Assembly (NCBI RefSeq): GCF_041261205.1
Contig: NZ_JBGCCH010000028.1
Coordinates: forward strand, 1-64,000
DNA from: Catenulispora sp. MAP5-51
GTDB lineage: Bacteria > Actinomycetota > Actinomycetes > Streptomycetales > Catenulisporaceae
DNA length: 64,000 bases
Reading direction: 5' to 3'
Positions 1 to 64,000 of this stretch are shown in pieces. Each line of letters starts with the position of its first letter. Position 1 is the first letter of the stretch. The notes under the pieces are model-generated. The model searched no databases and was not told the origin of the DNA. It worked only from the letters and a program-made list of their open reading frames with translations. A program made the translations under genes and the position numbers.

Positions 1-189
1 TCCGGTTCGAAAACCGGGCGCAGTGCCGAGGTCGCATGGCATCACAATTCGTCACACACTGTTGAGTTCTCAAGAAACAGACGCCCGAACCACTCGTCCC
101 GGAACCTTCGTTCCGATCGGCTGCGACCCGGCGTTGTCAGGTCTTGCTTTGTCTTTCTTTTTTGTCTTTCTCGCCTTGCTTCGCTTTAG

Positions 190-220
190 ATCTTAGCAGA
201 TCCTCTGCGGCTCTTCGCAA
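190..220 (-). promoter_or_regulatory. Promoter-like element, leader-proximal (rrn candidate)
   Basis: On the minus strand TTGCGA (215-220) and TAAGAT (190-195) are separated by 19 bp. The -10 is near consensus, the spacer slightly long. It lies upstream of the rRNA-leader box at 53-82. Confidence 0.45.
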
Positions 221-305
221 TTCCGTGTCGTGGCGTTCATCCACAGCACCTGGTCGCGATCCGCTTCGGTCAGGAATTCGTTCCCATTTCCTCGGCGGCT
301 TGGAG

Positions 306-335
306 ACTTTATCCGACTGCGCGGCCCGCGACCAA
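306..335 (-). promoter_or_regulatory. Promoter-like element, distal (rrn candidate)
   Basis: On the minus strand TTGGTC (330-335) and TAAAGT (306-311) are separated by 18 bp. With the element at 190-220 it would form a tandem promoter pair, common ahead of rRNA operons. Confidence 0.45.
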
Positions 336-411
336 ATCGCCACCTGGAGGGTCCTGACGCCGCTGTCGGGTGCCCGTGGGTCCGGGCACCTGACCTCTGT
401 GTTCAGTACAC

Positions 412-1800
412 CTAGCTCCCGGCTTCGGCTCCCCCCGCCATCCCGGTCCCCGCCTCCGACATCGGTTGCGGCGTCAGCCGCCTCAGGCCCTTGCGGTCGT
501 AGTACTCCGTCATCGCGAAGCCGAAGATCAGCGCGAGCGCGGCCCCGATGGCGATCATGGCCCAGGCGCGGTTCAGGCCTGCGTCGGCGCGGGCGTCGAA
601 GTACAGGATGGAGCGCACGCCGCCGCTGAGTTGGCGCGCGGGTTCGAACTCCCCGAGGAAGCGGTAGACGGTCGGTGCCGCCTGTAGTGGGACGGTCGCG
701 CCGGAGGAGGGCAGGGCCAGGGCGATGAAGACGAACATCGACACCAGCTGGCCGACGCCGCCGAACGCCGCGTTGATGGCCTGGACGCCGAGGCCGACCG
801 CCAGGCACGCGCAGTAGGAGAAGATCCACAGCAGCGGGATGTGCGAGGCGTCCATGCCGAGGATGGCGATGCAGGCCAGCATCACCGTCGAGGTGGTGAG
901 CGCCGTGATGCCGGCGGTCATCAGCATCTTCAGCAGCAGGGTCTGGGTCCGGTCGATGGGGACCGTCGGGCGGCGGGTGTGCCAGGGGCCGAGCTCGCTG
1001 TCGGCGTAGCCGAGCGCGGTGTCCACGCCGGAGTTGATCAGGTTGCCTCCGACGAAGCCGGCCAGGATCAGCAGCAGGGTGTAGTAGAACGCGGTCAGGC
1101 CCAGGCCGCTGTGCCGGCCGATGGGGTGGCCCACCTGCGTGGTCACCGCCACCGGGTCGGCCAGCAGCAGGTGCGTGGTGGGGTCGGCGCCGGGCACCGC
1201 CGCGGTCAGCTGCTTGCCCAGGGCCAGCGACGCCTGGTGGGCCGCGGTCTGGTTGATCTGGGACGCCAGCGAGGAGCCCAGGCTGCCCAGCCCCGGATTG
1301 GTCAGGACCGTGATGGTCGGGCGCACCGTGGCCTGCGTCGTGGTGAGCGCCCCGACCGAGGCGGTGAAGTCCGGCGGGATCACCAGCGCCCCGTAGACCT
1401 TGCCCGAGGCCAGCATGTCCTGCGCCTCGGCCGGGCTGACCCGCTTCCACTGCACCGCGCTGGACGGCGAGCCCGTGACCACCGCCTGCGCCACCTGCGT
1501 GCCCAGGTTCTGCGGCCGGCCGGGCGGCGAGGCGCCGGTGTCGGCGTTGACCAGGGCGATCGGCAGGTGGTGGAGGTTGCCGTTCGGGTCCAGGATGCCG
1601 CCCATGTAGAGCAGCGACAGGAACAGCGCGACCAGCGTGGCCAGGACGGAGGGGAACAGCCACAGTTTCGGACGGCGCACCAGCACGGCGGCGCGCGCGA
1701 GGCCGGAGGGCTTGGTCGGGGTCACGGTCGTCACCGTAATATGCCGCCGCAGGTAAACCCGGGTGGGACACGTGCGAAGGTAGATCGGCGAGACCCTCAT
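412..1800 (-). CDS. YhgE/Pip-like ABC-2 type membrane protein
   Basis: Encodes 462 residues. An N-terminal membrane helix at about residues 47-68 is followed by a roughly 165-residue extracytoplasmic loop, then about five further helices (near 235-255, 290-315, 325-350, 355-372 and 425-442). One helix, a large external domain and a C-terminal helix bundle is the layout of the YhgE/Pip and DUF3533 families, which belong to the ABC-2 permease fold. Members are variously linked to export or phage adsorption; the substrate here is unknown. It is divergent from the amidohydrolase gene. The start is uncertain: the ATG at 1800 has no Shine-Dalgarno site and lies in an 11-bp triple repeat, and an in-frame GTG at 1734 would still precede the first helix. 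Confidence 0.75.
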   Translation of the reverse strand: MRVSPIYLRTCPTRVYLRRHITVTTVTPTKPSGLARAAVLVRRPKLWLFPSVLATLVALFLSLLYMGGILDPNGNLHHLPIALVNADTGASPPGRPQNLGTQVAQAVVTGSPSSAVQWKRVSPAEAQDMLASGKVYGALVIPPDFTASVGALTTTQATVRPTITVLTNPGLGSLGSSLASQINQTAAHQASLALGKQLTAAVPGADPTTHLLLADPVAVTTQVGHPIGRHSGLGLTAFYYTLLLILAGFVGGNLINSGVDTALGYADSELGPWHTRRPTVPIDRTQTLLLKMLMTAGITALTTSTVMLACIAILGMDASHIPLLWIFSYCACLAVGLGVQAINAAFGGVGQLVSMFVFIALALPSSGATVPLQAAPTVYRFLGEFEPARQLSGGVRSILYFDARADAGLNRAWAMIAIGAALALIFGFAMTEYYDRKGLRRLTPQPMSEAGTGMAGGAEAGS

Positions 1801-1832
1801 GGCCGACGAATGGCCGACAAATGACCGACGAA
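1800..1832. repeat. Three tandem 11-bp units in a divergent promoter region
   Basis: Units TGGCCGACGAA, TGGCCGACAAA and TGACCGACGAA follow one another directly between the membrane-protein gene and the amidohydrolase gene. The 11-bp period is one helical turn, so a regulator could bind one DNA face. The array overlaps the outermost possible start of the leftward gene. Confidence 0.5.
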
Positions 1833-1901
1833 CCCGGGGCGTACCTCCGAACGGGCCCGCAGCGGTGGCCGGGTTATGGCGCCGAAGCGGAGGCTGACGC
1901 C

Positions 1902-3560
1902 ATGGCAGCAGAGTCTGAGGCCTCCTCGCGGTTCGCCGACGTCGTGTTCACCGCCGGCGTGGTGCTGACGATGAATCCCGATCAGCCGCTGGCAGAGGCG
2001 GTCGCGGTGCGGGACGGCCGCGTCGTGGCGGTCGGCACCGGCGCCGAGATCGAACTGCTGACCGACCGCTCGACGCGGATCGTGGACCTGGGCGGCCGGT
2101 GCCTGATGCCCGGTTTCGTCGAGCCGCACGGTCACGTCACCGAGCAGGCGTTCGTGCTCGGGCCGGCCGTCGACGACATCCGGCCCGTGACGATCCCCGC
2201 CGCAGACGACGTGGTGTCGGCCGTCAAGGCCGCGGTCACCAGGCGCGGCGGGGGCGGAACCTGCTGTTACGGCTGGGACCCGCTCCTGCAGAAGGGCCTC
2301 CCGGCCCCGAATCTGGCCTGGCTGGACGCGGTGGCGCCGGACACACCCCTGGTGATCGTGCACAACTCCGGGCACCAGGCCTTCTTCAACAGCGCCGCGG
2401 CGACCTGGCTCGGGCTGTCGAAGGACACGCCGGATCCCGCCGGCGCACGCTTCGGCCGCGCCGCCGACGGCTCGCTCGACGGCACCGCGTACGAAGCCGG
2501 GGCCGTCGGGGCGTGCCTGCAGCCGTTCATGCCGGAGGGCGACGACTGGCCGGCCCTGCTGAACGCCCAGTACGCGCGACTGAACCAGGCCGGGGTCACG
2601 ATGTGCTCGGACATGGCCTTCGACGCACGGCTGCGACCGGCGCTGGCCGCCAGCAGCCCGACCGTCAGGGTACGGATGTACGAGATGTCCGGGCCGAAGA
2701 TGGGATCGGACATCACCCCGGACAACGGCGACGACCTCGTCAGACAGGTCGGCATCAAGACCTGGGCCGACGGGTCGCCCTGGATCGGGAACATCGCCAC
2801 CTCCTTCCCCTACCTGACCAACGACACCACCCGGGCCCTGGGCCTGGAGCCGAACCACCGCGGCCGGGCCAACTACACGCCCGAGCAGCTGAAGGCGATC
2901 AGCCAGGCGTACTTCCCGGCCGGCTGGCAGCTGGCCTGCCATGTCCAGGGCGACGACGCCGTGGACATGGTCCTGGACGTCTGGGAGAAGCTGCTCGCCG
3001 CGCACCCGCGTGACGACCACCGGCTGCGCCTGGAACACGTCTGCACCATGCGCCCGGACCAGTTCGAGCGGGCCGCGGCGCTCGGCATCACCGCCTCGAT
3101 CTTCGTCGACCAGCTGTACTACTGGGGCGACGTCCTGGTCGATGACCTGTTCGGACCCGAGCACGGCGCGCACTACGCGAACGCCGGCTCGGCCCTCAAA
3201 GCCGGTCTGCGGATCTCCTTCCACAACGACGCCCCGGTCACGCCGGTCGAGCCGCTGCGGAACATCACCGAGGCGGTGACGCGGCTGTCGAAGTCGGGCC
3301 GGGTCCTGGCGCCCGAGGAACGGATCACCGTCGACCAGGCTCTGCGGGCGCAGACCGTCGACGCCGCCTGGCACCTGTTCGCCGACGACATCACCGGCTC
3401 CATCGAGGTCGGGAAGTACGCCGACTTCGTTGTCCTGGACCAGGACCCGCACACCGTCGATCCGGCGCACATCGCCGACATCCCCGTCGACGCCACCTGG
3501 CTGGCCGGACAGTGCGTCTACAACCGAAGCCGAAGCGCCCGGGGCGAAGCCCGCAGTTAG
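1902..3560 (+). CDS. Amidohydrolase family protein (YtcJ-like)
   Basis: Encodes 552 residues of the metal-dependent amidohydrolase superfamily (amidohydrolase 3, YtcJ/ExoP type), which hydrolyses C-N or related bonds. The first metal pair is in GFVEPHGH (His76, His78). Later metal or catalytic candidates are His347 (CHVQGD), His379 (LEH) and Asp443 in FHNDAPVTP. The closing segment is the small beta domain usual in the family. No signal peptide is visible, so it is probably cytoplasmic. The ATG at 1902 is chosen because CGGAGG lies 8 nt upstream. An in-frame ATG at 1821 has no ribosome-binding site. The substrate cannot be deduced. A strong terminator follows. Confidence 0.85.
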   Translation: MAAESEASSRFADVVFTAGVVLTMNPDQPLAEAVAVRDGRVVAVGTGAEIELLTDRSTRIVDLGGRCLMPGFVEPHGHVTEQAFVLGPAVDDIRPVTIPAADDVVSAVKAAVTRRGGGGTCCYGWDPLLQKGLPAPNLAWLDAVAPDTPLVIVHNSGHQAFFNSAAATWLGLSKDTPDPAGARFGRAADGSLDGTAYEAGAVGACLQPFMPEGDDWPALLNAQYARLNQAGVTMCSDMAFDARLRPALAASSPTVRVRMYEMSGPKMGSDITPDNGDDLVRQVGIKTWADGSPWIGNIATSFPYLTNDTTRALGLEPNHRGRANYTPEQLKAISQAYFPAGWQLACHVQGDDAVDMVLDVWEKLLAAHPRDDHRLRLEHVCTMRPDQFERAAALGITASIFVDQLYYWGDVLVDDLFGPEHGAHYANAGSALKAGLRISFHNDAPVTPVEPLRNITEAVTRLSKSGRVLAPEERITVDQALRAQTVDAAWHLFADDITGSIEVGKYADFVVLDQDPHTVDPAHIADIPVDATWLAGQCVYNRSRSARGEARS

Positions 3561-3589
3561 CCCACGGCAGTCCGTAGAGCCATCCTCAC

Positions 3590-3620
3590 CCGTTCCCGGC
3601 CTCGGCCGGGGACGGATTTT
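3590..3620 (+). terminator. Intrinsic terminator after the amidohydrolase gene
   Basis: A 12-bp GC-rich stem (one G-U pair) with a two-base loop spans 3590-3615 and is followed by ATTTT. Confidence 0.7.
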
Positions 3621-3703
3621 CTCATGGCCAGGTTCCATCCCGGACTGGCGACGGCTCCGCACCAGCGCTTTCTGAGGCCCCTGAGTTCCGGAACCACATT
3701 TCC

Positions 3704-3732
3704 TTGACTCTCCGGTTACGCCTCTGTAAACC
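3704..3732 (+). promoter_or_regulatory. Promoter for the GH64 glucanase gene
   Basis: TTGACT (3704-3709) and TAAACC (3727-3732) are separated by 17 bp. Transcription would begin near 3739, at the edge of the palindromic operator. Confidence 0.5.
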
Positions 3733-3740
3733 GAATCCCA

Positions 3741-3758
3741 TGGGAGAGCGCTCTCCAA
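3741..3758 (+). promoter_or_regulatory. LacI-family type operator
   Basis: TGGGAGAGCGCTCTCCAA holds a perfect 14-bp palindrome with the central CG of LacI-family sites. It resembles the CebR cellobiose-repressor operator TGGGAGCGCTCCCA of actinomycetes. Overlap with the predicted transcription start suits repression relieved by an oligosaccharide. No LacI-type regulator gene is in the window. Confidence 0.65.
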
Positions 3759-3795
3759 CGAGTCCCATAGCCACCCCACCCCTGGGAGAACCTCC

Positions 3796-5814
3796 ATGAC
3801 CGGAATCAGGCGGCGACCATCCGCCATCCTGGTGTTGATGATCGCCCTCGTGGCGAGCGTGATGCTCGTCAGCACCGCCCCGAAGGCCCATGCGGCCGGC
3901 ACCCTGCTGTCGCAGGGGAAGCCGGCTACCGCGTCGTCGGTCGAGAACGCCGGTACGCCGGCCGCGGACGCGGTCGACGGCAATACCGGGACCCGCTGGT
4001 CCAGCGCCTTCAGCGATCCGCAGTGGCTGGAGGTGGACCTCGGTCAGGCCTCGACGATCAGTCAGGTCGTGATCCAGTGGGAGACCGCCTCGGCGAAGGC
4101 GTACCAGATCCAGACCTCGAACGACGGCAGCACCTGGACGTCGATCTACTCCACCACCACAGGGCCCGGCGGCACCGAGACCCTGAACATATCCGGGTCC
4201 GGACGGTACATCCGCATGTACGGGACGGCCCGGAACACCCAGTACGGCTACAGCATCTGGGAGTTCCAGGTCTACGGCACCGCGGGCACCGGCGGCGGCA
4301 CCTGCAACAACAACGCGGCCCTGAACCACCCGGCCACCGCGTCCTCGGTCGAGAACGCCGGTAACCCGGCCTCCGCCGCGGTCGACGGCAACACCGCGAC
4401 CCGCTGGTCCAGCGCCTTCAGCGACCCGCAGTGGCTCCAGGTGGACCTCGGCTCGACTCAGCAGATCTGCGGGATCCAGCTCCAGTGGGAGACCGCGTCC
4501 GGCAAGGCGTACCAGATCCAGACGTCGAACGACGGCACGACCTGGACGTCGATCTACTCCACGACCACGGGCCCCGGCGGGACCGAGAACCTGACGGTCA
4601 GCGGGTCCGGCCGTTACGTCCGCATGTACGGGACCGCGCGCAACACCCAGTACGGCTACTCGCTGTGGGAGTTCGAGGTCCTGACCGCCACGGTCGTCGG
4701 CGGTGACATGATCACCGTCACCAACCCGGGCAACCAGACCGGGGTCGTCAACACGGCCGTCAGCCTGCAGATGGGCGCCACCGACTCGGTGTCCGGCCAG
4801 ACGCTGACCTACAGCGCGACCGGTCTGCCGGCCGGGCTGTCGATCAGCTCTTCGGGCCTGATCACCGGCACGCCGACCACCGCGGCCACCTCCAGCGTGA
4901 CCGTGACCGCCAAGGACACCACGGGTGCCACCGGCTCGACCACCTTCGGGTGGACTGTCAACGCCGGCGGCGGCGGCACCGGTGCCCCGCCGGCGGCGTT
5001 CTGGGGCAACGTCTCGTCCATCCCGGCGGCGACGCACGTGATGGAGTTCATGATCCAGAACCAGACCAACGGCCAGTACCCCGACAGCCAGGTCTACTGG
5101 AGCTTCAACGGCCAGACCGAGTCCATCGCGCAGCAGCGGTACATCGACATGCCGGCGAACTCGGCCGGCCGCATGTACTTCTACCTCGGCACGCCGAACG
5201 GCCCCTACTACGACTTCATCGAGTTCACGGTGGGGACCACCTTCATCAACGTCGACACCACCCGGGTCGACCGGTTCGGCCTGAAGCTGGCGCTGCTGGT
5301 CCACGACCACAGCGGAAACGAGCAGGAAGTCGGCGAGAACTACGCCACCTTCCAGGAGAGCCGCACGGCGACGTTCAACCGGTTCCAGTCCTCGGTCCCG
5401 ACCGAGTTCAAGGAACTGGCCACGGACAACGCCCCCTACGGCATCCCCTCGCCGGGCAACGACGCCGCGTTCCAGGCGGGCGGCGCGTACGCGAACTACT
5501 TCCAGGCGTACGCGGCGGCCAACGGTGACACGGCCGACAGCACCCCGCAGATCTTCGGCTGCGGCGGCACCCTGTCCGGCAACCCGCAGCTGTGCGCGGG
5601 CCTGAACCGGCACGTGGCCCAGCTCCCGACGGCGCAGCAGCCGATTCCGGCGAACTTCTACCAGGCCGGACCGGCGAACTACTACGCGCAGTTCTGGCAC
5701 CAGAACGCCATCAACGGGATGCAGTACGGCTTCCCGTACGACGACGACGCGGGCCAGAGCTCGGACATCTCGGTGAACAACCCGCAGTACGCGGTCGTCG
5801 CCGTGGGCTGGTGA
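3796..5814 (+). CDS. Secreted GH64 beta-1,3-glucanase with two F5/8C modules
   Basis: Encodes 672 residues. A Sec signal peptide (about 1-35) precedes two F5/8 type C (discoidin) sugar-binding modules at about 36-165 and 170-300. They share long identical stretches, indicating a recent internal duplication. A putative-Ig (He_PIG) module (about 305-390) follows. The C-terminal 275 residues resemble GH64 laminaripentaose-producing glucanases, including LCAGLNRHV, YYAQFWHQNAI and the closing YGFPYDDD segment. It should cleave beta-1,3-glucan such as fungal wall or callose outside the cell. GGGAGAA lies 7 nt before the ATG. A LacI-type operator sits in its promoter and a strong hairpin follows, so it is probably monocistronic. 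Confidence 0.83.
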   Translation: MTGIRRRPSAILVLMIALVASVMLVSTAPKAHAAGTLLSQGKPATASSVENAGTPAADAVDGNTGTRWSSAFSDPQWLEVDLGQASTISQVVIQWETASAKAYQIQTSNDGSTWTSIYSTTTGPGGTETLNISGSGRYIRMYGTARNTQYGYSIWEFQVYGTAGTGGGTCNNNAALNHPATASSVENAGNPASAAVDGNTATRWSSAFSDPQWLQVDLGSTQQICGIQLQWETASGKAYQIQTSNDGTTWTSIYSTTTGPGGTENLTVSGSGRYVRMYGTARNTQYGYSLWEFEVLTATVVGGDMITVTNPGNQTGVVNTAVSLQMGATDSVSGQTLTYSATGLPAGLSISSSGLITGTPTTAATSSVTVTAKDTTGATGSTTFGWTVNAGGGGTGAPPAAFWGNVSSIPAATHVMEFMIQNQTNGQYPDSQVYWSFNGQTESIAQQRYIDMPANSAGRMYFYLGTPNGPYYDFIEFTVGTTFINVDTTRVDRFGLKLALLVHDHSGNEQEVGENYATFQESRTATFNRFQSSVPTEFKELATDNAPYGIPSPGNDAAFQAGGAYANYFQAYAAANGDTADSTPQIFGCGGTLSGNPQLCAGLNRHVAQLPTAQQPIPANFYQAGPANYYAQFWHQNAINGMQYGFPYDDDAGQSSDISVNNPQYAVVAVGW

Positions 5815-5861
5815 ACTGTCGGGCAGAACGCTGATATCTCAGCGATCTGATGCGCGATGAG

Positions 5862-5898
5862 GCTGCGGCCGGCACCCCGCGAGGGGTCCGGCCGCAGC
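5862..5898 (+). terminator. Hairpin terminator after the glucanase gene
   Basis: GCTGCGGCCGG pairs perfectly with CCGGCCGCAGC, and the stem extends inward through CACCCC/GGGGT around a GCGA loop. There is no U-tract, as is common in actinomycetes. Confidence 0.7.
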
Positions 5899-6154
5899 GG
5901 TATCAAGAGCCGAGATTAGGCGCCCCTAAAACCCACCACCCAACCGCACCCGCGCCCCCACACCGACCCACACACGAGTCAGGGGCGCCCGAATCTACTC
6001 GATGAGGCGTCGTCTCGGCACTCGAGCCGAATCGTGCGCCTGCGACATGCCACGATTGGAGCAATGCAGCTCCTCGAGGCTGACCTGGCGCGATGCTGAG
6101 CCTGCCGCTGACATCGCACTGGTTAGGCGGACCAGCTTTTGAGAGGAGAAACGT
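5899..6154. other. Intergenic region with a 9-bp inverted repeat
   Basis: No gene is credible in this interval. GGCGCCCCT at 5919-5927 is repeated in inverted orientation at 5981-5989, flanking a C-rich, A-rich spacer with little secondary structure. I see no clear promoter for the downstream lectin gene. Confidence 0.4.
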
Positions 6155-6664
6155 ATGTACGCTTCTGTCAGGACGCGGTGGCACCTCCTGCGCGTGCTCG
6201 TCGTGACGGCCGGAATGCTGGTTCCGGCGGCCGGCACCGCCGAGGCCGTGAGCACGGACGGCTCAGTGCACATCCTGACCTTCGCCGACAAGTGCTTCGA
6301 CATCGGTGGCGCGAGCACCAGCGACGGAGCACCGCTCCAGCAGCGGACCTGTGGCACCCAGTCCGACCAGCAGTTCAAGGTCGTCGACATCGGCGACGGC
6401 CAGGTTCAGATCGAGACGTTCGCGAACAAGTGCCTCGATGTCAGAGGGGCGGACTCCTCCAACGGGGTGCAGATCCAGCAGTGGGCCTGTGCGGGCGTCT
6501 ACAACCAGAGGTTCCGGGTCACGCCGGTCGGCGGCGGCGAGGTCACGATCACGACCTTCGCGGACAAGTGCTTCGACGTGCGGGGCGCCGGCGAGACCGA
6601 CGGCACCGCCATTCAGCAGTGGGCCTGCTACGGCGGATACAACCAGCGGTTCAGGATCTCCTAA
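6155..6664 (+). CDS. Secreted ricin-type beta-trefoil lectin
   Basis: Encodes 169 residues: a signal peptide (about 1-32, ending near GTAEA) followed by only one beta-trefoil domain. Three tandem repeats are obvious, each with a K-C-(F/L)-D core and a Q-x-F or Q-R-F closing motif (IQQWAC, YNQRF). The paired cysteines in each repeat suit a secreted, disulphide-stabilised carbohydrate-binding protein. No catalytic domain is attached, so it may be a free-standing lectin that binds galactose-type or xylan-type sugars; ligand choice cannot be read. The start is supported by GAGAGGAG 8 nt upstream. Confidence 0.85.
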   Translation: MYASVRTRWHLLRVLVVTAGMLVPAAGTAEAVSTDGSVHILTFADKCFDIGGASTSDGAPLQQRTCGTQSDQQFKVVDIGDGQVQIETFANKCLDVRGADSSNGVQIQQWACAGVYNQRFRVTPVGGGEVTITTFADKCFDVRGAGETDGTAIQQWACYGGYNQRFRIS

Positions 6665-6686
6665 GGCCGGATCGCCGCTCGGCGCG

Positions 6687-6717
6687 CTGGGTGGTCGGCT
6701 TCGCCCCGCCCGCCCAG
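6687..6717. terminator. Possible hairpin between convergent genes
   Basis: CTGGGTGG pairs imperfectly with CCGCCCAG across a short loop, between the lectin gene and the leftward conflict operon. Confidence 0.3.
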
Positions 6718-6745
6718 TAGCCGCGAGGCACCGACCGGTCCGGTT

Positions 6746-7714
6746 CTACCGGGCCAGCGCCGCCAGCGAGAGGAGCAGGTGCGCCGTCTCGGGATGTGCG
6801 AAGTCCGAATGGGCTCCCTGCGGAAGCCAGAAGCGGCCCCGCTTGAAGCGCGCGGAGGCGTTGATGTTGACGATGCGGTGCTTCAGCTCGTCCCGGGTGT
6901 AGTCCTCGGCGACCGGACGGAGACGGCAGACGACTATTTCGTCGGCGGGGACACGGGCTCCCACATGCCCGATGCCCGGCGAGAACTCCGCGATGCGGTG
7001 CCAGATGCCGGTCGCGTGGTCCGCTTTGGAGTACGTCAGCACGATGGGGCAGTTGATGGGCGCAGCGGTGAGGAGCTTGTTGAAGCCCTTGGCGAACACG
7101 TCCGGCGGTGATGCCATCTGGAGTATCAGGACGCTGTCCACCGTGAACGGGAAGTCCTTCTTCGTCCAATCCCAGGCAAGCGTCGGCGGGCGGACGAGCC
7201 CGGCCCCCGCTTCCTGGATGGCCTGGCACAGGAACCGGCCGCCGAAGGAGTGCCCGATCGCGTGCAGATACTGGCCCTGCGACGTGCGGAGCTTGGCGGG
7301 TCCACGGTATGGCTTGTGGCGTTCGGTGTTCAGGTAGCCCAGGAGTTGGGCGACGACTGCGGCCGCCGAGCCTTCCGTGCTCATCCGGTGCGCGCGGTTC
7401 CGGATCTTGCGGTAGCGGCCTTTGGACGGCCACCGGACCACGATGTTGTAGCTGCGATAGGGTCGGAGCTGCTGGTAGCGCTCCGGCGAGGCCGCATAGA
7501 GGTCGTTGATATCGCGCAGCAGCCGCTGAGCGCTCTGCTCCGCCGAGGTCTTGGACGTCATCCAGCCGTGGGCGAACACGTTGATGTCGGTGGTCCCCGC
7601 CGGTATCGCGATACGGCGCTTGAGGAATGCGGGCACGGCTGCTGGCTGCACCGCCTTGCCCTCGGCGTCGAGAAGGAGCCCTTTGCGGTTCAGATCCAGC
7701 GTCACCGTGGTCAT
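6746..7714 (-). CDS. Alpha/beta-hydrolase, third gene of the NACHT-CHAT operon
   Basis: Encodes 322 residues with an alpha/beta-hydrolase fold of the DUF900/serine-esterase kind. INVFAHGW (about 44-51) is the oxyanion-strand region and GHSFGG carries the nucleophile Ser156. Acid and His candidates lie in the C-terminal third (SKADHATG, GIGHVG). There is no signal peptide, so it acts inside the cell. The ATG at 7714 overlaps the stop of the CHAT gene as ATGA, which implies translational coupling; an in-frame ATG at 7729 is the alternative. In this context it may be an effector acting on lipid or protein, or a partner of the CHAT protease. That role is inference. Confidence 0.72.
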   Translation of the reverse strand: MTTVTLDLNRKGLLLDAEGKAVQPAAVPAFLKRRIAIPAGTTDINVFAHGWMTSKTSAEQSAQRLLRDINDLYAASPERYQQLRPYRSYNIVVRWPSKGRYRKIRNRAHRMSTEGSAAAVVAQLLGYLNTERHKPYRGPAKLRTSQGQYLHAIGHSFGGRFLCQAIQEAGAGLVRPPTLAWDWTKKDFPFTVDSVLILQMASPPDVFAKGFNKLLTAAPINCPIVLTYSKADHATGIWHRIAEFSPGIGHVGARVPADEIVVCRLRPVAEDYTRDELKHRIVNINASARFKRGRFWLPQGAHSDFAHPETAHLLLSLAALAR

Positions 7715-9030
7715 CGGGAAGTCGTCCATGCCGATTCGGGCGCCGATTCGTGCGGCGCGATATGGGTGTCGATGCCCCGGAACAGCGATATGGCGATGCC
7801 GAGGGGGTTCTCGCACTTGTCCGCGAAGTGCCGGGCGAGGTCGCGGGTGACGTCGCCGACGCGTACCCCGCGTTCGAAGAACGCCTCGAAGAAGCGCGTC
7901 GCGTATTCGAGGGCGAACACGGGTGGCAGGTCGATCTGCGGCCCGATCAGACAGTTGATCCCGGAATCAAGAAGCGTCGCCCCGATCGACCCGTAGAACT
8001 GGGTGGCCAGTTGACCGCCCTGGCAGGCGTTGGCGAACACGATCGGGCCGGGCTTGAACTTCCGGCCCCCCAGCCAGACCAGTACGTCGGCGGTGCGTAT
8101 CGGATCGTCATCGCTCAGGACGAGTTGGGCCGGCGTCAAAGCGGAGTCCGCGTCCTGCGTCGTTCCGCTCACCTTCATGTGGCACCCGAAGTACATGATC
8201 TGTTCGGTCTGGCATCCGGGGCCGAGCGAGGCGGCCATCTTGGGCCGGGTTTCGCGGATCTCGACATCGGAGTGCCGTTGGAAGAACTCGATCATCGGTG
8301 CGACGCACGGGTAGTTCTTGTAGGGCGGTAGCCTCGCGAATTCGGTGTCCAGTCGCGGGTCGACGTTCATGCCCGTCCTGAGTCGGCCCTCCGCCGGATG
8401 GATCCGGCTGTCATGACCGTTGGCCCGGCCCAGGCACTGCTCCACCCAGTGGCTGTAGCCCCAGAAGCCGGACGTGACCCACTGGGCGTCGGGTGCCTCC
8501 AGGCTCGGCGAATCCGCTTGGGGCGTGTAGAGCATCGACCACGGCACGTGGAGATGCTCGGAGTGAATCGTGATGATCTGCGCGTCGCGGTTCAAAGCTT
8601 CGCCCAGCTGCTGTCCGATCTCCTGGAGCCCCTCATCTCCGAGTTCGAACAGCATCTTGTAAAGAGTCGACCCTTCGCGGGCGAGGCGTTGGCCGACATC
8701 GCTCCAGCGGGTCGGATGGGTGGCGCTTCCACTCAGATCCCATTGCTGGGCATAGGGGAACTCCAGGCCCGGCGTCGCTTCGTACCGTTCGATGACCTGG
8801 TCCTGCCAGGCGTCCCGCAGGGTTTGTATGGCCCCCGTGATCTCCTTCGGCTTGGCGGTGAGCCAGCCTTGGAAGCCGCCTCCGCCGTCGTCGGGGAACG
8901 CGGTTCCGAACGCCCGCAGGCTGATTCTCTTGCCGTACTCCTCGAAGAGCAGGTTGATCGTCCGATTCCGGACCTGCGGATACCGCGGGGGCGGCTCGGC
9001 GTCGAAGACGGCGCGGACAGGGCTGATCAT
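7711..9030 (-). CDS. CHAT-domain cysteine protease
   Basis: Encodes 439 residues. The C-terminal half is a CHAT (caspase HetF-associated TPR) peptidase with the catalytic dyad visible: His284 in YFGCHM and Cys336 in FANACQGG, the spacing and context typical of the family. The first 270 residues contain mixed alpha/beta segments (for example EHLHVPWSMLY) that probably form the inactive p20-like part and a sensing region. It starts at 9030 by an ATGA overlap with the NACHT gene and ends in another ATGA overlap with the hydrolase gene. CHAT proteases are activated by partner proteins in several bacterial conflict systems. Its target is unknown. Confidence 0.85.
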   Translation of the reverse strand: MISPVRAVFDAEPPPRYPQVRNRTINLLFEEYGKRISLRAFGTAFPDDGGGGFQGWLTAKPKEITGAIQTLRDAWQDQVIERYEATPGLEFPYAQQWDLSGSATHPTRWSDVGQRLAREGSTLYKMLFELGDEGLQEIGQQLGEALNRDAQIITIHSEHLHVPWSMLYTPQADSPSLEAPDAQWVTSGFWGYSHWVEQCLGRANGHDSRIHPAEGRLRTGMNVDPRLDTEFARLPPYKNYPCVAPMIEFFQRHSDVEIRETRPKMAASLGPGCQTEQIMYFGCHMKVSGTTQDADSALTPAQLVLSDDDPIRTADVLVWLGGRKFKPGPIVFANACQGGQLATQFYGSIGATLLDSGINCLIGPQIDLPPVFALEYATRFFEAFFERGVRVGDVTRDLARHFADKCENPLGIAISLFRGIDTHIAPHESAPESAWTTSR

Positions 9031-11132
9031 CGGTTCAGCGTCACCTCTTCGTCGATGGCGACGTCCAGTTCTGTCGCGCATTCCTTGAGCGGGATGCCGA
9101 CTGACTCGTCAAGCACCACGATCCTGATTTCCACCTGGCCCGCGCGTTCCGGGCGGATGTCGAAGTCGGTCGAGACGGGGGCGCCGTCCCTGTCCAACCG
9201 CAGCCTGCGGGTCGCCGGCCGGACCTCGAATTCCTCGGCGGACAGCATGAGCCGCACCTCGAGCGTGGCGGCGGCCTCCGCGTCGCCCGGCGCCGGTGCC
9301 CAGCGGGCGGTGACCGCGATCGTCTCCACTTCGCCGACCACCGGGGATTCGGTGGTGGTGAGCCGATCCACCTCGATGGTGATCCCGGGTGCCGGCGCCG
9401 GATCGGAATCGGAGCCGGAATCGGAATCGGAACCGCTGGAGGCCGGGACCGTGACGGCCGGCGGCGGCAGCTCCGCCACCGGCCGGGTAAGACGGTCCAG
9501 CTTGCTGCGAAGCCCTGGTTCGAGGTATGCCGTGGCCTGGGCGCACCGGATGGCCAGGGTCGTGGCGTGGACGCTGCCCGAGGCCAGGCACGCCGCGACG
9601 ATCGCGTTCACGTTGGCGCGCTGCGCGTACAACCAGGTGGTCTCGCCCCACCACCGGTCGTCGATCGACTCGCTGATCACCTCGGACTGTCCGCTGCGCT
9701 CGATATGGACCGATGCCAGGTAATCCTGGAAGGCCCGGTGGACGAACCCCAGTTCCCCGGTACGAGAAGACGCGATCAGGATGCCGCCGGACACCGCGAC
9801 TCTCAAGACGTCTTCGGGGCTCGGCGCGGCGGGAGCGGCCAAGCTCTCCAGTGCCTGAAGGATCTCGGTGAGTCCGAGGAGGCTCTTGCGTCTGATCTGC
9901 ATCGCGTAGGCCAGGTCGCGGAGCGGCGTCTCGATGTGCTCGCCGGTCCACGGCTGGTGCACCCCCTTCTCCTCCTGCCGCCGCCACAGCAGGGCCTTGC
10001 AGAGCTCGTCGTAGACCTCGGCCCGGCCTTCGGGAAGCGGCGAGGCGTAACGGTGGACGTTGGCGATGCAGGCCAGCGCCAGCGGACTTTGCGCCAGGCC
10101 GGCCAATCCGGGCTCGACGCGCACGCAGGACCACAGCTCGGCGGCGGCGGTGAAGGCATGGCCGTGAGGACGGATGGTGAAGGGCTCGTACCGGTCGAGC
10201 GCGCGGTACCACCTGTAAAGGAAGTCACGGGCGTGAGCCTGCTCGAACGGTTCGGGGCGGAGCAGGGTGCCCCGCGCGGCCAGCGACCGGTGGAAATCGC
10301 GGTCCGGTCTGGAGGTGATGATGAAGTCGCAGAGGGGATGCCGGTCGATCTGGTGCTCGATCCACCGGGCCACGGCGTGCCGGGCGTCGGGATCGATCAC
10401 CTCGTCGAGCCCGTCGAGCATGACGACGCACTGGTCCCGTTCGAGTGCTCCGCCGAGGAATTCGAACGCTGACGAATCGTCGAATTGAGAGCTCAGTATC
10501 TCGACAAGACCACTTTCCGGCATGGCCTTGATAAGACCGGCGTGATCGCGGAGATTGAGCAGTATCGGAAGTCTGGTTTTCTCCTCGCTCTCGTCGGCCT
10601 CGGAGAGAAGCCGGCCGGCAGTGTGCCGCACAAGTGTGGTCTTACCGCTGCCGGGAGCACCGGTGATGGCAAGAACCACGCGATCGCTACAGTCAAGGTG
10701 GGCACGCAGAGTCTGGAATTCCAGCGGCATGACCGGCGAGAGCTCATCGCGCTCCGGGTCGAAGGCCATCGCCCGCAAAGGCACGTCGACGAAGACGTCT
10801 TCGACTCGGGGCGCCTCCGCGCGCGTCGCCAGGCCTTGGAGGTCGACCCGCAGCTCACGGCGCATGAGCGCGGACCACTGCGCGTACCCGGATTCGTCGA
10901 CCGCGGGACCGCGGCGTCCGATGCCCAGCCCCCTGCGCTGCAAGAGGAAGGCGAAGGGGATGGTGGTGAAGAACGCGGCCGCCCCGGCCGAGACCAGGGT
11001 CAGCGAAGCCACGCCGAGGTCGGTGAACCCGGCGGTGAAGGCGACCACGACGGTACCCAGAGCCGTCCCGATGCCGACCGGCTTCAGCCTCTCCTCGGCG
11101 ACGGCAGCCCGGCGGCGATGAACGCGAGCCAT
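9027..11132 (-). CDS. Membrane-anchored NACHT NTPase
   Basis: Encodes 701 residues. Two membrane helices (about 21-44 and 45-66) near the N-terminus anchor the protein. The NACHT/STAND NTPase core has Walker A GAPGSGKT (158-165), Walker B VVMLDGLDEV (236-245) and the sensor ITSRP (272-276), followed by the helical winged region. A Ser/Asp/Gly-rich linker (about 570-585) leads to a C-terminal beta-sandwich-like domain of about 115 residues. It begins the operon: GAGGGGG lies just before the ATG at 11132 and both following genes overlap by ATGA. STAND NTPases act as signal-triggered switches; here the likely output is the CHAT protease. Confidence 0.88.
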   Translation of the reverse strand: MARVHRRRAAVAEERLKPVGIGTALGTVVVAFTAGFTDLGVASLTLVSAGAAAFFTTIPFAFLLQRRGLGIGRRGPAVDESGYAQWSALMRRELRVDLQGLATRAEAPRVEDVFVDVPLRAMAFDPERDELSPVMPLEFQTLRAHLDCSDRVVLAITGAPGSGKTTLVRHTAGRLLSEADESEEKTRLPILLNLRDHAGLIKAMPESGLVEILSSQFDDSSAFEFLGGALERDQCVVMLDGLDEVIDPDARHAVARWIEHQIDRHPLCDFIITSRPDRDFHRSLAARGTLLRPEPFEQAHARDFLYRWYRALDRYEPFTIRPHGHAFTAAAELWSCVRVEPGLAGLAQSPLALACIANVHRYASPLPEGRAEVYDELCKALLWRRQEEKGVHQPWTGEHIETPLRDLAYAMQIRRKSLLGLTEILQALESLAAPAAPSPEDVLRVAVSGGILIASSRTGELGFVHRAFQDYLASVHIERSGQSEVISESIDDRWWGETTWLYAQRANVNAIVAACLASGSVHATTLAIRCAQATAYLEPGLRSKLDRLTRPVAELPPPAVTVPASSGSDSDSGSDSDPAPAPGITIEVDRLTTTESPVVGEVETIAVTARWAPAPGDAEAAATLEVRLMLSAEEFEVRPATRRLRLDRDGAPVSTDFDIRPERAGQVEIRIVVLDESVGIPLKECATELDVAIDEEVTLNR

Positions 11133-11179
11133 GGTCCCCCTCTTCGGCCGGCCTACCTGATCTACTCAGTGCTCTGCGG

Positions 11180-11193
11180 CCGGATACATCCGG
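11180..11193. repeat. Short palindrome upstream of the NACHT operon
   Basis: CCGGATACATCCGG is a 6-bp inverted repeat with a two-base centre, 48 bp upstream of the NACHT start. It could be an operator. No partner copy was found. Confidence 0.35.
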
Positions 11194-11326
11194 ACGACAT
11201 TTTCAGAGTACTGCGATGAGGCCGCGACGGAGCCAGATCGGGGTTACCCCTGATTCGACACTCGGCATCATGAGGCATCACGGAGATTGAATGGCATCAT
11301 CGGGATTTGTCGAGACCGAAACGCCT

Positions 11327-11980
11327 TTACTCCGACGCCATCCGCCGGGCGAAGCGCTCCCTCACACTGGCTTCGAAAACAGGGTTCTGCGGCCTGGCCG
11401 GGTCGTTGAGCAGCGCCTCGACGTACGCCGGGTCGGCCACGTCGATGGCGAGGATGAGTTCGCGGTCCAGGTCGGAGCCGAGGGCTTGCTCGATGGCGAA
11501 GGTCGGCGTCTTGAGCTCGGCCATCGCGTTGTCCGGGTCCAGGAGCCAGTGCATGCGGGGGAAGGCTTCCTCGGTGAGGCGCTCGGCGAGGGCGGTGCCG
11601 GCTGGTTCGAGGCCGGCGGGCAGGCCCAGGGCCCAGCGGCGTTTGAAGGTGTAGGGGGGTCGTTCGTCCGGGCGGAAGGACCACTCGTCCGGCGGCATGA
11701 GGTGGGTGTCGAGGAAGATGCTTTCCTTGCCCGGTTCCGTCGGGCCTCCGCCGCCCTGGTACAGCCGGCGGCAGAAGTCCCAGTAGGCCAGAGGGAGCAG
11801 GGCGTAGCCGACCTCGAAGCAGAGCCAACTGGGGTCGGTGGCGTGAGTGTCGAAGTACAGGAGCGTGTGCGAGTACCGGCCCTCCAGGCGGAAGTAGCGT
11901 CCCTTGCGGGACAGGCCTGCCTGCTTCGCCGCGGGGGCTACGTACTTCCTGATGATGACATCGATTGGTCCGGCCACCAT
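11327..11980 (-). CDS. DUF4304-like protein
   Basis: Encodes 217 residues with no signal peptide or membrane segment. The pattern of an N-terminal helix, then KGRYFRLEGRYSHTLLYF and a conserved aromatic core (WLCFEVGYALLP) resembles the DUF4304 family, whose function is unknown. The ATG at 11980 is preceded by a weak GGAACGGAAC site. An in-frame TTG one codon earlier is possible. It lies on the same strand as the NACHT operon, 195 bp upstream, and 104 bp downstream of the S53 peptidase gene with a terminator between. A link to either neighbour is not established. Confidence 0.6.
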   Translation of the reverse strand: MVAGPIDVIIRKYVAPAAKQAGLSRKGRYFRLEGRYSHTLLYFDTHATDPSWLCFEVGYALLPLAYWDFCRRLYQGGGGPTEPGKESIFLDTHLMPPDEWSFRPDERPPYTFKRRWALGLPAGLEPAGTALAERLTEEAFPRMHWLLDPDNAMAELKTPTFAIEQALGSDLDRELILAIDVADPAYVEALLNDPARPQNPVFEASVRERFARRMASE

Positions 11981-11999
11981 CAAGTTCCGTTCCGGGGGC

Positions 12000-12030
12000 G
12001 CCTGGCGCCGACACTGTGTCGGCGCCAGGC
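12000..12030 (-). terminator. Perfect 15-bp hairpin terminator of the S53 peptidase gene
   Basis: GCCTGGCGCCGACAC (12000-12014) and its exact reverse complement (12016-12030) enclose a single base. The hairpin lies 54 bp after the peptidase stop codon. Confidence 0.75.
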
Positions 12031-12083
12031 ATCGTATTGGCCGATGCCCACACCCTTGCGGGTCGCGCGTCGGGGACCGTCCG

Positions 12084-15000
12084 CTATGTGGTCGCCAGCG
12101 TGAAGTCGAGCTCGGAGACGCCGCCTGTGCGGATGGTCACCTCCTTCGTTTGCGAGGCGTATCCGGTGCTGGAGGCGACCACCTTCAGTGGCTCGTTCCG
12201 GCCGGGCAGCCACAGCGAGTACGCGCCGTGGGCGTCGGTGGTGACCGTGTACGTCGGGCACGTGCACGTGCCAGACGTCGCGTCGCGTACCGGGCACAGC
12301 TGCACCGTCGCGCCGGGAATCGGCTTGGCGGGGCTGCCTGCCGTGCCCGCCGTGCCCGTCGTGGCGGCCGAGGTCACCGTGCCCTTGACCTCGCCCCAGG
12401 ACCACGGTGCGGCCACGTGCAGGTTCACCGGCAGCGCATTGGTGACGTCGGGCGTGTCGGTGGTGAACGTCAGCGCTCCGGCGTACCTGCCCGGCGCCGT
12501 GAGCTGCGAGGCGTCGACCGTCACCCGGACGCGGACGCTCTGGCCCGGTGCCAGCTCCAGGGAGCCGCGGTTCTGCTGGGTGGTGAGCCAGGGGACCGTG
12601 TCGCCGCCGCACTGGTCGAAGCCGGGCAGGACCTGTGCCACGGTGTTGCCCGAGGGGAAGGCCAGGCCGTTCGCGATCGAGCCGCCGACCTGGTACATCC
12701 CGCAGTTCGCGCCGCCGCTGCGGAACGTCGGGTAGACCGCGTTCGGCAGCGCGCTCCACACGTTGTTGACCGGGTCGTACTGTTCGGCCTGGTTGGTGCC
12801 GTCGGCGTCGGTGATGCCGCCGACGATCTGCAACTGGCCGTTGGCGCCGCTGGAGGACATGCCCCAGTCGGGATAGGGGATGTCAGCAGCCTGCGTCCAG
12901 GTGTCGGTCTTCGGGTGGAAGAGGTACGTCGAGGCCAGGCCCACGGTGTGGCCGCCGGAGTCGTGCGTGTCGCCGCCCGCGCAGATCACCTCCGCTGCGA
13001 TGCCGGCGCAGGCGCCCCACTGCACGGACACCGGGTAGTCGGCCAGCTTCGTCCAGCTGTTGGCGTTCGGCGAGTAGCGGTAGACCGCCGAGGAGAGGCT
13101 TTCGCAGTTGTCGGTGGCGCAGCCGCCGATCACGTACAGGCTGCCGTCGAGCACCGCGACGGTGGCTGAAGCAGTGCCCTGCGGCAGGTCCGCGACCTGC
13201 GTCCAGGAGTCGCCGGCCGGATGGTAGGCATAGACGGTGGACTGGATCTTGCTGGTGCCGTTCCAGCCGCCGACCACGTACATCGTGCCGTTCAGGAACG
13301 CCGCCGCGGGCGACTCCAGCGCCTGGGGCAGCGGCGCGATGGCGGTCCAGGACGCGGCGACCGGGTCGTACACGAAGCCGTCGGTGCGGGCCACGCCGCC
13401 GATGATCTGGCTCACCCCGCCGACGGAGTAGGCCCGGCCCTGGTAGTACCCGACCGCGTTGTCCATGATCGGCTCGGGGTAGTCGGCGACGGCCTGCCAG
13501 CCTCCGGCATCCGGCACCGGGGCGATCGCCGGAGTCGGAGTCGACGGTTTTGAATCAGTGCCCTCAGATTGTGAATCAGTGCCCACAGCGCGGACTGCCG
13601 GACCGGTCGGGTAGTCGCCCGGCACCCTCTTCAGCGGCACCGGACCCGTGGAGTCCTGAGCCGAGGCGCCGGCGTTCGAAACCGGTGCGGTCGAGCCGGC
13701 GCTCTGCTCGCCGAGAGTGACGTGCAGCGGGGCCCGTCCGGTGTTGGTCAGGGTGATGTCCCGCTGCGTCTTCTTGCCGAGTTCCTCGCCGACCGAGAGC
13801 GACGACGGACCCACCGAGAGCCGCCCGGCCTGCAAGGTGACATCGTGCTCGACGACCGAGTCCGCGACGGTCGCAGCCGACGTGGTCAGCGTGGCGTACC
13901 GGTTGGCCGCAGTGGTGTAGGTGTGCCGCCCGGCCCCCTGGCTGAACAGCCAGTAGAAGCCGTCGGCGGTCGCGGTGTCGTCCGGAGTCGGGTGACTGGT
14001 CGCGGTGGTGGCCGCGCTCGCCGTGTCCGTGGTCACCGCGCCGTTGAGAGGCTGGCGCGTGTTTCCGTCGGTGACGTGGCCCTCGACGATGCCGCCGGGC
14101 ACGGTACGGCAGGTGCCGACGTAGACGTTGTCGATCTCCCACAGCGAAGAGCCCGCACCGCTGTAGTGGAACCGCACCTGGACGCCCGCGTGACCGGCCA
14201 GACCGGTCAGCGGTACGTCGACCGGGCCCTGGACGACGTTGCCGTTCGCGTTCCAGATCTGGTGCCAGGTCTTGCCGCCGTCGCCGCTCCCGTCGATCTC
14301 GGCCACGGTGCCCGCGGCCGGCAGGTATGCGGTGAGGAACTTCAAGTCCGCGTTGGGCTGCCCGGACAGGTCCATGACCGGCGAGACGAAGTCGGTGTCC
14401 TCGGCCGCGCCGTTGTGGTCGTAGGGGTCTGCGACGCCGAAGTTGCCCGAGCCCGTGGTGAGGTTCCACATGGTGTTCGGGTCGTCGAACTCCCACGTGC
14501 CGGCCGCGCCGCTGTTGTCGGTGACGGTCCAGCCGCCCTTGCCGGTGGTCCCGCTCCAGCCTTCGAAATCCGCCTGGGCCGGGTACCCGTAGCCGGGGGC
14601 CGTGCAGAGGTTCTGATCGGCTCCCACCGCGAGGTCCTGGGTCACGGCGGCGGTGCCGACCGTGACGGACTCGACGGCCGTGCCATAGCCGGGATAGATC
14701 GGCGTCACGTGCAGGGTGTACGTCGCGTCCTCGGGCAGGCTCACCGAGTACGCGCCTGTCTTCGGGTTCGAATAGATCGCGCCGTACGGATAGCCGTCGA
14801 TGGTGATCTTCGAGTACAGGCCCCACTTGTGGCCGGTCGAGTCGAGCACCTTGCCCGAGACGGTCTTGGCCGGGATGACGGACAGGGTGAGGTTGATCGT
14901 CGTGGTCTGATTCGCGGTGATCTGCACAGCGGCCTGCGTCACGGGCTTGAAGCCGTACGCCGATGCGGTCGCGGTATAGGTGCCGGGCGCCACTTCGACC

Positions 15001-16487
15001 GTGTACTTGCCTTGCGCGTCAGTCGTCGCATGGAAGGTCAGGCCTTGCGATGCGTCGGTGAACACGACACCGGCGTTCGCCACTGCGCTGCCGGCCGAGG
15101 AGGTGAGCGTGCCGGTCGCGGTGCCGAAGCTGCCCAGGGTCAGCGCGGTGATGCCGTTCGGCGTGCCCAAGCCGGTCGGGCCGTCCCAGCCGGGACCGGC
15201 GGTGCACAGGACGTTGCCGCAGGTGCCGTCAGAGCCCTGGGTCACGTCGTAGAGGTGGTTGCCGCCGAAGGCGTACGGATAGGTCACCGGGTACGTCCCG
15301 GCGGCCGGAGCGCCGGCCAGGGCATACATCGCGGTGATCAGCGGTGCGGACAGGCTGGTGCCGCCGACCTGCACCCACCCCGGCTGGCCGAGCGTGTCGT
15401 AGACCGCCAGGCCGGTCTTCGGGTCGGCGTCCGCGGAGAGGTCCGCGGTGGCCCGCTTGGCGCAGGCCGTGGCCAGGCCGGTCTGGTACACCGGCTGCGG
15501 CTCGTACGCCGAGCAGCCGGACCCGCCGGAGGCCCAGGCGGTCTCGGTCCAGCCACGCGCCGTCGACGGATCGGCGGTCAGGGTGGTGCCGCCCACCCCG
15601 ACCACGTCCGGGTCGGACGCCGGCCAGTTGACCACGTTCCCGGTGTCGCCGGAACTGGCCACGATCGCCACACCGGGGTGGTCGTAGTCGGTGTCGGCCT
15701 GTTCGCCGGCGAACTCGTTGGGGATGCCGTAGGAGTTCGAGACGTACTTCGCGCCCAGGCTCACCGCGGTCTTCTCGGCGGCGCCCAAGTCGTCAGTGGA
15801 GTTGCTGGTCGCCTCGACAAGCAGGATGTGGCACTGCGGGCACGCCGAGGACACCGCGTCCACATCGAGCGAGGTCTCCTCGGCCCAGCCCTTGTCGTCG
15901 GCCGGGTAGTCGGCGCCGCCGGTCTGGTCGGTCTTGCGGAAACACCCGTTGGCGGAGGTGCAGGCGGGCAGACCGTAGTGCTGGCGGTAGACGGCCAGAT
16001 CGGACTCCACGGTGGAGGCGCCGAAGGCGTCGACGATCGCCACGGTCTGGCCCTGGCCGCCGTCCGGCAGGTTGTACGCGGCCTTGATCTGGGCCGGACC
16101 GAGCGCGGTGGCCGGCGGTCCGTCGGTACCGGCGATCAGGCTGCGGGTCTGGGTCGTGGCTTCGAGGGCGAAGCAGGTCGCGCGGCCGGGGGTCGGGTCG
16201 GGCACGTTGCACGACGCCGGGCTGTAGTCCGGCTGGCCCGCGGCGAGCTTGGCCAGGCGGGGGTCGCTCTGGGCCTCGGCCGTGGGCGGTTTGGGCGTTA
16301 TTGGCGTTATGGGCGCCGTGGTCGTCACAGGACTCTGCGATGTGGCGGCGATCGTCGTGCTCGATGAGGTAGCGATGCCGAGTGAGTTCGTAGCCGCCGA
16401 CGCCGGGCCGGCGCAGCAGAGGCTGAAGCCGAGCAAGCCGGCTGTCAGTCCGAGAAAGGGCGCGCGCCGGCGCCCGGAAAAGTGCAT
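12084..16487 (-). CDS. Secreted S53 (sedolisin-type) peptidase with Kelch repeats
   Basis: Encodes 1467 residues. After a signal peptide (about 1-32) comes an S53 serine-carboxyl peptidase domain at about 110-450: Glu203/Glu204 and Asp208 in the WAEETSLDVD segment, Asp281 in ASSGDTG and Ser378 in GGTSLSAP. Two carboxypeptidase-regulatory-like modules, a jelly-roll module (about 625-780), another regulatory-like module, a Kelch/galactose-oxidase-like propeller (about 1000-1290) and a final regulatory-like module follow. S53 enzymes usually carry a propeptide of about 180 residues; here only about 75 residues separate the signal peptide from the catalytic domain. Secreted protein digestion is the probable role. 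The ATG at 16487 is chosen (AAAGG upstream, signal peptide directly after); an ATG at 16553 is the alternative. Confidence 0.85.
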   Translation of the reverse strand: MHFSGRRRAPFLGLTAGLLGFSLCCAGPASAATNSLGIATSSSTTIAATSQSPVTTTAPITPITPKPPTAEAQSDPRLAKLAAGQPDYSPASCNVPDPTPGRATCFALEATTQTRSLIAGTDGPPATALGPAQIKAAYNLPDGGQGQTVAIVDAFGASTVESDLAVYRQHYGLPACTSANGCFRKTDQTGGADYPADDKGWAEETSLDVDAVSSACPQCHILLVEATSNSTDDLGAAEKTAVSLGAKYVSNSYGIPNEFAGEQADTDYDHPGVAIVASSGDTGNVVNWPASDPDVVGVGGTTLTADPSTARGWTETAWASGGSGCSAYEPQPVYQTGLATACAKRATADLSADADPKTGLAVYDTLGQPGWVQVGGTSLSAPLITAMYALAGAPAAGTYPVTYPYAFGGNHLYDVTQGSDGTCGNVLCTAGPGWDGPTGLGTPNGITALTLGSFGTATGTLTSSAGSAVANAGVVFTDASQGLTFHATTDAQGKYTVEVAPGTYTATASAYGFKPVTQAAVQITANQTTTINLTLSVIPAKTVSGKVLDSTGHKWGLYSKITIDGYPYGAIYSNPKTGAYSVSLPEDATYTLHVTPIYPGYGTAVESVTVGTAAVTQDLAVGADQNLCTAPGYGYPAQADFEGWSGTTGKGGWTVTDNSGAAGTWEFDDPNTMWNLTTGSGNFGVADPYDHNGAAEDTDFVSPVMDLSGQPNADLKFLTAYLPAAGTVAEIDGSGDGGKTWHQIWNANGNVVQGPVDVPLTGLAGHAGVQVRFHYSGAGSSLWEIDNVYVGTCRTVPGGIVEGHVTDGNTRQPLNGAVTTDTASAATTATSHPTPDDTATADGFYWLFSQGAGRHTYTTAANRYATLTTSAATVADSVVEHDVTLQAGRLSVGPSSLSVGEELGKKTQRDITLTNTGRAPLHVTLGEQSAGSTAPVSNAGASAQDSTGPVPLKRVPGDYPTGPAVRAVGTDSQSEGTDSKPSTPTPAIAPVPDAGGWQAVADYPEPIMDNAVGYYQGRAYSVGGVSQIIGGVARTDGFVYDPVAASWTAIAPLPQALESPAAAFLNGTMYVVGGWNGTSKIQSTVYAYHPAGDSWTQVADLPQGTASATVAVLDGSLYVIGGCATDNCESLSSAVYRYSPNANSWTKLADYPVSVQWGACAGIAAEVICAGGDTHDSGGHTVGLASTYLFHPKTDTWTQAADIPYPDWGMSSSGANGQLQIVGGITDADGTNQAEQYDPVNNVWSALPNAVYPTFRSGGANCGMYQVGGSIANGLAFPSGNTVAQVLPGFDQCGGDTVPWLTTQQNRGSLELAPGQSVRVRVTVDASQLTAPGRYAGALTFTTDTPDVTNALPVNLHVAAPWSWGEVKGTVTSAATTGTAGTAGSPAKPIPGATVQLCPVRDATSGTCTCPTYTVTTDAHGAYSLWLPGRNEPLKVVASSTGYASQTKEVTIRTGGVSELDFTLATT

Positions 16488-16587
16488 CGGGCAGTTGCCT
16501 TTCGAGGGGAGTTCAGGCGTCCCTGGCGAGTATGCGGGGTGAACGCGTGACACTCGATTGGGCAGATGCCCTAAAGAAAAGAACGCT

Positions 16588-19572
16588 TTAGTCCTGAGGC
16601 CTGTCCGCCGTGGCTGCGAACCGCATCTGCGTCACGATCACGGCCAGCGCGGTGCGCGTCGTCACGCCGTATTTGCGCATTGAGGAGTTGAGCTGGGCCG
16701 CGACGGTCTTGGGGGAACGGGACAGCGCGATCGCGATCTCACGGTTCGTCAGACCGCTGAGCAGCAGCTCGACGACTTCCAGTTCGCGGGGTGAGAGGTG
16801 GTTGCCGTAGCCGCGGCGTCCGGCCCGGCGGCGGCCGGCCTTCTCGCCGCCGTGCTCCTTCAGCGTGGTGGCGACACGATCGGCGTCCTTCTTCGCGCCG
16901 AGTGCGGCCAGCCCTTGCGCGACCTCGGTCCACTGGGACAGCGCGGCTTCGCGCTCGCCGGCCTTCTCCAGGGACCGGGCCTTCTGCTCACGGGCCAGCA
17001 GCGCGTAGTACGGCCGCGGCAGCGCCTGCCATGCGGCGGCGGCGACATCCCATGCGGCGACGGCCTCGGCATGGTCGTTGTGCGCTTGGGCGATCAGGGC
17101 ACGGCAGGTCTCCAATGCCGCACGGGTCGACGGGATCTCCCGGTCGCCGAAGCCCCGGGCGAACGCGGCCGCCAGCTCCCCGGCCTCGCTGACGCGTTCG
17201 GCCGCGATCAACGCCGCCACGCGCACCGGTACGGTCTCCGTGGCCCACAACCACATCTCCTTGCCCATGACCACTTGGACGGCGTCGTCGGTGAGCGACA
17301 GAGCCTCCTGGACATCGCCGGCGGCCAGGCGGATCCGGGCGAGCGCTCCGGTCGATTCCATCGACATGTCGGCGATGCCGCGCCGGGCGGAGTCCTCCCG
17401 GACCGAGCGCACCACGTCCTCGGCCGCCGGGTCGTCGCCTGTGGCCGCGCCCAGCAGTCCGAGGACCAGTCGGCTGTCGAGCTGCATGATGGGTTCGTCG
17501 TCGAGCCGCACCCAGTGGCCCGCGCGGTCTGCCAGACCGCTCCACGCGCCGGTGAACCAATCCAGGTGCGCGTTCGTCACCGCCGCCATGTCGCGCAGCC
17601 GCACGTAGTGGTGGCGTCGCGAGACGTCTCCGGCGATCGCCAGCCGCCGCCGAGCGTCCTGGTAGTGGCCCCACTGCATCGCGCCGTCGCCGGTGTTCAG
17701 CGAGAGCCGCGCCAGGTTCAGCGCGTCCTGGGGCGTGTCCTCCCGGGCGGGGAAGCCCGCGGCCAGGTCCCAGCCGGACGGATCGCCGAGGTCGAGCAGA
17801 GAGGTGATCCGGTCGATCGCCAGCGCGAGCCGTTCGGCCTCCGGCAGCCAGGACTCGGCGACCGCCGCGGCCCGGTCGATCCAGCGCCGGTGCTCGGCGG
17901 CGGGCCACAGCGAGCCGACCGGGCCGCCGAGGGTGGCCATCGCCCGGGCCACCTCGGACGGGCTGTCCGCCAGGTCCGGGATCGCGCGCTGGAGCTGGTC
18001 GACGCCGTCCGCGTGCTCGCCGACGTGGAGCAGTATCCTGCCGAGCTGCGCGCGGATGCGGCCCCGGTCGGCCTGCTGGATCCGCTCGTCGTCCAGCACG
18101 AATCGCAGGGTACTGACGACATCGGCGCCGCGCAGATAGCCGGTGATCAGGAACAGCGGGATCTTCTGCGCGACGCGTGCGACGTCGGTCGGGGGCAGAC
18201 CGCCTTCGGTGAGCAGTTCGTGCAGCAGCGGAAGCGCGGTCGGGTGATCGCCGGCGGCCAGCGCGAGATCGACGACCTGCTCGGCGTACCGGCACCACTG
18301 GGTCATCTCGTTCGCGGCCCGGTAGTGGTAGGCCAGCCGCGCGACGGGTAGCGGGTGTTTGTCTTCGAGCACTGCCGCCGCCCGCCGGTGCGCCGCCCGG
18401 CGATCCGGGCCGGCGGCACGGTGATAGACGGCGCGGGCCGCCAGGACGTGCCGGAAGGCCAGGCGTCCTGCCTCGTCCTCCGCGATCAGGCCGCTGCGAA
18501 CGGCCTCGCGCAGCGCGGGCCCGACCTCGTGCGGGGCCAGGCCGCTGACATGGGCCAACACCGGCTCGAACTCGGCGTCCACGAGCACGGCTGAGGCCAG
18601 CAACATCTGCTGTGCCCCGGCGTCGAGCCGGCCGACGCGATCGGTGACCGCGTCCCGGATCGAGGGCGGCACGTCGATCTCGTCGAGGGTGCTCCGGATC
18701 CACTCGCCGTCCCGGCGGACCAGGTCGGAGCGGGCGTGCAGCAGGCGTACCGACTCCTCGAGCGCCAGCGGCACGCCTTCGGTGCGCGAGTGCAGCAGCT
18801 CGGCGAAGGCCGGGGAGACCAGCTCGTCGTCCAGCATCGAGGAGACCAGCTGCGCGACTTCGAGCGGCTCCAGCCCGCCGAGCGTGACGCGGACGCTCCC
18901 GTGGCCGCGGGCCGACAGGCGCGGCACCAGGGAGTCGGCGGGGAGGTCCTCGGCCCGGTAGGTCAGCAGGAGGCTGACCCGCTGGGCGGGGCGGGTGACG
19001 AGGAAGAGCAGAAAATCCATGGTGGCCTCGTCGGCCCAGTGCACGTCCTCGACCACGAGCACGCCCACCCCGAGCCGGTCCAGCAGTTCGGCCAGCGCGC
19101 GGATCACACGGTGCCGCGCCGCCCCCGGATCGCTCAGCGGCTCGGGCGCGAGCGGCAGTGTGTCGGCCCACTCGGGGAACAACGGACGCAGGGCGCCGGC
19201 CAGCGCGCTGAGTCCCAGGCCGGAGACCTCGGAGCAGCGTTGCCGCGCGGCGTCGACGATCGGTCCGAGGGTGAGCGGCTCGCGGAAGGGCGGGCAGACG
19301 GCGACCAGGGGCTCGGTGGTCGGTGCGGCGGTCGGCGCGGCGCTCGGTGCGGCGCTCGGTGCGGCGGTCTGCGCGGCGCTCAGGTCGGTCGCGGCGGCGC
19401 TGTGCGTCCGGTACGTCCGGAGGGTGGCCAGCGCTTCGCGGACCAGCCGGCTCTTGCCGATGCCGGCCTCACCTTCGACGAGGACCAGTGCGGGCGGGGC
19501 GATCAGGGCACGGACGACCCGGGTCAGCTCGGCGTCGCGTCCGACGAAGCGCGGCGTGCCGATCTGGTTCAC
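16588..19572 (-). CDS. LAL-type transcriptional regulator (AAA ATPase plus LuxR HTH)
   Basis: Encodes 994 residues. The N-terminal AAA ATPase has Walker A GEAGIGKSR (near residue 38) and Walker B VLVVEDVHWAD. A long TPR-like helical region fills the middle. The last 65 residues form a LuxR/GerE helix-turn-helix (LSPRELEVVELLLSG, NREIAIALSRSPKTV). This is the large ATP-binding LuxR (MalT-like) layout, in which an inducer controls DNA binding. An Ala/Pro/Thr-rich insertion lies near residues 70-90. The start is a GTG at 19572 with a weak ribosome-binding site. It lies between the S53 peptidase and the sugar-dehydrogenase operon on the same strand and could control either. No target site is evident. 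Confidence 0.88.
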   Translation of the reverse strand: MNQIGTPRFVGRDAELTRVVRALIAPPALVLVEGEAGIGKSRLVREALATLRTYRTHSAAATDLSAAQTAAPSAAPSAAPTAAPTTEPLVAVCPPFREPLTLGPIVDAARQRCSEVSGLGLSALAGALRPLFPEWADTLPLAPEPLSDPGAARHRVIRALAELLDRLGVGVLVVEDVHWADEATMDFLLFLVTRPAQRVSLLLTYRAEDLPADSLVPRLSARGHGSVRVTLGGLEPLEVAQLVSSMLDDELVSPAFAELLHSRTEGVPLALEESVRLLHARSDLVRRDGEWIRSTLDEIDVPPSIRDAVTDRVGRLDAGAQQMLLASAVLVDAEFEPVLAHVSGLAPHEVGPALREAVRSGLIAEDEAGRLAFRHVLAARAVYHRAAGPDRRAAHRRAAAVLEDKHPLPVARLAYHYRAANEMTQWCRYAEQVVDLALAAGDHPTALPLLHELLTEGGLPPTDVARVAQKIPLFLITGYLRGADVVSTLRFVLDDERIQQADRGRIRAQLGRILLHVGEHADGVDQLQRAIPDLADSPSEVARAMATLGGPVGSLWPAAEHRRWIDRAAAVAESWLPEAERLALAIDRITSLLDLGDPSGWDLAAGFPAREDTPQDALNLARLSLNTGDGAMQWGHYQDARRRLAIAGDVSRRHHYVRLRDMAAVTNAHLDWFTGAWSGLADRAGHWVRLDDEPIMQLDSRLVLGLLGAATGDDPAAEDVVRSVREDSARRGIADMSMESTGALARIRLAAGDVQEALSLTDDAVQVVMGKEMWLWATETVPVRVAALIAAERVSEAGELAAAFARGFGDREIPSTRAALETCRALIAQAHNDHAEAVAAWDVAAAAWQALPRPYYALLAREQKARSLEKAGEREAALSQWTEVAQGLAALGAKKDADRVATTLKEHGGEKAGRRRAGRRGYGNHLSPRELEVVELLLSGLTNREIAIALSRSPKTVAAQLNSSMRKYGVTTRTALAVIVTQMRFAATADRPQD

Positions 19573-19636
19573 GGGGCCAGACTACCGATGGCCGCCAGCG
19601 CGCTTATAGGTCGGAATTGCTCCAGATCACGGCGCT

Positions 19637-19670
19637 CGCGGCCGGCGTCGGCGAGGCGGCGCCGGCCGCG
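19637..19670 (-). terminator. Terminator of the sugar-dehydrogenase-like operon
   Basis: An 11-bp perfect stem, CGCGGCCGGCG with its complement, lies 10 bp beyond the stop of the ferritin-fold gene. Confidence 0.6.
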
Positions 19671-19679
19671 GGCGGCGGA

Positions 19680-20822
19680 TCACCGGGATCCGCTGCGCTC
19701 CTCGACGTGCCGGATGAGCTTGTCCCGGTCGCCGCCGAGCGCCACGTAGCCGAAACGCGGGCACAGGGTGTGGCCGGGGCGCTCCGGGTTCGGGGTGCGC
19801 ATCAGGGCTACGGCCTTGTTCTTCAGGCCGTACATGGCGTGCACGGCGACCTGGAGGCCGCTCAGCGGCGGTTCGGACTGGGTCGAGCCGCCGCCGAACG
19901 CGGCGTAGACGGCGTCGACCAGCTGGGAGTACGCCAGGTCGAACTCGTCCAGGGCCGCCGCCTCCGGGCCGCCGTCGCCGTTGCGGGGCTGGAATTCGGC
20001 GGGCTCGACCTGGCTGTAGTCGACCAGGAGCATCGCACCGGCCGGGGTTTCGCCGGCCGTCTGGTCGGGGCGGAACTTGCGGCCGGCCTGGATCTCGCGG
20101 AAGCGCGCGTAGTGCGAGTACATCTTCCAGCCCGAGCTCAGGCGGTCGGCGTCGGTGACGGTCTTGGCCGGCTTGTGCAGGTCCTCCTCGGGCAGGCCTT
20201 CGCCCTGGTCCACGATCTTCCTCACGGCCTGGCGCGCCGTCTTGCGGTCGGACACCTGCACCACGTCGCCCGCGCCGCCGTAGTACTCGGTGACAGGGAC
20301 CTGATTCACGGGCTTGAACAGCGTGTCCGGGCAGATCTTCGGGTCCCGCAACGCGTTGTCGATCGCGTGGTAGAACTCGCCGATCGTCCGATAGGAGCCC
20401 TCCTCGGAGGGGATGGCCTGAATGGTGGCGGCGCCGTGGAGCGGGTGCTCGATCTCGACGTAGTTGTCCACGGCCGGCGGCGAGAACGGCAGCAGCTCCA
20501 GGGTGCCGATCCCGGTGATCAGCGGGCTGTCCAGCGGGTAGACCGGGATCGGGCTCAGGTGTCTGCGTCCCAGGAAGTCGACCGGGTCCGGGCTCGGCAC
20601 CTCGCCGATGGCGTTCAGGACGTTCGCCGCCAGCGTCATGTGCAGCATCTCCTCCATGACGACGCTGCGGATCGTCTGGGCCGCGTCGGTGTTGCGGCCT
20701 TCCCGGATCGAGTAGAGACCGGTCAGGTACACCGGGATCGTGCTGAGCTCCAGGCCGACGGCCAGCTGGAGCCCGGCCTTCAGATCGGCGAGCGTCGGGA
20801 TCTTCATCGGGTGCTCGTTCAT
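19680..20822 (-). CDS. Ferritin-like protein of the VioB type
   Basis: Encodes 380 residues. The N-terminal half is a ferritin-like four-helix domain related to VioB (iminophenyl-pyruvate dimer synthase type), with LELSTIPVYLTGLYS and EEMLHM carrying the Glu and ExxH metal-ligand pattern. The remainder is a helical/coil region of the same family. The ATG at 20822 overlaps the GMC gene stop as ATGA, so the two are translationally coupled. VioB proteins act with flavoenzymes in violacein biosynthesis, but no other violacein gene is here. It may instead accept electrons or substrate from the coupled flavoprotein; that is inference. Confidence 0.78.
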   Translation of the reverse strand: MNEHPMKIPTLADLKAGLQLAVGLELSTIPVYLTGLYSIREGRNTDAAQTIRSVVMEEMLHMTLAANVLNAIGEVPSPDPVDFLGRRHLSPIPVYPLDSPLITGIGTLELLPFSPPAVDNYVEIEHPLHGAATIQAIPSEEGSYRTIGEFYHAIDNALRDPKICPDTLFKPVNQVPVTEYYGGAGDVVQVSDRKTARQAVRKIVDQGEGLPEEDLHKPAKTVTDADRLSSGWKMYSHYARFREIQAGRKFRPDQTAGETPAGAMLLVDYSQVEPAEFQPRNGDGGPEAAALDEFDLAYSQLVDAVYAAFGGGSTQSEPPLSGLQVAVHAMYGLKNKAVALMRTPNPERPGHTLCPRFGYVALGGDRDKLIRHVEERSGSR

Positions 20823-22861
20823 GCGTCCTTCTTCTCCTTCAGCTGCGCCGCGATGTGGTCGCCGGTGCGGATGGCCAGCGCGGTCATGGTCAGAGTCGGG
20901 TTGGACGTTCCGAGCGTCGGCATGCTGCCGCATCCGACGACGTACATGTTCGGCAGGTCGTGGCTCCGCTGGTAGCCGTCCACCACCGAGTGCTCCGGGT
21001 CCTCGCCCATCCGGTGCGTGCCGACGACGTGGCCGGCGCCGCGCACCCAGTAGGTCGTGCCGTCGTAGTCCACTTGCGACGGGTCGCCGGCGTCCCAGTG
21101 CGTGTAGTCGCCGGGCTTGTACTCCGGCCGCCGGACCTTGTCCCCGATGCCGAGCCGCGCGAACAGCTGCCGGCTGGCCTCGGCCGCCCAGGGCAGCGAG
21201 GCGCGGACGTACTCCGACAGGTCGTAGTGGATGACCGGGCGGTACATACCCAGCGCGTCCTTGTAGCGCTCGTCGATGGTGATCCGGTTGCTCGACTCAG
21301 GGTCCTGTTCCAGCTCCCAGGCGATGCGGAACTGGTTGGGCAGGATCTCGCCGAGCCGCTTGCGAAGCGGACGGCCGTAGAGCTGCGCCGTGCCGGTGGC
21401 GGCCCCGCCGACGAGGTCGTGGACCGTGTCGTAGGGCGCGTTCTCCGGGAAGTTCCAGCCCCAGTTGCCGATCTCGACGCGGAACGCGGTGCGCTCCGAG
21501 CGGTACGCGCCGTCCCGGAAGGCCGGGATGCCCGACGTCGACCCAGGGCCGCGGTAGGCCCCCGCGCTGTCGTCGAGCAGGCCCCAGGTGAGCAGCAGCG
21601 GGTGGTCCATCAGGTTCCGCCCGACCTCGCCGCTGTTGTTGGCGGCCTTGGACGCCAGCAGCAAAGTGGCGTTCTCGATGGCGTTGGCGGCCAGGACGTA
21701 CACGTCGCCGGTCACCGTCGCCGACACCGGCGGGCTCCCGTCGTCGGAGTACTTCAGGTAGGTGATGCCGGTGACAGTGCCCTGCTTTTTCGGGTGCTGC
21801 GTGTGCCGGACGTTCGAGACCACGCACTGGCTGCGGATCGCGACGCGCGCCTTCTCCTTCTCGCCCTCCCCCGGGTCCCGGTCCGGGTATTTCACGATCA
21901 GCTCGTACAGGGTCTTCAGGGCGTTGTACTTGGCCTGCACCGGGCAGATCGGGATGCAGCTGGAGTTGCCCTCGCAGCGCTGCCCCTGGTCGGCGTTCCC
22001 GACCGCGCCGACCGGCTGGTATCCCGGGGCCGGCGTGGAGTTCCGGCCGACCGGGGTGTTGCTGATCCGGATCGGGAACGTGTACTCCCGGCCGTCGTCG
22101 CCCTTCAGCGTCACCACCAGACCGGCGGACTTCTTCGCCAGGTACTCGTCCAGGAAGCTGCTCGGGATCTCCTGCATGGGGAAGTGGTAGGCGCCGTCGG
22201 GGAACTTGGCGGTGTTCTTGCTCTTGAAGAACTTCGCCGGGTCGTCGCCGATGCCTGGGTAGTACTGGTGCTCGACGTCCGCCGACACCCCGATGATGTC
22301 CCACTCGGCGCGCTCGTAGTAGGGCTTCAACTCGTCGTAGGTGATCGGCCAGTCGACCCCGCGGCCGTACTCCGAGTGCATCCGGAAGTCGTTCGGCAGC
22401 ATGCGCAGGCAGGTGCCGAGCCAATGCAGCGTGGTGCCGCCGAGCGCGCGGGCGTAGTCGCTGCCGAACGGGAGCGGGCCCATCTGCACGAAGTAGCCGT
22501 TGTCGGCGGGGATCTTGGTGGTGCCGTCCGGGCCCATCACCGGGCGGCTGATGTCCAGCACGTCCGGTTGCGGCGCGGAAACGGTCGGCGGGTACGGGGA
22601 ATTGGGGACCTTGGCCAGGGCCCGCTGGTAGGACTCCACATAGGTGTCGTACTTGTCGGCGCTCATCGCGGTGGCGCGGCCGGCTTCCAGGATCAGGATG
22701 CGGGGATGGCGGGCGGGACGGCGCCCGGCGGCCTTCTCGATGACCGTCTTGGCGACCGTGGCCCCGGCGATGCCGCCGCCGACGATGACGATGTCGTAGT
22801 GCTCGTCGTAGTGCTCCTCGACGCCGCCGGCGGTCTTTCCCCCGCTGGTCTGCTTCTGCAT
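20819..22861 (-). CDS. GMC-family FAD oxidoreductase (sugar dehydrogenase-like large subunit)
   Basis: Encodes 680 residues. The FAD dinucleotide motif GGGIAGAT is near residue 30, and the GMC C-terminal domain ends with MYVVGCGSMPTLGTSNPTLT. The overall pattern is that of catalytic subunits of FAD-dependent gluconate, fructose or sorbitol dehydrogenases. A Cys-containing loop (CEGNSSCIPICP) is typical of this branch. The ATG at 22861 has GAGGAGA 9 nt upstream. It follows the small-subunit gene by 53 bp and overlaps the ferritin-like gene. Oxidation of a sugar or alcohol at the FAD is expected. The cytochrome c subunit seen in proteobacterial versions is absent. Confidence 0.87.
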   Translation of the reverse strand: MQKQTSGGKTAGGVEEHYDEHYDIVIVGGGIAGATVAKTVIEKAAGRRPARHPRILILEAGRATAMSADKYDTYVESYQRALAKVPNSPYPPTVSAPQPDVLDISRPVMGPDGTTKIPADNGYFVQMGPLPFGSDYARALGGTTLHWLGTCLRMLPNDFRMHSEYGRGVDWPITYDELKPYYERAEWDIIGVSADVEHQYYPGIGDDPAKFFKSKNTAKFPDGAYHFPMQEIPSSFLDEYLAKKSAGLVVTLKGDDGREYTFPIRISNTPVGRNSTPAPGYQPVGAVGNADQGQRCEGNSSCIPICPVQAKYNALKTLYELIVKYPDRDPGEGEKEKARVAIRSQCVVSNVRHTQHPKKQGTVTGITYLKYSDDGSPPVSATVTGDVYVLAANAIENATLLLASKAANNSGEVGRNLMDHPLLLTWGLLDDSAGAYRGPGSTSGIPAFRDGAYRSERTAFRVEIGNWGWNFPENAPYDTVHDLVGGAATGTAQLYGRPLRKRLGEILPNQFRIAWELEQDPESSNRITIDERYKDALGMYRPVIHYDLSEYVRASLPWAAEASRQLFARLGIGDKVRRPEYKPGDYTHWDAGDPSQVDYDGTTYWVRGAGHVVGTHRMGEDPEHSVVDGYQRSHDLPNMYVVGCGSMPTLGTSNPTLTMTALAIRTGDHIAAQLKEKKDA

Positions 22862-22914
22862 GTCAGGGTTCTCCTCAAGGCACTTCGGGATGGCTTGCGA
22901 CGCCTCGTCGCGGC

Positions 22915-23403
22915 TCAGGACGAGGGGAGCGCGGGCGCCTCGGCCCAGGACCCCCAGCCCGGCGCCTTGGCCCCCATCGGGTGCGCCCCGGCCGCGCGCC
23001 AGACCAGAGCCTCCCGGTAGGCCTGCGCGGACACGACGTGTTCGACGTCGTCGGCGGTCGAGCCGTTGACGTCGGCGTAGGAGCCGGGCAAGGGGTACCA
23101 GCTGCCGAGGTACCAGAGCTTGATCAGGCTGATGATCACCGGCCCGTAGCGCCTGCTCCCGATGACCCGGGTCCGCAGCGCCTCGCCGTCGTGCTGCTCG
23201 CGGTCGGCCTCCAGCGCCTCGGCGGCGGCCTGCAACAGGTGCCCGGCCTCGCGTTCGCCGATCAGCCGGAGCAGGGTGTCGTAATGCTGTTCGAGCAGGC
23301 CGGTGCCGGCCAGTTCCACGCGGTCGAAGCCGGTCAGCTCGACCGACAGGTCGGTGAAGACGGCGATCGAATCCGGCCGGGCGGGCATTCCGGTGGTGGT
23401 CAT
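22915..23403 (-). CDS. Sugar dehydrogenase small subunit
   Basis: Encodes 162 residues resembling the small (FAD-SLDH type) subunit of membrane-bound FAD-dependent sugar dehydrogenases. The characteristic region is PVIISLIKLWYLGSWYPLP with a downstream aromatic/Trp-rich end (APGWGSWAEAP). Proteobacterial relatives carry a Tat signal and escort the large subunit across the membrane. No twin-arginine signal is visible here, so this pair may remain cytoplasmic. The ATG at 23403 has AGGGAG nearby. It is the first gene of the operon with the GMC and ferritin-like genes. Confidence 0.78.
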   Translation of the reverse strand: MTTTGMPARPDSIAVFTDLSVELTGFDRVELAGTGLLEQHYDTLLRLIGEREAGHLLQAAAEALEADREQHDGEALRTRVIGSRRYGPVIISLIKLWYLGSWYPLPGSYADVNGSTADDVEHVVSAQAYREALVWRAAGAHPMGAKAPGWGSWAEAPALPSS

Positions 23404-23530
23404 GCGGGTGCTCCCTGGGGGGACTTGGAAACGGCCGATCACCACCTTCGCCTTGATCCCGACCTGCGGCGCGGTGGGACGGGGACCCGCGTTGGAGGGT
23501 TCGGGCCATTCGGGCGACGCGCGGTTTGGC

Positions 23531-23560
23531 GGCGGCTGACGGCGGCTGACGGCGGCCGAC
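23531..23560. repeat. Three tandem 10-bp units upstream of the dehydrogenase operon
   Basis: GGCGGCTGAC occurs twice in a row and is followed by GGCGGCCGAC. This low-complexity array lies in the divergent intergenic region next to an 18-bp inverted repeat. Confidence 0.5.
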
Positions 23561-23570
23561 GATGGCTGGC

Positions 23571-23620
23571 GGCAGCCGGTGACAGCCGGTGATGGCTGGC
23601 AGCGGCTGTCACCGGCTGCC
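23571..23620. repeat. Perfect 18-bp inverted repeat in a divergent intergenic region
   Basis: GGCAGCCGGTGACAGCCG (23571-23588) has its exact reverse complement at 23603-23620 around a 14-base centre. It lies between the dehydrogenase operon and the small secreted protein gene, 85 bp before the latter. It may be a regulatory hairpin or a regulator site. The interval 23404-23705 holds no gene. Confidence 0.6.
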
Positions 23621-23705
23621 GACAGAGTGTGCGATCGCTGTGGTCGGATTGTGAAAAGGCGATGCGACGGTCTGGACATCATCCGCCGCCGAGAAGGGCC
23701 CACCT

Positions 23706-24218
23706 GTGAGCACCATCGAACCGTCCAGCCGCCGCAAGCATGCCGAAGGCGGCGCCAAGCGCCTGCGGCGCGTCGTGCCGCTCCTGACCGCCGCCACCGT
23801 CAGCGCGTCGCTGGTCGCGGCCGCCGCCGGACCCGCCGGCGCGGCCGCGCGACCCGCGGGGGTGGCGAGTATCCAGGTCGCCATGGCCATCCCGGCCGCC
23901 GCCCAGGACCAGGTCATCACGATCGCGCCGGGGGTCACGCTCACCATCGGCAGCACCGAGGTGCAGCTGTCGCTGACCAAGGAGGCCGTGACCGAGGTGC
24001 AGACCGTCATCGGCTTCGGGCAGACCGTCGCCGCGCTCGTCACCCCGATCCTCGTCGCGGCGGGGGTCCCGAACGCCGCGCTGGTCAGCGGCGCCATCGC
24101 CGTGGCGCTCGGGGTCGGCAGCGCGTTCCTCAAGGTCTGCACGGCCAGTGACGGGAGCGCGGCTTTCACCGTCTCGTTGAACGCTCTCCCCTCCTGCAGC
24201 GGCTTGAGCTCCCTGTAG
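23706..24218 (+). CDS. Small secreted protein of unknown function
   Basis: Encodes 170 residues. A basic N-region (RRKHAEGGAKRLRR) and a hydrophobic, Ala-rich core ending in AGAAA form a signal peptide of about 45-48 residues. The mature part begins with a beta-prone stretch (QDQVITIAPGVTLTIG) and continues with a long hydrophobic, Ala/Val-rich segment that could form a membrane helix pair. Two cysteines near the end (KVCTAS, LPSC) may form a disulphide. I recognise no family. The start is a GTG at 23706 preceded by GAGAAGGG. It is divergent from the dehydrogenase operon and ends in a bidirectional hairpin. Confidence 0.6.
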   Translation: MSTIEPSSRRKHAEGGAKRLRRVVPLLTAATVSASLVAAAAGPAGAAARPAGVASIQVAMAIPAAAQDQVITIAPGVTLTIGSTEVQLSLTKEAVTEVQTVIGFGQTVAALVTPILVAAGVPNAALVSGAIAVALGVGSAFLKVCTASDGSAAFTVSLNALPSCSGLSSL

Positions 24219-24234
24219 AAGCAAGCACAGCAGC

Positions 24235-24269
24235 GCATCGCCGCCCGACAGGAAGCCGGGCGGCGATGC
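24235..24269. terminator. Bidirectional terminator between convergent genes
   Basis: GCATCGCCGCCCG (24235-24247) pairs perfectly with 24257-24269 around a 9-base loop, between the small secreted protein gene and the esterase gene. Confidence 0.7.
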
Positions 24270-24312
24270 GGCGATGCGGCCGTGCGGTAATGCAGGATGC
24301 TGTGATGCGCTT

Positions 24313-25500
24313 TCAGCCGGCGTTCGTGGTACCGAAGTCCTGCTGGAGCCGCGGAATCAGGTCGGCCAGGTCCTGGTCCCAGCACGTGACGTCATGACCG
24401 CCGTCGCAGTGTCCCCACCCGGCGCCGTTGCCGTAGTCCTGGAAGTACGGGTGCTGACCCGCCGCCGTCAGCGCGGCGTCGAAGTGCTGGGACGCGCTCT
24501 CCAGCCACCACTCGCGGTAGTCCCCCGTCGGCCCGTTGCCGTTGCCGACGTAGATGGAGACGCCCATCCCCGCGAACGCCGAGGCGTTCTCCGTGGGATC
24601 GGCGGCGGTCCACAGGGAGTCGTCGAAGGGCGGCGTCACCGATATCGGATACGGGGACCCGAACAGCGCGTCGCTGCTGACGGCCGGCTGGTAGGGGTCG
24701 TTCACCGGATGGCAGGCGCTCCAGGCGACGGTGCCGGGGAGGATGCCGCTGCTGACGACCGGCAGCGCCCCCTGGGCGTCGATGAGCGAGGCCACGACGA
24801 TCTCGCGCAGGACCATCTCGTTCCGTGACAGGTCGGCGTCCCCCGACAGCGTCGCCACCTGGCTGAACAGGGCGGGGTGGAGCTGCGCGAGGTGCAGCGC
24901 GCCGAAGCCGCCCATGGAGATGCCGGCGATGGCGCGGTGCTGCTTGTCCGCGACGGTGCGCAGGTTGGCGTCGACGAACGGGATCACCTGCTGGGTCTCG
25001 AAGGTGTCCCAGTTCTGCGCGCCGGCCGCGGTGGACTGGTCGCGCCAGTCGGAATACCAGCCCCGCGCGCCGCCGTCGGGCATGACGACGATCATCCCCG
25101 AGGTGTTCCTCAGCGCGTTGAACTGCGGGAAGCCGGCGCTGCCGAAGTAGTCGCAGGGGTCGCCCGGCGAGCCGTCGAGAAGGTACAGGACGGGGTAGCG
25201 CTTGCCGGGATCGCTGTAGTAGTCGGCGGGCAGGACGATGCGGACGTGGTGTCCGACCGTGCCGGGGTCGTTGGCGACCTGCGGCGAGGTCACCGTGATG
25301 GTGAAGTCGGTCGCGGTCGGGGCGGCGATGCCCGGGTTCGACAGCGACGGATCGGCGACCTGCGTCAGCCCGTACCCGTCCGACAGGACAGGCGGGCCGG
25401 CGGGGTCGGCGTGGGCGGCGACGGGACCGGCGATGGCGCCGGCGGCCGTGAGGGAAGCGGTGACGAACACCGCCATGGTGGCGGCTAGCCGATGTTTCAC
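24313..25500 (-). CDS. Secreted esterase (mycolyltransferase-like alpha/beta hydrolase)
   Basis: Encodes 395 residues. A signal peptide (about 1-31) precedes a putative-esterase domain of the antigen-85/esterase D type: YPVLYLLDGSPGD supplies the oxyanion region and GISMGGFGAL the nucleophile Ser. The acid and the terminal His region (NGAGWGHCDGGHD) follow. The start is a GTG at 25500 with AGGAGGG 6 nt upstream. Likely substrates are esterified polysaccharides (acetyl- or feruloyl-xylan) or lipid esters; the sequence does not decide. It is divergent from the secreted GH2 gene, which suggests shared control by plant-polymer breakdown products. Confidence 0.78.
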   Translation of the reverse strand: MKHRLAATMAVFVTASLTAAGAIAGPVAAHADPAGPPVLSDGYGLTQVADPSLSNPGIAAPTATDFTITVTSPQVANDPGTVGHHVRIVLPADYYSDPGKRYPVLYLLDGSPGDPCDYFGSAGFPQFNALRNTSGMIVVMPDGGARGWYSDWRDQSTAAGAQNWDTFETQQVIPFVDANLRTVADKQHRAIAGISMGGFGALHLAQLHPALFSQVATLSGDADLSRNEMVLREIVVASLIDAQGALPVVSSGILPGTVAWSACHPVNDPYQPAVSSDALFGSPYPISVTPPFDDSLWTAADPTENASAFAGMGVSIYVGNGNGPTGDYREWWLESASQHFDAALTAAGQHPYFQDYGNGAGWGHCDGGHDVTCWDQDLADLIPRLQQDFGTTNAG

Positions 25501-25654
25501 AGAGCCCTCCTGAACAGTGGTGAGGTTGTGGCTCGGTTCGGAGTGTCACAGCGGCGTTTCACAATCCGAGCACAGTGATCGCACACCCCCGGCCCGGCCG
25601 GTCACGGCACGGCGCTGAGTCAAGAGAAGGTAAAGAGTTCTTGACGGCTTGTGT

Positions 25655-25690
25655 TTGAAGTTGTTCGCTGACGTTCGATACAACGTTGTA
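25655..25690 (+). promoter_or_regulatory. Promoter and palindromic operator of the GH2 gene
   Basis: TTGAAG (25655-25660) and TACAAC (25679-25684) are 18 bp apart. The -10 is embedded in TACAACGTTGTA (25679-25690), a perfect 12-bp palindrome with the central CG of LacI-family operators. Binding there would block RNA polymerase directly. Confidence 0.55.
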
Positions 25691-25763
25691 AAAGCCGAAC
25701 AGAGCATGACAGAACGCTGATCCGATGCCACAGGCAGCGCCCTGGCTCGGAAGGAGAAGCCTG

Positions 25764-28700
25764 ATGTCCATCCACCTCCATCGGCCACCCCATAAGCCGC
25801 GCCGTCGGCCACCGGGTCTGACGGCCGTGCTCATGGCCCTCGCCGTCATCGTGGGCCTGTGTGTGCCGGCGGCCGCCGCGTCGACCACGGCCACGGCCGC
25901 GACCGGCACCGGCACCGGCACCCCGACATCGACGACCGAATACCCGGGCCTGGAAGCCCAGTACGGGCCCGCCACCGGCACGGCCGGCGGCAGCGACTGG
26001 ACCCTGGGGCCGGTGAAGAACACCATCGTCGATCCCGACATCGACTTCTCGGATCTGCTCCCCCGCCTCCAGCAGTTCGCCGGCAGCGGGACCGCCGCCG
26101 GGATCCAGTGGAGCGGCGTCATCCACGTGCCGACGGCCGGCAGCTACACCTTCAAGTGGTACGGGGACAACGGCTTCCGGATGTCGATCGACGGGAGCTC
26201 GGTCATCGACCACTGGGTCGACGACTGGAACGTCCCGGTCACCGCGACCGTGGACCTCACCGCCGGCGAGCATTCCTTCCAGGCGCAGTACTTCCAGGAC
26301 ACCGGCGGTGCGAACGCGCAGCTGTCCTGGGCGCCGCCCGGCCAGGCGATGGCGGTCGTCCCCGCCTCCGCCTTCACGCTGCCGCCCGGCTATGTCCCGA
26401 CCCTGACCAACGCCTCGCTGTCCACCGACGGCACACAGGTTCGGATGATGTTCAGCAAGCCGCTGGCCGCGTGGCCGGCGACGGCGACCAGCCACCTGAG
26501 CGTCGCGGGGTTCCCCATCGCCTCGGCGGCGCTGGATCCGACCGATCCGGCGACGCTCGTGGTCGTCCTCGGCGGCCCGCTCTACAAGACCTGGGCCAAC
26601 CTCACCATCGGCTATGACGGCACCGGCGGCGCCGACTACGCCGACGGCTCGGCTGTGCCGCTGTTCTACAGCGGTCTGGCCAACACCTCGACGGCGAACA
26701 TGACCACGCCGTGGGCCTCGCAGGTCAACCCGAACAACCCGCTGCCGGACTACCCCCGCCCGCAGATGACGCGGCAGCAGTGGCAGTCGCTCAACGGCAA
26801 GTGGAGCTTCCAGGGGCTGCCGGAGAGCACCGGCGCGACCGACGTCCAGACGCCGCCGGCGACCAGCGCGCACCTCACCGGCTCGATCGTCGTGCCCTAC
26901 CCGATGGAGTCGGAGCTGTCCGGCGTCCAGCAGCACTACGACTACTCCTTCTACCGCCGCACGTTCAACGTCCCAGCCTCGTGGCGGGTCGGCGGTCAGC
27001 GGACCGTGCTCGACTTCGGCGCGGTGAACTACCAGACGACGGTCTGGGTGAACAACGTCCAGGTCGCCACCCACACCGGCGGCTATCTGCCTTTCAGCGT
27101 CGACATCACCGCCGCCCTGAAGGGTTCGGGCCCGCAGCAGATCACCGTGGGCGTCAGCAACACCGACGCGCCCAACCAGCCGCAGGGCAAGCAGCAGCTC
27201 GACCCGTCAGGGATCTTCTATACGGCCTCCAGCGGCATCTGGCAGACCGTGTGGATGGAGCCGACGCCGGCCAAGCGCCTGGACCAGGTCGTGTTCACAC
27301 CGAACCTGCCGAGCGCGCCGAGCACCGCGAACGCCTCGGTCACCGTGGACGCGGTCAGCAGCACCTCGGCCGGCGGCCGCGTCACTGTCGCCATCACCGA
27401 CGGCCGACGGATCGTGGCCGTGGGCACCGGGACGACGAACACGCCGTTCACCATCCCATTGGCCGACCCGCATCTGTGGTCGCCATCGGATCCGTACCTC
27501 TATCACGCGACGGTCGTGCTGACCGACGGCTCCATCCCGGACGTGGTCGGTTCCTACTTCGGCGAGCGCACGGTGAGCGTCGGAGCCGTGAACGGGGTCA
27601 GCAAGATCCTGCTGAACGGCACCCCGACCTTCGTCGACGCGACCCTCGACCAGGGGTTCTGGCCGGACGGCATCTACACCGCACCGACCGACGCCGCCCT
27701 GAAGTGGGACATCACCGAGACCAAGGCCATGGGCTTCAACGCGATCCGCAAGCACATCAAGGTCGAACCGGCGCGGTGGTACTACGACGCCGACACCGCC
27801 GGGATGCTCGTCCTGCAGGACATGCCGTCGATGAACGCCGGGTACACCCCGACCGCCTCGGACGACACCGCGTTCCGGTCGCAGCTGCACCAGATGGTCG
27901 AGGACCTGCGCGGGGAGACGTCGATCATCTCCTTCGAGCCCTACAACGAGGGCTGGGGCCTGGACCGGAACACCGTGTCCAACGCGGTGAGCGAGGTCAA
28001 GGCGGCCGCCGCGCAGGTCCACGCCGACGACCCGAGCCGGCTCGTCGACGCCGAGTCCGGCTTCAACTGCTGCGGCAGCGTGAACACCGACACCGGCGCC
28101 GGCAACGTCATCGACTGGCACACCTACACCGGCCCGGCCGACCCGCAGCCCGACACCGCGGACAACCGCGCCGCCATCGACGGCGAGCACGGCGGCTGGG
28201 GCCTGGCCATCCCGGTCCACGACTGGGACCAGGGCTTCATCAACTACGCCGGCGCCGCCGACACCGCGCAGCTGACTCAGAAGTTCGTGCAGACGGCCGA
28301 CGCGGTCCGCGTGGAGGCCCAGTGCCAACTCTCCGGCAGCGTCTACACCCAGCTGACCGACGTCGAGGGCGAGGTCAACGGTCTGTGGACCTACGACCGC
28401 CGGGAACCGAAGATGGACATGTCCCAGGTCGCGGCGGCCAACGCCAAGATCATCGCGGCCGGGAGCAGCGCCGGCGACTGCGGCCAGAACGTCGTCAGCA
28501 AGGCGGGCGCCTGGCCTCTGACCGACGGAACCGGCACGGTCGCCAAGGACACGTCCGGCAACGGCGATGACGCGACGCTGTCGAACGGCGCCACCTGGGC
28601 CACCTCCGGCCCGAACGGCGGCGGGCTCCAGCTGAACGGGACCAACCAGTACGCGCAGACGCAGGGACCGCTGCTCAACAGCGCCGGCAGCTACACCGTC

Positions 28701-29117
28701 GCGGCCTGGGTCAACCTGAGCAAGAAGGGCGCGTTCGCCACCGCGGTGAGCGAGGACGGCACGGTGAACAGCGTGTTCTTCCTGCAATACGACTCCGCGG
28801 ACGACCGCTTCGCCTTCAGCAACGCCAACGCCCGAGCGGTCGGCAACACCGGCGCGAACGGCGGATCTCCGGCGACAGGTACCTGGTACCACATCGTCGG
28901 AGTCCGGGACGCGGCGGCGAACACCATGTCCATCTACGTCAACGGCACGCTCGCCGGCACGACGACCGTCTCGCCGGCCGACATGGCGACCGGCCCGATC
29001 GCTATAGGGCGCGCCAAATTCGGCGCGCAGCAGGTGGACTTCTGGCCGGGAAGCCTGGACGGCGTCCAGATCTTCCCGACGGCTCTGACAGCTGACCAGG
29101 TGTCCGCGCTCGGCTGA
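25764..29117 (+). CDS. Secreted GH2 glycosidase with PA14 and LamG modules
   Basis: Encodes 1117 residues. Order: signal peptide (about 1-38); PA14 sugar-binding module (about 50-205); a beta-rich segment; the GH2 sugar-binding, immunoglobulin-like and TIM-barrel domains (about 325-900); and a C-terminal LamG/concanavalin-like module (about 915-1117). The acid/base is Glu729 in EPYNEGWG and the nucleophile candidate is Glu808 in IDGEHGGWG. The family includes beta-galactosidases, glucuronidases and mannosidases; specificity cannot be read. The ATG at 25764 has GGAAGGAGAAG upstream; an earlier ATG at 25725 lacks one. An operator-like palindrome lies in its promoter and a terminator follows. 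Confidence 0.85.
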   Translation: MSIHLHRPPHKPRRRPPGLTAVLMALAVIVGLCVPAAAASTTATAATGTGTGTPTSTTEYPGLEAQYGPATGTAGGSDWTLGPVKNTIVDPDIDFSDLLPRLQQFAGSGTAAGIQWSGVIHVPTAGSYTFKWYGDNGFRMSIDGSSVIDHWVDDWNVPVTATVDLTAGEHSFQAQYFQDTGGANAQLSWAPPGQAMAVVPASAFTLPPGYVPTLTNASLSTDGTQVRMMFSKPLAAWPATATSHLSVAGFPIASAALDPTDPATLVVVLGGPLYKTWANLTIGYDGTGGADYADGSAVPLFYSGLANTSTANMTTPWASQVNPNNPLPDYPRPQMTRQQWQSLNGKWSFQGLPESTGATDVQTPPATSAHLTGSIVVPYPMESELSGVQQHYDYSFYRRTFNVPASWRVGGQRTVLDFGAVNYQTTVWVNNVQVATHTGGYLPFSVDITAALKGSGPQQITVGVSNTDAPNQPQGKQQLDPSGIFYTASSGIWQTVWMEPTPAKRLDQVVFTPNLPSAPSTANASVTVDAVSSTSAGGRVTVAITDGRRIVAVGTGTTNTPFTIPLADPHLWSPSDPYLYHATVVLTDGSIPDVVGSYFGERTVSVGAVNGVSKILLNGTPTFVDATLDQGFWPDGIYTAPTDAALKWDITETKAMGFNAIRKHIKVEPARWYYDADTAGMLVLQDMPSMNAGYTPTASDDTAFRSQLHQMVEDLRGETSIISFEPYNEGWGLDRNTVSNAVSEVKAAAAQVHADDPSRLVDAESGFNCCGSVNTDTGAGNVIDWHTYTGPADPQPDTADNRAAIDGEHGGWGLAIPVHDWDQGFINYAGAADTAQLTQKFVQTADAVRVEAQCQLSGSVYTQLTDVEGEVNGLWTYDRREPKMDMSQVAAANAKIIAAGSSAGDCGQNVVSKAGAWPLTDGTGTVAKDTSGNGDDATLSNGATWATSGPNGGGLQLNGTNQYAQTQGPLLNSAGSYTVAAWVNLSKKGAFATAVSEDGTVNSVFFLQYDSADDRFAFSNANARAVGNTGANGGSPATGTWYHIVGVRDAAANTMSIYVNGTLAGTTTVSPADMATGPIAIGRAKFGAQQVDFWPGSLDGVQIFPTALTADQVSALG

Positions 29118-29138
29118 TGCAACCGCGTTAAAGCAGCC

Positions 29139-29182
29139 ACGTTCGTGACGCGCCGGCCGGATGGTCGGCGCGTCACGAACGT
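29139..29182. terminator. Strong bidirectional hairpin after the GH2 gene
   Basis: A perfect 17-bp stem (29139-29155 with 29166-29182) encloses a 10-base loop, between the GH2 gene and the leftward hydrolase remnant. Confidence 0.75.
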
Positions 29183-29183
29183 C

Positions 29184-29513
29184 TCAGCTCGCCAGGAAAT
29201 CCAGCAGCGCGGCGTTGAACTCAGCGGTATGAGTCGCGTTGACGCCGTGCGGGCCGCCTTCGATCAGCGCGAGCCGGGATCCCGGGATCGCCTCGTGGGT
29301 CCGCGCGCCGCTGGTCTCGAAGGCGACGACCGCGTCGGAGTCGCCGTGGACGACGAGGGTCGGGATCGTGAACTTGGCGAGGTCGCCGCGGAAGTCCGTC
29401 GTGCCGAACGCGGCTATGCACTCCCGGGTCCCCTCGGGCGACGCCGTCACAGCGAGGCCGAGGTGGTAGTCGCGGCGCTGCGGGCTGATGAGGTCGGTGC
29501 GGTCAGCGCCTGC
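29184..29513 (-). pseudogene. Truncated alpha/beta-hydrolase (haloperoxidase-like) remnant
   Basis: Minus-strand translation ending at 29184 gives the last hundred-odd residues of a haloperoxidase-type alpha/beta hydrolase. Recognisable are IAAFGTTDFRGDL, PTLVVHGDSDAVV (the acid strand) and EGGPHGVNATH (the catalytic His). Intact relatives are about 275 residues. The nucleophile and oxyanion parts are missing: upstream of about 29510 the same frame no longer resembles the family, although it remains open. A short internal GTG-started ORF (29184-29450) cannot make an active enzyme. The copy is probably decayed by 5-prime deletion. Confidence 0.65.
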
Positions 29514-29673
29514 AGTTCTTCGCCCCGGCCGGTCAGCGGAACCCGGCGGGATCGGATTCCGGCCGGGAAGTAATCGGCCATCCCCTCCAGGGAACCAAGC
29601 AGAGGCCTACCGGCACCCTAGGGTCGGACCCTAGTTCGCTCGTCTGTACGGCTGCGACTACTCGCCTACTCGC

Positions 29674-32508
29674 CTACTCGGTCCGCAGCGCCTCGCCGAG
29701 CTGTCGGCGCGACGATATGCCCAGCTTGGCGTAGATGTTGGACAGGTGGTACTCCACCGTCTTCTGGCTGACGTAGAGCTCGGCCGCGGCCTCCTGGTTC
29801 GTGCGGCCGTCCACGATCAGGTGGGCCACCGACAGCTCCCGCTCGGTCAGCGCGAGCACACGGCTGCTGGTCCGGCCCAGGGCGGTCAGGCCGATGGCCG
29901 CCAGGTCGGCGTCGCAGCGTTCGAGGAACGGCGTGGCGCGAAGGGCGCTGAAGCGGTCGTGGGCCGATCTGAACCAGCGTGCGGCCTCGCGGCGGGAGCC
30001 GGAGCCGGTCGCGACGAGCAGTCTCGCGTAGCGGTGTTCCAGCATCGCGCGGAAGAAGGGCGCGTCGTCGTCGGCACCGGACGCCGGGACGACGGCCTGC
30101 TCGTAGATCGCCAGCGCGTCGCCCGGCCGGTCCTGTGCTTCGGCCAGGTGGCCGGTGAGCCGGGCTATGACGAGCCGCATGTAACCCGTGCCGTCGTGTT
30201 CGGAGGCGAGAGCGTCGATGGCCTGCTCCGCCGCCTTCAACTCCCCCACGCCGATCAACGCCTCGGCCAGCAGCGACTGCTGCCACAGCCAGAAAGGCCT
30301 GTGGCGGAAGCGCATCTGCTCCTGCGCGCCGTCGGTTCTGGCCTCCAGCAACGGCTCCAACGACCTGAGCATGGCTGCCGGGCCCGTCTGGGCCTGCGCC
30401 AGCACCGCCCCGGCCAACGCCCAGAACACGGTCTCGGCGGCCGGCGAGCCGAAGGCCTGGTTCATCCGGTCCAGGGTGTCGATCTGGGCCACGGCCTCGT
30501 CCCAGTGCCCGCGGCCGGCCAGGACGCACACGACCGCGAACCCGGCGGCGGCGTCGCCGAACACGTGATCCTGGGCGGCGGCGATCGTCTGCGCCCGGTC
30601 GGCCGCCGACTCCGCGGCGTTCCAGTCGCCCGCCACGTATTCCGCCACCGCCAGCAGGGCCAGCGACAGGTGGCTGAGTTTCGACCCGGCGCCCTGCCGG
30701 TCGCGCAGCGCCACCGCCGCCAGATCGGCGCGCGCCGCGGGAATCCTTGCCAGGAACAGGTTGCAGACGCCCCGGGTGGCCAGCGAGTCGAGCTGGTCGT
30801 TCGGCACCTCGGTGGCCTCGGCGGGCAGGTAGTCCAGCCGCCGCAGCGCGGTGCGCGGGCCCTGGTCCCACATCACGCCGGTCGCCAGCAGCGTCCGGGT
30901 CAGGTCGGTCGTCGCGGGGTCGAGGTCGCCGATGGCCAGGGTCCGGGCGGCCACCTCGGCGGTCTCGGCCCCGCGGCCGTCCCGGATCATGATGGTGGCC
31001 AGGAACGTCCCGGCCAGGACCGCGACCCAGCCCGGCTCCGGATCCGTGTCCGCGAGGGCCTCGCGCCAGGCTTCGGTGAGGCGGGCCTCGGCGGCGGGGA
31101 ACCGGCCGGAGAGCATCTCCATCACGCCGAGGACGCAGTTGCGCAACGCGCTCGGCGCGCAGTCCTCGACCTGCGGCCGCATCGTCATCGCCGCCACCGG
31201 CTGCATGGTCAGCAGCGATTGGGCGCAGGCGGTCAGCAGCCGGCGCTCCCGGTCCGCGCGTGCTTCGGAGAGCTCGGCGGCCCATTGCAGGCGGGTGGCC
31301 GCCAGGGCGTTGCGGCCGGCGGCGGCCTCGGCCGCTCCGGATTGTTCCAGTTCGGCGGCGAGCCCGGCATCGACGGAGACCGCCGCCGCGACCCGGTGCG
31401 CCCAGGCCGCGCCGGTGGCGACGACGTCGGCGGCGGCGAGGTGGAGGGCACGGCGGCGTTCGGGGGCGATGGCGTCGTAGACGGCGTCCCGTTGCAGGGC
31501 GTGGACCAGCGTGACAGGGCTTTGCGATTCGGTCGGCCACCAGCGGACGAGTCCGGCTCGCAGCGCCGGGCCGAGCGCCTTGGCCGGATCGGGTGTCCCG
31601 GCGACCTGCGCGACGGTCGCGAGCGGCACGCGGGCGGCCAGCACCGCCATCGCCTCCAGGAGGGCCACGGAGTCCGGGGGAAGCTGGTCCAGCAGGGTTC
31701 TGATACTCACCCGGAGCGTGCGCGGGGCCGGCCAGCGCTGCGCGGTCTCGTCACGCAGGGTCTGGACCGGCACCTCGGCCAGGACCGTGCGGAGGTAGAG
31801 GGGATGACCCTTCGTGTAGCTGTGCAGCCGCTCGACCAGGCCCGGCGCCAGACGCACGTCGAGCAGCCGCCGGGCCACCAGCGCCACGTCGTCCTCGCCG
31901 AGCCCGCCGATCTCGACGCCCACGGCCCGCTCCAGGGACCGGACCAGCCGGTCCAGGGTCCCGACGGTGTCCTCCTCGTCGGACCGCGACACCAGGACGG
32001 TCAACACCCGGTCGGCCCACAGCCGGCGCAGGACGAACCCCAGCACCTGCACCGACAACTGATCGGCCCAGTGGAGGTCGTCGACGACGATCGCGACCGG
32101 CCCCTTGGACTCCTGCAGCACACCCAGCAGAAGCAACAACTGCCCGGCGATGGCATTCGCCGACGCCCCGCCGGCCCCCTGAAGCGCCAGCAGCGGGAAC
32201 GGAGCCGCCAGGTCGTGCTCCACCCGCCGTATCAGCTGGCTGATGACGCCGCCGGGCAGGTCCGTCTCCGACGCGTCGCCGGTGGCCCACAGGACGGTGA
32301 AGTCCTCCAGCGAGGACACCACCCGGCGCACCAGGGCACTCTTGCCGATGCCGGCCTCGCCCTCGACCACGGCCAGCCACGCCTCGCCGTCCCGCGCCTT
32401 CCCCGCGCACGCCGCGAGCAGGTCGCACTCGCGGACCCGGCCGACGAAGACCTCGGCCCGGCCGTCCGGGACTGGTACCGGGCCCGCCGCACTCATGGCC
32501 ACGCTCAT
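29674..32508 (-). CDS. LAL-type transcriptional regulator (AAA ATPase plus LuxR HTH)
   Basis: Encodes 944 residues, the second large ATP-binding LuxR regulator of the window. The AAA domain has Walker A GEAGIGKSAL (near residue 50) and Walker B VAIVVDDLHWADQ. A long TPR-like region follows. The C-terminal LuxR helix-turn-helix is LTERELSVAHLIVDG with VSQKTVEYHLSNIYAKLG. The ATG at 32508 is preceded by GGGAGA; a second ATG four codons later is possible. It is divergent from the phosphoesterase-chitosanase gene and is the obvious candidate to regulate it. It is clearly not a recent duplicate of the other LAL gene, since the two share only family motifs. Confidence 0.88.
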   Translation of the reverse strand: MSVAMSAAGPVPVPDGRAEVFVGRVRECDLLAACAGKARDGEAWLAVVEGEAGIGKSALVRRVVSSLEDFTVLWATGDASETDLPGGVISQLIRRVEHDLAAPFPLLALQGAGGASANAIAGQLLLLLGVLQESKGPVAIVVDDLHWADQLSVQVLGFVLRRLWADRVLTVLVSRSDEEDTVGTLDRLVRSLERAVGVEIGGLGEDDVALVARRLLDVRLAPGLVERLHSYTKGHPLYLRTVLAEVPVQTLRDETAQRWPAPRTLRVSIRTLLDQLPPDSVALLEAMAVLAARVPLATVAQVAGTPDPAKALGPALRAGLVRWWPTESQSPVTLVHALQRDAVYDAIAPERRRALHLAAADVVATGAAWAHRVAAAVSVDAGLAAELEQSGAAEAAAGRNALAATRLQWAAELSEARADRERRLLTACAQSLLTMQPVAAMTMRPQVEDCAPSALRNCVLGVMEMLSGRFPAAEARLTEAWREALADTDPEPGWVAVLAGTFLATIMIRDGRGAETAEVAARTLAIGDLDPATTDLTRTLLATGVMWDQGPRTALRRLDYLPAEATEVPNDQLDSLATRGVCNLFLARIPAARADLAAVALRDRQGAGSKLSHLSLALLAVAEYVAGDWNAAESAADRAQTIAAAQDHVFGDAAAGFAVVCVLAGRGHWDEAVAQIDTLDRMNQAFGSPAAETVFWALAGAVLAQAQTGPAAMLRSLEPLLEARTDGAQEQMRFRHRPFWLWQQSLLAEALIGVGELKAAEQAIDALASEHDGTGYMRLVIARLTGHLAEAQDRPGDALAIYEQAVVPASGADDDAPFFRAMLEHRYARLLVATGSGSRREAARWFRSAHDRFSALRATPFLERCDADLAAIGLTALGRTSSRVLALTERELSVAHLIVDGRTNQEAAAELYVSQKTVEYHLSNIYAKLGISSRRQLGEALRTE

Positions 32509-32632
32509 AGTTCAGGTCTCCCAGGGGGCGGGGTCGTGCGGGCCGGGCAGCCGCGGACGAGGTGATCATAATGCGATTCGATCCGGTGCGCGGCCTGGCC
32601 AGTGCCAGCACCCGCCTTTCTAGTAAACCTTC

Positions 32633-32661
32633 TTGACAGGATCTACCGGGGCCGGTAGGTA
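32633..32661 (+). promoter_or_regulatory. Near-consensus promoter with a palindrome in the spacer
   Basis: TTGACA (32633-32638) and TAGGTA (32656-32661) are separated by 17 bp. The spacer and -10 contain CTACCGGGGCCGGTAG (32643-32658), a 7-bp inverted repeat that could be an operator. It drives the phosphoesterase-chitosanase gene, leaving a leader of about 125 bases. Confidence 0.6.
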
Positions 32662-32793
32662 TGAGTGTCAGTGGCTTGGCGTGGAAGTTCCGAACCGGAC
32701 ACGCTCAGAGGGATCTGACCCGGCCGCTTGCGGCCATATGCCGCCTTCTCGTTCCCCACCGCTTCGAGGGCAGCGTCCCTCAAGGAGACCGGA

Positions 32794-34953
32794 ATGCGAC
32801 TTCGGCACCCCTTCTCACCGGCCACTTCGTTGGCCACGAAACGGCGTCGCGCCGTGATAGCCACCGGCGCGGCCTTCCTGCTCACCGGGTTCGGCGTGGC
32901 GGCGACCGCCGCCGCGGGGTCCTCGACGGCGACGTCGGGACCTTCGGCTTCGGGCTTGCCCGTCTATGACCACATCGTGCTGGTCACCGAGGAGAACAAG
33001 TACTACGACGACATCGTCGGCAGCAGCAACGCGCCCTACATCAACTCCCTGATGAAGCAGGGCGCGTCGTTCACGAACTTCCACGGCACGACCCACCCCA
33101 GCCAGGGCAACTACGTGGCGTTGTTCTCCGGGTCCCTGCACGGGGTCGACTCCGACGACTGCCCGTACAACTTCAGCGCCGACAACCTCGGCAACCAGTT
33201 GCTGACCAGCGGCCACACGTTCGTCGGCTACTCCGAGAGCCTGCCCTCGGACGGCTCGAAGGACTGCGGCGACGACGGGAGCGGCGGGTACGCGCGCAAG
33301 CACAACGGCTGGGTCGACTTCGCCGACATCCCGGCGAGCTCGAACCTGCGCTACAGCCGGTTCCCGACCGACTTCAGCCAGCTGCCCACCGTGTCCTTCC
33401 TGACGCCGAACCTCGACGACGACATGCACGACGGGACGGTCAAGCAGGGCGACACCTGGCTGCACGACCACATCGACGCCTATGCGCAGTGGGCCAAGAC
33501 GCACAACAGCCTGCTGATCGTGACGTGGGACGAGAACGACGGCGACGACTCCAACAACCAGATCGCCACCACGATCGTCGGCGCGCACGTGACTCCCGGC
33601 TCCAGCAGTGGCACCCGCTACGACCACTACTCGCTGCTGCGCACCATGGAAGACATCTACGGCCTGCCGGCGCTGGGCAGCGCGGCCACGGCCGGCGACA
33701 TCGCGGGCATCTGGGACGGGGGCGGACCGCCGACCTCACCGTCCTCGCCGTCCTCGCCCTCCTCGCCCCCGACGTCGCCGTCCTCGCCACCGTCCTCGTC
33801 ACCGGCCGGCGACATCAACCTCGCGTTGCACCGAACGGCCACCGCGTCCTCCACGGAGAGTTCGTCGCTGAGTGCCGCCAAGGCCTTCGACGGCGACAAC
33901 GCGACCCGCTGGGGCAGCAAGGAGGGCTCGGATCCGCAGTGGCTGTCGGTCGATCTGGGGACCAGCTCGACGATCCACCAGATCAAGCTGAACTGGGAGG
34001 CCGCGTACGGCAAGGCCTATACGATCCAGACCTCTGACGACAACAAGACCTGGACAACCGTCTACAGCACCACCACCGGCAAGGGCGGAAACGAAACCCT
34101 TTCCGTCACCGGTCACGGCCGCTACGTGCGGATGTACGGCACCAAGCGCGGCACCTCCTACGGCTACTCGCTGTACGAGTTCGGGGTATACGGCCCCGAG
34201 CCCGCCACGCTCGCCCCGCCGGCAGACGCACGAGCGGACGTCACGACGACCCCCGCGGCGAGCGACCTGACCGCTCCGAGCAAGAAGGAAGCCGCACTGG
34301 AACTGGTCTCCAGCGCGGAGAACTCCTCGCTGGACTGGAAGGCGCAGTACGCGGCCATCGAGGACATCAGCGACGGCCGCGGCTACACCGCGGGCATCGG
34401 CGGATTCAGCTCCGGCAACGGCCACCTGCTCGACCTGGTGAACCTCTACACCCAGCGCGTCCCGAACAACGTGCTGGCCGGGTACCTGCCGGCGCTGCGC
34501 GCGGTCAACGGCAGCAGCTCGCACCGCGGCCTGGACCCGGGCTTCACCGCGGCCTGGCACACCGCGGCGCTGGATCCGGCATTCCAGCAGGCCCAGAACG
34601 ACGAGCTGGACCGGCTCTACTTCGACCCGGCGGTCGCCCAGGCCAAGGCCGACGGCCTGCACGCGCTGGGGCAGTTCGCCTACTTCGACGCGGTCATGAG
34701 CAGCGCCGACCAGGGCCAGGCCGGCCTCAGCGCGATCCGCGCCGCGGCCATGAAGCAGGCCCGCACTCCCGCGCAAGGCGGCGACGAGGCGACGTACATC
34801 AAGGCCTTCCTCAATGCCCGCGAGGCCGCGATGCACGGCGACTTCAGTCGAATCGACAGCGAGCAGCAGGTCTTCCTCGCCAAGGGCAACCTGGACCTGA
34901 ACGCGCCCCTGTCCTGGCAGACCGACGGCGACACGTACAACATCGCCGACTGA
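32794..34953 (+). CDS. Secreted phosphoesterase - F5/8C - GH46 chitosanase fusion
   Basis: Encodes 719 residues. A signal peptide with a basic KRRR stretch (about 1-45) leads to an acid-phosphatase/phospholipase C-type phosphoesterase domain (about 50-305): YDHIVLVTEENKYY, the THPSQGNY segment and TWDENDGDD. A Ser/Pro linker (about 310-340), an F5/8C module (about 345-470) and a C-terminal GH46 chitosanase domain (about 490-719) follow. GH46 catalytic residues are evident: Glu in SSAENSSLDWKAQY and Asp in EDISDGRGYTAG, with YFDPAVAQAKADGL and NLDLNAPLSW downstream. It should cleave chitosan and also release phosphate outside the cell. AAGGAG precedes the ATG at 32794; an earlier ATG at 32728 lacks a ribosome-binding site. 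A strong terminator follows. Confidence 0.87.
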   Translation: MRLRHPFSPATSLATKRRRAVIATGAAFLLTGFGVAATAAAGSSTATSGPSASGLPVYDHIVLVTEENKYYDDIVGSSNAPYINSLMKQGASFTNFHGTTHPSQGNYVALFSGSLHGVDSDDCPYNFSADNLGNQLLTSGHTFVGYSESLPSDGSKDCGDDGSGGYARKHNGWVDFADIPASSNLRYSRFPTDFSQLPTVSFLTPNLDDDMHDGTVKQGDTWLHDHIDAYAQWAKTHNSLLIVTWDENDGDDSNNQIATTIVGAHVTPGSSSGTRYDHYSLLRTMEDIYGLPALGSAATAGDIAGIWDGGGPPTSPSSPSSPSSPPTSPSSPPSSSPAGDINLALHRTATASSTESSSLSAAKAFDGDNATRWGSKEGSDPQWLSVDLGTSSTIHQIKLNWEAAYGKAYTIQTSDDNKTWTTVYSTTTGKGGNETLSVTGHGRYVRMYGTKRGTSYGYSLYEFGVYGPEPATLAPPADARADVTTTPAASDLTAPSKKEAALELVSSAENSSLDWKAQYAAIEDISDGRGYTAGIGGFSSGNGHLLDLVNLYTQRVPNNVLAGYLPALRAVNGSSSHRGLDPGFTAAWHTAALDPAFQQAQNDELDRLYFDPAVAQAKADGLHALGQFAYFDAVMSSADQGQAGLSAIRAAAMKQARTPAQGGDEATYIKAFLNAREAAMHGDFSRIDSEQQVFLAKGNLDLNAPLSWQTDGDTYNIAD

Positions 34954-34970
34954 CGCCTGCTCGCCCCTCC

Positions 34971-35007
34971 TTCCGGTCGGCGCACCGCTGAGGTGCGCCG
35001 ACCGGAA
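34971..35007 (+). terminator. Terminator after the chitosanase fusion gene
   Basis: A perfect 16-bp stem (34971-34986 with 34992-35007) closes a GCTGA loop, 18 bp after the stop codon. Confidence 0.75.
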
Positions 35008-35039
35008 CCCCTTGGGGCAGCCGGTCTGAGAGGACTGCC

Positions 35040-36317
35040 ATGTACATCTCGTCGACGCGCCAAGTCCCCGCCGGTCCGGGGATCCCGGTGGTATCCGAAA
35101 GTTCCGATTCTCCTTCGGCGGCGCGGTCCCGGGCGGCCGTGGCCCCCAACGTGCTCGCACTGGGCTCGGTCAGCCTGGTCACCGACATCTCCTCGGAGAT
35201 GATCACGGCGGTGCTGCCGATGTACGTCATCTTCACCCTCGGCCTGAGCCCGCTCCAGTTCGGCGCGCTCAACGGCCTGTACTTCGGCGTCACCGCGCTG
35301 GTGCGGCTGGCGGGCGGGCACGCGGCCGACCGGTGGCAGCGCCGCAAGCTCGTGGCGGGCAGCGGCTACGCGCTGTCGGCCGTCTGCAAGCTGGGCCTGC
35401 TGGGCGCCGGTTCGTCGGTGCCGGTGCTCGGTGCCGTCATCGCCGCGGACCGCACCGGCAAGGGACTGCGCACCGGGCCCCGGGACGCGCTGATCTCCTT
35501 GAGCAGCACGCCGGAGACGCTCGGCCGTTCGTTCGGCGTGCACCGCGCCCTGGACACCATCGGGGCGTTCCTGGGTCCGCTGGTCGCCTTCGGGCTGCTG
35601 CTGGCGACCCCGGACCGGTACGACACCGTCTTCGTCGCCAGCTTCGGCATCGCGGCGTTCGGGGTCGTGATGCTGGCGCTGCTGGTCCGCGATCGGACGC
35701 AGGCCGTGGACCGGGAGAACCCGGTTTCCGTGGGCGCCGCGCTGCGGCTTCTGCTCCTGCCGCGCTTCCGCCGGGTCTGCATCGCCGCGCTGCTGCTGGG
35801 GGTCGTGGCGCTCAGCGACGCCTTCGTCTACCTGCTGCTGCAACAGCGCCTCGACATCTCCGCCGAGTACTTCCCCCTGCTGCCGCTCGGCACCACGGCC
35901 TCCTACCTGCTGCTCGCGGTCCCGTTCGGGCAGCTCGCCGACCGGGTCGGGAGGATCCGGGTGTTCGTCGGCGGCTACGTCGCCCTGCTGTGCGCGTATC
36001 TGATGTTGTTCGGACCGGTCGGCGGCGTGGTGTTGCTGCTGCCGACCCTCGCCCTGCACGGCTTGTTCTACGCCGCCACCGACGGCGTCCTGATGGCCGC
36101 CGTCGGGCCCATGCTGCCGGCCCATCTGCGGGCCAGCGGCATGGCCCTGATCCAGACCGGCCAGTCCCTCGCGCTGCTGGCGTCCTCGGTGCTGTTCGGC
36201 GCGGCCTGGGACCGGTGGGGACTGCACGCGGCCATCGCGGCGGCGGTGGTCTCTTTGGCCGCCGCGATCCTCGCGGCCCTGTGGATCCTCCCGCTCGCGA
36301 AAGAAAGCAAGGCATGA
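35040..36317 (+). CDS. MFS transporter
   Basis: Encodes 425 residues with about 10-12 membrane helices and the MFS signature loop between helices 2 and 3 (GGHAADRWQRRK). A hydrophilic N-terminal tail of about 40 residues precedes the first helix. The match is to proton-driven efflux-type MFS proteins of the 12-helix group; the substrate is unknown. GAGAGGACTGCC precedes the ATG. Its stop overlaps the next gene by ATGA, so the transporter and the TolB-like secreted protein are co-translated. Confidence 0.83.
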   Translation: MYISSTRQVPAGPGIPVVSESSDSPSAARSRAAVAPNVLALGSVSLVTDISSEMITAVLPMYVIFTLGLSPLQFGALNGLYFGVTALVRLAGGHAADRWQRRKLVAGSGYALSAVCKLGLLGAGSSVPVLGAVIAADRTGKGLRTGPRDALISLSSTPETLGRSFGVHRALDTIGAFLGPLVAFGLLLATPDRYDTVFVASFGIAAFGVVMLALLVRDRTQAVDRENPVSVGAALRLLLLPRFRRVCIAALLLGVVALSDAFVYLLLQQRLDISAEYFPLLPLGTTASYLLLAVPFGQLADRVGRIRVFVGGYVALLCAYLMLFGPVGGVVLLLPTLALHGLFYAATDGVLMAAVGPMLPAHLRASGMALIQTGQSLALLASSVLFGAAWDRWGLHAAIAAAVVSLAAAILAALWILPLAKESKA

Positions 36318-37354
36318 ACACGCGCTCCCGAGTACTGATACTGGCGGCCTCCGGACTCGTCGCCGCCACCGCGATCACCGGGTACGTGGTGAACGCCCAT
36401 GACGCCGCGGCGGGTACTGGAACCGGTGCTGGCACGACCGGCAGCATCGATCTCAGGACGGCCGAGAGGACTGGGACGCCCGGCACGCCCGGCACCGCCA
36501 CCACGATCCTCTTCCGCGACACCGCACCGGGGCCCGAATTCGGCCACGTCGCCTCCGTCCCGGCCGCCCACCCCGGCGCCGCGCCGACCGTCAGCAGCAC
36601 CCTGTGCGACCGCTTCTACGCGGCCCACGACACCGCCGTCTGCCTCCAGCGCGGAGGCGCGCTCCCCGCCACCTACGCCACCGTCCTGGACCACTCCCTG
36701 CACCAGGTCCGCCAGGTCAAGACCGCCGGCTTCCCCAACCGCGCGCGGGTGTCCGCCAGCGGCACGATGGTGTCCTGGACGACCTTCGTCCAAGGCGACT
36801 CCTACCTCAGCGACGACTTCTCGACCCGGACCTCCATCCTGGACACCAAGACCGGCCGGCTCGTCGACACCATCGAGAGCATCCCGCTGACCCTGGACGG
36901 CAAGCCGTACCACGCCGCGGACGTGAACTACTGGGGCGTCACCTTCGCCGCGGACGACAACACCTTCTACGCCACCGTGCGGACCGGAGGCCGCACGTAC
37001 CTCGTCCAGGGCGACTACCGCGCCTGGACCGCGCGGACGTTGCGGGAGAACGTCGAATGCCCCTCCCTGTCGCCGGACGGCACCCGCCTGGTGTTCAAGA
37101 AGCGCGTCGACGCCAGCGCGAACCGGCCCTGGCGGCTCTACGTCCTGGATCTGCGCACGATGGTGGAAACGCCGCTCGCGGAAGAACACAGCATCGACGA
37201 CCAGGCGGCCTGGCTCGACGACCACACGGTCATGTACGGCCGGCCCCGGCAGACCGGCGGCGACTGGGACGTCTGGGCCGTGCCCGCCGACGGCGGGGGC
37301 GAACCGCGGGTCCTCATCCCCGACGCGAGTTCCCCGACCCCCCTGGGAGGCTGA
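36314..37354 (+). CDS. Exported TolB-like beta-propeller protein
   Basis: Encodes 346 residues. An N-terminal hydrophobic segment (VLILAASGLVAATAITGYVV) is a signal peptide or anchor. A Gly/Thr-rich stretch follows, then repeated WD40/PD40-type blades such as PSLSPDGTRLVFKKR and WDVWAVPADGGGEPRVL. This is a TolB-like six-bladed propeller acting outside the membrane, probably by protein or ligand binding. It overlaps the MFS gene by four bases (ATGA), suggesting the two proteins work together. No catalytic residues are recognisable. Confidence 0.72.
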   Translation: MNTRSRVLILAASGLVAATAITGYVVNAHDAAAGTGTGAGTTGSIDLRTAERTGTPGTPGTATTILFRDTAPGPEFGHVASVPAAHPGAAPTVSSTLCDRFYAAHDTAVCLQRGGALPATYATVLDHSLHQVRQVKTAGFPNRARVSASGTMVSWTTFVQGDSYLSDDFSTRTSILDTKTGRLVDTIESIPLTLDGKPYHAADVNYWGVTFAADDNTFYATVRTGGRTYLVQGDYRAWTARTLRENVECPSLSPDGTRLVFKKRVDASANRPWRLYVLDLRTMVETPLAEEHSIDDQAAWLDDHTVMYGRPRQTGGDWDVWAVPADGGGEPRVLIPDASSPTPLGG

Positions 37355-37437
37355 CCGCGCCGCGTGTCGTCGCCGGGATCGGGAGTCGTGTGGAGGAGGA
37401 TTCCCTCTGCCCGCTTTGACCGGCTTCAGGAGTGATG

Positions 37438-38586
37438 ATGACTATGTCGGCGCGTTTTTGGAACCGCATGCGCAGGACTCTGGCACGCGTCGGGATCGGG
37501 GCGGTGGCCACGGCCGCCGGTATCGCACCGGCGTCGGCGGACGGTCCGCTCACCGAGTACGGCCCGGTGCCCTCGATCCCGCTCAGCGGCGTGTGCGAGA
37601 CGCACTTCGACCCCGGCGGCAGCCTGTGGGTCGAGCAGTATCTGAGCAGCCAGGTCGCGCGCTTCGATCCGGCGGCGGGCACGTTCACCGAATTCAACAC
37701 GCCGATGCCGCTGTCGGTTCCCGGCGGCATGGCGCTCGGTCCGGACGGCGGCATGTGGATGCCGGAGGTGACCGGCAACGCCCTGCTCCGTGTGAACACC
37801 GCCGACGGCAGCATGCAGGAGTACCGGCTGCCGTGGCTGAACGCCTTGAACACCACGGCCCTCGGCCTGCCGCTGCATCTCGGGCTGGGGCTGGCCAACG
37901 ACATCACCGCCGGGCCGGACGGAGCACTCTGGTTCACCCTGGGCGGCCTGAACGCCATCGGCCGCTTCGATCCGGCGACGCACGCCTTCACCGAGTACCC
38001 GGTGCCCGGGGAGATCCTGGGCCAGGTGCAGTCGCTGTTCGGGATCATCAAGCCGGGGCCCGGCAACACGGTCGTCATGGATCTGCCGCAGCAGAACGCG
38101 GTGGTCACCCTTGACGTGACCACGCACGCGTTCACCCGGTACACGATGCCGACCGCGTTGTCCTTCCCGGTCGGGGTGTGGACGGCGAAGGACGGCTCGA
38201 TCTGGGTCAGCGAATCCCTCGGCATGAAGCTCGCCCGGATCACCCCGGCCACCGGCGCGATCAAGGAGTTCCCGCTGTTCAGCGTCGGCGGTCTGCTCAG
38301 CACCGTCGAGGACGACCTGCTGCACGGATCGCTCGGCAACCCGCTGCCGCTGCCCGGCCCGATCACCCAGGGCAGCGACGGCGCCATGTACTTCGCGCTC
38401 TCCTTCCCCGCCGCCGTGGGCCTGGGCAACCAGATCGGCATGCTCGACCCGGCGACCGGCCGGACCCGGGTGTGGCAGACGCCGTCGTCGGCGTCGTACC
38501 CGTGCGACGTCCAGAGCGACCGGCCCGGGTCGATCTGGATCGGGGAACTCACCTCGAACAAGATCGCCCGACTGCCGGTCGGCTGA
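37438..38586 (+). CDS. Secreted Vgb/SMP-30-like beta-propeller protein
   Basis: Encodes 382 residues: a signal peptide (about 1-36) and a seven-bladed propeller with the repeated G-x-L-W-(V/F)-x-E pattern of virginiamycin B lyase (Vgb) relatives, for example GGMWMPEVTGNALLRV and GSIWVSESLGMKLARI. Vgb opens streptogramin antibiotics in the cytoplasm. This protein is exported, so drug resistance is not implied, and I could not confirm the Vgb catalytic His/Glu set. Several starts are possible (GTG 37432, ATG 37435, 37438, 37444). ATG 37438 gives the best spacing (5 nt) from AGGAG at 37428-37432. Confidence 0.72.
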   Translation: MTMSARFWNRMRRTLARVGIGAVATAAGIAPASADGPLTEYGPVPSIPLSGVCETHFDPGGSLWVEQYLSSQVARFDPAAGTFTEFNTPMPLSVPGGMALGPDGGMWMPEVTGNALLRVNTADGSMQEYRLPWLNALNTTALGLPLHLGLGLANDITAGPDGALWFTLGGLNAIGRFDPATHAFTEYPVPGEILGQVQSLFGIIKPGPGNTVVMDLPQQNAVVTLDVTTHAFTRYTMPTALSFPVGVWTAKDGSIWVSESLGMKLARITPATGAIKEFPLFSVGGLLSTVEDDLLHGSLGNPLPLPGPITQGSDGAMYFALSFPAAVGLGNQIGMLDPATGRTRVWQTPSSASYPCDVQSDRPGSIWIGELTSNKIARLPVG

Positions 38587-38729
38587 ACCGCTCCGGACGG
38601 TCGGGGAAACTTTTGAATCCACCCCCTGTGACAGCGTTCACCTTTAATTGGTCAGAGGTAATCCCTGCCATGCCTTAGAATTGGAGGCGAAGCGAGAACA
38701 GATCCGATGGATCCCAAGAGGAGTCAACG

Positions 38730-38834
38730 ATGAACGCCGAAGTCCTGACCGCCCGCCTGCAGATCGCCGCCGCCCGCCGCAAGGCCGAGGCCGAGCGCCA
38801 GACCCGCCCGGCGAAGCCCGAGGCGAAGAAGTAA
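38730..38834 (+). CDS. Small ORF, 34 residues, own ribosome-binding site and terminator
   Basis: A 34-residue Ala/Lys/Arg-rich peptide begins MNAEVLTARLQIAAARRKAE and ends in KPEAKK. The first 22 residues should form an amphipathic helix. AAGAGGAG lies 7 nt before the ATG, third codon positions are nearly all G or C, and a perfect 14-bp hairpin follows about 57 bp later. These support a genuine gene. It has no recognised family. It stands alone between the Vgb-like gene and the DUF4132-like gene, with AT-richer DNA (about 38635-38690) upstream where a promoter could lie. Confidence 0.6.
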   Translation: MNAEVLTARLQIAAARRKAEAERQTRPAKPEAKK

Positions 38835-38890
38835 CCCGGCGCGCGCCCAACGGGTTCGACCCTGCGGCGCCGCCCCCGAGATGCTTGCGC

Positions 38891-38924
38891 GATGCCCCCG
38901 GCAGCACGATCTGCCGGGGGCATC
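38891..38924 (+). terminator. Terminator after the small ORF
   Basis: GATGCCCCCGGCAG (38891-38904) pairs perfectly with 38911-38924 around CACGAT. Confidence 0.75.
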
Positions 38925-38987
38925 GTCGTGTGCGCGATGCGGATTCCTCGTACGCTGTGGTCCAAAACGCGAGATCAGGGGGCGGGC

Positions 38988-40310
38988 ATGGGGCAGGACG
39001 GTCTTCTCGGGAAGTTGTTCCGGCGCAAGGGCACGGAGGCCGGCTCCCAGCCGACCGCGAGCGGCGCGTCTTCGCCGCACCGTGTAACGGAGCCGGCCGT
39101 CCAGGACGCCGTCCCGCCGCCGGCCGCCACCACGAGCTGGGACCAGGACGAGGCCCTGCGGCACATCCTCGGCCCGTCCGCCGACGCGCCAGCCGTCCGG
39201 GACGTCCTCGACCTCTGCGACACCCTGCACGGCCCGATGCCGCCGGAGCCGTGGCGCGAGCAGATGGCCGCGCTGCTCGCCGACAACGCCGCGGGCAACG
39301 CTGACGGTAACGCCACGGGTAACGCCACGGGTAACGCCGCGGCCATCGGCGCGCTGCGGACGATCGCGCTGCGCGAGACCCCGTTCGACGACCCGCGGGC
39401 CGACCACCGCGTCCCGTTCGTGCGCAGCGTCGTGTGGGCCATCGGCCTGACCGAGCCCGCCGACGCCGTGCCGCTGCTCATCCGCATCACCGAGGTGTAC
39501 GGCGAGCCGGGGCGCGGCCGCGAGTACCGCTCCGTCGCGGTCACCGCCGTCGAGGCGCTCGGCGGGATCGGCGGCGAGCGCGCACTCCCGGCGCTGCGGC
39601 AGATCAGGGCCGAGGCCAAGCTCGGCGACGTCCGCCGGGCCGCGTCTCGCGAGCTCGACCGGAACCTGGACGAGGCGCACCTCTCGCGCGCCGACGTCCC
39701 CGAGTGGCAGGCCGAGACCTTCGAGCTCGACCGGGACAGCCTGCGCGTCATCGAGCTCGGGCACGGCTACACGGCGGGGATCCAGCTGGATGCCGACGGA
39801 ACCGTCGTCCTGTCCTACAGCGGCCCGAGCGGCCAGCACCGGTCCACGCCGCCGGCAGGTGCACGCGCGAACGACCTCCACGAAGCGGCCGACGTCGCGG
39901 CGAACCTGCGCACGGTCGTCTACGCCGAGCGCTTCCGGCTCAAGCAGCTCATGAAGGACCAGCGGACGCTGACGTACGAGGACTGGATGGAGTCCTACCT
40001 CGGCAACCCCGTCACCGGACAACTGTGCCGAGCGCTGATCTGGGAGTCGTCGATCGACGGCGGCGAGCACTGGCAGCGCTTCGTCCCGGTGTGGAGCGCG
40101 CGCCGCGAGGCCTGGCTGCGCCTCGGCGAGGACGGCGTCTCGCACGACATCGCCGAGGAGTCCCAGGCGCGCGTCGTCGATCCGACGAACTTCAGCGCCG
40201 CCGAGAAGCGGGCCTGGGACGTGCAGCTGCTGAAGCTCCGGCTGACGCAGCCGTTCGAGCAGTTGGCTCTGGCCGATGGCGGCGGCAACCGCCGGCGGGA
40301 ACGCCGTTGA
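38988..40310 (+). CDS. DUF4132-like protein
   Basis: Encodes 440 residues, no signal peptide. The middle (about 110-240) has HEAT-like helical repeats (VVWAIGLTEPADAVPLL, AVEALGGIGGERALPAL). The C-terminal 150 residues resemble DUF4132: DWMESYLGNPVTGQLCRALI, a body of short strands, then LRLTQPFEQL. DUF4132 proteins are often about 1000 residues, so this is a short form. The N-terminus (about 10-70) is low complexity and there is an NADGNATGNATGN run. The start at 38988 has AGGGGG upstream; an earlier ATG at 38892 would lie in the terminator. It converges on the EACC1-caspase operon. DUF4132 function is not established. Confidence 0.7.
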   Translation: MGQDGLLGKLFRRKGTEAGSQPTASGASSPHRVTEPAVQDAVPPPAATTSWDQDEALRHILGPSADAPAVRDVLDLCDTLHGPMPPEPWREQMAALLADNAAGNADGNATGNATGNAAAIGALRTIALRETPFDDPRADHRVPFVRSVVWAIGLTEPADAVPLLIRITEVYGEPGRGREYRSVAVTAVEALGGIGGERALPALRQIRAEAKLGDVRRAASRELDRNLDEAHLSRADVPEWQAETFELDRDSLRVIELGHGYTAGIQLDADGTVVLSYSGPSGQHRSTPPAGARANDLHEAADVAANLRTVVYAERFRLKQLMKDQRTLTYEDWMESYLGNPVTGQLCRALIWESSIDGGEHWQRFVPVWSARREAWLRLGEDGVSHDIAEESQARVVDPTNFSAAEKRAWDVQLLKLRLTQPFEQLALADGGGNRRRERR

Positions 40311-40380
40311 CGGAGACCCAGCGCGCTCGCGAGCTGCTGGCCAGACGACGCCGTATCAGGCCCTGTGCACGTTCCCGGCG

Positions 40381-42615
40381 TCACAAACCCAACCGGCGCC
40401 GCACCCCGGCGATCTCCGTCAGCGCCCACGCCTTCGACTCGCTGGCGGGCAGGGCGTGTCCGATTCTCGCCGCGTCGCCGACCAGCCTCGCGGCGTGGTC
40501 GGGGTCGGCGGGGATCAGGGCTTCGGCGACCATGGCCAGGGCGCGGGCCCGCCACGATTCGGCGGCGATCGTGTACGCGACCGTCTCGGCCTCGTCGGGG
40601 TCGGTCGCGGCCAGGGCTCCGGCGAAGGTGGCCAGGGCACGGGCCCTGAGTTGCGGGTCGGTGATGTTATAGGCGATCGTGCCGGCGCGGTCGGGGTGGT
40701 TCGCGGCCAGTTCCTCCGCGAGCATCGTCAGGGCCCATGCCTTCGACTGCGGGCGGGCGATGGAGGCGGCGACGGTCTCGGCGCGGTCGGGGTCGCTCGC
40801 GGCCGCCGCCTGCACGATCTCGGCCAGGGCCAGCCCCTTGGATTCCGCGTCGGTCATGGCTTCGGCGATCCTCTCGGCTTCGTCGATCAGCCCGGCGGCC
40901 CGTTGCGGGTCGCTCGCGGCCAGCGCCGTCGCCACCATGGTCAGCGCCTGGACGTGGGCCGATTCCTCGATCGACTCGTGGGCGATCGCCTCGGCCTGGG
41001 CGAGCAGTCTGGACGCGCGGGCCGGGTCGTTCGCGGCCGTCACCGACGCGACCTTCACCAGTGCCGAGACCCGCGAGAACGAGTCGACGATCCTGCGGGC
41101 GATCCCCTCGGCCCGGTTCGGCGCGTTCGCGGACAGCGCCTCGGCGACGGCGGCCAGGGCCCAGCCCTTCGCCGACTCGTCGGGGACGGCCAGGGCGATC
41201 TCCTCGGCCTCGCCGACCAGGCTCCCGGCCCGGTCGGGGTCGCCGGGAGGGACCGCTGCCGCGATCTTGACCAGGAGCTCGGCCCGCGTCGGCGGGTCCT
41301 GGACGGTGCCCGCGATGAGCGCGGCTTCGGCGACCAGCCGCGCGGCCCGGCGCTCGTCATACTCGGCCACCGCTTTCGCGATCGCGGCCAGCGTCTCAGC
41401 CCTCGACAAGCTCACTGAGATCTGGCGCGCCAGGAGCTCAGCGGTGTCCATGATGGTTTCCGTGGTGGTGTCCGTGGCGTGGTCGGTCGCCGTCGGGATC
41501 CCGGGCGACAGGACTCCGGCGGTATGGGTGGCGGCGCGGCCCGGTGCCGCCGGTACCCTCCCGGAGACCGGGACCGAGGCCGAGGCCGAGACCGGTCGAG
41601 GGCGCAACGCGGCACGTGCCACGTCCGCGACGTCCGGACGGTCGCTCTCAGCGATCTTCCGAAGTTCATCACGCGCGGCCCGCACCCGGCGGAGGTCGGG
41701 GTCGTCCAGCCATTCGGCGAGGACCTCCACGGCAGCCGCCCGGATCTTCGGGTGCTGATGCCCCAACGTCGCCCGGAGATCCTTCGGCAGCGGCGCAGGC
41801 TGAACGCTGCGCCGCACCATCGTTTTCCGGTGCGCGGAGTTGCGGCCCGTCGCGGGTTTGCCCTTGCTGTAGGCGGGGTTCGGCGTGAGGGCGAGCTGAT
41901 CACCGGTCGCGGTCCCGCGCTGTTGCGGCTCGGGCAGCCCGTCGGCGCGCAGCCGGGCCCGCATGTGCCGGTAGATATCGCCCAGGCTCAGATCCGGCCC
42001 GGCATCCGGATTCCCGGCCCGGAGCAGTTCCAAGAGCCGCCCGGTGAACGCGGTGTGGCGCTCACCGGGCAGGGCCGCGCTCGCCGGCCGGGTGGCCGGG
42101 GACGCGGTGAGGGTGTAGGTCCCGGCGATGTCCAACGGCTCCAGCACGTCGGTGCCGCCCAGGATCGGCCCGATCGCCTTACCGCTGTAGCAGCAGTCGA
42201 GAATGACCACCCGACTCCGGGCCGCAGAGCCCAGGAAGACATCGCGCACCGCGTCGAACGGCAAGGCCGTGAACGCCGGACGGTCGATTCCGGTGCCGGC
42301 CAGGCTCAGATACAACTCCGCCCGGCTCCTCGTGGGGAACCCGTGGCCGGCGTAGTAGAACAGAAGCAGGTCCTCGGCCTCGTCGGCGGCGGCGATCAGC
42401 AGGTTCCCGACCTGCTCCACCCCGGCGCCGGCCGGCGCGACCAGCAGATGCCCCGGATCGAAGGCGCCCAGCCCCGGATCGGTCAGCACTTCGGTGAGAT
42501 CGGTGATGTTGTTGGCGATCGCCGGCTCGTCGGGGATGGCCGCGTCGGTGTACGCCTCCACCCCGACCAGGATGATCCGCGAGCGAGCCGGATCCACGCG
42601 GCGGACCTCGTTCAT
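40381..42615 (-). CDS. EACC1-associated caspase-like protease with helical repeats
   Basis: Encodes 744 residues. The N-terminal 230 residues form a caspase (C14) domain with the dyad His91 in FYYAGHG and Cys142 in ILDCCYSG. A HEAT-like segment lies at about 285-345 and a low-complexity linker at about 345-395. From about 395 to 744 run eight to nine helical repeats of about 36-42 residues with the pattern A-x-x-x-V-A-x-A-L-A-x-x-D-P-x-R-A, a TPR/HEAT-like solenoid. The ATG overlaps the EACC1 gene stop as ATGA. In this family EACC1 accompanies varied effector domains; the caspase is the effector and the solenoid may sense or bind a target. Confidence 0.88.
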   Translation of the reverse strand: MNEVRRVDPARSRIILVGVEAYTDAAIPDEPAIANNITDLTEVLTDPGLGAFDPGHLLVAPAGAGVEQVGNLLIAAADEAEDLLLFYYAGHGFPTRSRAELYLSLAGTGIDRPAFTALPFDAVRDVFLGSAARSRVVILDCCYSGKAIGPILGGTDVLEPLDIAGTYTLTASPATRPASAALPGERHTAFTGRLLELLRAGNPDAGPDLSLGDIYRHMRARLRADGLPEPQQRGTATGDQLALTPNPAYSKGKPATGRNSAHRKTMVRRSVQPAPLPKDLRATLGHQHPKIRAAAVEVLAEWLDDPDLRRVRAARDELRKIAESDRPDVADVARAALRPRPVSASASVPVSGRVPAAPGRAATHTAGVLSPGIPTATDHATDTTTETIMDTAELLARQISVSLSRAETLAAIAKAVAEYDERRAARLVAEAALIAGTVQDPPTRAELLVKIAAAVPPGDPDRAGSLVGEAEEIALAVPDESAKGWALAAVAEALSANAPNRAEGIARRIVDSFSRVSALVKVASVTAANDPARASRLLAQAEAIAHESIEESAHVQALTMVATALAASDPQRAAGLIDEAERIAEAMTDAESKGLALAEIVQAAAASDPDRAETVAASIARPQSKAWALTMLAEELAANHPDRAGTIAYNITDPQLRARALATFAGALAATDPDEAETVAYTIAAESWRARALAMVAEALIPADPDHAARLVGDAARIGHALPASESKAWALTEIAGVRRRLGL

Positions 42616-42965
42616 TCCCCGTCGCCGCAGACCTCGCGCACCAACGCCTCGACGTCCCGGACCCGCTTGGCGTCGATCTCCACCCGCCGTCCGTCCGCGG
42701 CGGTGAGCACGATCGTCACATCCGACCGGCGAGGCTGGGCCAGGAACGCCTTCAACGACGCGGCCAGCACGCTCACCGCGCCGCCACTGCCGACAGCGGC
42801 CACCAGCACCTCGACGGCCGCCCCCAACTCACCCGCGACGGGGACCACCGGCGCCGGCTTGACCAGGCCACGGAGTTCATCATCCTGAGCGAGCCAGTCC
42901 GCCAGCTCCGCCAACCCCTCAGCCGGTTCCCCGCTCTGTACCGACACCGACAGCTCGATCCGCAC
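42612..42965 (-). CDS. Effector-associated constant component EACC1
   Basis: Encodes 117 residues matching the EACC1 family: an N-terminal beta strand (MRIELSVSV), a short helix LAELADWLAQDDELRG, a Gly/Val-rich central helix (about 48-80) that may insert in or lie on a membrane, and a C-terminal strand-helix (SDVTIVLTAADGRRVEIDA). EACC1 is the invariant partner of actinobacterial effector proteins including caspases, trypsin-like proteases and others. The start is a GTG at 42965 with GGGGGAG 8 nt upstream. The stop overlaps the caspase start (ATGA). Confidence 0.85.
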   Translation of the reverse strand: MRIELSVSVQSGEPAEGLAELADWLAQDDELRGLVKPAPVVPVAGELGAAVEVLVAAVGSGGAVSVLAASLKAFLAQPRRSDVTIVLTAADGRRVEIDAKRVRDVEALVREVCGDGE

Positions 42966-43068
42966 GTGACACTCCCCCGCAAAGGTCTTCTTGCCTGAGA
43001 TAAGTATGGTTCGGGTGCTGAGCCCGCGTCAGGTACTTGCCCCACGGGTTGGAAGACTTCTCGCACAA

Positions 43069-43965
43069 TCAGCGGATTTCGCGCACCGCCGCGCCCACGA
43101 GTCGATCCACCAACTCCTGCGGCGCCGCGTCCGTCCACGCCACGGCGAGCTCCGCCGGCTCCAGGTCCGTCACCGGCACCAGCGCCACGCCCGGGCACAC
43201 GGCCCACTCGGCCATCGCGATCGGCGCGAACCACACACCGTGGCCGCGGCGTACCTGGGTCAGGCAGTCTTCGAGCGTCGCCACCACCGGTCCGCGCACG
43301 GCCGGGCGGCCGTCGGGGCGCGGGTCGGCGATGCGGTGGGCCTGGACGGCCGGGGAGCCGAACGCGTCCACGATCACCACCGGGTCCTCCGCGAGATCCG
43401 CGAGGGTGACCGATGGTCGGCCCGCGAGCCGGTGCCCCTCAGCGAGCAGGACGGCGCGGGGGTCGCTGCGGAACGCGGCCGTGCGCAGGTCCGGGTCGCC
43501 GGTGGGGAGCCACAGCAGGGCCGCGTCGGAGGTGCCCGCGTGGAGTTCGGCCATCGCCTCGACCGGTCGCAGGACCGTGCGGATCTCGACGTCGAACCCG
43601 GGGTGTTCGGCCTCGATGGTGTTCGCCAGCTCGATCGCGAGCTGCGTCGTGGGGTGCGAGGCCGCCGTGATCCGCAGGCGGCCGACGCGGCCGGCCGCCG
43701 CCGCGCGGACTTCGCCGTACAGCGTCTGGGCATCGTCCATCAGGGTTCTGCCGCTGGCGGTCAGCTGCTCGCCGGCGGCCGTCAGCCGGACGCCGCGCGA
43801 GGTGCGGACCAGCAGGGTGGCGCCAAGGGCGCGCTCCAGGTTCTGGATCTGCTGCGACAGGGTCTGCTGGGTGACGTGCAGCCGGGTCGCCGCCCGGGTG
43901 ATGCTCGACTCCTGTGCCACGACCAGGAAGGACCGCAGATTGCGCAGGCTGATGTCGTCGATCAC
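43069..43965 (-). CDS. LysR-family transcriptional regulator
   Basis: Encodes 298 residues. The N-terminal winged helix-turn-helix is at about 5-62 (SSITRAATRLHVTQQTLSQQIQNLE) and the substrate-binding domain covers about 90-298. It lies 77 bp downstream of the SDR gene on the same strand, suggesting it regulates the SDR or forms an operon with it. The start is a GTG at 43965 with no Shine-Dalgarno site. A -10-like TATCGT ends 6 bp before the GTG, so translation may be leaderless. The GTG lies in one arm of a 14-bp inverted repeat, which suggests autoregulation. Confidence 0.85.
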   Translation of the reverse strand: MIDDISLRNLRSFLVVAQESSITRAATRLHVTQQTLSQQIQNLERALGATLLVRTSRGVRLTAAGEQLTASGRTLMDDAQTLYGEVRAAAAGRVGRLRITAASHPTTQLAIELANTIEAEHPGFDVEIRTVLRPVEAMAELHAGTSDAALLWLPTGDPDLRTAAFRSDPRAVLLAEGHRLAGRPSVTLADLAEDPVVIVDAFGSPAVQAHRIADPRPDGRPAVRGPVVATLEDCLTQVRRGHGVWFAPIAMAEWAVCPGVALVPVTDLEPAELAVAWTDAAPQELVDRLVGAAVREIR

Positions 43966-43993
43966 CCGCCGACGATAACCGTCGGCGGGTGAT
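43961..43993. promoter_or_regulatory. 14-bp inverted repeat at the lysR start (operator candidate)
   Basis: ATCACCCGCCGACG (43961-43974) and its exact reverse complement (43980-43993) flank ATAAC. It covers the start codon of the LysR gene and could be an autorepression site or a start-masking hairpin. Confidence 0.6.
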
Positions 43994-44025
43994 CTATGTC
44001 TGATCAAGAAGATCTGTGTCTGATC
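43991..44025. repeat. Two 15-bp direct repeats upstream of lysR
   Basis: GATCTATGTCTGATC (43991-44005) and GATCTGTGTCTGATC (44011-44025) differ at one base. Their starts are 20 bp apart, about two helical turns. Each begins and ends in GATC. They may be activator sites or the remains of a small duplication. Confidence 0.6.
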
Positions 44026-44042
44026 GGACTGGGCCCAATCGC

Positions 44043-44795
44043 TCAGAACATCGCGCCGTTCGCGCGCACCGTCTGCCCCGACACCCAGCCGGCCTCCTCG
44101 CTCACCAGCCAGCCGACCACCGGTGCGACGTCCGACGGCTGGCCGAGCCGGCCGCGCGGGCTGTGGTTCGCCGCCGCGGCCATCGACTCCGGGGTCTCTG
44201 CGTGCTGATAGAAGTCGTCGTCGATCGGGCCCGGCGCCACGGCGTTCACGGTGATGCCGCGCGCGCCGAGCTCCTTGGACAGGGCGAGCACCATGCGCTC
44301 CACGGCTGCCTTCGAGCCCGAATACAGGCCGTAGGGGCCGGTCATGATCGAGGTCAGTGTCGTGGAGAGCACCACGTAGCGGCCGTTGTCGGCGATGTGC
44401 CGGGCCGTCGCGCGCAGCGTGTTGAACGCCGAGCGGGTGTTCAGGTCGATCAGGTGGTCGAAGTCCGCGTCGGTGAAGTCCGCCAGCGGCTTCTTCATCA
44501 CCGCGCCCGGGGTGTGGACCACGATGTCCAGCTTGCCGTGCCGCGCCACGACGCCTTCGAACAGCGCGTTCACGTCGTCCGAGCGCCGCGCGTCGGAGCG
44601 GATCGCCTCGACCGTGACCCCGTGCTTCTCCAGCGCCACCAGCGTCTCCTGCGCGGCCGCGTCGTCGTTGGCATAGCTGATCACGGTGGTCGCGCCGCGC
44701 GCCGCGATGTTCTCGGCGAAGGCCGCGCCCTGGTTGCGGCTTCCGCCGATGATCAGGGCGACCTTGCCCTGGAGGTCCCGCCGCACTTCCGACAT
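44043..44795 (-). CDS. SDR-family oxidoreductase
   Basis: Encodes 250 residues of a classical short-chain dehydrogenase. The cofactor loop is GGSRNQGAAFAENIA, an N-rich segment (LNTRSAFN) follows, the catalytic Ser is in LSTTLTSI, Tyr/Lys are in YSGSK, and ITVNAVAPGPIDDDF closes the active site. The glycine motif is GxxxNxG-like, slightly atypical. NAD(P)-dependent oxidation or reduction of an unknown alcohol/ketone is expected. The start at 44795 has GGAAGGA 8 nt upstream. It is followed on the same strand by the LysR gene and is divergent from a GNAT acetyltransferase gene. Confidence 0.87.
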   Translation of the reverse strand: MSEVRRDLQGKVALIIGGSRNQGAAFAENIAARGATTVISYANDDAAAQETLVALEKHGVTVEAIRSDARRSDDVNALFEGVVARHGKLDIVVHTPGAVMKKPLADFTDADFDHLIDLNTRSAFNTLRATARHIADNGRYVVLSTTLTSIMTGPYGLYSGSKAAVERMVLALSKELGARGITVNAVAPGPIDDDFYQHAETPESMAAAANHSPRGRLGQPSDVAPVVGWLVSEEAGWVSGQTVRANGAMF

Positions 44796-44993
44796 CGCAA
44801 TGTCCTTCCATCGTCATGACCGGCCCGTGGCCCGAGTGCCGCGTTCGATGGTGGCAGGAGCCGGCGGCGGTCCGGAATCAGAAAGTCCCGGTGGCGGCCA
44901 CAAGGAAATCCTGTGACGAGGGAAGCGCTCTCCTGACACTGTTCAACATCCAAAAGGAACAAATCGGAAACACGCGCATGCGATGCTGACCCC

Positions 44994-45518
44994 ATGCTTG
45001 ATCAACGAAAGGTCGCCGTCGTCCGCTGGCCCGGCCAGACCCCCTCCGTGGAGAAGGGACTGCCGGCCCTGCTTGCCGCCTACCACCTCCGAACCGAGGC
45101 CGAGAAGGGCGAGTACGTCACAGACGTGTCGGCGCTGCCGGACAAGTACCGCGCGGAGATCTCGGATCCGCGGTCCGCGTTCGCCGATGACGCCGTGTTG
45201 GTCGCCCTGAGCGGGGAAACGCCCGTGGGCTGTGTGGTCGTGACCGCCGCCGCCGACGGCCGCTCGGAGATCAAGCGGCTCTGGACGGACCCGGCGTTCC
45301 GATCGCGCGGCGTCGCGACCGCACTGCTCGAAGCCGCGCTGGCCCACGCCGCCGACAGCGGCGTGGGCAGGGTGCGTCTGTCCGTCTGGCAATGGCGAGA
45401 CGAGGCCGTCTCCTTGTACCAGCGACACGGATTCGTCTTCACCGACTCCTGGGACGAACGGGATCAACTGGTCTGTATGGAACGCACCCTATTGCCCGCC
45501 AATGGCCGAGTGCTCTAG
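44994..45518 (+). CDS. GNAT-family N-acetyltransferase
   Basis: Encodes 174 residues with the GNAT acetyl-CoA motif A visible: IKRLWTDPAFRSRGVATALLEAAL (Arg/Gln-x-x-Gly-x-Gly/Ala core RSRGVA), then motif B VSLYQRHGFVFTDSW. Acetyl transfer to a small-molecule or protein amine is expected; the target is unknown. The ribosome-binding site of the ATG at 44994 is weak. The stop overlaps that of the convergent alpha-galactosidase gene in the palindrome CTAG (45515-45518), so the genes share four bases. Confidence 0.85.
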   Translation: MLDQRKVAVVRWPGQTPSVEKGLPALLAAYHLRTEAEKGEYVTDVSALPDKYRAEISDPRSAFADDAVLVALSGETPVGCVVVTAAADGRSEIKRLWTDPAFRSRGVATALLEAALAHAADSGVGRVRLSVWQWRDEAVSLYQRHGFVFTDSWDERDQLVCMERTLLPANGRVL

Positions 45519-47287
45519 TTCCGGCGGAAACCCCGACCCACCGCGTCGCGACTCAGCTCCGCCAAGCCGCCGCGCGGCACCTCGAAAACAGCGCCGCCCG
45601 GAACGCCGAGATCGATTGAACCTGCCCAGACCGACCTGCCACGCGCGTCGCGAACCAACACCGTCGCGCTCCCGCTGCCGTCGGTCAGCCGGACCCATGG
45701 ATCGGTGTCGGCGTTGGCCACCAACAGCTCGTCCCATGCGCCGGCGGCGGACACCGGCAGGGCCGCGTGCCGGGCGACGATCTGCACCCGCGCGTCGTGG
45801 GCGCGGATCAGCGGGTAGCCGAGGTCGGGACGCGCGGGCTCGAACGCGCCCTGTTGCAGAGTCTGCTCATAGCGGCGGAAGATGCCGAGCCAGAAGACCA
45901 AAGACTGGTGTTGCTGCGGCGTCAGGGTCGCGAGGTCCACCGAGATCTGCGGCACGGCGAACAGGACATTGATCAGGTGGCACGCCACCTGCTCGGCCGG
46001 TTCTTCCGGGTGCCACATCAGCATGTCGGCGTGGACCGGGATCGGGCCGGCCGCCAGGCGTACGTCGGTGGTCCGCTGCCGGTTGTCCAGGCCGCTGAGC
46101 GGGCAGTCCGTGGCCCGCAGCATCGTCGCGTGCGGCCACAGGCCGGGGCTGACGTAGGGCTGCCGGAACTCGACGAGCGCGGTCGGGCGGACCGCCGTGA
46201 TCCGGGTACGGATCTCCCCCAGCAGCTTGTCCACGCCCTCCGACACTGTCGCGCAGTCGGCCTCGGGGCCGGCCGGCGGGGCCTCCTCGCGGGCGAACCA
46301 GTCCAGGAAGTCGATTTTCAGGCCGTCCATCCCCCACTCCTCGACCGCGCGGCACAGCAGGTCGGCCAGGTAGGCACGGACCGCCGGGCAGCGCGGGTCG
46401 ACGATCATCGCGTCCAGGGACTCGGCGCGGGAGAGCGCGTAGGGCTGGAAGCGTTCCCAGACGGTGCTTTCCTTGCCGATGAAGGGGATCGCGTACCAGA
46501 GCATGTACTCGACGCCGAGGTCGTGGACGCGTGCGACGTGGGCCGCGGTGTCCGGCAGGGACAGCGGCTCCCAGTCGCCGGTGTGGCCGTAGCCGCGGCC
46601 CCGGTCCGGGGTCATCCAGCCGTCGTCGACGATGATCAGGTCCAGGCCGAGCTCCTTACCCAGCCGGGCCTGCTCCTCGACCGCCTCCGGCGTCACCGCC
46701 TGGTGCATCGAGTACCACGTCGAGTACGCGGGCTTGCGCGCCGTCGCCGGGATGTCGACGCTCCCGATGCCCCGGTCCGCGAGCCACCACGCGGTCAGGT
46801 CGGCCAGGCAGCGTGCGAAGTGCCGGCCGGAGACGTCCACGCGCAGCGTCAGCCGGCCCTGCGCCTGCACCCAGAAGCGGAACTCGCCGGTCTCCTCGAA
46901 CACTCCCCCGGCGGCCAGCACGTCGACCTCGGCCGCGGCGAAGGTGCAGCGGCCCACGTCGCCGGTGCCGACCAGCGACGCGATCGGGGCGCCGCGCGAC
47001 AGCGAGACCTCCTTGGGCGCCGACCACGCGGCCGGGATCCCTTTGCCGGCCATCGTGTCCGGCGTCCACAGCGCCGTCACGTCGACGCAGGGCAGCCGCC
47101 ATTCGGCGCGCACCGGACCGTCGGCGCTGGTGAGTACGAGCTCGATGATCCCCTCGCCGACCAGCCGCGCGGTGCTGTCCTCGGCCGTGGCCCGGAAGGT
47201 GAGCCCACCGCAGTCGATGAGTTGTACGGGCCCTGCGATGGGCTCCGCGTACGGCTCCCAGACCTCTGTCGTCGACGTCGTCAACAC
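45515..47287 (-). CDS. GH36 alpha-galactosidase
   Basis: Encodes 590 residues. After an N-terminal beta-sandwich (about 1-175) comes a GH36/GH27-type TIM barrel: DLIIVDDGWM near 225, the nucleophile Asp in GLKIDFLDWF, and PLSGLDNRQRT downstream in the region of the acid/base Asp. A small C-terminal beta domain follows. There is no signal peptide, so it acts on galactosides after import. It is the last gene of the uptake operon, 6 bp after the second permease. It should release galactose from short alpha-galactosides such as melibiose or raffinose family sugars. Confidence 0.87.
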   Translation of the reverse strand: MLTTSTTEVWEPYAEPIAGPVQLIDCGGLTFRATAEDSTARLVGEGIIELVLTSADGPVRAEWRLPCVDVTALWTPDTMAGKGIPAAWSAPKEVSLSRGAPIASLVGTGDVGRCTFAAAEVDVLAAGGVFEETGEFRFWVQAQGRLTLRVDVSGRHFARCLADLTAWWLADRGIGSVDIPATARKPAYSTWYSMHQAVTPEAVEEQARLGKELGLDLIIVDDGWMTPDRGRGYGHTGDWEPLSLPDTAAHVARVHDLGVEYMLWYAIPFIGKESTVWERFQPYALSRAESLDAMIVDPRCPAVRAYLADLLCRAVEEWGMDGLKIDFLDWFAREEAPPAGPEADCATVSEGVDKLLGEIRTRITAVRPTALVEFRQPYVSPGLWPHATMLRATDCPLSGLDNRQRTTDVRLAAGPIPVHADMLMWHPEEPAEQVACHLINVLFAVPQISVDLATLTPQQHQSLVFWLGIFRRYEQTLQQGAFEPARPDLGYPLIRAHDARVQIVARHAALPVSAAGAWDELLVANADTDPWVRLTDGSGSATVLVRDARGRSVWAGSIDLGVPGGAVFEVPRGGLAELSRDAVGRGFRRN

Positions 47288-47293
47288 AGGCGG

Positions 47294-48121
47294 CTATCCC
47301 TTCGTGGCACCGGCCAGCAGGCCGGAGATGAACTGCTTTTGGAGGACGAGGAACAGGATCATCATCGGCACCGTCGAGACGGCCGTCCCGGACAGGATCG
47401 CGCCGTAGTCGGTGTTGCTCTCCTGGCCGTGCAGTGTGGCCAGGGCGACCGGGAGCGTGAGCATGTCCGGATGCCGCAGCGCGATCAACGGCCAGACGAA
47501 GGAGTTCCACGAGCCGAGGAACAAGAACACCGCCATCGCCGCCAGGAACGGCCGCATGACCGGGACCACGACGCTGAACAGGACCCTGAGTTCCCCGGCG
47601 CCGTCGACCCGCGAGGCGTCCAGCAACTCGTCGGGCAGCCCGGACAGCGCCTGGCGCATCATGAAGATGGCGAACGGCACGCACAGACCCGGCAGCACGA
47701 TCGCCTGGTAGCTGTCGAGCAGGTGGAACGACATCATCATCCGGAACAGCGGGACCAGCATCACCTGGTCCGGGACCACCAGCGTGGACAGCAGCAGGCC
47801 GAACAGGACGGTGCGTCCGCGGAAGCGGAACTTGGCGAAGGCGTAGCCGGCCAGCAGCGCGATGGTCAGGCCGCCGAGGGTCTGCAAGGTCGCGATCGCC
47901 AGCGAGTTGCCGAGCACCCGCCACAGGCCGACCTTGGCGTTCAGGTCCCTGAGATTGGCCAGCAGGTTGCCGCCCGGAAGCCACTTGGGCGTACTGCTGA
48001 AGATGTCCGCGTCCTTCTGGGTCGCGGCCACCACCAGCCAGTAGATCGGCGCCACGCACAGGCCGGCGACGGCGGCGATGACAAGCGTGAGGGGCCAGCC
48101 CCGCAGTCGGGATCCGCTCAT
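47294..48121 (-). CDS. Sugar ABC transporter permease (MalG type)
   Basis: Encodes 275 residues with six membrane helices and the inner-membrane EAA-type loop (DASRVDGAGELRVLFSVVVPVMRP) that contacts the ATPase. It belongs to the CUT1 carbohydrate family, second permease. The ATG at 48121 overlaps the stop of the first permease gene (ATGA). No ATPase gene is in the operon. CUT1 systems of actinomycetes commonly share the multitask MsiK ATPase, located elsewhere. Confidence 0.88.
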   Translation of the reverse strand: MSGSRLRGWPLTLVIAAVAGLCVAPIYWLVVAATQKDADIFSSTPKWLPGGNLLANLRDLNAKVGLWRVLGNSLAIATLQTLGGLTIALLAGYAFAKFRFRGRTVLFGLLLSTLVVPDQVMLVPLFRMMMSFHLLDSYQAIVLPGLCVPFAIFMMRQALSGLPDELLDASRVDGAGELRVLFSVVVPVMRPFLAAMAVFLFLGSWNSFVWPLIALRHPDMLTLPVALATLHGQESNTDYGAILSGTAVSTVPMMILFLVLQKQFISGLLAGATKG

Positions 48122-49134
48122 TTCTCCCGGTCTCCCATGAGCCGCATCTGGGCCACGCCGAGGATCACCACGAGCAGGGTGAGCGCGTAGGCGATGGCCG
48201 AGGCGTATCCGAAGTCGAAGTAGTGGAAGCCGTTCTCGTACAGGTACATCGACACCGTCAGGGTCGCGTTGTCGGGGCCGCCGCGGGTGAGGATGAAGGG
48301 CTCGTCGAACAGCTGGAGCGTGCCGATGCTGGAGAGCACGACGGTGAACAGGATGATCGGCCGCAGCGCCGGCACCGTGACCGAGCGGAACCGGCGCACC
48401 GCCCCGGCGCCGTCGACCATCGCGGCCTCGTACAGATCGCGCCGGACGCCTTGCAGCCCGGCGAGGTAGATGACGGCGTTGTAGCCGGTGTAGTGCCACG
48501 TCAGGACCAGGACGACGGCCATCCGCGCGCCGCTGCCGCTGCCCAGCCAGTCCACCTTGCCCAGGCCCACCCCGTTGAGCAGCCAGTTCAGCGCGCCGTT
48601 GTCCTTGTTCAGCAGGAAGCCGAACATGACGCCGGTGGCGACCAGGCCGGTGACCGCGGGCATGAACAGCCCCAGGCGCCAGACCGGGCGCCAGCGGACG
48701 TAGGAGGAATTGACGCCGAGCGCCAGCAGCAAGGCCAGCCCGAGCATGAGCGGGACCTGCACGACGAGGATCTCGAAGGTGTTGCGCAGGGCCTGCCAGA
48801 ACAGCGGGTCGTGGATCAGGCGCTCGTAGTTCGCCGCGCCGACGCTGTGGGTGGCGTTGCCGGCGCCGCTGGTGGTGGAGATCCAGAGCGAGTCCAGGAT
48901 CGGATAGGCCTTGAAGACGGCGAAGGTCAGCAGGGCCGGCGCGAGGAGGAAGTAGGGGACCAGCTTGCGGCGGGTCCAAAGACGGCGGCGGGGTGGCGGG
49001 GGCGGGCGCCGGGCCGCGGCCGGCGCGCCCACGAGTCCGAGGCCGGCTCCGGCTCCGGCTCCGGTTCGAACTCCGGGGCGAGGGCCGTTTCCAGCTCCGG
49101 TCCCGGCCCGTCCGGCGCCGAGGTCGGCAGTCAC
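48118..49134 (-). CDS. Sugar ABC transporter permease (MalF type)
   Basis: Encodes 338 residues. A Gly/Ala/Pro-rich cytoplasmic tail of about 50 residues precedes six membrane helices and the EAA loop EAAMVDGAGAVRRFRSVTVP. It is the CUT1 first permease. The start is a GTG at 49134 that overlaps the stop of the solute-binding lipoprotein gene (GTGA), so the two are coupled. The low-complexity tail, encoded by 6-9 bp tandem repeats (near 49040-49130), is unusual for the family and probably variable between strains. Confidence 0.87.
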   Translation of the reverse strand: MTADLGAGRAGTGAGNGPRPGVRTGAGAGAGLGLVGAPAAARRPPPPPRRRLWTRRKLVPYFLLAPALLTFAVFKAYPILDSLWISTTSGAGNATHSVGAANYERLIHDPLFWQALRNTFEILVVQVPLMLGLALLLALGVNSSYVRWRPVWRLGLFMPAVTGLVATGVMFGFLLNKDNGALNWLLNGVGLGKVDWLGSGSGARMAVVLVLTWHYTGYNAVIYLAGLQGVRRDLYEAAMVDGAGAVRRFRSVTVPALRPIILFTVVLSSIGTLQLFDEPFILTRGGPDNATLTVSMYLYENGFHYFDFGYASAIAYALTLLVVILGVAQMRLMGDREK

Positions 49135-50480
49135 GCGGCGATCTTCCGGCTGGTCTGCTGCGCCAGCTGCGTCGCGGCCTTGCGCAGCTCGGTCGCGGGG
49201 TCGGCGCCCTTGAGGAAGACTCGCACCTGCGCGTCGCTGGCCAGCTGGAGCGCGCGGGCGTAGTCGCCGGAGTAGTTGGTCGCGTCGGCGCCGTCGGTCA
49301 GCAGCCCGGTGAAGACCTGGAGCGGGGCCTGGCCGCCGTAGAAGGCATCCGGCTTCTGATACAGCGGGTCGCTGTACGCGGCGGTCAGGGCCGGGAACAC
49401 ACCGCCCGCGCCGAACATCGCGTTCATCGACGCCGGCCTGGTCAGCGCGTACTCGACGAACTTCCAGGCCGCCTGCTTGCGCGGGCTGCTGTTGGCGACG
49501 GCCAGGTGCGTGGAGTTGACGATGGCCGAGCGCTTGCCGCCGGCCGTCACCGCGGGCGGCTTGGTGAGCCGCCACTTGCCGCTCTGGTCGGCGAACGTGG
49601 TCTCCAGGTAGTGCACGGCCCAGGCCGGATACGGCGCCACGGCCAGCTTGCCGGCCTTCATCAGGTTGCTCCAGCCGTGGTCGCCGGCCGCGTCGCCGAC
49701 CAGGCCGGCGTCGTTGAGCCGCTTGATGACCGTCAGAGCATTGACGCACTGCGCGGAGCCGAGGGTGATGTTCCCCTGCAGATCGAAGTAGAAGGCGCCC
49801 TGCAACTGCATCAGGGACTGGAGGAAGTCGCAGTCCGGCGAGGAGGCCGCCGGCTTGTCGATGCCGATGAGGTAGACGCCGGGGTTGGCGGCCTTGAACT
49901 TCGCGGCGTCGGCCAGGACGTCGTCCCAGGTCTGGTAGGCGGTCGGGTCGATGCCGGCCTTGTCGAACAGGTCCTTGCGGTAGAAGAAGCCCAGCGGGTT
50001 CACCTCCCACGGCAGCGCGTAGGCGTGGCCGTCCTTGCCGGAGACGACGGGCCACAGGCCCTTGGCGAACTCGTCCTTGTGCGCGTCGGCTCCCAGCGCC
50101 GACAGGTCGGCCAGACCGCCGGGGAACTTCTCCAGGTAGCCGGGCAGGTAGTCGCAGCCGATGTGCAGCACGTCGGCCAGGCCCTGCCCGCCGGCCGCCA
50201 GGCCGACCGTGATCTTGTCCCAGATCGCCGGGTTGCCGACGTCCTGGACGTCGACGGTGATCCCCGGGTTGTCCTTCTGGAACGCCGGGACTATGCCCCG
50301 CAGGGCCGCGGCGGCGGTGGTCCAGGACCACACGGTGATCTTGCCGGTCGCCGCGCCGCCGCCGGAGGACGCGGTGCTCCCGCCGTCCCCGGAACAGGCC
50401 GAGAGGGTCTGGCCCGCGGCGAGGGCGAACAGGCCGGCGCCGGAGGCTCGCAGAAGACTGCGACGAGTGAGGTCTGGCAT
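49131..50480 (-). CDS. Sugar ABC transporter solute-binding lipoprotein
   Basis: Encodes 449 residues. The N-terminus has a twin-arginine motif (TRRSLLRASG) and a lipobox (TLSAC) at about residue 29, so it is probably a Tat-exported lipoprotein. The rest is an extracellular solute-binding family 1 (CUT1) protein with alternating alpha/beta lobes. GAGAGGA lies 6 nt before the ATG at 50480. With the two permeases and the cytoplasmic alpha-galactosidase it should capture short galactosides. Confidence 0.87.
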   Translation of the reverse strand: MPDLTRRSLLRASGAGLFALAAGQTLSACSGDGGSTASSGGGAATGKITVWSWTTAAAALRGIVPAFQKDNPGITVDVQDVGNPAIWDKITVGLAAGGQGLADVLHIGCDYLPGYLEKFPGGLADLSALGADAHKDEFAKGLWPVVSGKDGHAYALPWEVNPLGFFYRKDLFDKAGIDPTAYQTWDDVLADAAKFKAANPGVYLIGIDKPAASSPDCDFLQSLMQLQGAFYFDLQGNITLGSAQCVNALTVIKRLNDAGLVGDAAGDHGWSNLMKAGKLAVAPYPAWAVHYLETTFADQSGKWRLTKPPAVTAGGKRSAIVNSTHLAVANSSPRKQAAWKFVEYALTRPASMNAMFGAGGVFPALTAAYSDPLYQKPDAFYGGQAPLQVFTGLLTDGADATNYSGDYARALQLASDAQVRVFLKGADPATELRKAATQLAQQTSRKIAA

Positions 50481-50556
50481 GGGGGTTCCTCTCTGGATGG
50501 GGATACGCCTCGATGTGCCTTGGAACTCGGTGTGCCGTGGAGCAGGTGGTGCCGTG

Positions 50557-50619
50557 GTGCAGGTCGTGCAGGTCGTGCAGGTCGTGCAGGTCGTGCAGGT
50601 GAAGCAGGTAGTGCAGGTG
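50557..50619. repeat. Seven tandem 9-bp units between aminotransferase and lipoprotein genes
   Basis: The unit GTGCAGGTC repeats four times exactly, then three times with one to three changes. It lies just after the aminotransferase stop and 77 bp before the lipoprotein start. The period keeps any frame open, so it makes spurious coding signals on both strands. Copy number is likely to vary. Confidence 0.8.
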
Positions 50620-50623
50620 GCGT

Positions 50624-51835
50624 CTAGGCCCGGGCCCACCGGACCAGCACCGGAACGCAGCGCTCTGCGAAGTACTCGTAGTCGGCGGCCGTGTTGTAGA
50701 CATGCGCCGACAGCCGCAGGTAGCCGACCCCGCCGAACGCGGTGAACGCGGTCGCCGCCCCCAACTCGCGGCCCACCCGATCGCGCAGCGCGTCGGCCTG
50801 CTCCCGGGTCGAGGCCAGGCCGTCGGGCAGCCGGACCAGGCGCAGCGCGGGCACCGGCATGCCGACGTCCGCCGCGTGGTCCTGTCCGGTGACCTCCGTG
50901 AAGGCCTGCGCGATCACCGCAGCGCCGAAATCGGCGAGCTCTGTCATGTAGCCGCGCGCCGTGTCCCAGCCCCAGGTGTCCTCGACGAACCGGAACGCGG
51001 CGCTCGCCGCGAGGTGGGCCGAGGCGTCCAGCGTGCCCTGGGAGTCGAACCGGGCCGGGTAGCGCTCTTCGGCGCCCCAGGAGTCGATCAGCGGGAACAG
51101 TCCTTCGCGCAGCGGGCCCCGCGCGACCAGCAGCGCCGCTCCCGGCGGGGCGCAGGCGAACTTGTGCAGGTTGCCGATCCAGAAGTCGCAGTCCAGGCCG
51201 GCCAGCGGATTCCGAATGAGGCCCGGTGCGTGGGCGCCGTCGACCAGCAACGGGATCCCGCGCCGTGCCGCCTCGGCGCCGAGCAGTTCCACCGGCATCC
51301 GGCGGCCGGTCGGCGAGGTGATGTGGTCCACGACGATCAGCGCGGTCCGGTCCGACAGCTCGGCGGCCACGGCCTGGAACGCGGTGCCCTCGTCGGCGGC
51401 GAGCGGGACGTGCGCGGTGCGGACCTCGCCGCCGTACCGCCGCGCCAAGCGCCCGGCTCCCATGGTGACCGCGCCGTACCCGTGGTCGGTGACCACCGCC
51501 TGGCCGCCGGCGGGCAGGGTCAGCCCGGCGAAGACCGTGCTGGCCCCGGCGCTCGCGTTCGGGACCAGCACCGTGTCGTCCGGCTGGAGGCCGAGCGACT
51601 CGGCGATCTCGGCGCGCGCCGCGGCCATGCGCCGGGACAGCCCGGAGAACCAGGCCACCGGCGAGGCCAGCATCTCCCGGCGCAGCCGTTCCTGGACGAG
51701 CTGGGCGGCGACGGGGACCGCGCCGAAGGAGCCGTGGTTCAGGTGCCTGATCGCGGGGTCCAGCGTCCAGGCGCGGGATGCCGGACGTCCGTCCGGGAGG
51801 CACAGCGGCTTCGGCGCGGTGGCGGCGGTGCGCAT
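50624..51835 (-). CDS. Class V PLP aminotransferase (isopenicillin N epimerase-like)
   Basis: Encodes 403 residues of fold-type I PLP enzymes, class V. LNHGSFGAVP opens the domain, LVDGAHAPG holds the PLP-binding Asp/His and WIGNLHKFACAP carries the Schiff-base Lys. It groups with CefD-like (isopenicillin N epimerase) and cysteine desulfurase-like proteins; no antibiotic genes are nearby. The ATG at 51835 has GGAG 5 nt upstream; an upstream ATG at 51919 would overlap the operators. It is the first gene of the sugar-uptake operon, behind two operator copies, and may handle an amino-containing sugar or its product. That role is inference. Confidence 0.82.
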   Translation of the reverse strand: MRTAATAPKPLCLPDGRPASRAWTLDPAIRHLNHGSFGAVPVAAQLVQERLRREMLASPVAWFSGLSRRMAAARAEIAESLGLQPDDTVLVPNASAGASTVFAGLTLPAGGQAVVTDHGYGAVTMGAGRLARRYGGEVRTAHVPLAADEGTAFQAVAAELSDRTALIVVDHITSPTGRRMPVELLGAEAARRGIPLLVDGAHAPGLIRNPLAGLDCDFWIGNLHKFACAPPGAALLVARGPLREGLFPLIDSWGAEERYPARFDSQGTLDASAHLAASAAFRFVEDTWGWDTARGYMTELADFGAAVIAQAFTEVTGQDHAADVGMPVPALRLVRLPDGLASTREQADALRDRVGRELGAATAFTAFGGVGYLRLSAHVYNTAADYEYFAERCVPVLVRWARA

Positions 51836-51896
51836 GGGGCTCCATCTGTGGGTCTGAGGTCCGGCGGCAGGGATCTCGGGCAGCAAAGATCGGCGA

Positions 51897-51913
51897 AAGT
51901 CATTGGATGACTT
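51897..51913. promoter_or_regulatory. Operator copy A (FadR/GntR-type palindrome)
   Basis: AAGTCATTGGATGACTT has 7-bp perfect arms around a 3-bp centre. It lies 62 bp upstream of the aminotransferase start and 21 bp from copy B. Confidence 0.7.
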
Positions 51914-51917
51914 CGGC

Positions 51918-51934
51918 AAGTCATCTAATGACTT
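51918..51934. promoter_or_regulatory. Operator copy B (FadR/GntR-type palindrome)
   Basis: AAGTCATCTAATGACTT has perfect 7-bp arms, extended by CGGC/GCCG to 11-bp arms over 51914-51938. It is two helical turns from copy A. Confidence 0.72.
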
Positions 51935-52025
51935 GCCGAGAAGCTAGCAGCACCCAGAGCGCGAGGCAATGCCCGATCGGCAATCCACCTGGGGATGCTC
52001 CGACCGACCACCCAACCCCGATCCA

Positions 52026-52042
52026 AAGTCATCTAATGACTT
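52026..52042. promoter_or_regulatory. Operator copy C (FadR/GntR-type palindrome)
   Basis: AAGTCATCTAATGACTT is identical to copy B, 64 bp upstream of the regulator start. Its position suggests autoregulation of the regulator gene. Confidence 0.72.
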
Positions 52043-52105
52043 CCCGGAGAGTCGACGTGGTGTTTAATGTCTCGGGCAGCACCGAGCGAGCGAGGGAGCG
52101 TGGCC

Positions 52106-52837
52106 ATGACCCCGGAACCGGAGGCCAGGACGGCCGTGGACCGGGCGTTCACCGGCATCCGCCGGATGATCGCCGACGGCCGGCTGGGCCCGGGCGCGCG
52201 CCTGCCGCTGGAAGGAGAGCTCTGCGAAGAGCTGGAAGTCTCGCGCGGCTCGCTGCGTGAGGCAGTGCGGATGCTGGCCGCGCTGCACATCGTCGAACCG
52301 CGGCACGGCTCCGGCACCTACGTCTCCAGCCTTGAGCCCGCGGAGATCATCGGCAGCCTGTCCCTGACCGTCGAGCTGCTGCCGCCCGCGGGACTGCTGG
52401 AGCTGTACGAGATCCGGCGCGTCCTGGAGTCCTACGTCGCCGGCCAGGCCGCGGCCCGCCTGACCCGCGAGGCCGAGCGCAAGCTGTTCAGCCTGATGGA
52501 GGCCATGGAGGCCATCGAGGAGCCCTTCACCCCGGAAGCCCTCGACCTGCACTACCGCCTCGACTTCGAGTTCCACTCGATCATCGCCCAGACCGGCGGC
52601 AACACCGCACTGGAGTCCCTGCTCGCCGTCTTCCGCGGCCGCGCCCGGGCCTACCAGGTGTTCGAGCTCCCCGAGGGCCCGTCCATCAAGCACCGCAGCG
52701 ACGAGGAGCACCGCGCGATCGCCACCGCCCTGGCCGACCGCGACCCCGCCTCCGCGGCCCACCACGCCGCCGAGCACGTCGCCCACACCGAGCGGTGGCT
52801 CAGGATCCTGGTGGACCCGGCACGCAGACCGGCTTAA
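52106..52837 (+). CDS. FadR-subfamily GntR transcriptional regulator
   Basis: Encodes 243 residues. The GntR winged helix-turn-helix (about 10-75) includes [25 protein letters not shown]. The FCD ligand-binding domain (about 90-235) has the Asp/His metal-type residues in [14 protein letters not shown] and [10 protein letters not shown]. It should respond to a small carboxylate or sugar-derived ligand. The ATG at 52106 has AGGGAG 7-8 nt upstream. Three matching palindromes upstream indicate that it controls itself and the divergent aminotransferase-ABC-GH36 operon. The stop overlaps that of the convergent peptide ATPase gene (TTAA, 52834-52837). Confidence 0.87.
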
Positions 52838-53880
52838 GCCGTTTCTTGGGGCGCCGTGTAACCCGGCTGCTGTGTCAGGAGCGGCGCCGGAAAGTGGCAC
52901 GCCACCTCGTGCCCCACCGCAGATCCCGCGACCTGCACGAGCGGCGGCGCCTCGGCGCCACAGACCTCCGCCGCCTTCGGGCAGCGGGTGCGGAACGGGC
53001 AGCCCGAGGGCGGGTTCAGCGGGCTGGGCACGTCGCCGACCAACCTGATGCGCTCGTGCTTGGGCTCGGCGCCGTCGTCCAACTCCGGGACCGCCGACAG
53101 CAGCGCCTGGGTATATGGGTGCTGCGATGCGCTGTAGAGGGTGTCGCGGTCGGCGACCTCCACGATCCGGCCCAGGTACATCACCGCGACGCGCTGGCTG
53201 ACCTGGCGGACCACGGCCAGGTCGTGGGCGATGAAGACGAACGCGATGCCCAGGTCCCGTTGCAGGCGTCGCAGGAGGTTGACGACCTGTGCCTGGATGG
53301 AGACGTCGAGGGCTGACACCGGTTCGTCGGCGACGATCAGCTCCGGCTCCGTGGCCAGGGCGCGGGCCACGCCGATCCGTTGGCGTTGGCCGCCGGAGAA
53401 CTCGTGCGGGTAACGGTGCACATGTGCCGGGTCCAGGCCCACGGTCTCCAGGAGCTCGGCCACGCGGTTGCGGCGGCCGGCCTTGGAGCCGATGCGCAGC
53501 GATTCCAAAGGCGCGGCGATGATGTCGCCGACCGTGTGCCGCGGGTTCAGGGAGGCGTAAGGGTCCTGAAAAACCATCTGGATCTTGCCGCGAAGCGGTG
53601 CCAGCTCCCGGCGGTCAGCGTGGGTGATGTCCTGGCCGGCGTAGCGGACGTGGCCCGCGGTCGGCTCCAGCAGCCGGGTGACCAGGCGGCCGGTGGTGGA
53701 CTTGCCGCAGCCGGATTCGCCGACCAGTCCCAGGGTCTGGCCGCGGGCCACAGCGAAGGACACGCCGTCCACGGCCTTCACCGCGCCGGCGTGGCGCGGG
53801 ATCAGCAGCCCGCGCCGGACCGGGAAGTGTTTGGCCAGGCCTGCGACGTCGAGCAGCGGGGCATCGGGTGCGGTGGCCAT
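52834..53880 (-). CDS. Oligopeptide ABC transporter ATP-binding protein (DppF/OppF type)
   Basis: Encodes 348 residues: Walker [13 protein letters not shown] signature [10 protein letters not shown], Walker B LIVADEP and a switch His in FIAHDL. The C-terminal oligopeptide-transporter extension has the Cys cluster seen in DppF/OppF proteins ([14 protein letters not shown]), which may bind an Fe-S centre. It is the last gene of the peptide operon; its ATG overlaps the DppD-type gene by one base (TGATG). Confidence 0.9.
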
Positions 53881-54971
53881 CAGAGGGTGTTCCGTTCAGC
53901 AGCGTGTTCAGCAGCGTGTTCAATGACGTCGTCCTTAGCAGCGCGTTCAGTGGTCCGCTCCAGGGCAAGGTGGCAGGCCCTGGACCGGCCGTCGGCCGAG
54001 CCGGGCGCGAGCAGCGGAACGACGGTCGCGCACCGGTCGCCGGCGACCCGATCCCGCTGCTCACACCGAGGATGGAACGCGCATCCGCTCGGCGGATCGA
54101 GCAGGTTCGGCGGGCTCCCGGCGATCGGGACGAGTTCGGCGTCCGGGTCGCCGGCCAACGTCGGGACGGAGCGCAACAAGCCGGACGTGTAAGGGTGCTC
54201 AGGCGCCGCCAGCACCTGCGCGGCCGGGCCGTTCTCGACGCAACGGCCCGCGTACATCACCATCACGTCGTGCGCCACGCCGGCCACCACGCCGAGATCG
54301 TGCGTGATCAGCAGGATCGCCAGCTGCGACTCGGCCTGGAGCTCGGTCAGCAGCTCCAGGATCTGGGCCTGCACCGTGACGTCGAGCGCCGTCGTCGGCT
54401 CGTCGGCGATCACCAGCTCCGGCTCCCCCATCAGCGCCATGGCGATCATGACGCGCTGCCGCATGCCCCCGGAGAACTCGTGCGGGTACTCCTCGACCCG
54501 GCGGCCGGGGTCCGGGATGCCGACGCGCGCGAGCATGTCCACCGCCCGGACCTTGGCCTGCCGCCGGCTCGCGCCGGTCCGGCGCCGATAGCCGTCAGTG
54601 AGCTGATACTCCACCGTGTGGTACGGCGACAGCGCGGTCAGCGCGTCCTGGAACACCATCGCGATCCGCGAGCCCCGGTAGGACGCCATCGCGCGCTCGT
54701 CCAGGCCCGCGAGGTCGACCCCGTCGAACTCGATCCGGCCGCCGACCTCGGTCCGGCGCCGATCGTGCAGGCCCAACAACGCCAGGCCGGTGGCGCTCTT
54801 GCCGGAGCCGGACTCCCCCACCACCGCGAGCGTCCGACCGCGCCGCACCTGGAAACTCAGACCATTGACCGCCTGGACCGTCCCGCTTTCGGTCCGGAAC
54901 CGGATGCCCAGATCCTCGACCTCGAGCAGCGGAGCACCAACCGCATCGACTAGTTCGTGCGCGATACCCAT
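53880..54971 (-). CDS. Oligopeptide ABC transporter ATP-binding protein (DppD/OppD type)
   Basis: Encodes 363 residues: Walker [10 protein letters not shown], signature [10 protein letters not shown], Walker B LVIADEP and switch His in LITHDLG. The C-terminal Cys-containing extension ([12 protein letters not shown]) is typical. The last 25 residues are Ala/Glu/His-rich and come from short 12-bp direct repeats (53890-53925), a probable recent tail extension. It overlaps genes on both sides by one base (TGATG). Confidence 0.9.
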
Positions 54972-55945
54972 CAGAGCCTCACTCGGGGATCGATGAACGC
55001 GTAGCAGAGGTCGACCGCGACGTTGCACAGGACGATGAAGGCCGCCGCGACCAGCACGGTCCCGGTGATCATCGGCAGGTCCAGGTCGGTCACCGAGGAG
55101 ACGGCCAGCTGCGCGATGCCGTGGATGTTGAACGTGGTCTCGGTGATCACGGCGCTGCCCAGGAACAGCCCGAGATCCAGGCCGAACTGTGTGAGCACCA
55201 GCGTCATCGCGCCGCGCCAGGCATAGCGCAGGTGCACCACGCGCGGCGGCAGGCCTTGCGCGCGAGCGGTCCGGACGTATTCCTGAGACTCGGCCTCGAT
55301 CATCGAGGAGCGGGTGAAGCGCACATAGGTCGCCGCGCTGACCACCGCCAGCGTCGCCCAGGGCAGGATCATCCCGCCGAACCACTTGCCGGGGTCCGCG
55401 GTGATCGGGTTGTAGCCGGGCTGCGGCAGCACCGCGAACTCGTCCACCAGCAGGTACCGCGCGACGATGCCCACGAAGTAGACCTGCATCGAGGACCCGA
55501 CGAGCGCGATCGCGGTGAGCCGTTTGTCCAGGGCCTGGCCCCGGCGCAGCGCGGCGATGACGCCCAGCCCGACGCCGACCGTCAGGATCAGGGCCGAGGC
55601 GCCGACGGCCAGGGACAGCGTCGCCGGGAAGCGGTCGGCCAGCGTGGAGGTCACCGCCTCGTGGTTCACGAACGAGTAGCCCAGGCACGGCGCCGCACAC
55701 CAGGTCGGGCCGTAGTGCCGGCCGGCGACGATGCCGTGCACGAACTGCCAGTACTGCTCCCACAGCGGCCGGTCCACGCCGAGGTTGTGGCGGATCGCGG
55801 CCAGCGTCTGCGGGGTGCAGGTCTTGCCGCAGGACAGCCGGGCGGGGTCCGAGGGCAGAGCGAAGAACAGGAAGAACGTGACCGCGCTGATCGCGAACAG
55901 GATCAGCACCGCTCCCAGTCCCCGCCGGAGGATGAATCCGAACAC
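54971..55945 (-). CDS. Oligopeptide ABC transporter permease (DppB/OppB type)
   Basis: Encodes 324 residues with six membrane helices and the EAA loop EYVRTARAQGLPPRVVHLRY. The first external loop is enlarged and contains four cysteines (SCGKTC, WCAAPC) that could form disulphides, an uncommon detail. It lies 30 bp after the peptide-binding lipoprotein gene and overlaps the DppD-type gene by one base. Confidence 0.9.
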   Translation of the reverse strand: MFGFILRRGLGAVLILFAISAVTFFLFFALPSDPARLSCGKTCTPQTLAAIRHNLGVDRPLWEQYWQFVHGIVAGRHYGPTWCAAPCLGYSFVNHEAVTSTLADRFPATLSLAVGASALILTVGVGLGVIAALRRGQALDKRLTAIALVGSSMQVYFVGIVARYLLVDEFAVLPQPGYNPITADPGKWFGGMILPWATLAVVSAATYVRFTRSSMIEAESQEYVRTARAQGLPPRVVHLRYAWRGAMTLVLTQFGLDLGLFLGSAVITETTFNIHGIAQLAVSSVTDLDLPMITGTVLVAAAFIVLCNVAVDLCYAFIDPRVRL

Positions 55946-55975
55946 GGTTTGCTCCAGGTCGAGGGGATCGGACGG

Positions 55976-57730
55976 CTACTTGACGTAGACGTCGAGCGGG
56001 TAGCAGGTCCCGATGAACCCGGTGTGCACTCCCCCGAGCCCCGGGCCGTAGAGCGAGACCTGGCGGACGTCGACCCACGGGATCACCGGCACCGACTGCA
56101 TGATCTTCTTGTCCAGCGCACCCCACGCCGTGTTCTGCTGGCCCAGATCGGTCAGACCCTGGATCCGGTCGATCTCGGCGTTCACCCCGGCATCGTTGAA
56201 CAGCGAGTTGTTGCCGCCGCCGTCGGTGATCTGCCGCCCGTCGAACAGCGGCGGGATCACCGAGGAGGCACTGGGCCAGTCCGGACCCCAGCCGCCCCAG
56301 TAGACATCGAACTGGTTGTCGACCTTCTGGGTCTCGTCGTAGTAGTTCTTGGAGCTGATCGCCTTGGTGACGACGTTGAACCCGGCCTTATCAAGGGCCT
56401 GCGACACCGCGACAGCCGCCTGCTGCCAGACCGGATCCTCGGAGTAGGCGAACACGATCGTCGGATGCGGGTTCGAACTCTGGGCCAGCAACGCCTTGGC
56501 CTTGTCCGGATCACCGGTGGCGGGGACGCCATACAGGTCGTAGTCCTGGTAGCCGTTGGTCACCGGCGACAAGATGGTGTTGGTGTAGTCCCCATAGATC
56601 GGCCCACCGAACAGCTGCCGCACCTGCTGACGCGGGAAGGCCTCCAGCAGCGCCTGCCGGACCTTGACGTCGGTGACGCGCTTCGTATTGATGTTGAAGA
56701 ACTCCGAGAAGGGCGTCACCTGGTTGACCAGCCGTGCCTTGAGGCTGGGATCGCCGTTCACCTGGCTGGCCAGATCCGCCCCGATCGAGACCTTGAAGGT
56801 CATGGCAGTACGGTCCGGCCCATTGGCCGCCATGAGCCGCTGGTTGATGTCGACCTCCTGCGCCCCGAACTCGAACTGCCACTGGTCCGGATAGGCATGC
56901 CGCACCGGATCGGTGGCCGCGTCCCAGTAGGGATTGCGCGCGAGAACCATGCCCTTGTCAACATCATGACTGACAATCCGATACGGCCCCGACGAGAACG
57001 GATGCTGGTCAAAGGCCGCCTTGGTGTCCTTGTCCTTCGGGACCGGGCTGTAGGACTGCATGGCCAGCGCGAACGGGAAGTCCTCGTGCACCGAGGCCAG
57101 GTGGAAGACGATGGTCTGCGCATCAGGGGTCTGAATCGCCGACAGGTCCTGACCGCCCCAGGGCCCGGAGTAGACGCTGGAGTAGTCATCCTTGCCCGTC
57201 AGCCACATCTGCAGGTACTGCGGGCCTCCGGACAGCTCCTTCTGGAAGGTGCGCTCGATGCCGTACTTGACGTCCTGGGCGGTGATCGGGCTACCGTCCT
57301 CGTACTTGAGACCAGCCTTCAAATGATACGTCCACGTCTTGCCATCGGAACTACTCCCGGTGCCGGTCGCCAAGTCCCCGACCAGCTTCGTGGTGCTCCC
57401 CACCTGCTGATAGCTGGTCAGCTGCCGGGTCAGCAGCAGGTCGGCGGTCTGATTCGTCGACGACCAGACCCGCGCCGGGTCCAGGTGGCTGAAGTCAGAG
57501 ACCTGGAGCACCGTGACGGTGCCCCCTGACTTGGACCCCGGCACCGCCGGATCGGGCCCGGTGGAGTCGGCCGCCGTCCCGATCGCCACCGACTGCTTGG
57601 CCACGGCTTGCGCCGCCGGCTCAGCCGAACCGCCCTTCTTACCGGACGCCGAGCACCCGGTGCCGACCGTCAGGGTGCCGAGCACCACGAGCGCGAGCAC
57701 AGCCCGCGACCGGTTCCTGGATATGGACAT
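55976..57730 (-). CDS. Peptide ABC transporter solute-binding lipoprotein
   Basis: Encodes 584 residues. The signal peptide ends in a lipobox (LTVGTGC), so it is membrane-anchored outside the cell. The mature part is family 5 (DppA/OppA-like), with the SDFSHLDPARVW start and WTYHLKAGLKYEDGSPI motif. The ATG at 57730 has AAGGGGA 7 nt upstream; a GTG five codons earlier is less well placed. It lies between the two permease genes, whereas binding-protein genes more often come first. Confidence 0.9.
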   Translation of the reverse strand: MSISRNRSRAVLALVVLGTLTVGTGCSASGKKGGSAEPAAQAVAKQSVAIGTAADSTGPDPAVPGSKSGGTVTVLQVSDFSHLDPARVWSSTNQTADLLLTRQLTSYQQVGSTTKLVGDLATGTGSSSDGKTWTYHLKAGLKYEDGSPITAQDVKYGIERTFQKELSGGPQYLQMWLTGKDDYSSVYSGPWGGQDLSAIQTPDAQTIVFHLASVHEDFPFALAMQSYSPVPKDKDTKAAFDQHPFSSGPYRIVSHDVDKGMVLARNPYWDAATDPVRHAYPDQWQFEFGAQEVDINQRLMAANGPDRTAMTFKVSIGADLASQVNGDPSLKARLVNQVTPFSEFFNINTKRVTDVKVRQALLEAFPRQQVRQLFGGPIYGDYTNTILSPVTNGYQDYDLYGVPATGDPDKAKALLAQSSNPHPTIVFAYSEDPVWQQAAVAVSQALDKAGFNVVTKAISSKNYYDETQKVDNQFDVYWGGWGPDWPSASSVIPPLFDGRQITDGGGNNSLFNDAGVNAEIDRIQGLTDLGQQNTAWGALDKKIMQSVPVIPWVDVRQVSLYGPGLGGVHTGFIGTCYPLDVYVK

Positions 57731-57777
57731 GAGTGTCCCCTTCACTATTTATCAGACAGTGGATTCACCGACCGCAC

Positions 57778-58815
57778 TCAGCGGTCAGAAGGCGCCAGAG
57801 CATCGCGCACCGAGTCCCCGAGCAGGTTGAACGCGACGACGAAGATCAGAATCGCGACACCCGGCACGAGCATGTACGTGATGTCGGACAGGTACACCTC
57901 GGCCCCGCGATGGATCATGCGCCCCCAGTCCGGCGTGGGCTCATCGATCCCCGCGCCGAGAAACGACAGCGCGGCCTCGGCCGTGACATAGGCGGGCACC
58001 GACAACGAGGCCGACACCAGAATCGGCGTCCACAGATTGGGAAGCAGCTCCCTGACGATGACCCGCCGGGGCGAGGCCCCACCGATCCGCGCCGCCTCCA
58101 CGAACTCCCGCGTCCGCAACGAGATCACCTGCCCCCGCAACAACCGCGCCACCGGCGCCCACCCGAACGCCGACAGCACCACCACCAACGTCACCACCCG
58201 CATCCACGTCGGCGTCTGCCGATCAGCGGACACGAACAACGACTGCACCACCGGCACGAACGCGATGATGAACAACGTCGAGGGAAACGACAGCGCGACA
58301 TCCACCACCCGACTGATCCCGAAGTCGAGCCACCCGCCGGCATACCCGGCGACCAGCCCGACAGCGGTCCCCAGCACAGTGATGATCAGCACCACCGCCA
58401 ACGCGATGAGCAAGGAGGTCCGAATGCCATAAACCAGCTGGGTGAAGACATCACGCCCCAGCCCCGGCTCCAACCCCAGCCAGAACCGCCCACTGACACC
58501 GCCCAGCGCACCGGTCGGGTAGCCGTAGTCATCAAGCAGACCGGGCTCATTCTGACCATACGTCGTGTAAGGATCCTTACCATAAACGGCACTGATCAGC
58601 GGAGCCGCCAAAGCGACGACGAAGAACAGGCCGACCACAACCCCAGCCACCACACCAGTACGGTCGGCACGAAACCGCCGCCAGGCCAACGCAGCCGGCG
58701 TACGCGCCACGGCCACAACCGGCACAACGCCCGGCACACTGTGATCGAGGGCTGCGGAACCGGCCGTGACACCGGTGAGGTCCATCTCGGGACCATCCAT
58801 CCTTGAACTGGTCAT
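57778..58815 (-). CDS. Oligopeptide ABC transporter permease (DppC/OppC type)
   Basis: Encodes 345 residues. A cytoplasmic tail of about 40 residues precedes an N-terminal helix typical of DppC, then five more helices and the EAA loop EFVEAARIGGASPRRVIVRE. Here it is the first gene of the operon; GGAG lies 8 nt before the ATG. Gene order (C, binding protein, B, D, F) is unusual. The region upstream is the gene-free zone at 58816-59606. Confidence 0.9.
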   Translation of the reverse strand: MTSSRMDGPEMDLTGVTAGSAALDHSVPGVVPVVAVARTPAALAWRRFRADRTGVVAGVVVGLFFVVALAAPLISAVYGKDPYTTYGQNEPGLLDDYGYPTGALGGVSGRFWLGLEPGLGRDVFTQLVYGIRTSLLIALAVVLIITVLGTAVGLVAGYAGGWLDFGISRVVDVALSFPSTLFIIAFVPVVQSLFVSADRQTPTWMRVVTLVVVLSAFGWAPVARLLRGQVISLRTREFVEAARIGGASPRRVIVRELLPNLWTPILVSASLSVPAYVTAEAALSFLGAGIDEPTPDWGRMIHRGAEVYLSDITYMLVPGVAILIFVVAFNLLGDSVRDALAPSDR

Positions 58816-59606
58816 GCGGTGGCTCCGTGGGCAGATCGCGCGGCGGAAGAAGCCCGGCCTATAGCGGGAACCGAGCGTGGAATGTGATTCATCGCCACCG
58901 TCAAGCGGCGTGGAAGAAAGCTCTCATCCGCCCGACGCGGAACACAACGTCTACGGCGATAGAGAAATAGCAGTCCGGCGATAACATCCCGCACGCAAAG
59001 GCGAGCGAAAACGCCGAAGGCCACAGCGGGGGGTTTGTTCCGGGTCCCCCGCCGCGTCGACGGGCGAAGCCAAGCTGGCCGGTCCGGTGGTGTCAAGCCG
59101 CACGTTTCGCGACCAAAAGCAGCGTGTGGTCCGGCTTTACACCACCGGACCGGCCTGCTTCCGTCAGGCGGCGACGCGGCGGGGGACCCGGAACACTGGC
59201 GACCACAAGCAGCACCGCCGGCGAGCCACGCGGCGCCACCACGCACGAAGACAAAGCCGAACAGTCGCGGGCCGCCGGTTGCAGGAAGTCCGCAGGGGGC
59301 GCCCCCCGCTGTAGAGCACCCGCCGGAGGCACCTGCCTTTGATCTTAGGCACCCACCAAACGCGGCAGACGGCCGCCAGACCAAACGCGTGCGCAGTGAC
59401 TCGGACCGGTGCGCGGTCGTGAACACGGGAACCGCCGGCCGCCAGCGCGAAATGAGTGGCTCACCCGAACTGCGCCACCAGCGGATCCCGTAAACCGTGC
59501 GCGAAGCCGTAGAGAAACGCCTTTAAGGCCCGAAGACCAGCAGCACGCTAGCCACCCACTCAAGTCAGCAGCACACCGACCAGCAGCACGCCAACTAACA
59601 GCACCC
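58816..59606. other. Gene-free interval rich in repeats
   Basis: Open frames exist on both strands but have no good ribosome-binding site and run through inverted and direct repeats, so I call no gene. It contains the 158-bp inverted repeat (59037-59194), a GGGGGCGCCCCC palindrome (59295-59306) and several CAGCAGCAC copies (about 59538-59600). The promoter of the peptide operon must lie in the part nearest 58816. Confidence 0.5.
59037..59194. repeat. 158-bp interrupted inverted repeat
   Basis: The outer arms (59037-59059 and 59172-59194) pair perfectly over 23 bp. The inner arms (59077-59100 and 59132-59155) pair over 24 bp with one mismatch. Unpaired 16-17-base segments lie between them and about 31 bases form the centre. 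A related word, GCGACCAAAAGCAGC (59109-59123), recurs with one change as GCGACCACAAGCAGC near 59199. It could be a MITE-like element or specify a structured RNA. Confidence 0.65.
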
Positions 59607-60578
59607 CTACCTCGGCACCGTGTTATAAGTCCGAGCCGCCCACTCCCGCAGATGCGGCGCGGACGCCGTCAGCTCCCGGTACGCCGCGACCGCCGACCGG
59701 TACAGCGCGTCCACGACCTCGTCGCACACCGCCCCCACGCGCCATGCGAGCAGGTACCGGCACCACAGTGGCGTCCCGGTCAGGGGCTTGACCACCACCC
59801 CCTCGGTGGCGGCGAACGTCGCCTGGACCACGCCCACGCCGAGCCCCTCGGCGATCATCGCGTGCAACTGGCCGCGGTCGCCGAGGAACTCGTGGACGGT
59901 CGACGGCTGGAAGCCTGCGACCTGGCAGGCCGTGTAGAACACGCCGGGCCAGCCGGCGCCGTCGTCGGGGGTCACGAACCAGGCGGCGTCCGTCAGCTCC
60001 GTGAGGTCGACCTCCATCCGGTGCGCGAGCGGGTGGCCCGCCGACATCGCGACGAAGCTCGGCTCGGTGACGATCCCCCGGTGCGCCACCGTCGGCGAAT
60101 GCCGCAGCTCCTGGCCTGGATAGTCGACGGCGATCGCCACGTCCACGTCGCCGTCCTCCAGCATGCCGACGATCTGCGCCGAGGAGTAGACGCTGCTCAC
60201 GGTCACCGTGTGATCCGGCGCCGCGCCCCGGAACCGGACCAACAGCCCCGGCAGCATCGGCGTGTTGGTGACCGCGAGTGTCAGAACCCCGGCTCCCCCG
60301 CCCGCCCCCGCCCCCGAACGCACATCGCGCGGCCCCATGGCCTCCACCCGAGCCACAACATCCCGCGCCTGAGCCACCACCTCCGCCCCGAAAGGCGTCG
60401 GCTCCACCCCGGCGCTACTGCGCTCGAACAACGGCTCCCCGAAGTACTGCTCGATCCGCTGAAGTTGCGTAGTCAGCGCCGGCTGCGAATACCCCTGCGA
60501 CACCGCCGCACGCCGCAAACTCCCGGTATCGGCAATAGCGCACAACGCCCGCAGATGCCGGATCTCCAGCCGCCCCAT
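59607..60578 (-). CDS. LysR-family transcriptional regulator
   Basis: Encodes 323 residues. The helix-turn-helix (about 5-62) includes GSLRRAAVSQGYSQPALTTQLQRIE. The effector domain follows a Gly-rich linker (SGAGAGGGAG). The ATG has GGGGAGGGG close upstream. It lies 98 bp beyond the stop of a secreted peptidase gene on the same strand, separated by two tandem 25-bp repeats containing TATAAT-like boxes. Targets may be the peptide operon downstream or the peptidase genes; that is inference. Confidence 0.87.
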   Translation of the reverse strand: MGRLEIRHLRALCAIADTGSLRRAAVSQGYSQPALTTQLQRIEQYFGEPLFERSSAGVEPTPFGAEVVAQARDVVARVEAMGPRDVRSGAGAGGGAGVLTLAVTNTPMLPGLLVRFRGAAPDHTVTVSSVYSSAQIVGMLEDGDVDVAIAVDYPGQELRHSPTVAHRGIVTEPSFVAMSAGHPLAHRMEVDLTELTDAAWFVTPDDGAGWPGVFYTACQVAGFQPSTVHEFLGDRGQLHAMIAEGLGVGVVQATFAATEGVVVKPLTGTPLWCRYLLAWRVGAVCDEVVDALYRSAVAAYRELTASAPHLREWAARTYNTVPR

Positions 60579-60631
60579 AAGTCCCCTCCCCTATTGAAAT
60601 CGGTCGGTGTTATAGCGCGGCTGGAGAACTG

Positions 60632-60681
60632 TTATAGAAACAAGTGAGCGCTCAGATTATAGAAACGAGTGAGCCCTCAGA
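60632..60681. repeat. Two tandem 25-bp direct repeats upstream of lysR
   Basis: Copies at 60632-60656 and 60657-60681 match at 23 of 25 positions. On the minus strand each contains GAGSGCTCACT followed by TTTCTATAA, with -10-like TATAAC and TATAAT. The second copy overlaps the stop codon of the peptidase gene. They probably duplicate a promoter or binding site for the LysR gene. Confidence 0.65.
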
Positions 60682-62371
60682 GCCGACCCACAACAGCTTC
60701 CGGATCATTCGCCGGAGTGCGCGGGGTCACCGACCCCGAAACCGCCGCCCCAGCCTTCGCCGCATCCGCCCCCTGCGCCGCCTTCGCCACACTCGGCGTC
60801 GGATCGATATACGAAGGCGTCGGATCCGCCTCAGGCGCACAGGCCTTCGCCACAAAACCCTTCCCCGACGGCATCGTCCCGTCCCGCAGGTACGCGACGA
60901 ACGTGTCGTCCAGACACGAGTCCCCATGGAACAGAATCTCGTGGAAGCTCCCACCGTTCTGCACCACCAGCTTCGAACTCGGCAGCGCCTCATGCATCGC
61001 GACCGCACCGGCGTACGGCGTCGCCGGATCCTCCGTGGCCTGGAACAGCAACACCGGCGGCAACCCCTTGCCCGTGATCGGCAACCGGCCGGCCGTGTTC
61101 CCCTGATACGGCCAGAACATGCAAGCCGCGTTGTACCACATGTTGTTATACGTATAGAAAGGCGCGACCGCGTTCACCGCCGCCTGATCCTTCTGCCAGT
61201 ACTGCCAGTCCCGCGGCCAGGCGTTCTCAGTGCACTGCACCGCGTTGTAGGCCGGGAACGTCCCGTCATCCGCCCCCGGTGCGGCGTACCGGTTGTACGC
61301 GATGTTCAGCGGCCGGGTGTCGTGGTTGACCAGGTAGCCCGACAGCACCGTCGCCATCCGGGGCCACCGCAGGAAGTTGTACCCACCCCCATAGAACGTG
61401 TCCTCGAACTCGGCCGGCCCGATCTTCCCCGGCGCCGGCGAAGCGTCGACCGGGTTGGTCCGCAGATCCGCCTCAACCGCGTTGTAGTTCTTGATCACGG
61501 CATCAGCAGTAGTGCCGAGGTGATAGACGCTGTCCGCCTTGGCCGTCCACTCCGCGAACGCCTCGAAACGCTGCTGATGCTCCTTGTCCTGCAGAACGTT
61601 GTGGTCGTACCACGTGATCGTCGGCCCGACGATGCTGTCCAGCACCATGCGCCGCACATGCGAGGGGAACAGCTGCCCATACGTCGAGCCGAGCGAAGTC
61701 CCCCACGATCCCCCATAGAACGAGATCTTCGAGACCCCCAACGCCCGCCGAATACTGTCCAGATCCCGCGCGTTGTCCACGGTCGTCATGTGCGGCAGCA
61801 GCCAGCTCCAGTTCGCCGCGCAGTCGGCGGCGTACTTCGCGTCCTTCTCCAGCCACGCCTGGGACGTCCCCTGCGACACCTGGTAGTCCGGACGCTCCCC
61901 GTCGAAGTAGTGCGCGTCGCAGGTCACATGCGGATCGCTGGCGTTGGTCCCGCGCGGGTCGAAGCCGATCCAGTCGTATTCGGAGGCCACGTCGGCCGGC
62001 ATCTGGCCGGCGATATACGCCGGCATCCACAGGCCGCTGTCCCCAGGTCCACCCGGGTTCAGCAGGATCGGCCCCTGCTGCTTGTCCTTCGGCGCGGTGG
62101 CCGGCAGCCGGTTCAGCTTGATCTTGATCTTCTGGCCGTGCGGCTTGCTGTAGTCCACGGGGACCTCCAGCATGGCGCACTGGAGCGCGGGCGTCGTCGG
62201 GTCGTCGCACGAGGTCCAGTCCAGCGCGCCCTGGCCGGTGTCGTGCGCGACGGCGGCCTCGAGCGCGGACTCGGCCGCGGTCTCCGGGCTCGTCGGCGCC
62301 GCCGACGCCGGTACGGCGCACACGGCCGCGACGGCCGCCGCGGCGGTGACTATGACAATGGTCTTCTTCAT
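60677..62371 (-). CDS. Secreted tripeptidyl aminopeptidase-like alpha/beta hydrolase
   Basis: Encodes 564 residues. A short signal peptide (about 1-24) is followed by an S33-type alpha/beta hydrolase resembling Streptomyces tripeptidyl aminopeptidase (Tap/SlpD group): oxyanion loop NPGGPGDSG, nucleophile in YGGSWGTSLG, acid Asp in ATEDPATPY and His in GGSFHEILF. A C-terminal Tap-like region and a Pro/Ala-rich tail complete it. It should release short peptides outside the cell. It follows the prolyl-iminopeptidase-like gene by 6 bp on the same strand. Confidence 0.85.
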   Translation of the reverse strand: MKKTIVIVTAAAAVAAVCAVPASAAPTSPETAAESALEAAVAHDTGQGALDWTSCDDPTTPALQCAMLEVPVDYSKPHGQKIKIKLNRLPATAPKDKQQGPILLNPGGPGDSGLWMPAYIAGQMPADVASEYDWIGFDPRGTNASDPHVTCDAHYFDGERPDYQVSQGTSQAWLEKDAKYAADCAANWSWLLPHMTTVDNARDLDSIRRALGVSKISFYGGSWGTSLGSTYGQLFPSHVRRMVLDSIVGPTITWYDHNVLQDKEHQQRFEAFAEWTAKADSVYHLGTTADAVIKNYNAVEADLRTNPVDASPAPGKIGPAEFEDTFYGGGYNFLRWPRMATVLSGYLVNHDTRPLNIAYNRYAAPGADDGTFPAYNAVQCTENAWPRDWQYWQKDQAAVNAVAPFYTYNNMWYNAACMFWPYQGNTAGRLPITGKGLPPVLLFQATEDPATPYAGAVAMHEALPSSKLVVQNGGSFHEILFHGDSCLDDTFVAYLRDGTMPSGKGFVAKACAPEADPTPSYIDPTPSVAKAAQGADAAKAGAAVSGSVTPRTPANDPEAVVGRL

Positions 62372-62377
62372 CGGTCC

Positions 62378-63670
62378 TCAGCACCGTCCTGCGTTCATGT
62401 CCATCAGCCGGGACAGCACGACGTCCCCCGATGCGTTCACACCGTCGTGCTCGTATTCGTTGGTCACCCAGGCGCGGGCGGCGCCGACCTGGTTGAGAGT
62501 GCGCAGCGACAGCTCCGCGGGCACGTACATGTCGTCGTGGTAGACGGCCGCCGCCAGCGGGACCTGGTTGGCGGCCAGGCGCGCCGGGTCGTACAGCGCC
62601 GGCCAGTCGGTCCAGTCGGCCAGGATCTCGGCGGCCGCGGCGAACGGTCGCAGGGCCTTGATCTCCTCGAACATCCAGGGGTAGATCATCTCGCCGGTGA
62701 ACAGCAGCGGATCGGCGTCCTCGGCGAACCGCGGATGCTCGGCCATGATGCGCTGCGCCGCCCACGCGGTCGGCACCGGGCCCTGGGCGAAGCACGGCTC
62801 CTGCATGATGGTGAACAGGGGGTTGTCGACGTAGCCGGTGTGCTGCATGACCTGGAGCGCGAAGGTGTCGGTCAGCTCGCCCGAGCCGTCGAAGGCCTCG
62901 TCGAGGATCCAGTGCACGCGCTCGAAGCCGTCGCTCATCCCGAAGGCCAGCCCCAGATTGCGCAGCCGGCGCGCGGTCAGCCGGGTGCCGTCCGGCAGCA
63001 GCACGTTGCCGGCCGCCGCCGCGTCGGCGATCCGGCGGACCAGTTCGGCGTCGGCCGGATAGCGTGCGTAGTACTCGCGGTTCTTGGCTTCGACCAGCGG
63101 ATAGGTGATGCGGTAGACATCGTCGGCGGTGGCCTCCAGCCCCGACAGGCCGCCGGTGACGTGGCAGGCCCGCAGCCCTTCCGGGGCGAGCGAGAGGTAT
63201 GTCAGGGTGATGAATCCGCCGTAGCTCTGGCCCAGCGTCTCCCAGGGCTCGTCCCCGCACAGCCGCTTCCGGATCACCTCGGCGTCGCGGACGATGGCGT
63301 CCGCGCGGTGCAGCGCAAGATAGCGCGCCAGGTCCTTGGCGGAGCCGAACCGGGAGGCGAAGCCCGGGTTCACCGGGGTGGACCGGCCGGTGCCGCGCTG
63401 GTCGAGCAGCAGCACGCGATGGGTCTCCAGCGCCCGCGAGAGCCAGCCCGGGTAGTGGCCGCTGGGCCGCGGCGACTTGCCGCCGGGACCGCCCTGGAGG
63501 AAGACCAACCACGGCAGACTTCCGGCGCCGGCACTGGCATCGACGGTATCGACGGCACGCGCCGGGTCGACGATCTCGCGCGCGAACACCTCGATGGTGG
63601 CGCCGTCGGGCTCGTCGTGGTCGAGGGGGACGGGAAACACGTGGTCGGTCACGGCCAAGCGTGGGTTCAT
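62378..63670 (-). CDS. Prolyl iminopeptidase-like alpha/beta hydrolase
   Basis: Encodes 430 residues of peptidase family S33: oxyanion loop FLQGGPGGKS, LLLDQRGTGRS, nucleophile in GQSYGGF, acid and His in the C-terminal part (EYEHDGVNASGD). There is no signal peptide, so it should trim N-terminal residues (often proline) from imported peptides. The ATG at 63670 has GAGGTG upstream; a GTG four codons earlier is possible. It forms an operon with the secreted aminopeptidase gene. Confidence 0.83.
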   Translation of the reverse strand: MNPRLAVTDHVFPVPLDHDEPDGATIEVFAREIVDPARAVDTVDASAGAGSLPWLVFLQGGPGGKSPRPSGHYPGWLSRALETHRVLLLDQRGTGRSTPVNPGFASRFGSAKDLARYLALHRADAIVRDAEVIRKRLCGDEPWETLGQSYGGFITLTYLSLAPEGLRACHVTGGLSGLEATADDVYRITYPLVEAKNREYYARYPADAELVRRIADAAAAGNVLLPDGTRLTARRLRNLGLAFGMSDGFERVHWILDEAFDGSGELTDTFALQVMQHTGYVDNPLFTIMQEPCFAQGPVPTAWAAQRIMAEHPRFAEDADPLLFTGEMIYPWMFEEIKALRPFAAAAEILADWTDWPALYDPARLAANQVPLAAAVYHDDMYVPAELSLRTLNQVGAARAWVTNEYEHDGVNASGDVVLSRLMDMNAGRC

Positions 63671-63735
63671 CAAGAAGGTCACCTCGGTGAGGGGGATTGA
63701 GAGGATTGAAGGGGTTGAAGGGATTGAGGGAATGG

Positions 63736-63752
63736 CCGCCCGGGCCGGGCGG
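63736..63752 (-). terminator. Hairpin after the partial gene at the right edge
   Basis: CCGCCCGG pairs with CCGGGCGG around one base. ATGGCCGCCCGG occurs again at 63757-63768, so alternative pairings exist. Confidence 0.5.
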
Positions 63753-63812
63753 TTGATGGCCGCCCGGCCCGGATCTTCGCCGGATGAGGTCAGTGCAGTC
63801 AGTTCAGTGCAG

Positions 63813-64000
63813 TCAGTACTGCGTGGAGACCGTGACCCCGCTGAAGGCGGTGACGGCGTACAGGCTGATGTAGCGGTAGCCGGCCGCCGCGTTGCTCACC
63901 GTGATCTTCTGCGTGGTGCCGGAGCCGGTGGAACTGGCCGTGTAGGTGCTGGGGCCGGCCCAGTTGTCCGGGTCGTAGTAGAGGGCTGCGTTACCCGTGC
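63813..64000 (-). CDS. C-terminal end of a secreted protein with a PPC domain (partial)
   Basis: Minus-strand translation from the window edge to a TGA at 63813 gives about 61 residues: ALYYDPDNWAGPST, then a Ser/Thr/Gly-rich turn, ITVSNAAAGYRYISLYAVT and a closing FSGVTVSTQY. This is the pattern of the bacterial pre-peptidase C-terminal (PPC) domain, which is cleaved from many secreted proteases. The catalytic part lies beyond position 64000, so the enzyme type is unknown. Confidence 0.65.
   Translation of the reverse strand, partial: TGNAALYYDPDNWAGPSTYTASSTGSGTTQKITVSNAAAGYRYISLYAVTAFSGVTVSTQY

Follow-up and report, generated by a model that had tools for sequence, protein, structure and literature searches.

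The locus and the three-domain protein

The window, by which we mean the whole stretch of 64,000 nucleotides analysed (positions 1 to 64,000 of contig NZ_JBGCCH010000028.1 from Catenulispora sp. MAP5-51), contains a single open frame of 719 amino acids that joins a PF04185 phosphoesterase, a CBM32 module and a GH46 chitosanase domain, followed on the same strand by an MFS transporter gene and the gene of a beta-propeller protein (Table 1). The Shine-Dalgarno sequence of the fusion, AAGGAG, stands 6 nt before its ATG, and the propeller start overlaps the MFS stop by ATGA. That three domains lie in one protein had been proposed in a first-pass annotation made from the sequence, and Pfam places all three above cut-off: PF04185 Phosphoesterase with 127.4 bits against a cut-off of 23 (residues 79-292), PF00754 F5/8 type C with 90 bits (residues 349-462) and PF01374 Glyco_hydro_46 with 268.6 bits against a cut-off of 27 (residues 503-706). 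A full-length AlphaFold model of the fusion from 7 sequences had a mean pLDDT of 40.1 and was not used. Elsewhere in the window are a 1130-aa protein with PA14, GH2 and LamG-like domains (25725-29117, forward strand) and a gene with a caspase-like Peptidase_C14 domain (40384-42615, reverse strand).

Table 1. Features of the fusion locus, in positions of the window
Feature	Position	Strand	Remark
AGTAAACCTTCTT, matching the CsnR-box palindrome with 3 mismatches	32622..32634	+	candidate decayed operator
Promoter-like TTGACA, 17 nt, TAGGTA	32633..32661	+	TTGACA kept in 7/7 fusion genomes
Element after the -10 box, GGCTTGGCGTGGAAGTTCCGAACCGGACACGCTCA, 35 nt	32673..32707	+	recognisable in 7/7 fusion genomes
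Phosphoesterase-CBM32-GH46 fusion CDS	32794..34953	+	ORF translation, Pfam
Putative N-terminal export signal, RRR and hydrophobic stretch	32794..32916	+	Tat-like by eye; sequence
Compact PF04185 phosphoesterase domain, residues 55-308	32956..33717	+	E67, N68, S103, H212, D246, E247
Pro/Ser-rich linker, residues 309-341	33718..33816	+	sequence
CBM32/discoidin module, putative chitosan-binding type, residues 342-467	33817..34194	+	Pfam, PDB matches
GH46 domain, residues 491-719	34264..34950	+	scaffold kept, cleft residues partly gone
Glu509 codon (CsnN174 E22, general acid)	34318..34320	+	GAG in window, CAG (Gln) in four sister copies
Asp527 codon (CsnN174 D40, general base)	34372..34374	+
His544 replacing subsite -2 aspartate (CsnN174 D57)	34423..34425	+
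MFS transporter, second cluster gene	35040..36317	+
PD40-like beta-propeller, N-terminal hydrophobic stretch, third cluster gene	36314..37354	+	PD40 19.0 bits, below cut-off 20.9

Full-length fusions occur in 5 of the 14 genomes of the family, all of the genus Catenulispora itself, and in one more genome of the order (G188), so that the order has at least 6 carriers among 391 genomes; the order-wide searches scored some candidates per genome and the long-frame matches were opened in part, so such counts are lower bounds. Two short peptide patterns, used for a further scan, revealed the fusion in Streptomyces anandii as well. We call the proteins of S. anandii and of G188, a member of another family of the order whose genus we take as Streptomyces, the Streptomyces-side fusions. 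The four same-genus orthologues are 81-83% identical to the window protein, S. anandii 64% and G188 62%, and the last two share 82% identity over 688 columns. The single open frame, together with these full-length orthologues in four other Catenulispora genomes, S. anandii and G188, rules out an assembly or frameshift artefact. In a 396-genome sample of the phylum no genome outside the order had a phosphoesterase as close as E 1e-80. The expectation that the fusion is uncommon thus holds, and the literature searched, which was judged by title and abstract and with subscription papers mostly outside reach, yielded no studied example, as the first-pass annotation had supposed.

With regard to a single origin of the fusion, the phosphoesterase domains of all 7 fusions form one clade (99/97), and the corresponding one-clade test for GH46 gave a p-AU of 0.099. 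The GH46 tree groups the window copy with L003 and L005 (96/86); the phosphoesterase tree sets it outside the other four Catenulispora copies (85/83), so that the acid Glu of the window GH46 may have been either retained or regained. Five genes with GH46 in a long frame (L144-L148) were tried as further candidates, and tblastn with the window's domains found no phosphatase fusion among them.

Seven residues of the phosphoesterase domain (E67, N68, S103, D210, H212, D246 and E247) are invariant across an aligned set of 30 domains, and all of these except D210 are counterparts of NPC4 residues (in order, E23, N24, T158, H264, D299 and E300) that matter for NPC4 activity according to PMC9837106. 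The core catalytic residues on which the first-pass annotation depended are therefore present; S103, placed by motif, would be the nucleophile equivalent to T158. A model of the domain from 30 related domains reached a pLDDT of 90.4, and the predicted fold matches RePLC (Z 25.4, rmsd 2.2, 238 aligned), AcpA (Z 25.0, rmsd 2.4, 244 aligned) and NPC4 (Z 22.5, rmsd 2.3, 233 aligned), as well as PlcN and a Streptomyces glycerophosphoethanolamine phosphodiesterase, all five within Z 21.8-25.4, rmsd 2.2-2.5 and 233-244 aligned residues. Two observations count against the explanation favoured below. Positions 1-105 of the PF04185 profile, which are expected to hold NPC4 D76 and H79, are unaligned in the compact phosphoesterases, where H97, H101 or H170 could possibly substitute for that pair, and a Leu replaces the nearly invariant His278 in both Streptomyces-side fusions (L069, L075). 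Leu at this position is also seen in 2 of 24 non-fusion domains, the stand-alone L085 and L088.

The best PDB matches of the window CBM32, at 148-150 bits, are CBM32 chains of a glucanase/chitosanase; these chains (4zy9, 2rv9, 4zxe, 2rva and 4zz5), which we take to be the DD1/DD2 modules of Paenibacillus IK-5, score 115-150 bits and the next CBM32-like chain scores 43. PMC4663542 and PMC5635096 describe the IK-5 modules as binders of chitosan and as kin of the CBM32 modules that actinobacterial GH46 enzymes carry. Judged by its matches, the window CBM32 is of the chitosan-specific type, nearer to chitosan-binding modules than to other CBM32.

The operon slot and its promoters

Fusion, MFS transporter and beta-propeller follow one another in the same order and on the same strand in 7/7 fusion genomes. 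In the stretches retrieved for the other six, neither the divergent LuxR-type gene of the window nor its downstream Vgb-like gene was matched. A search with the propeller, scoring at most 5 candidates per genome shown, gave matches in 174 of the 391 genomes of the order, and among the matches listed 144 rows were from outside the fusions. In 42 of these 144 listed rows a stand-alone PF04185 gene of the same orientation precedes the propeller, at a spacing of 1.26-1.65 kb in 41 and of 79 bp in one; the 42 pairs were placed by coordinates alone, the presence of an MFS gene in the gap being checked in two (L159, L160). Ninety-two of the remaining 102 rows were fetched and classed, for a total with the 42 of 134 loci among the matches listed. 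A phosphatase gene stands upstream in the cluster at 98 of these 134 listed loci, 44 times of PF04185 type and 54 times of calcineurin type, the latter comprising 42 CBM32-phosphatases, 5 GH46-CBM32-phosphatases and 7 phosphatases alone. The other 36 listed loci are 26 with an MFS gene and other upstream genes, 7 with the propeller only and 3 that were too short. Because the sampled species are related, these counts are not counts of independent events.

The MFS-propeller pair also takes part in another type of cluster: at 22 of the 26 listed loci with other upstream genes (including L170, L178 and L180) a glycosyltransferase-like ORF, identified by eye, comes first (GT2-MFS-propeller). Also by eye, a ribosomal-protein-S1-like ORF, shared by 3 of the 26, precedes a second MFS-propeller pair of the genus itself (L162, L165, L173), and an EfeO-type (imelysin-like) gene follows the compact stand-alone PF04185 genes L014, L015 and L021.

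Pfam confirmed Metallophos in three of the three calcineurin-type examples tried, and among the matches listed all five metallophosphatase motifs are present in 45 of the 52 calcineurin-type ORFs found. One such phosphatase has purple acid phosphatases as its closest solved relatives (E 1.5e-5). In one such protein the CBM32 has as its nearest matches the glucanase/chitosanase modules already found for the window CBM32 (115-130 bits, next 37). From the clusters so classed it follows that two unrelated phosphatase families have each been fused with CBM32 and GH46; the operon slot is the same for both, and the order of the domains is opposite.

The CsnR box, AGGAAANTTTCCT, is the operator of chitosanase genes (PMC6097792, with the S. 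lividans site in PMC4856308). The review PMC6097792 names as CsnR targets the chitosanase genes and the csnR cluster, and a term search of its available text returned no word starting with "phosph". We counted upstream boxes with at most 2 mismatches, for which Markov sequence gave 2 in 1000 and natural controls were also used. The box precedes all 30 of 30 stand-alone GH46 genes. Among the matches listed it also precedes 38 of the 40 CBM32-phosphatase operons scanned (of 42), 5/5 GH46-CBM32-phosphatase operons and 5/7 operons with the phosphatase alone, giving 48 of the 52 calcineurin-type operons that were scanned, and among those matches it was found in 0 of 24 rows of stand-alone PF04185 (22 distinct genes) and 0 of 22 GT2-MFS-propeller rows. 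An exact box lies before both of the two Streptomyces-side fusions. None of the five Catenulispora fusions has a box within 2 mismatches, the best in the window having 3, and the genome of the window contains no exact box and 6 one-mismatch sites, compared with 5 control sites. Sequences such as TTTCTGGTAAACCTTCTTGACA near the Catenulispora promoter may be remnants of a CsnR box. The 35-nt element downstream of the -10 box differs little or not at all among the five Catenulispora genomes, is recognisable in the two Streptomyces-side fusions, and could possibly be the operator of another regulator.

PHO boxes consist of 11-nt direct repeats with GTTCACC repeats (PMC6283541 and PMC9019756). Repeats of this kind matching at 10/12 or better occur in 8 of 19 stand-alone PF04185 genes, in every case 221-257 nt before the matched domain; the same level is reached in 1% of Markov sequence and in about 8% by a suspect shuffle, and the 19 genes are related. 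Before the fusions and the calcineurin-type operons there were no such repeats above background, the best in the window being 8/12.

State of the chitosanase domain

The first-pass annotation described a full chitosanase with its Glu and Asp catalytic residues, so that the protein would be truly bifunctional, with phosphoesterase and chitosanase both working in a joint acquisition of phosphorus and carbon/nitrogen. The best PDB match of the GH46 domain is CsnN174 from Streptomyces sp. N174 (1CHK, 302.7 bits). We aligned it with 31 stand-alone enzymes, one from the genus plus the 30 with the highest scores in the order, and took the roles of residues from a review (PMC4663542), which calls the acid Glu "invariable". 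E22, Y34, D40, R42, T45, I49, T55, D57, H150 and H200 are conserved in 31/31 of the stand-alone enzymes and E197 in 30/31. The window copy retains E22, D40, R42 and T45, the catalytic Glu and Asp having been correctly identified, and with them an Arg-Asp-Arg network (R190, D145, R205), all of which speaks for a bifunctional protein. The word "full" was nevertheless too strong: the copy carries Y34A, I49G, T55N, D57H and H150S and, in the alignment, a deletion of the E197-A199 loop, and it has thereby lost D57, Y34, T55, H150 and the E197 loop, positions that vary in no more than one of the 31 stand-alone enzymes. With several residues of the substrate cleft gone, an intact chitosanase is not supported for the window copy, and we infer that its activity is weak or absent.

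The sister copies extend this pattern. All four other Catenulispora fusions have E22Q, the acid Glu being lost, and L003 has D40N and T45I in addition. Read in the order window, L003, L005, L004, L006, the five copies have EQQQQ at E22, ASSYY at Y34, DNDDD at D40, TITTT at T45, GAAAA at I49, NNTSS at T55, HTTDD at D57, SNNHH at H150, --AEE at E197 and HGGPP at H200. The scaffold residues W28, W101, D145, R190, R205 and W227 are kept in 5/5. In both Streptomyces-side fusions the cleft is intact save I49V, four other stand-alone GH46 proteins from the genus (L105-L108) retain Glu and Asp as judged by eye, and the segments seen of the five GH46-CBM32-phosphatase proteins retain Glu, Asp and D57. 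Counting conserved positions altered in any Catenulispora fusion, we find 8 of 15 in the cleft against 22 of 94 elsewhere (p 0.021, or p 0.0086 with E36, which is absent from the review's table). For the window alone the losses are 4 of 15 in the cleft against 15 of 94 (p 0.25), no significant excess, so it is all five copies jointly that support the claim of cleft decay.

In the Catenulispora fusions the GH46 domain evolves at roughly double the rate of the phosphoesterase. Specifically, the omega of the window copy against its four relatives is 0.18 for the phosphoesterase, 0.34 for CBM32 and 0.42 for GH46, with a bootstrapped ratio of GH46 to phosphoesterase of 2.34 (95% interval 1.28-4.31). 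No such excess is seen in the Streptomyces-side pair, where the values are 0.34, 0.24 and 0.32 and the ratio is 0.93 (0.48-1.72). The intact-looking GH46 and exact CsnR box of that pair would suit a bifunctional enzyme there, but for the window protein the cleft losses, the missing acid Glu of the four sisters and the raised omega make it unlikely that both enzymes work. What stands of the proposed joint acquisition is a link between phosphorus and chitosan, which operon and promoters strengthen; what lacks support is an intact chitosanase in this copy.

The same losses could mean that the domain has no role left at all and has simply been degrading since the chitosan regulon was lost, only phosphoesterase and CBM32 mattering in Catenulispora. 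Cleft losses in 5/5 copies, the raised GH46 omega, the lack of a CsnR box within 2 mismatches and the lack of an exact box in the window genome all suit this reading. However, all five copies have an open GH46 frame with its fold residues, and omega over all ten Catenulispora pairs is 0.34. For these reasons the GH46 fold still seems to be under selection, and we regard a roleless domain as no likelier than two working enzymes.

A putative chitosan-aimed phosphatase and known systems

Building on the domains, residues, conserved cluster, interchangeable phosphatase folds and CsnR boxes (those of the calcineurin-type operons and the Streptomyces-side pair) that the computation establishes, we favour with moderate confidence the explanation that the window protein is a secreted phosphatase aimed at chitosan, in which the phosphoesterase is the working enzyme and the chitosanase is poor or dead in Catenulispora. 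The phosphoesterase is under the stronger constraint and both the cleft and the CsnR box have been lost, which leads us to this reading; what counts against it is the presence of both catalytic carboxylates in the window GH46, the lack of a significant excess in the cleft losses of the window alone, and the lack of a CsnR box within 2 mismatches before the Catenulispora fusions or of an exact box in this genome. Relatives place an unrelated phosphatase, controlled by the chitosan switch, in the same slot, and the release of phosphate thus seems tied to chitosan. That the domain is instead an antifungal phospholipase C, cleaving membrane phospholipids once the wall-binding parts have docked on a fungus, is quite improbable: RePLC, NPC4 and PlcN are among its closest solved folds, but the acid phosphatase AcpA is tied with RePLC (Z 25.0 against 25.4), and the unrelated calcineurin-type phosphatase in the same slot, in one case with purple acid phosphatases as best solved relatives, points to phosphate release and not lipid cleavage.

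For a chitosan-aimed phosphatase, the most likely job would be the release of phosphate held on chitosan. The AcpA/phospholipase-C-type fusion would be exported from the cell, CBM32, probably helped here by the GH46 fold, would anchor it to chitosan such as that of Mucoromycota walls, the phosphoesterase would free phosphate from chitosan-associated phosphate, and the MFS transporter and beta-propeller protein of the cluster would handle a product. Mucoromycota walls hold both chitosan and polyphosphate (PMC7307774), and the Kitasatospora setae chitosanase Csn2 with its CBM32 outperforms the CBM-less form on chitosan-polyphosphate (PMC5635096). Chitosan-bound polyphosphate is a better-motivated candidate substrate than the mannophosphate first suggested.

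More tentatively, we propose an operon for scavenging phosphate from chitosan, controlled by the chitosanase repressor CsnR, in which either of two phosphatase folds has been joined independently to CBM32 and GH46, with an MFS transporter and propeller of its own, and which would feed on the chitosan-polyphosphate of fungal walls; Catenulispora would have lost the link to the regulon, its chitosanase turning into a module that grips chitosan. No description of such an operon was found in the literature searched by title and abstract. What PMC6097792 describes of chitosan use by actinomycetes concerns chitosanases and the csnREFGHK uptake cluster, and a phosphatase operon under the CsnR operator would bring in phosphorus. 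Two unrelated phosphatases each fused to modules that bind and cut chitosan fit the chitosan-polyphosphate of Mucoromycota walls, and a GH46 that is intact on the Streptomyces side and degenerate in Catenulispora offers a natural series from enzyme to binding module.

Among known systems, the CsnR regulon (csnA, csnREFGHK) shares its AGGAAANTTTCCT box with the Streptomyces-side fusions and the calcineurin-type phosphatase operons, whereas the window lacks a clear box. CsnN174 has the fold residues and the catalytic Glu and Asp in common with the window GH46, but the latter is without D57, Y34, I49, T55, H150 and the E197 loop and sits behind a phosphoesterase. K. setae Csn2 likewise joins a chitosan-type CBM32 to GH46; it differs from the window protein in having a canonical active GH46 and, in the available description, no phosphatase domain (PMC5635096). 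The phosphoesterase shares fold and core catalytic residues with AcpA, NPC4, RePLC and PlcN of PF04185, but is a compact domain of 254 residues that covers profile positions 106-356. The GH46-CBM32-Metallophos proteins such as L143 combine the same three functions and the same MFS-propeller cluster as the window protein, but their phosphatase belongs to the unrelated family PF00149 and their domain order is reversed.
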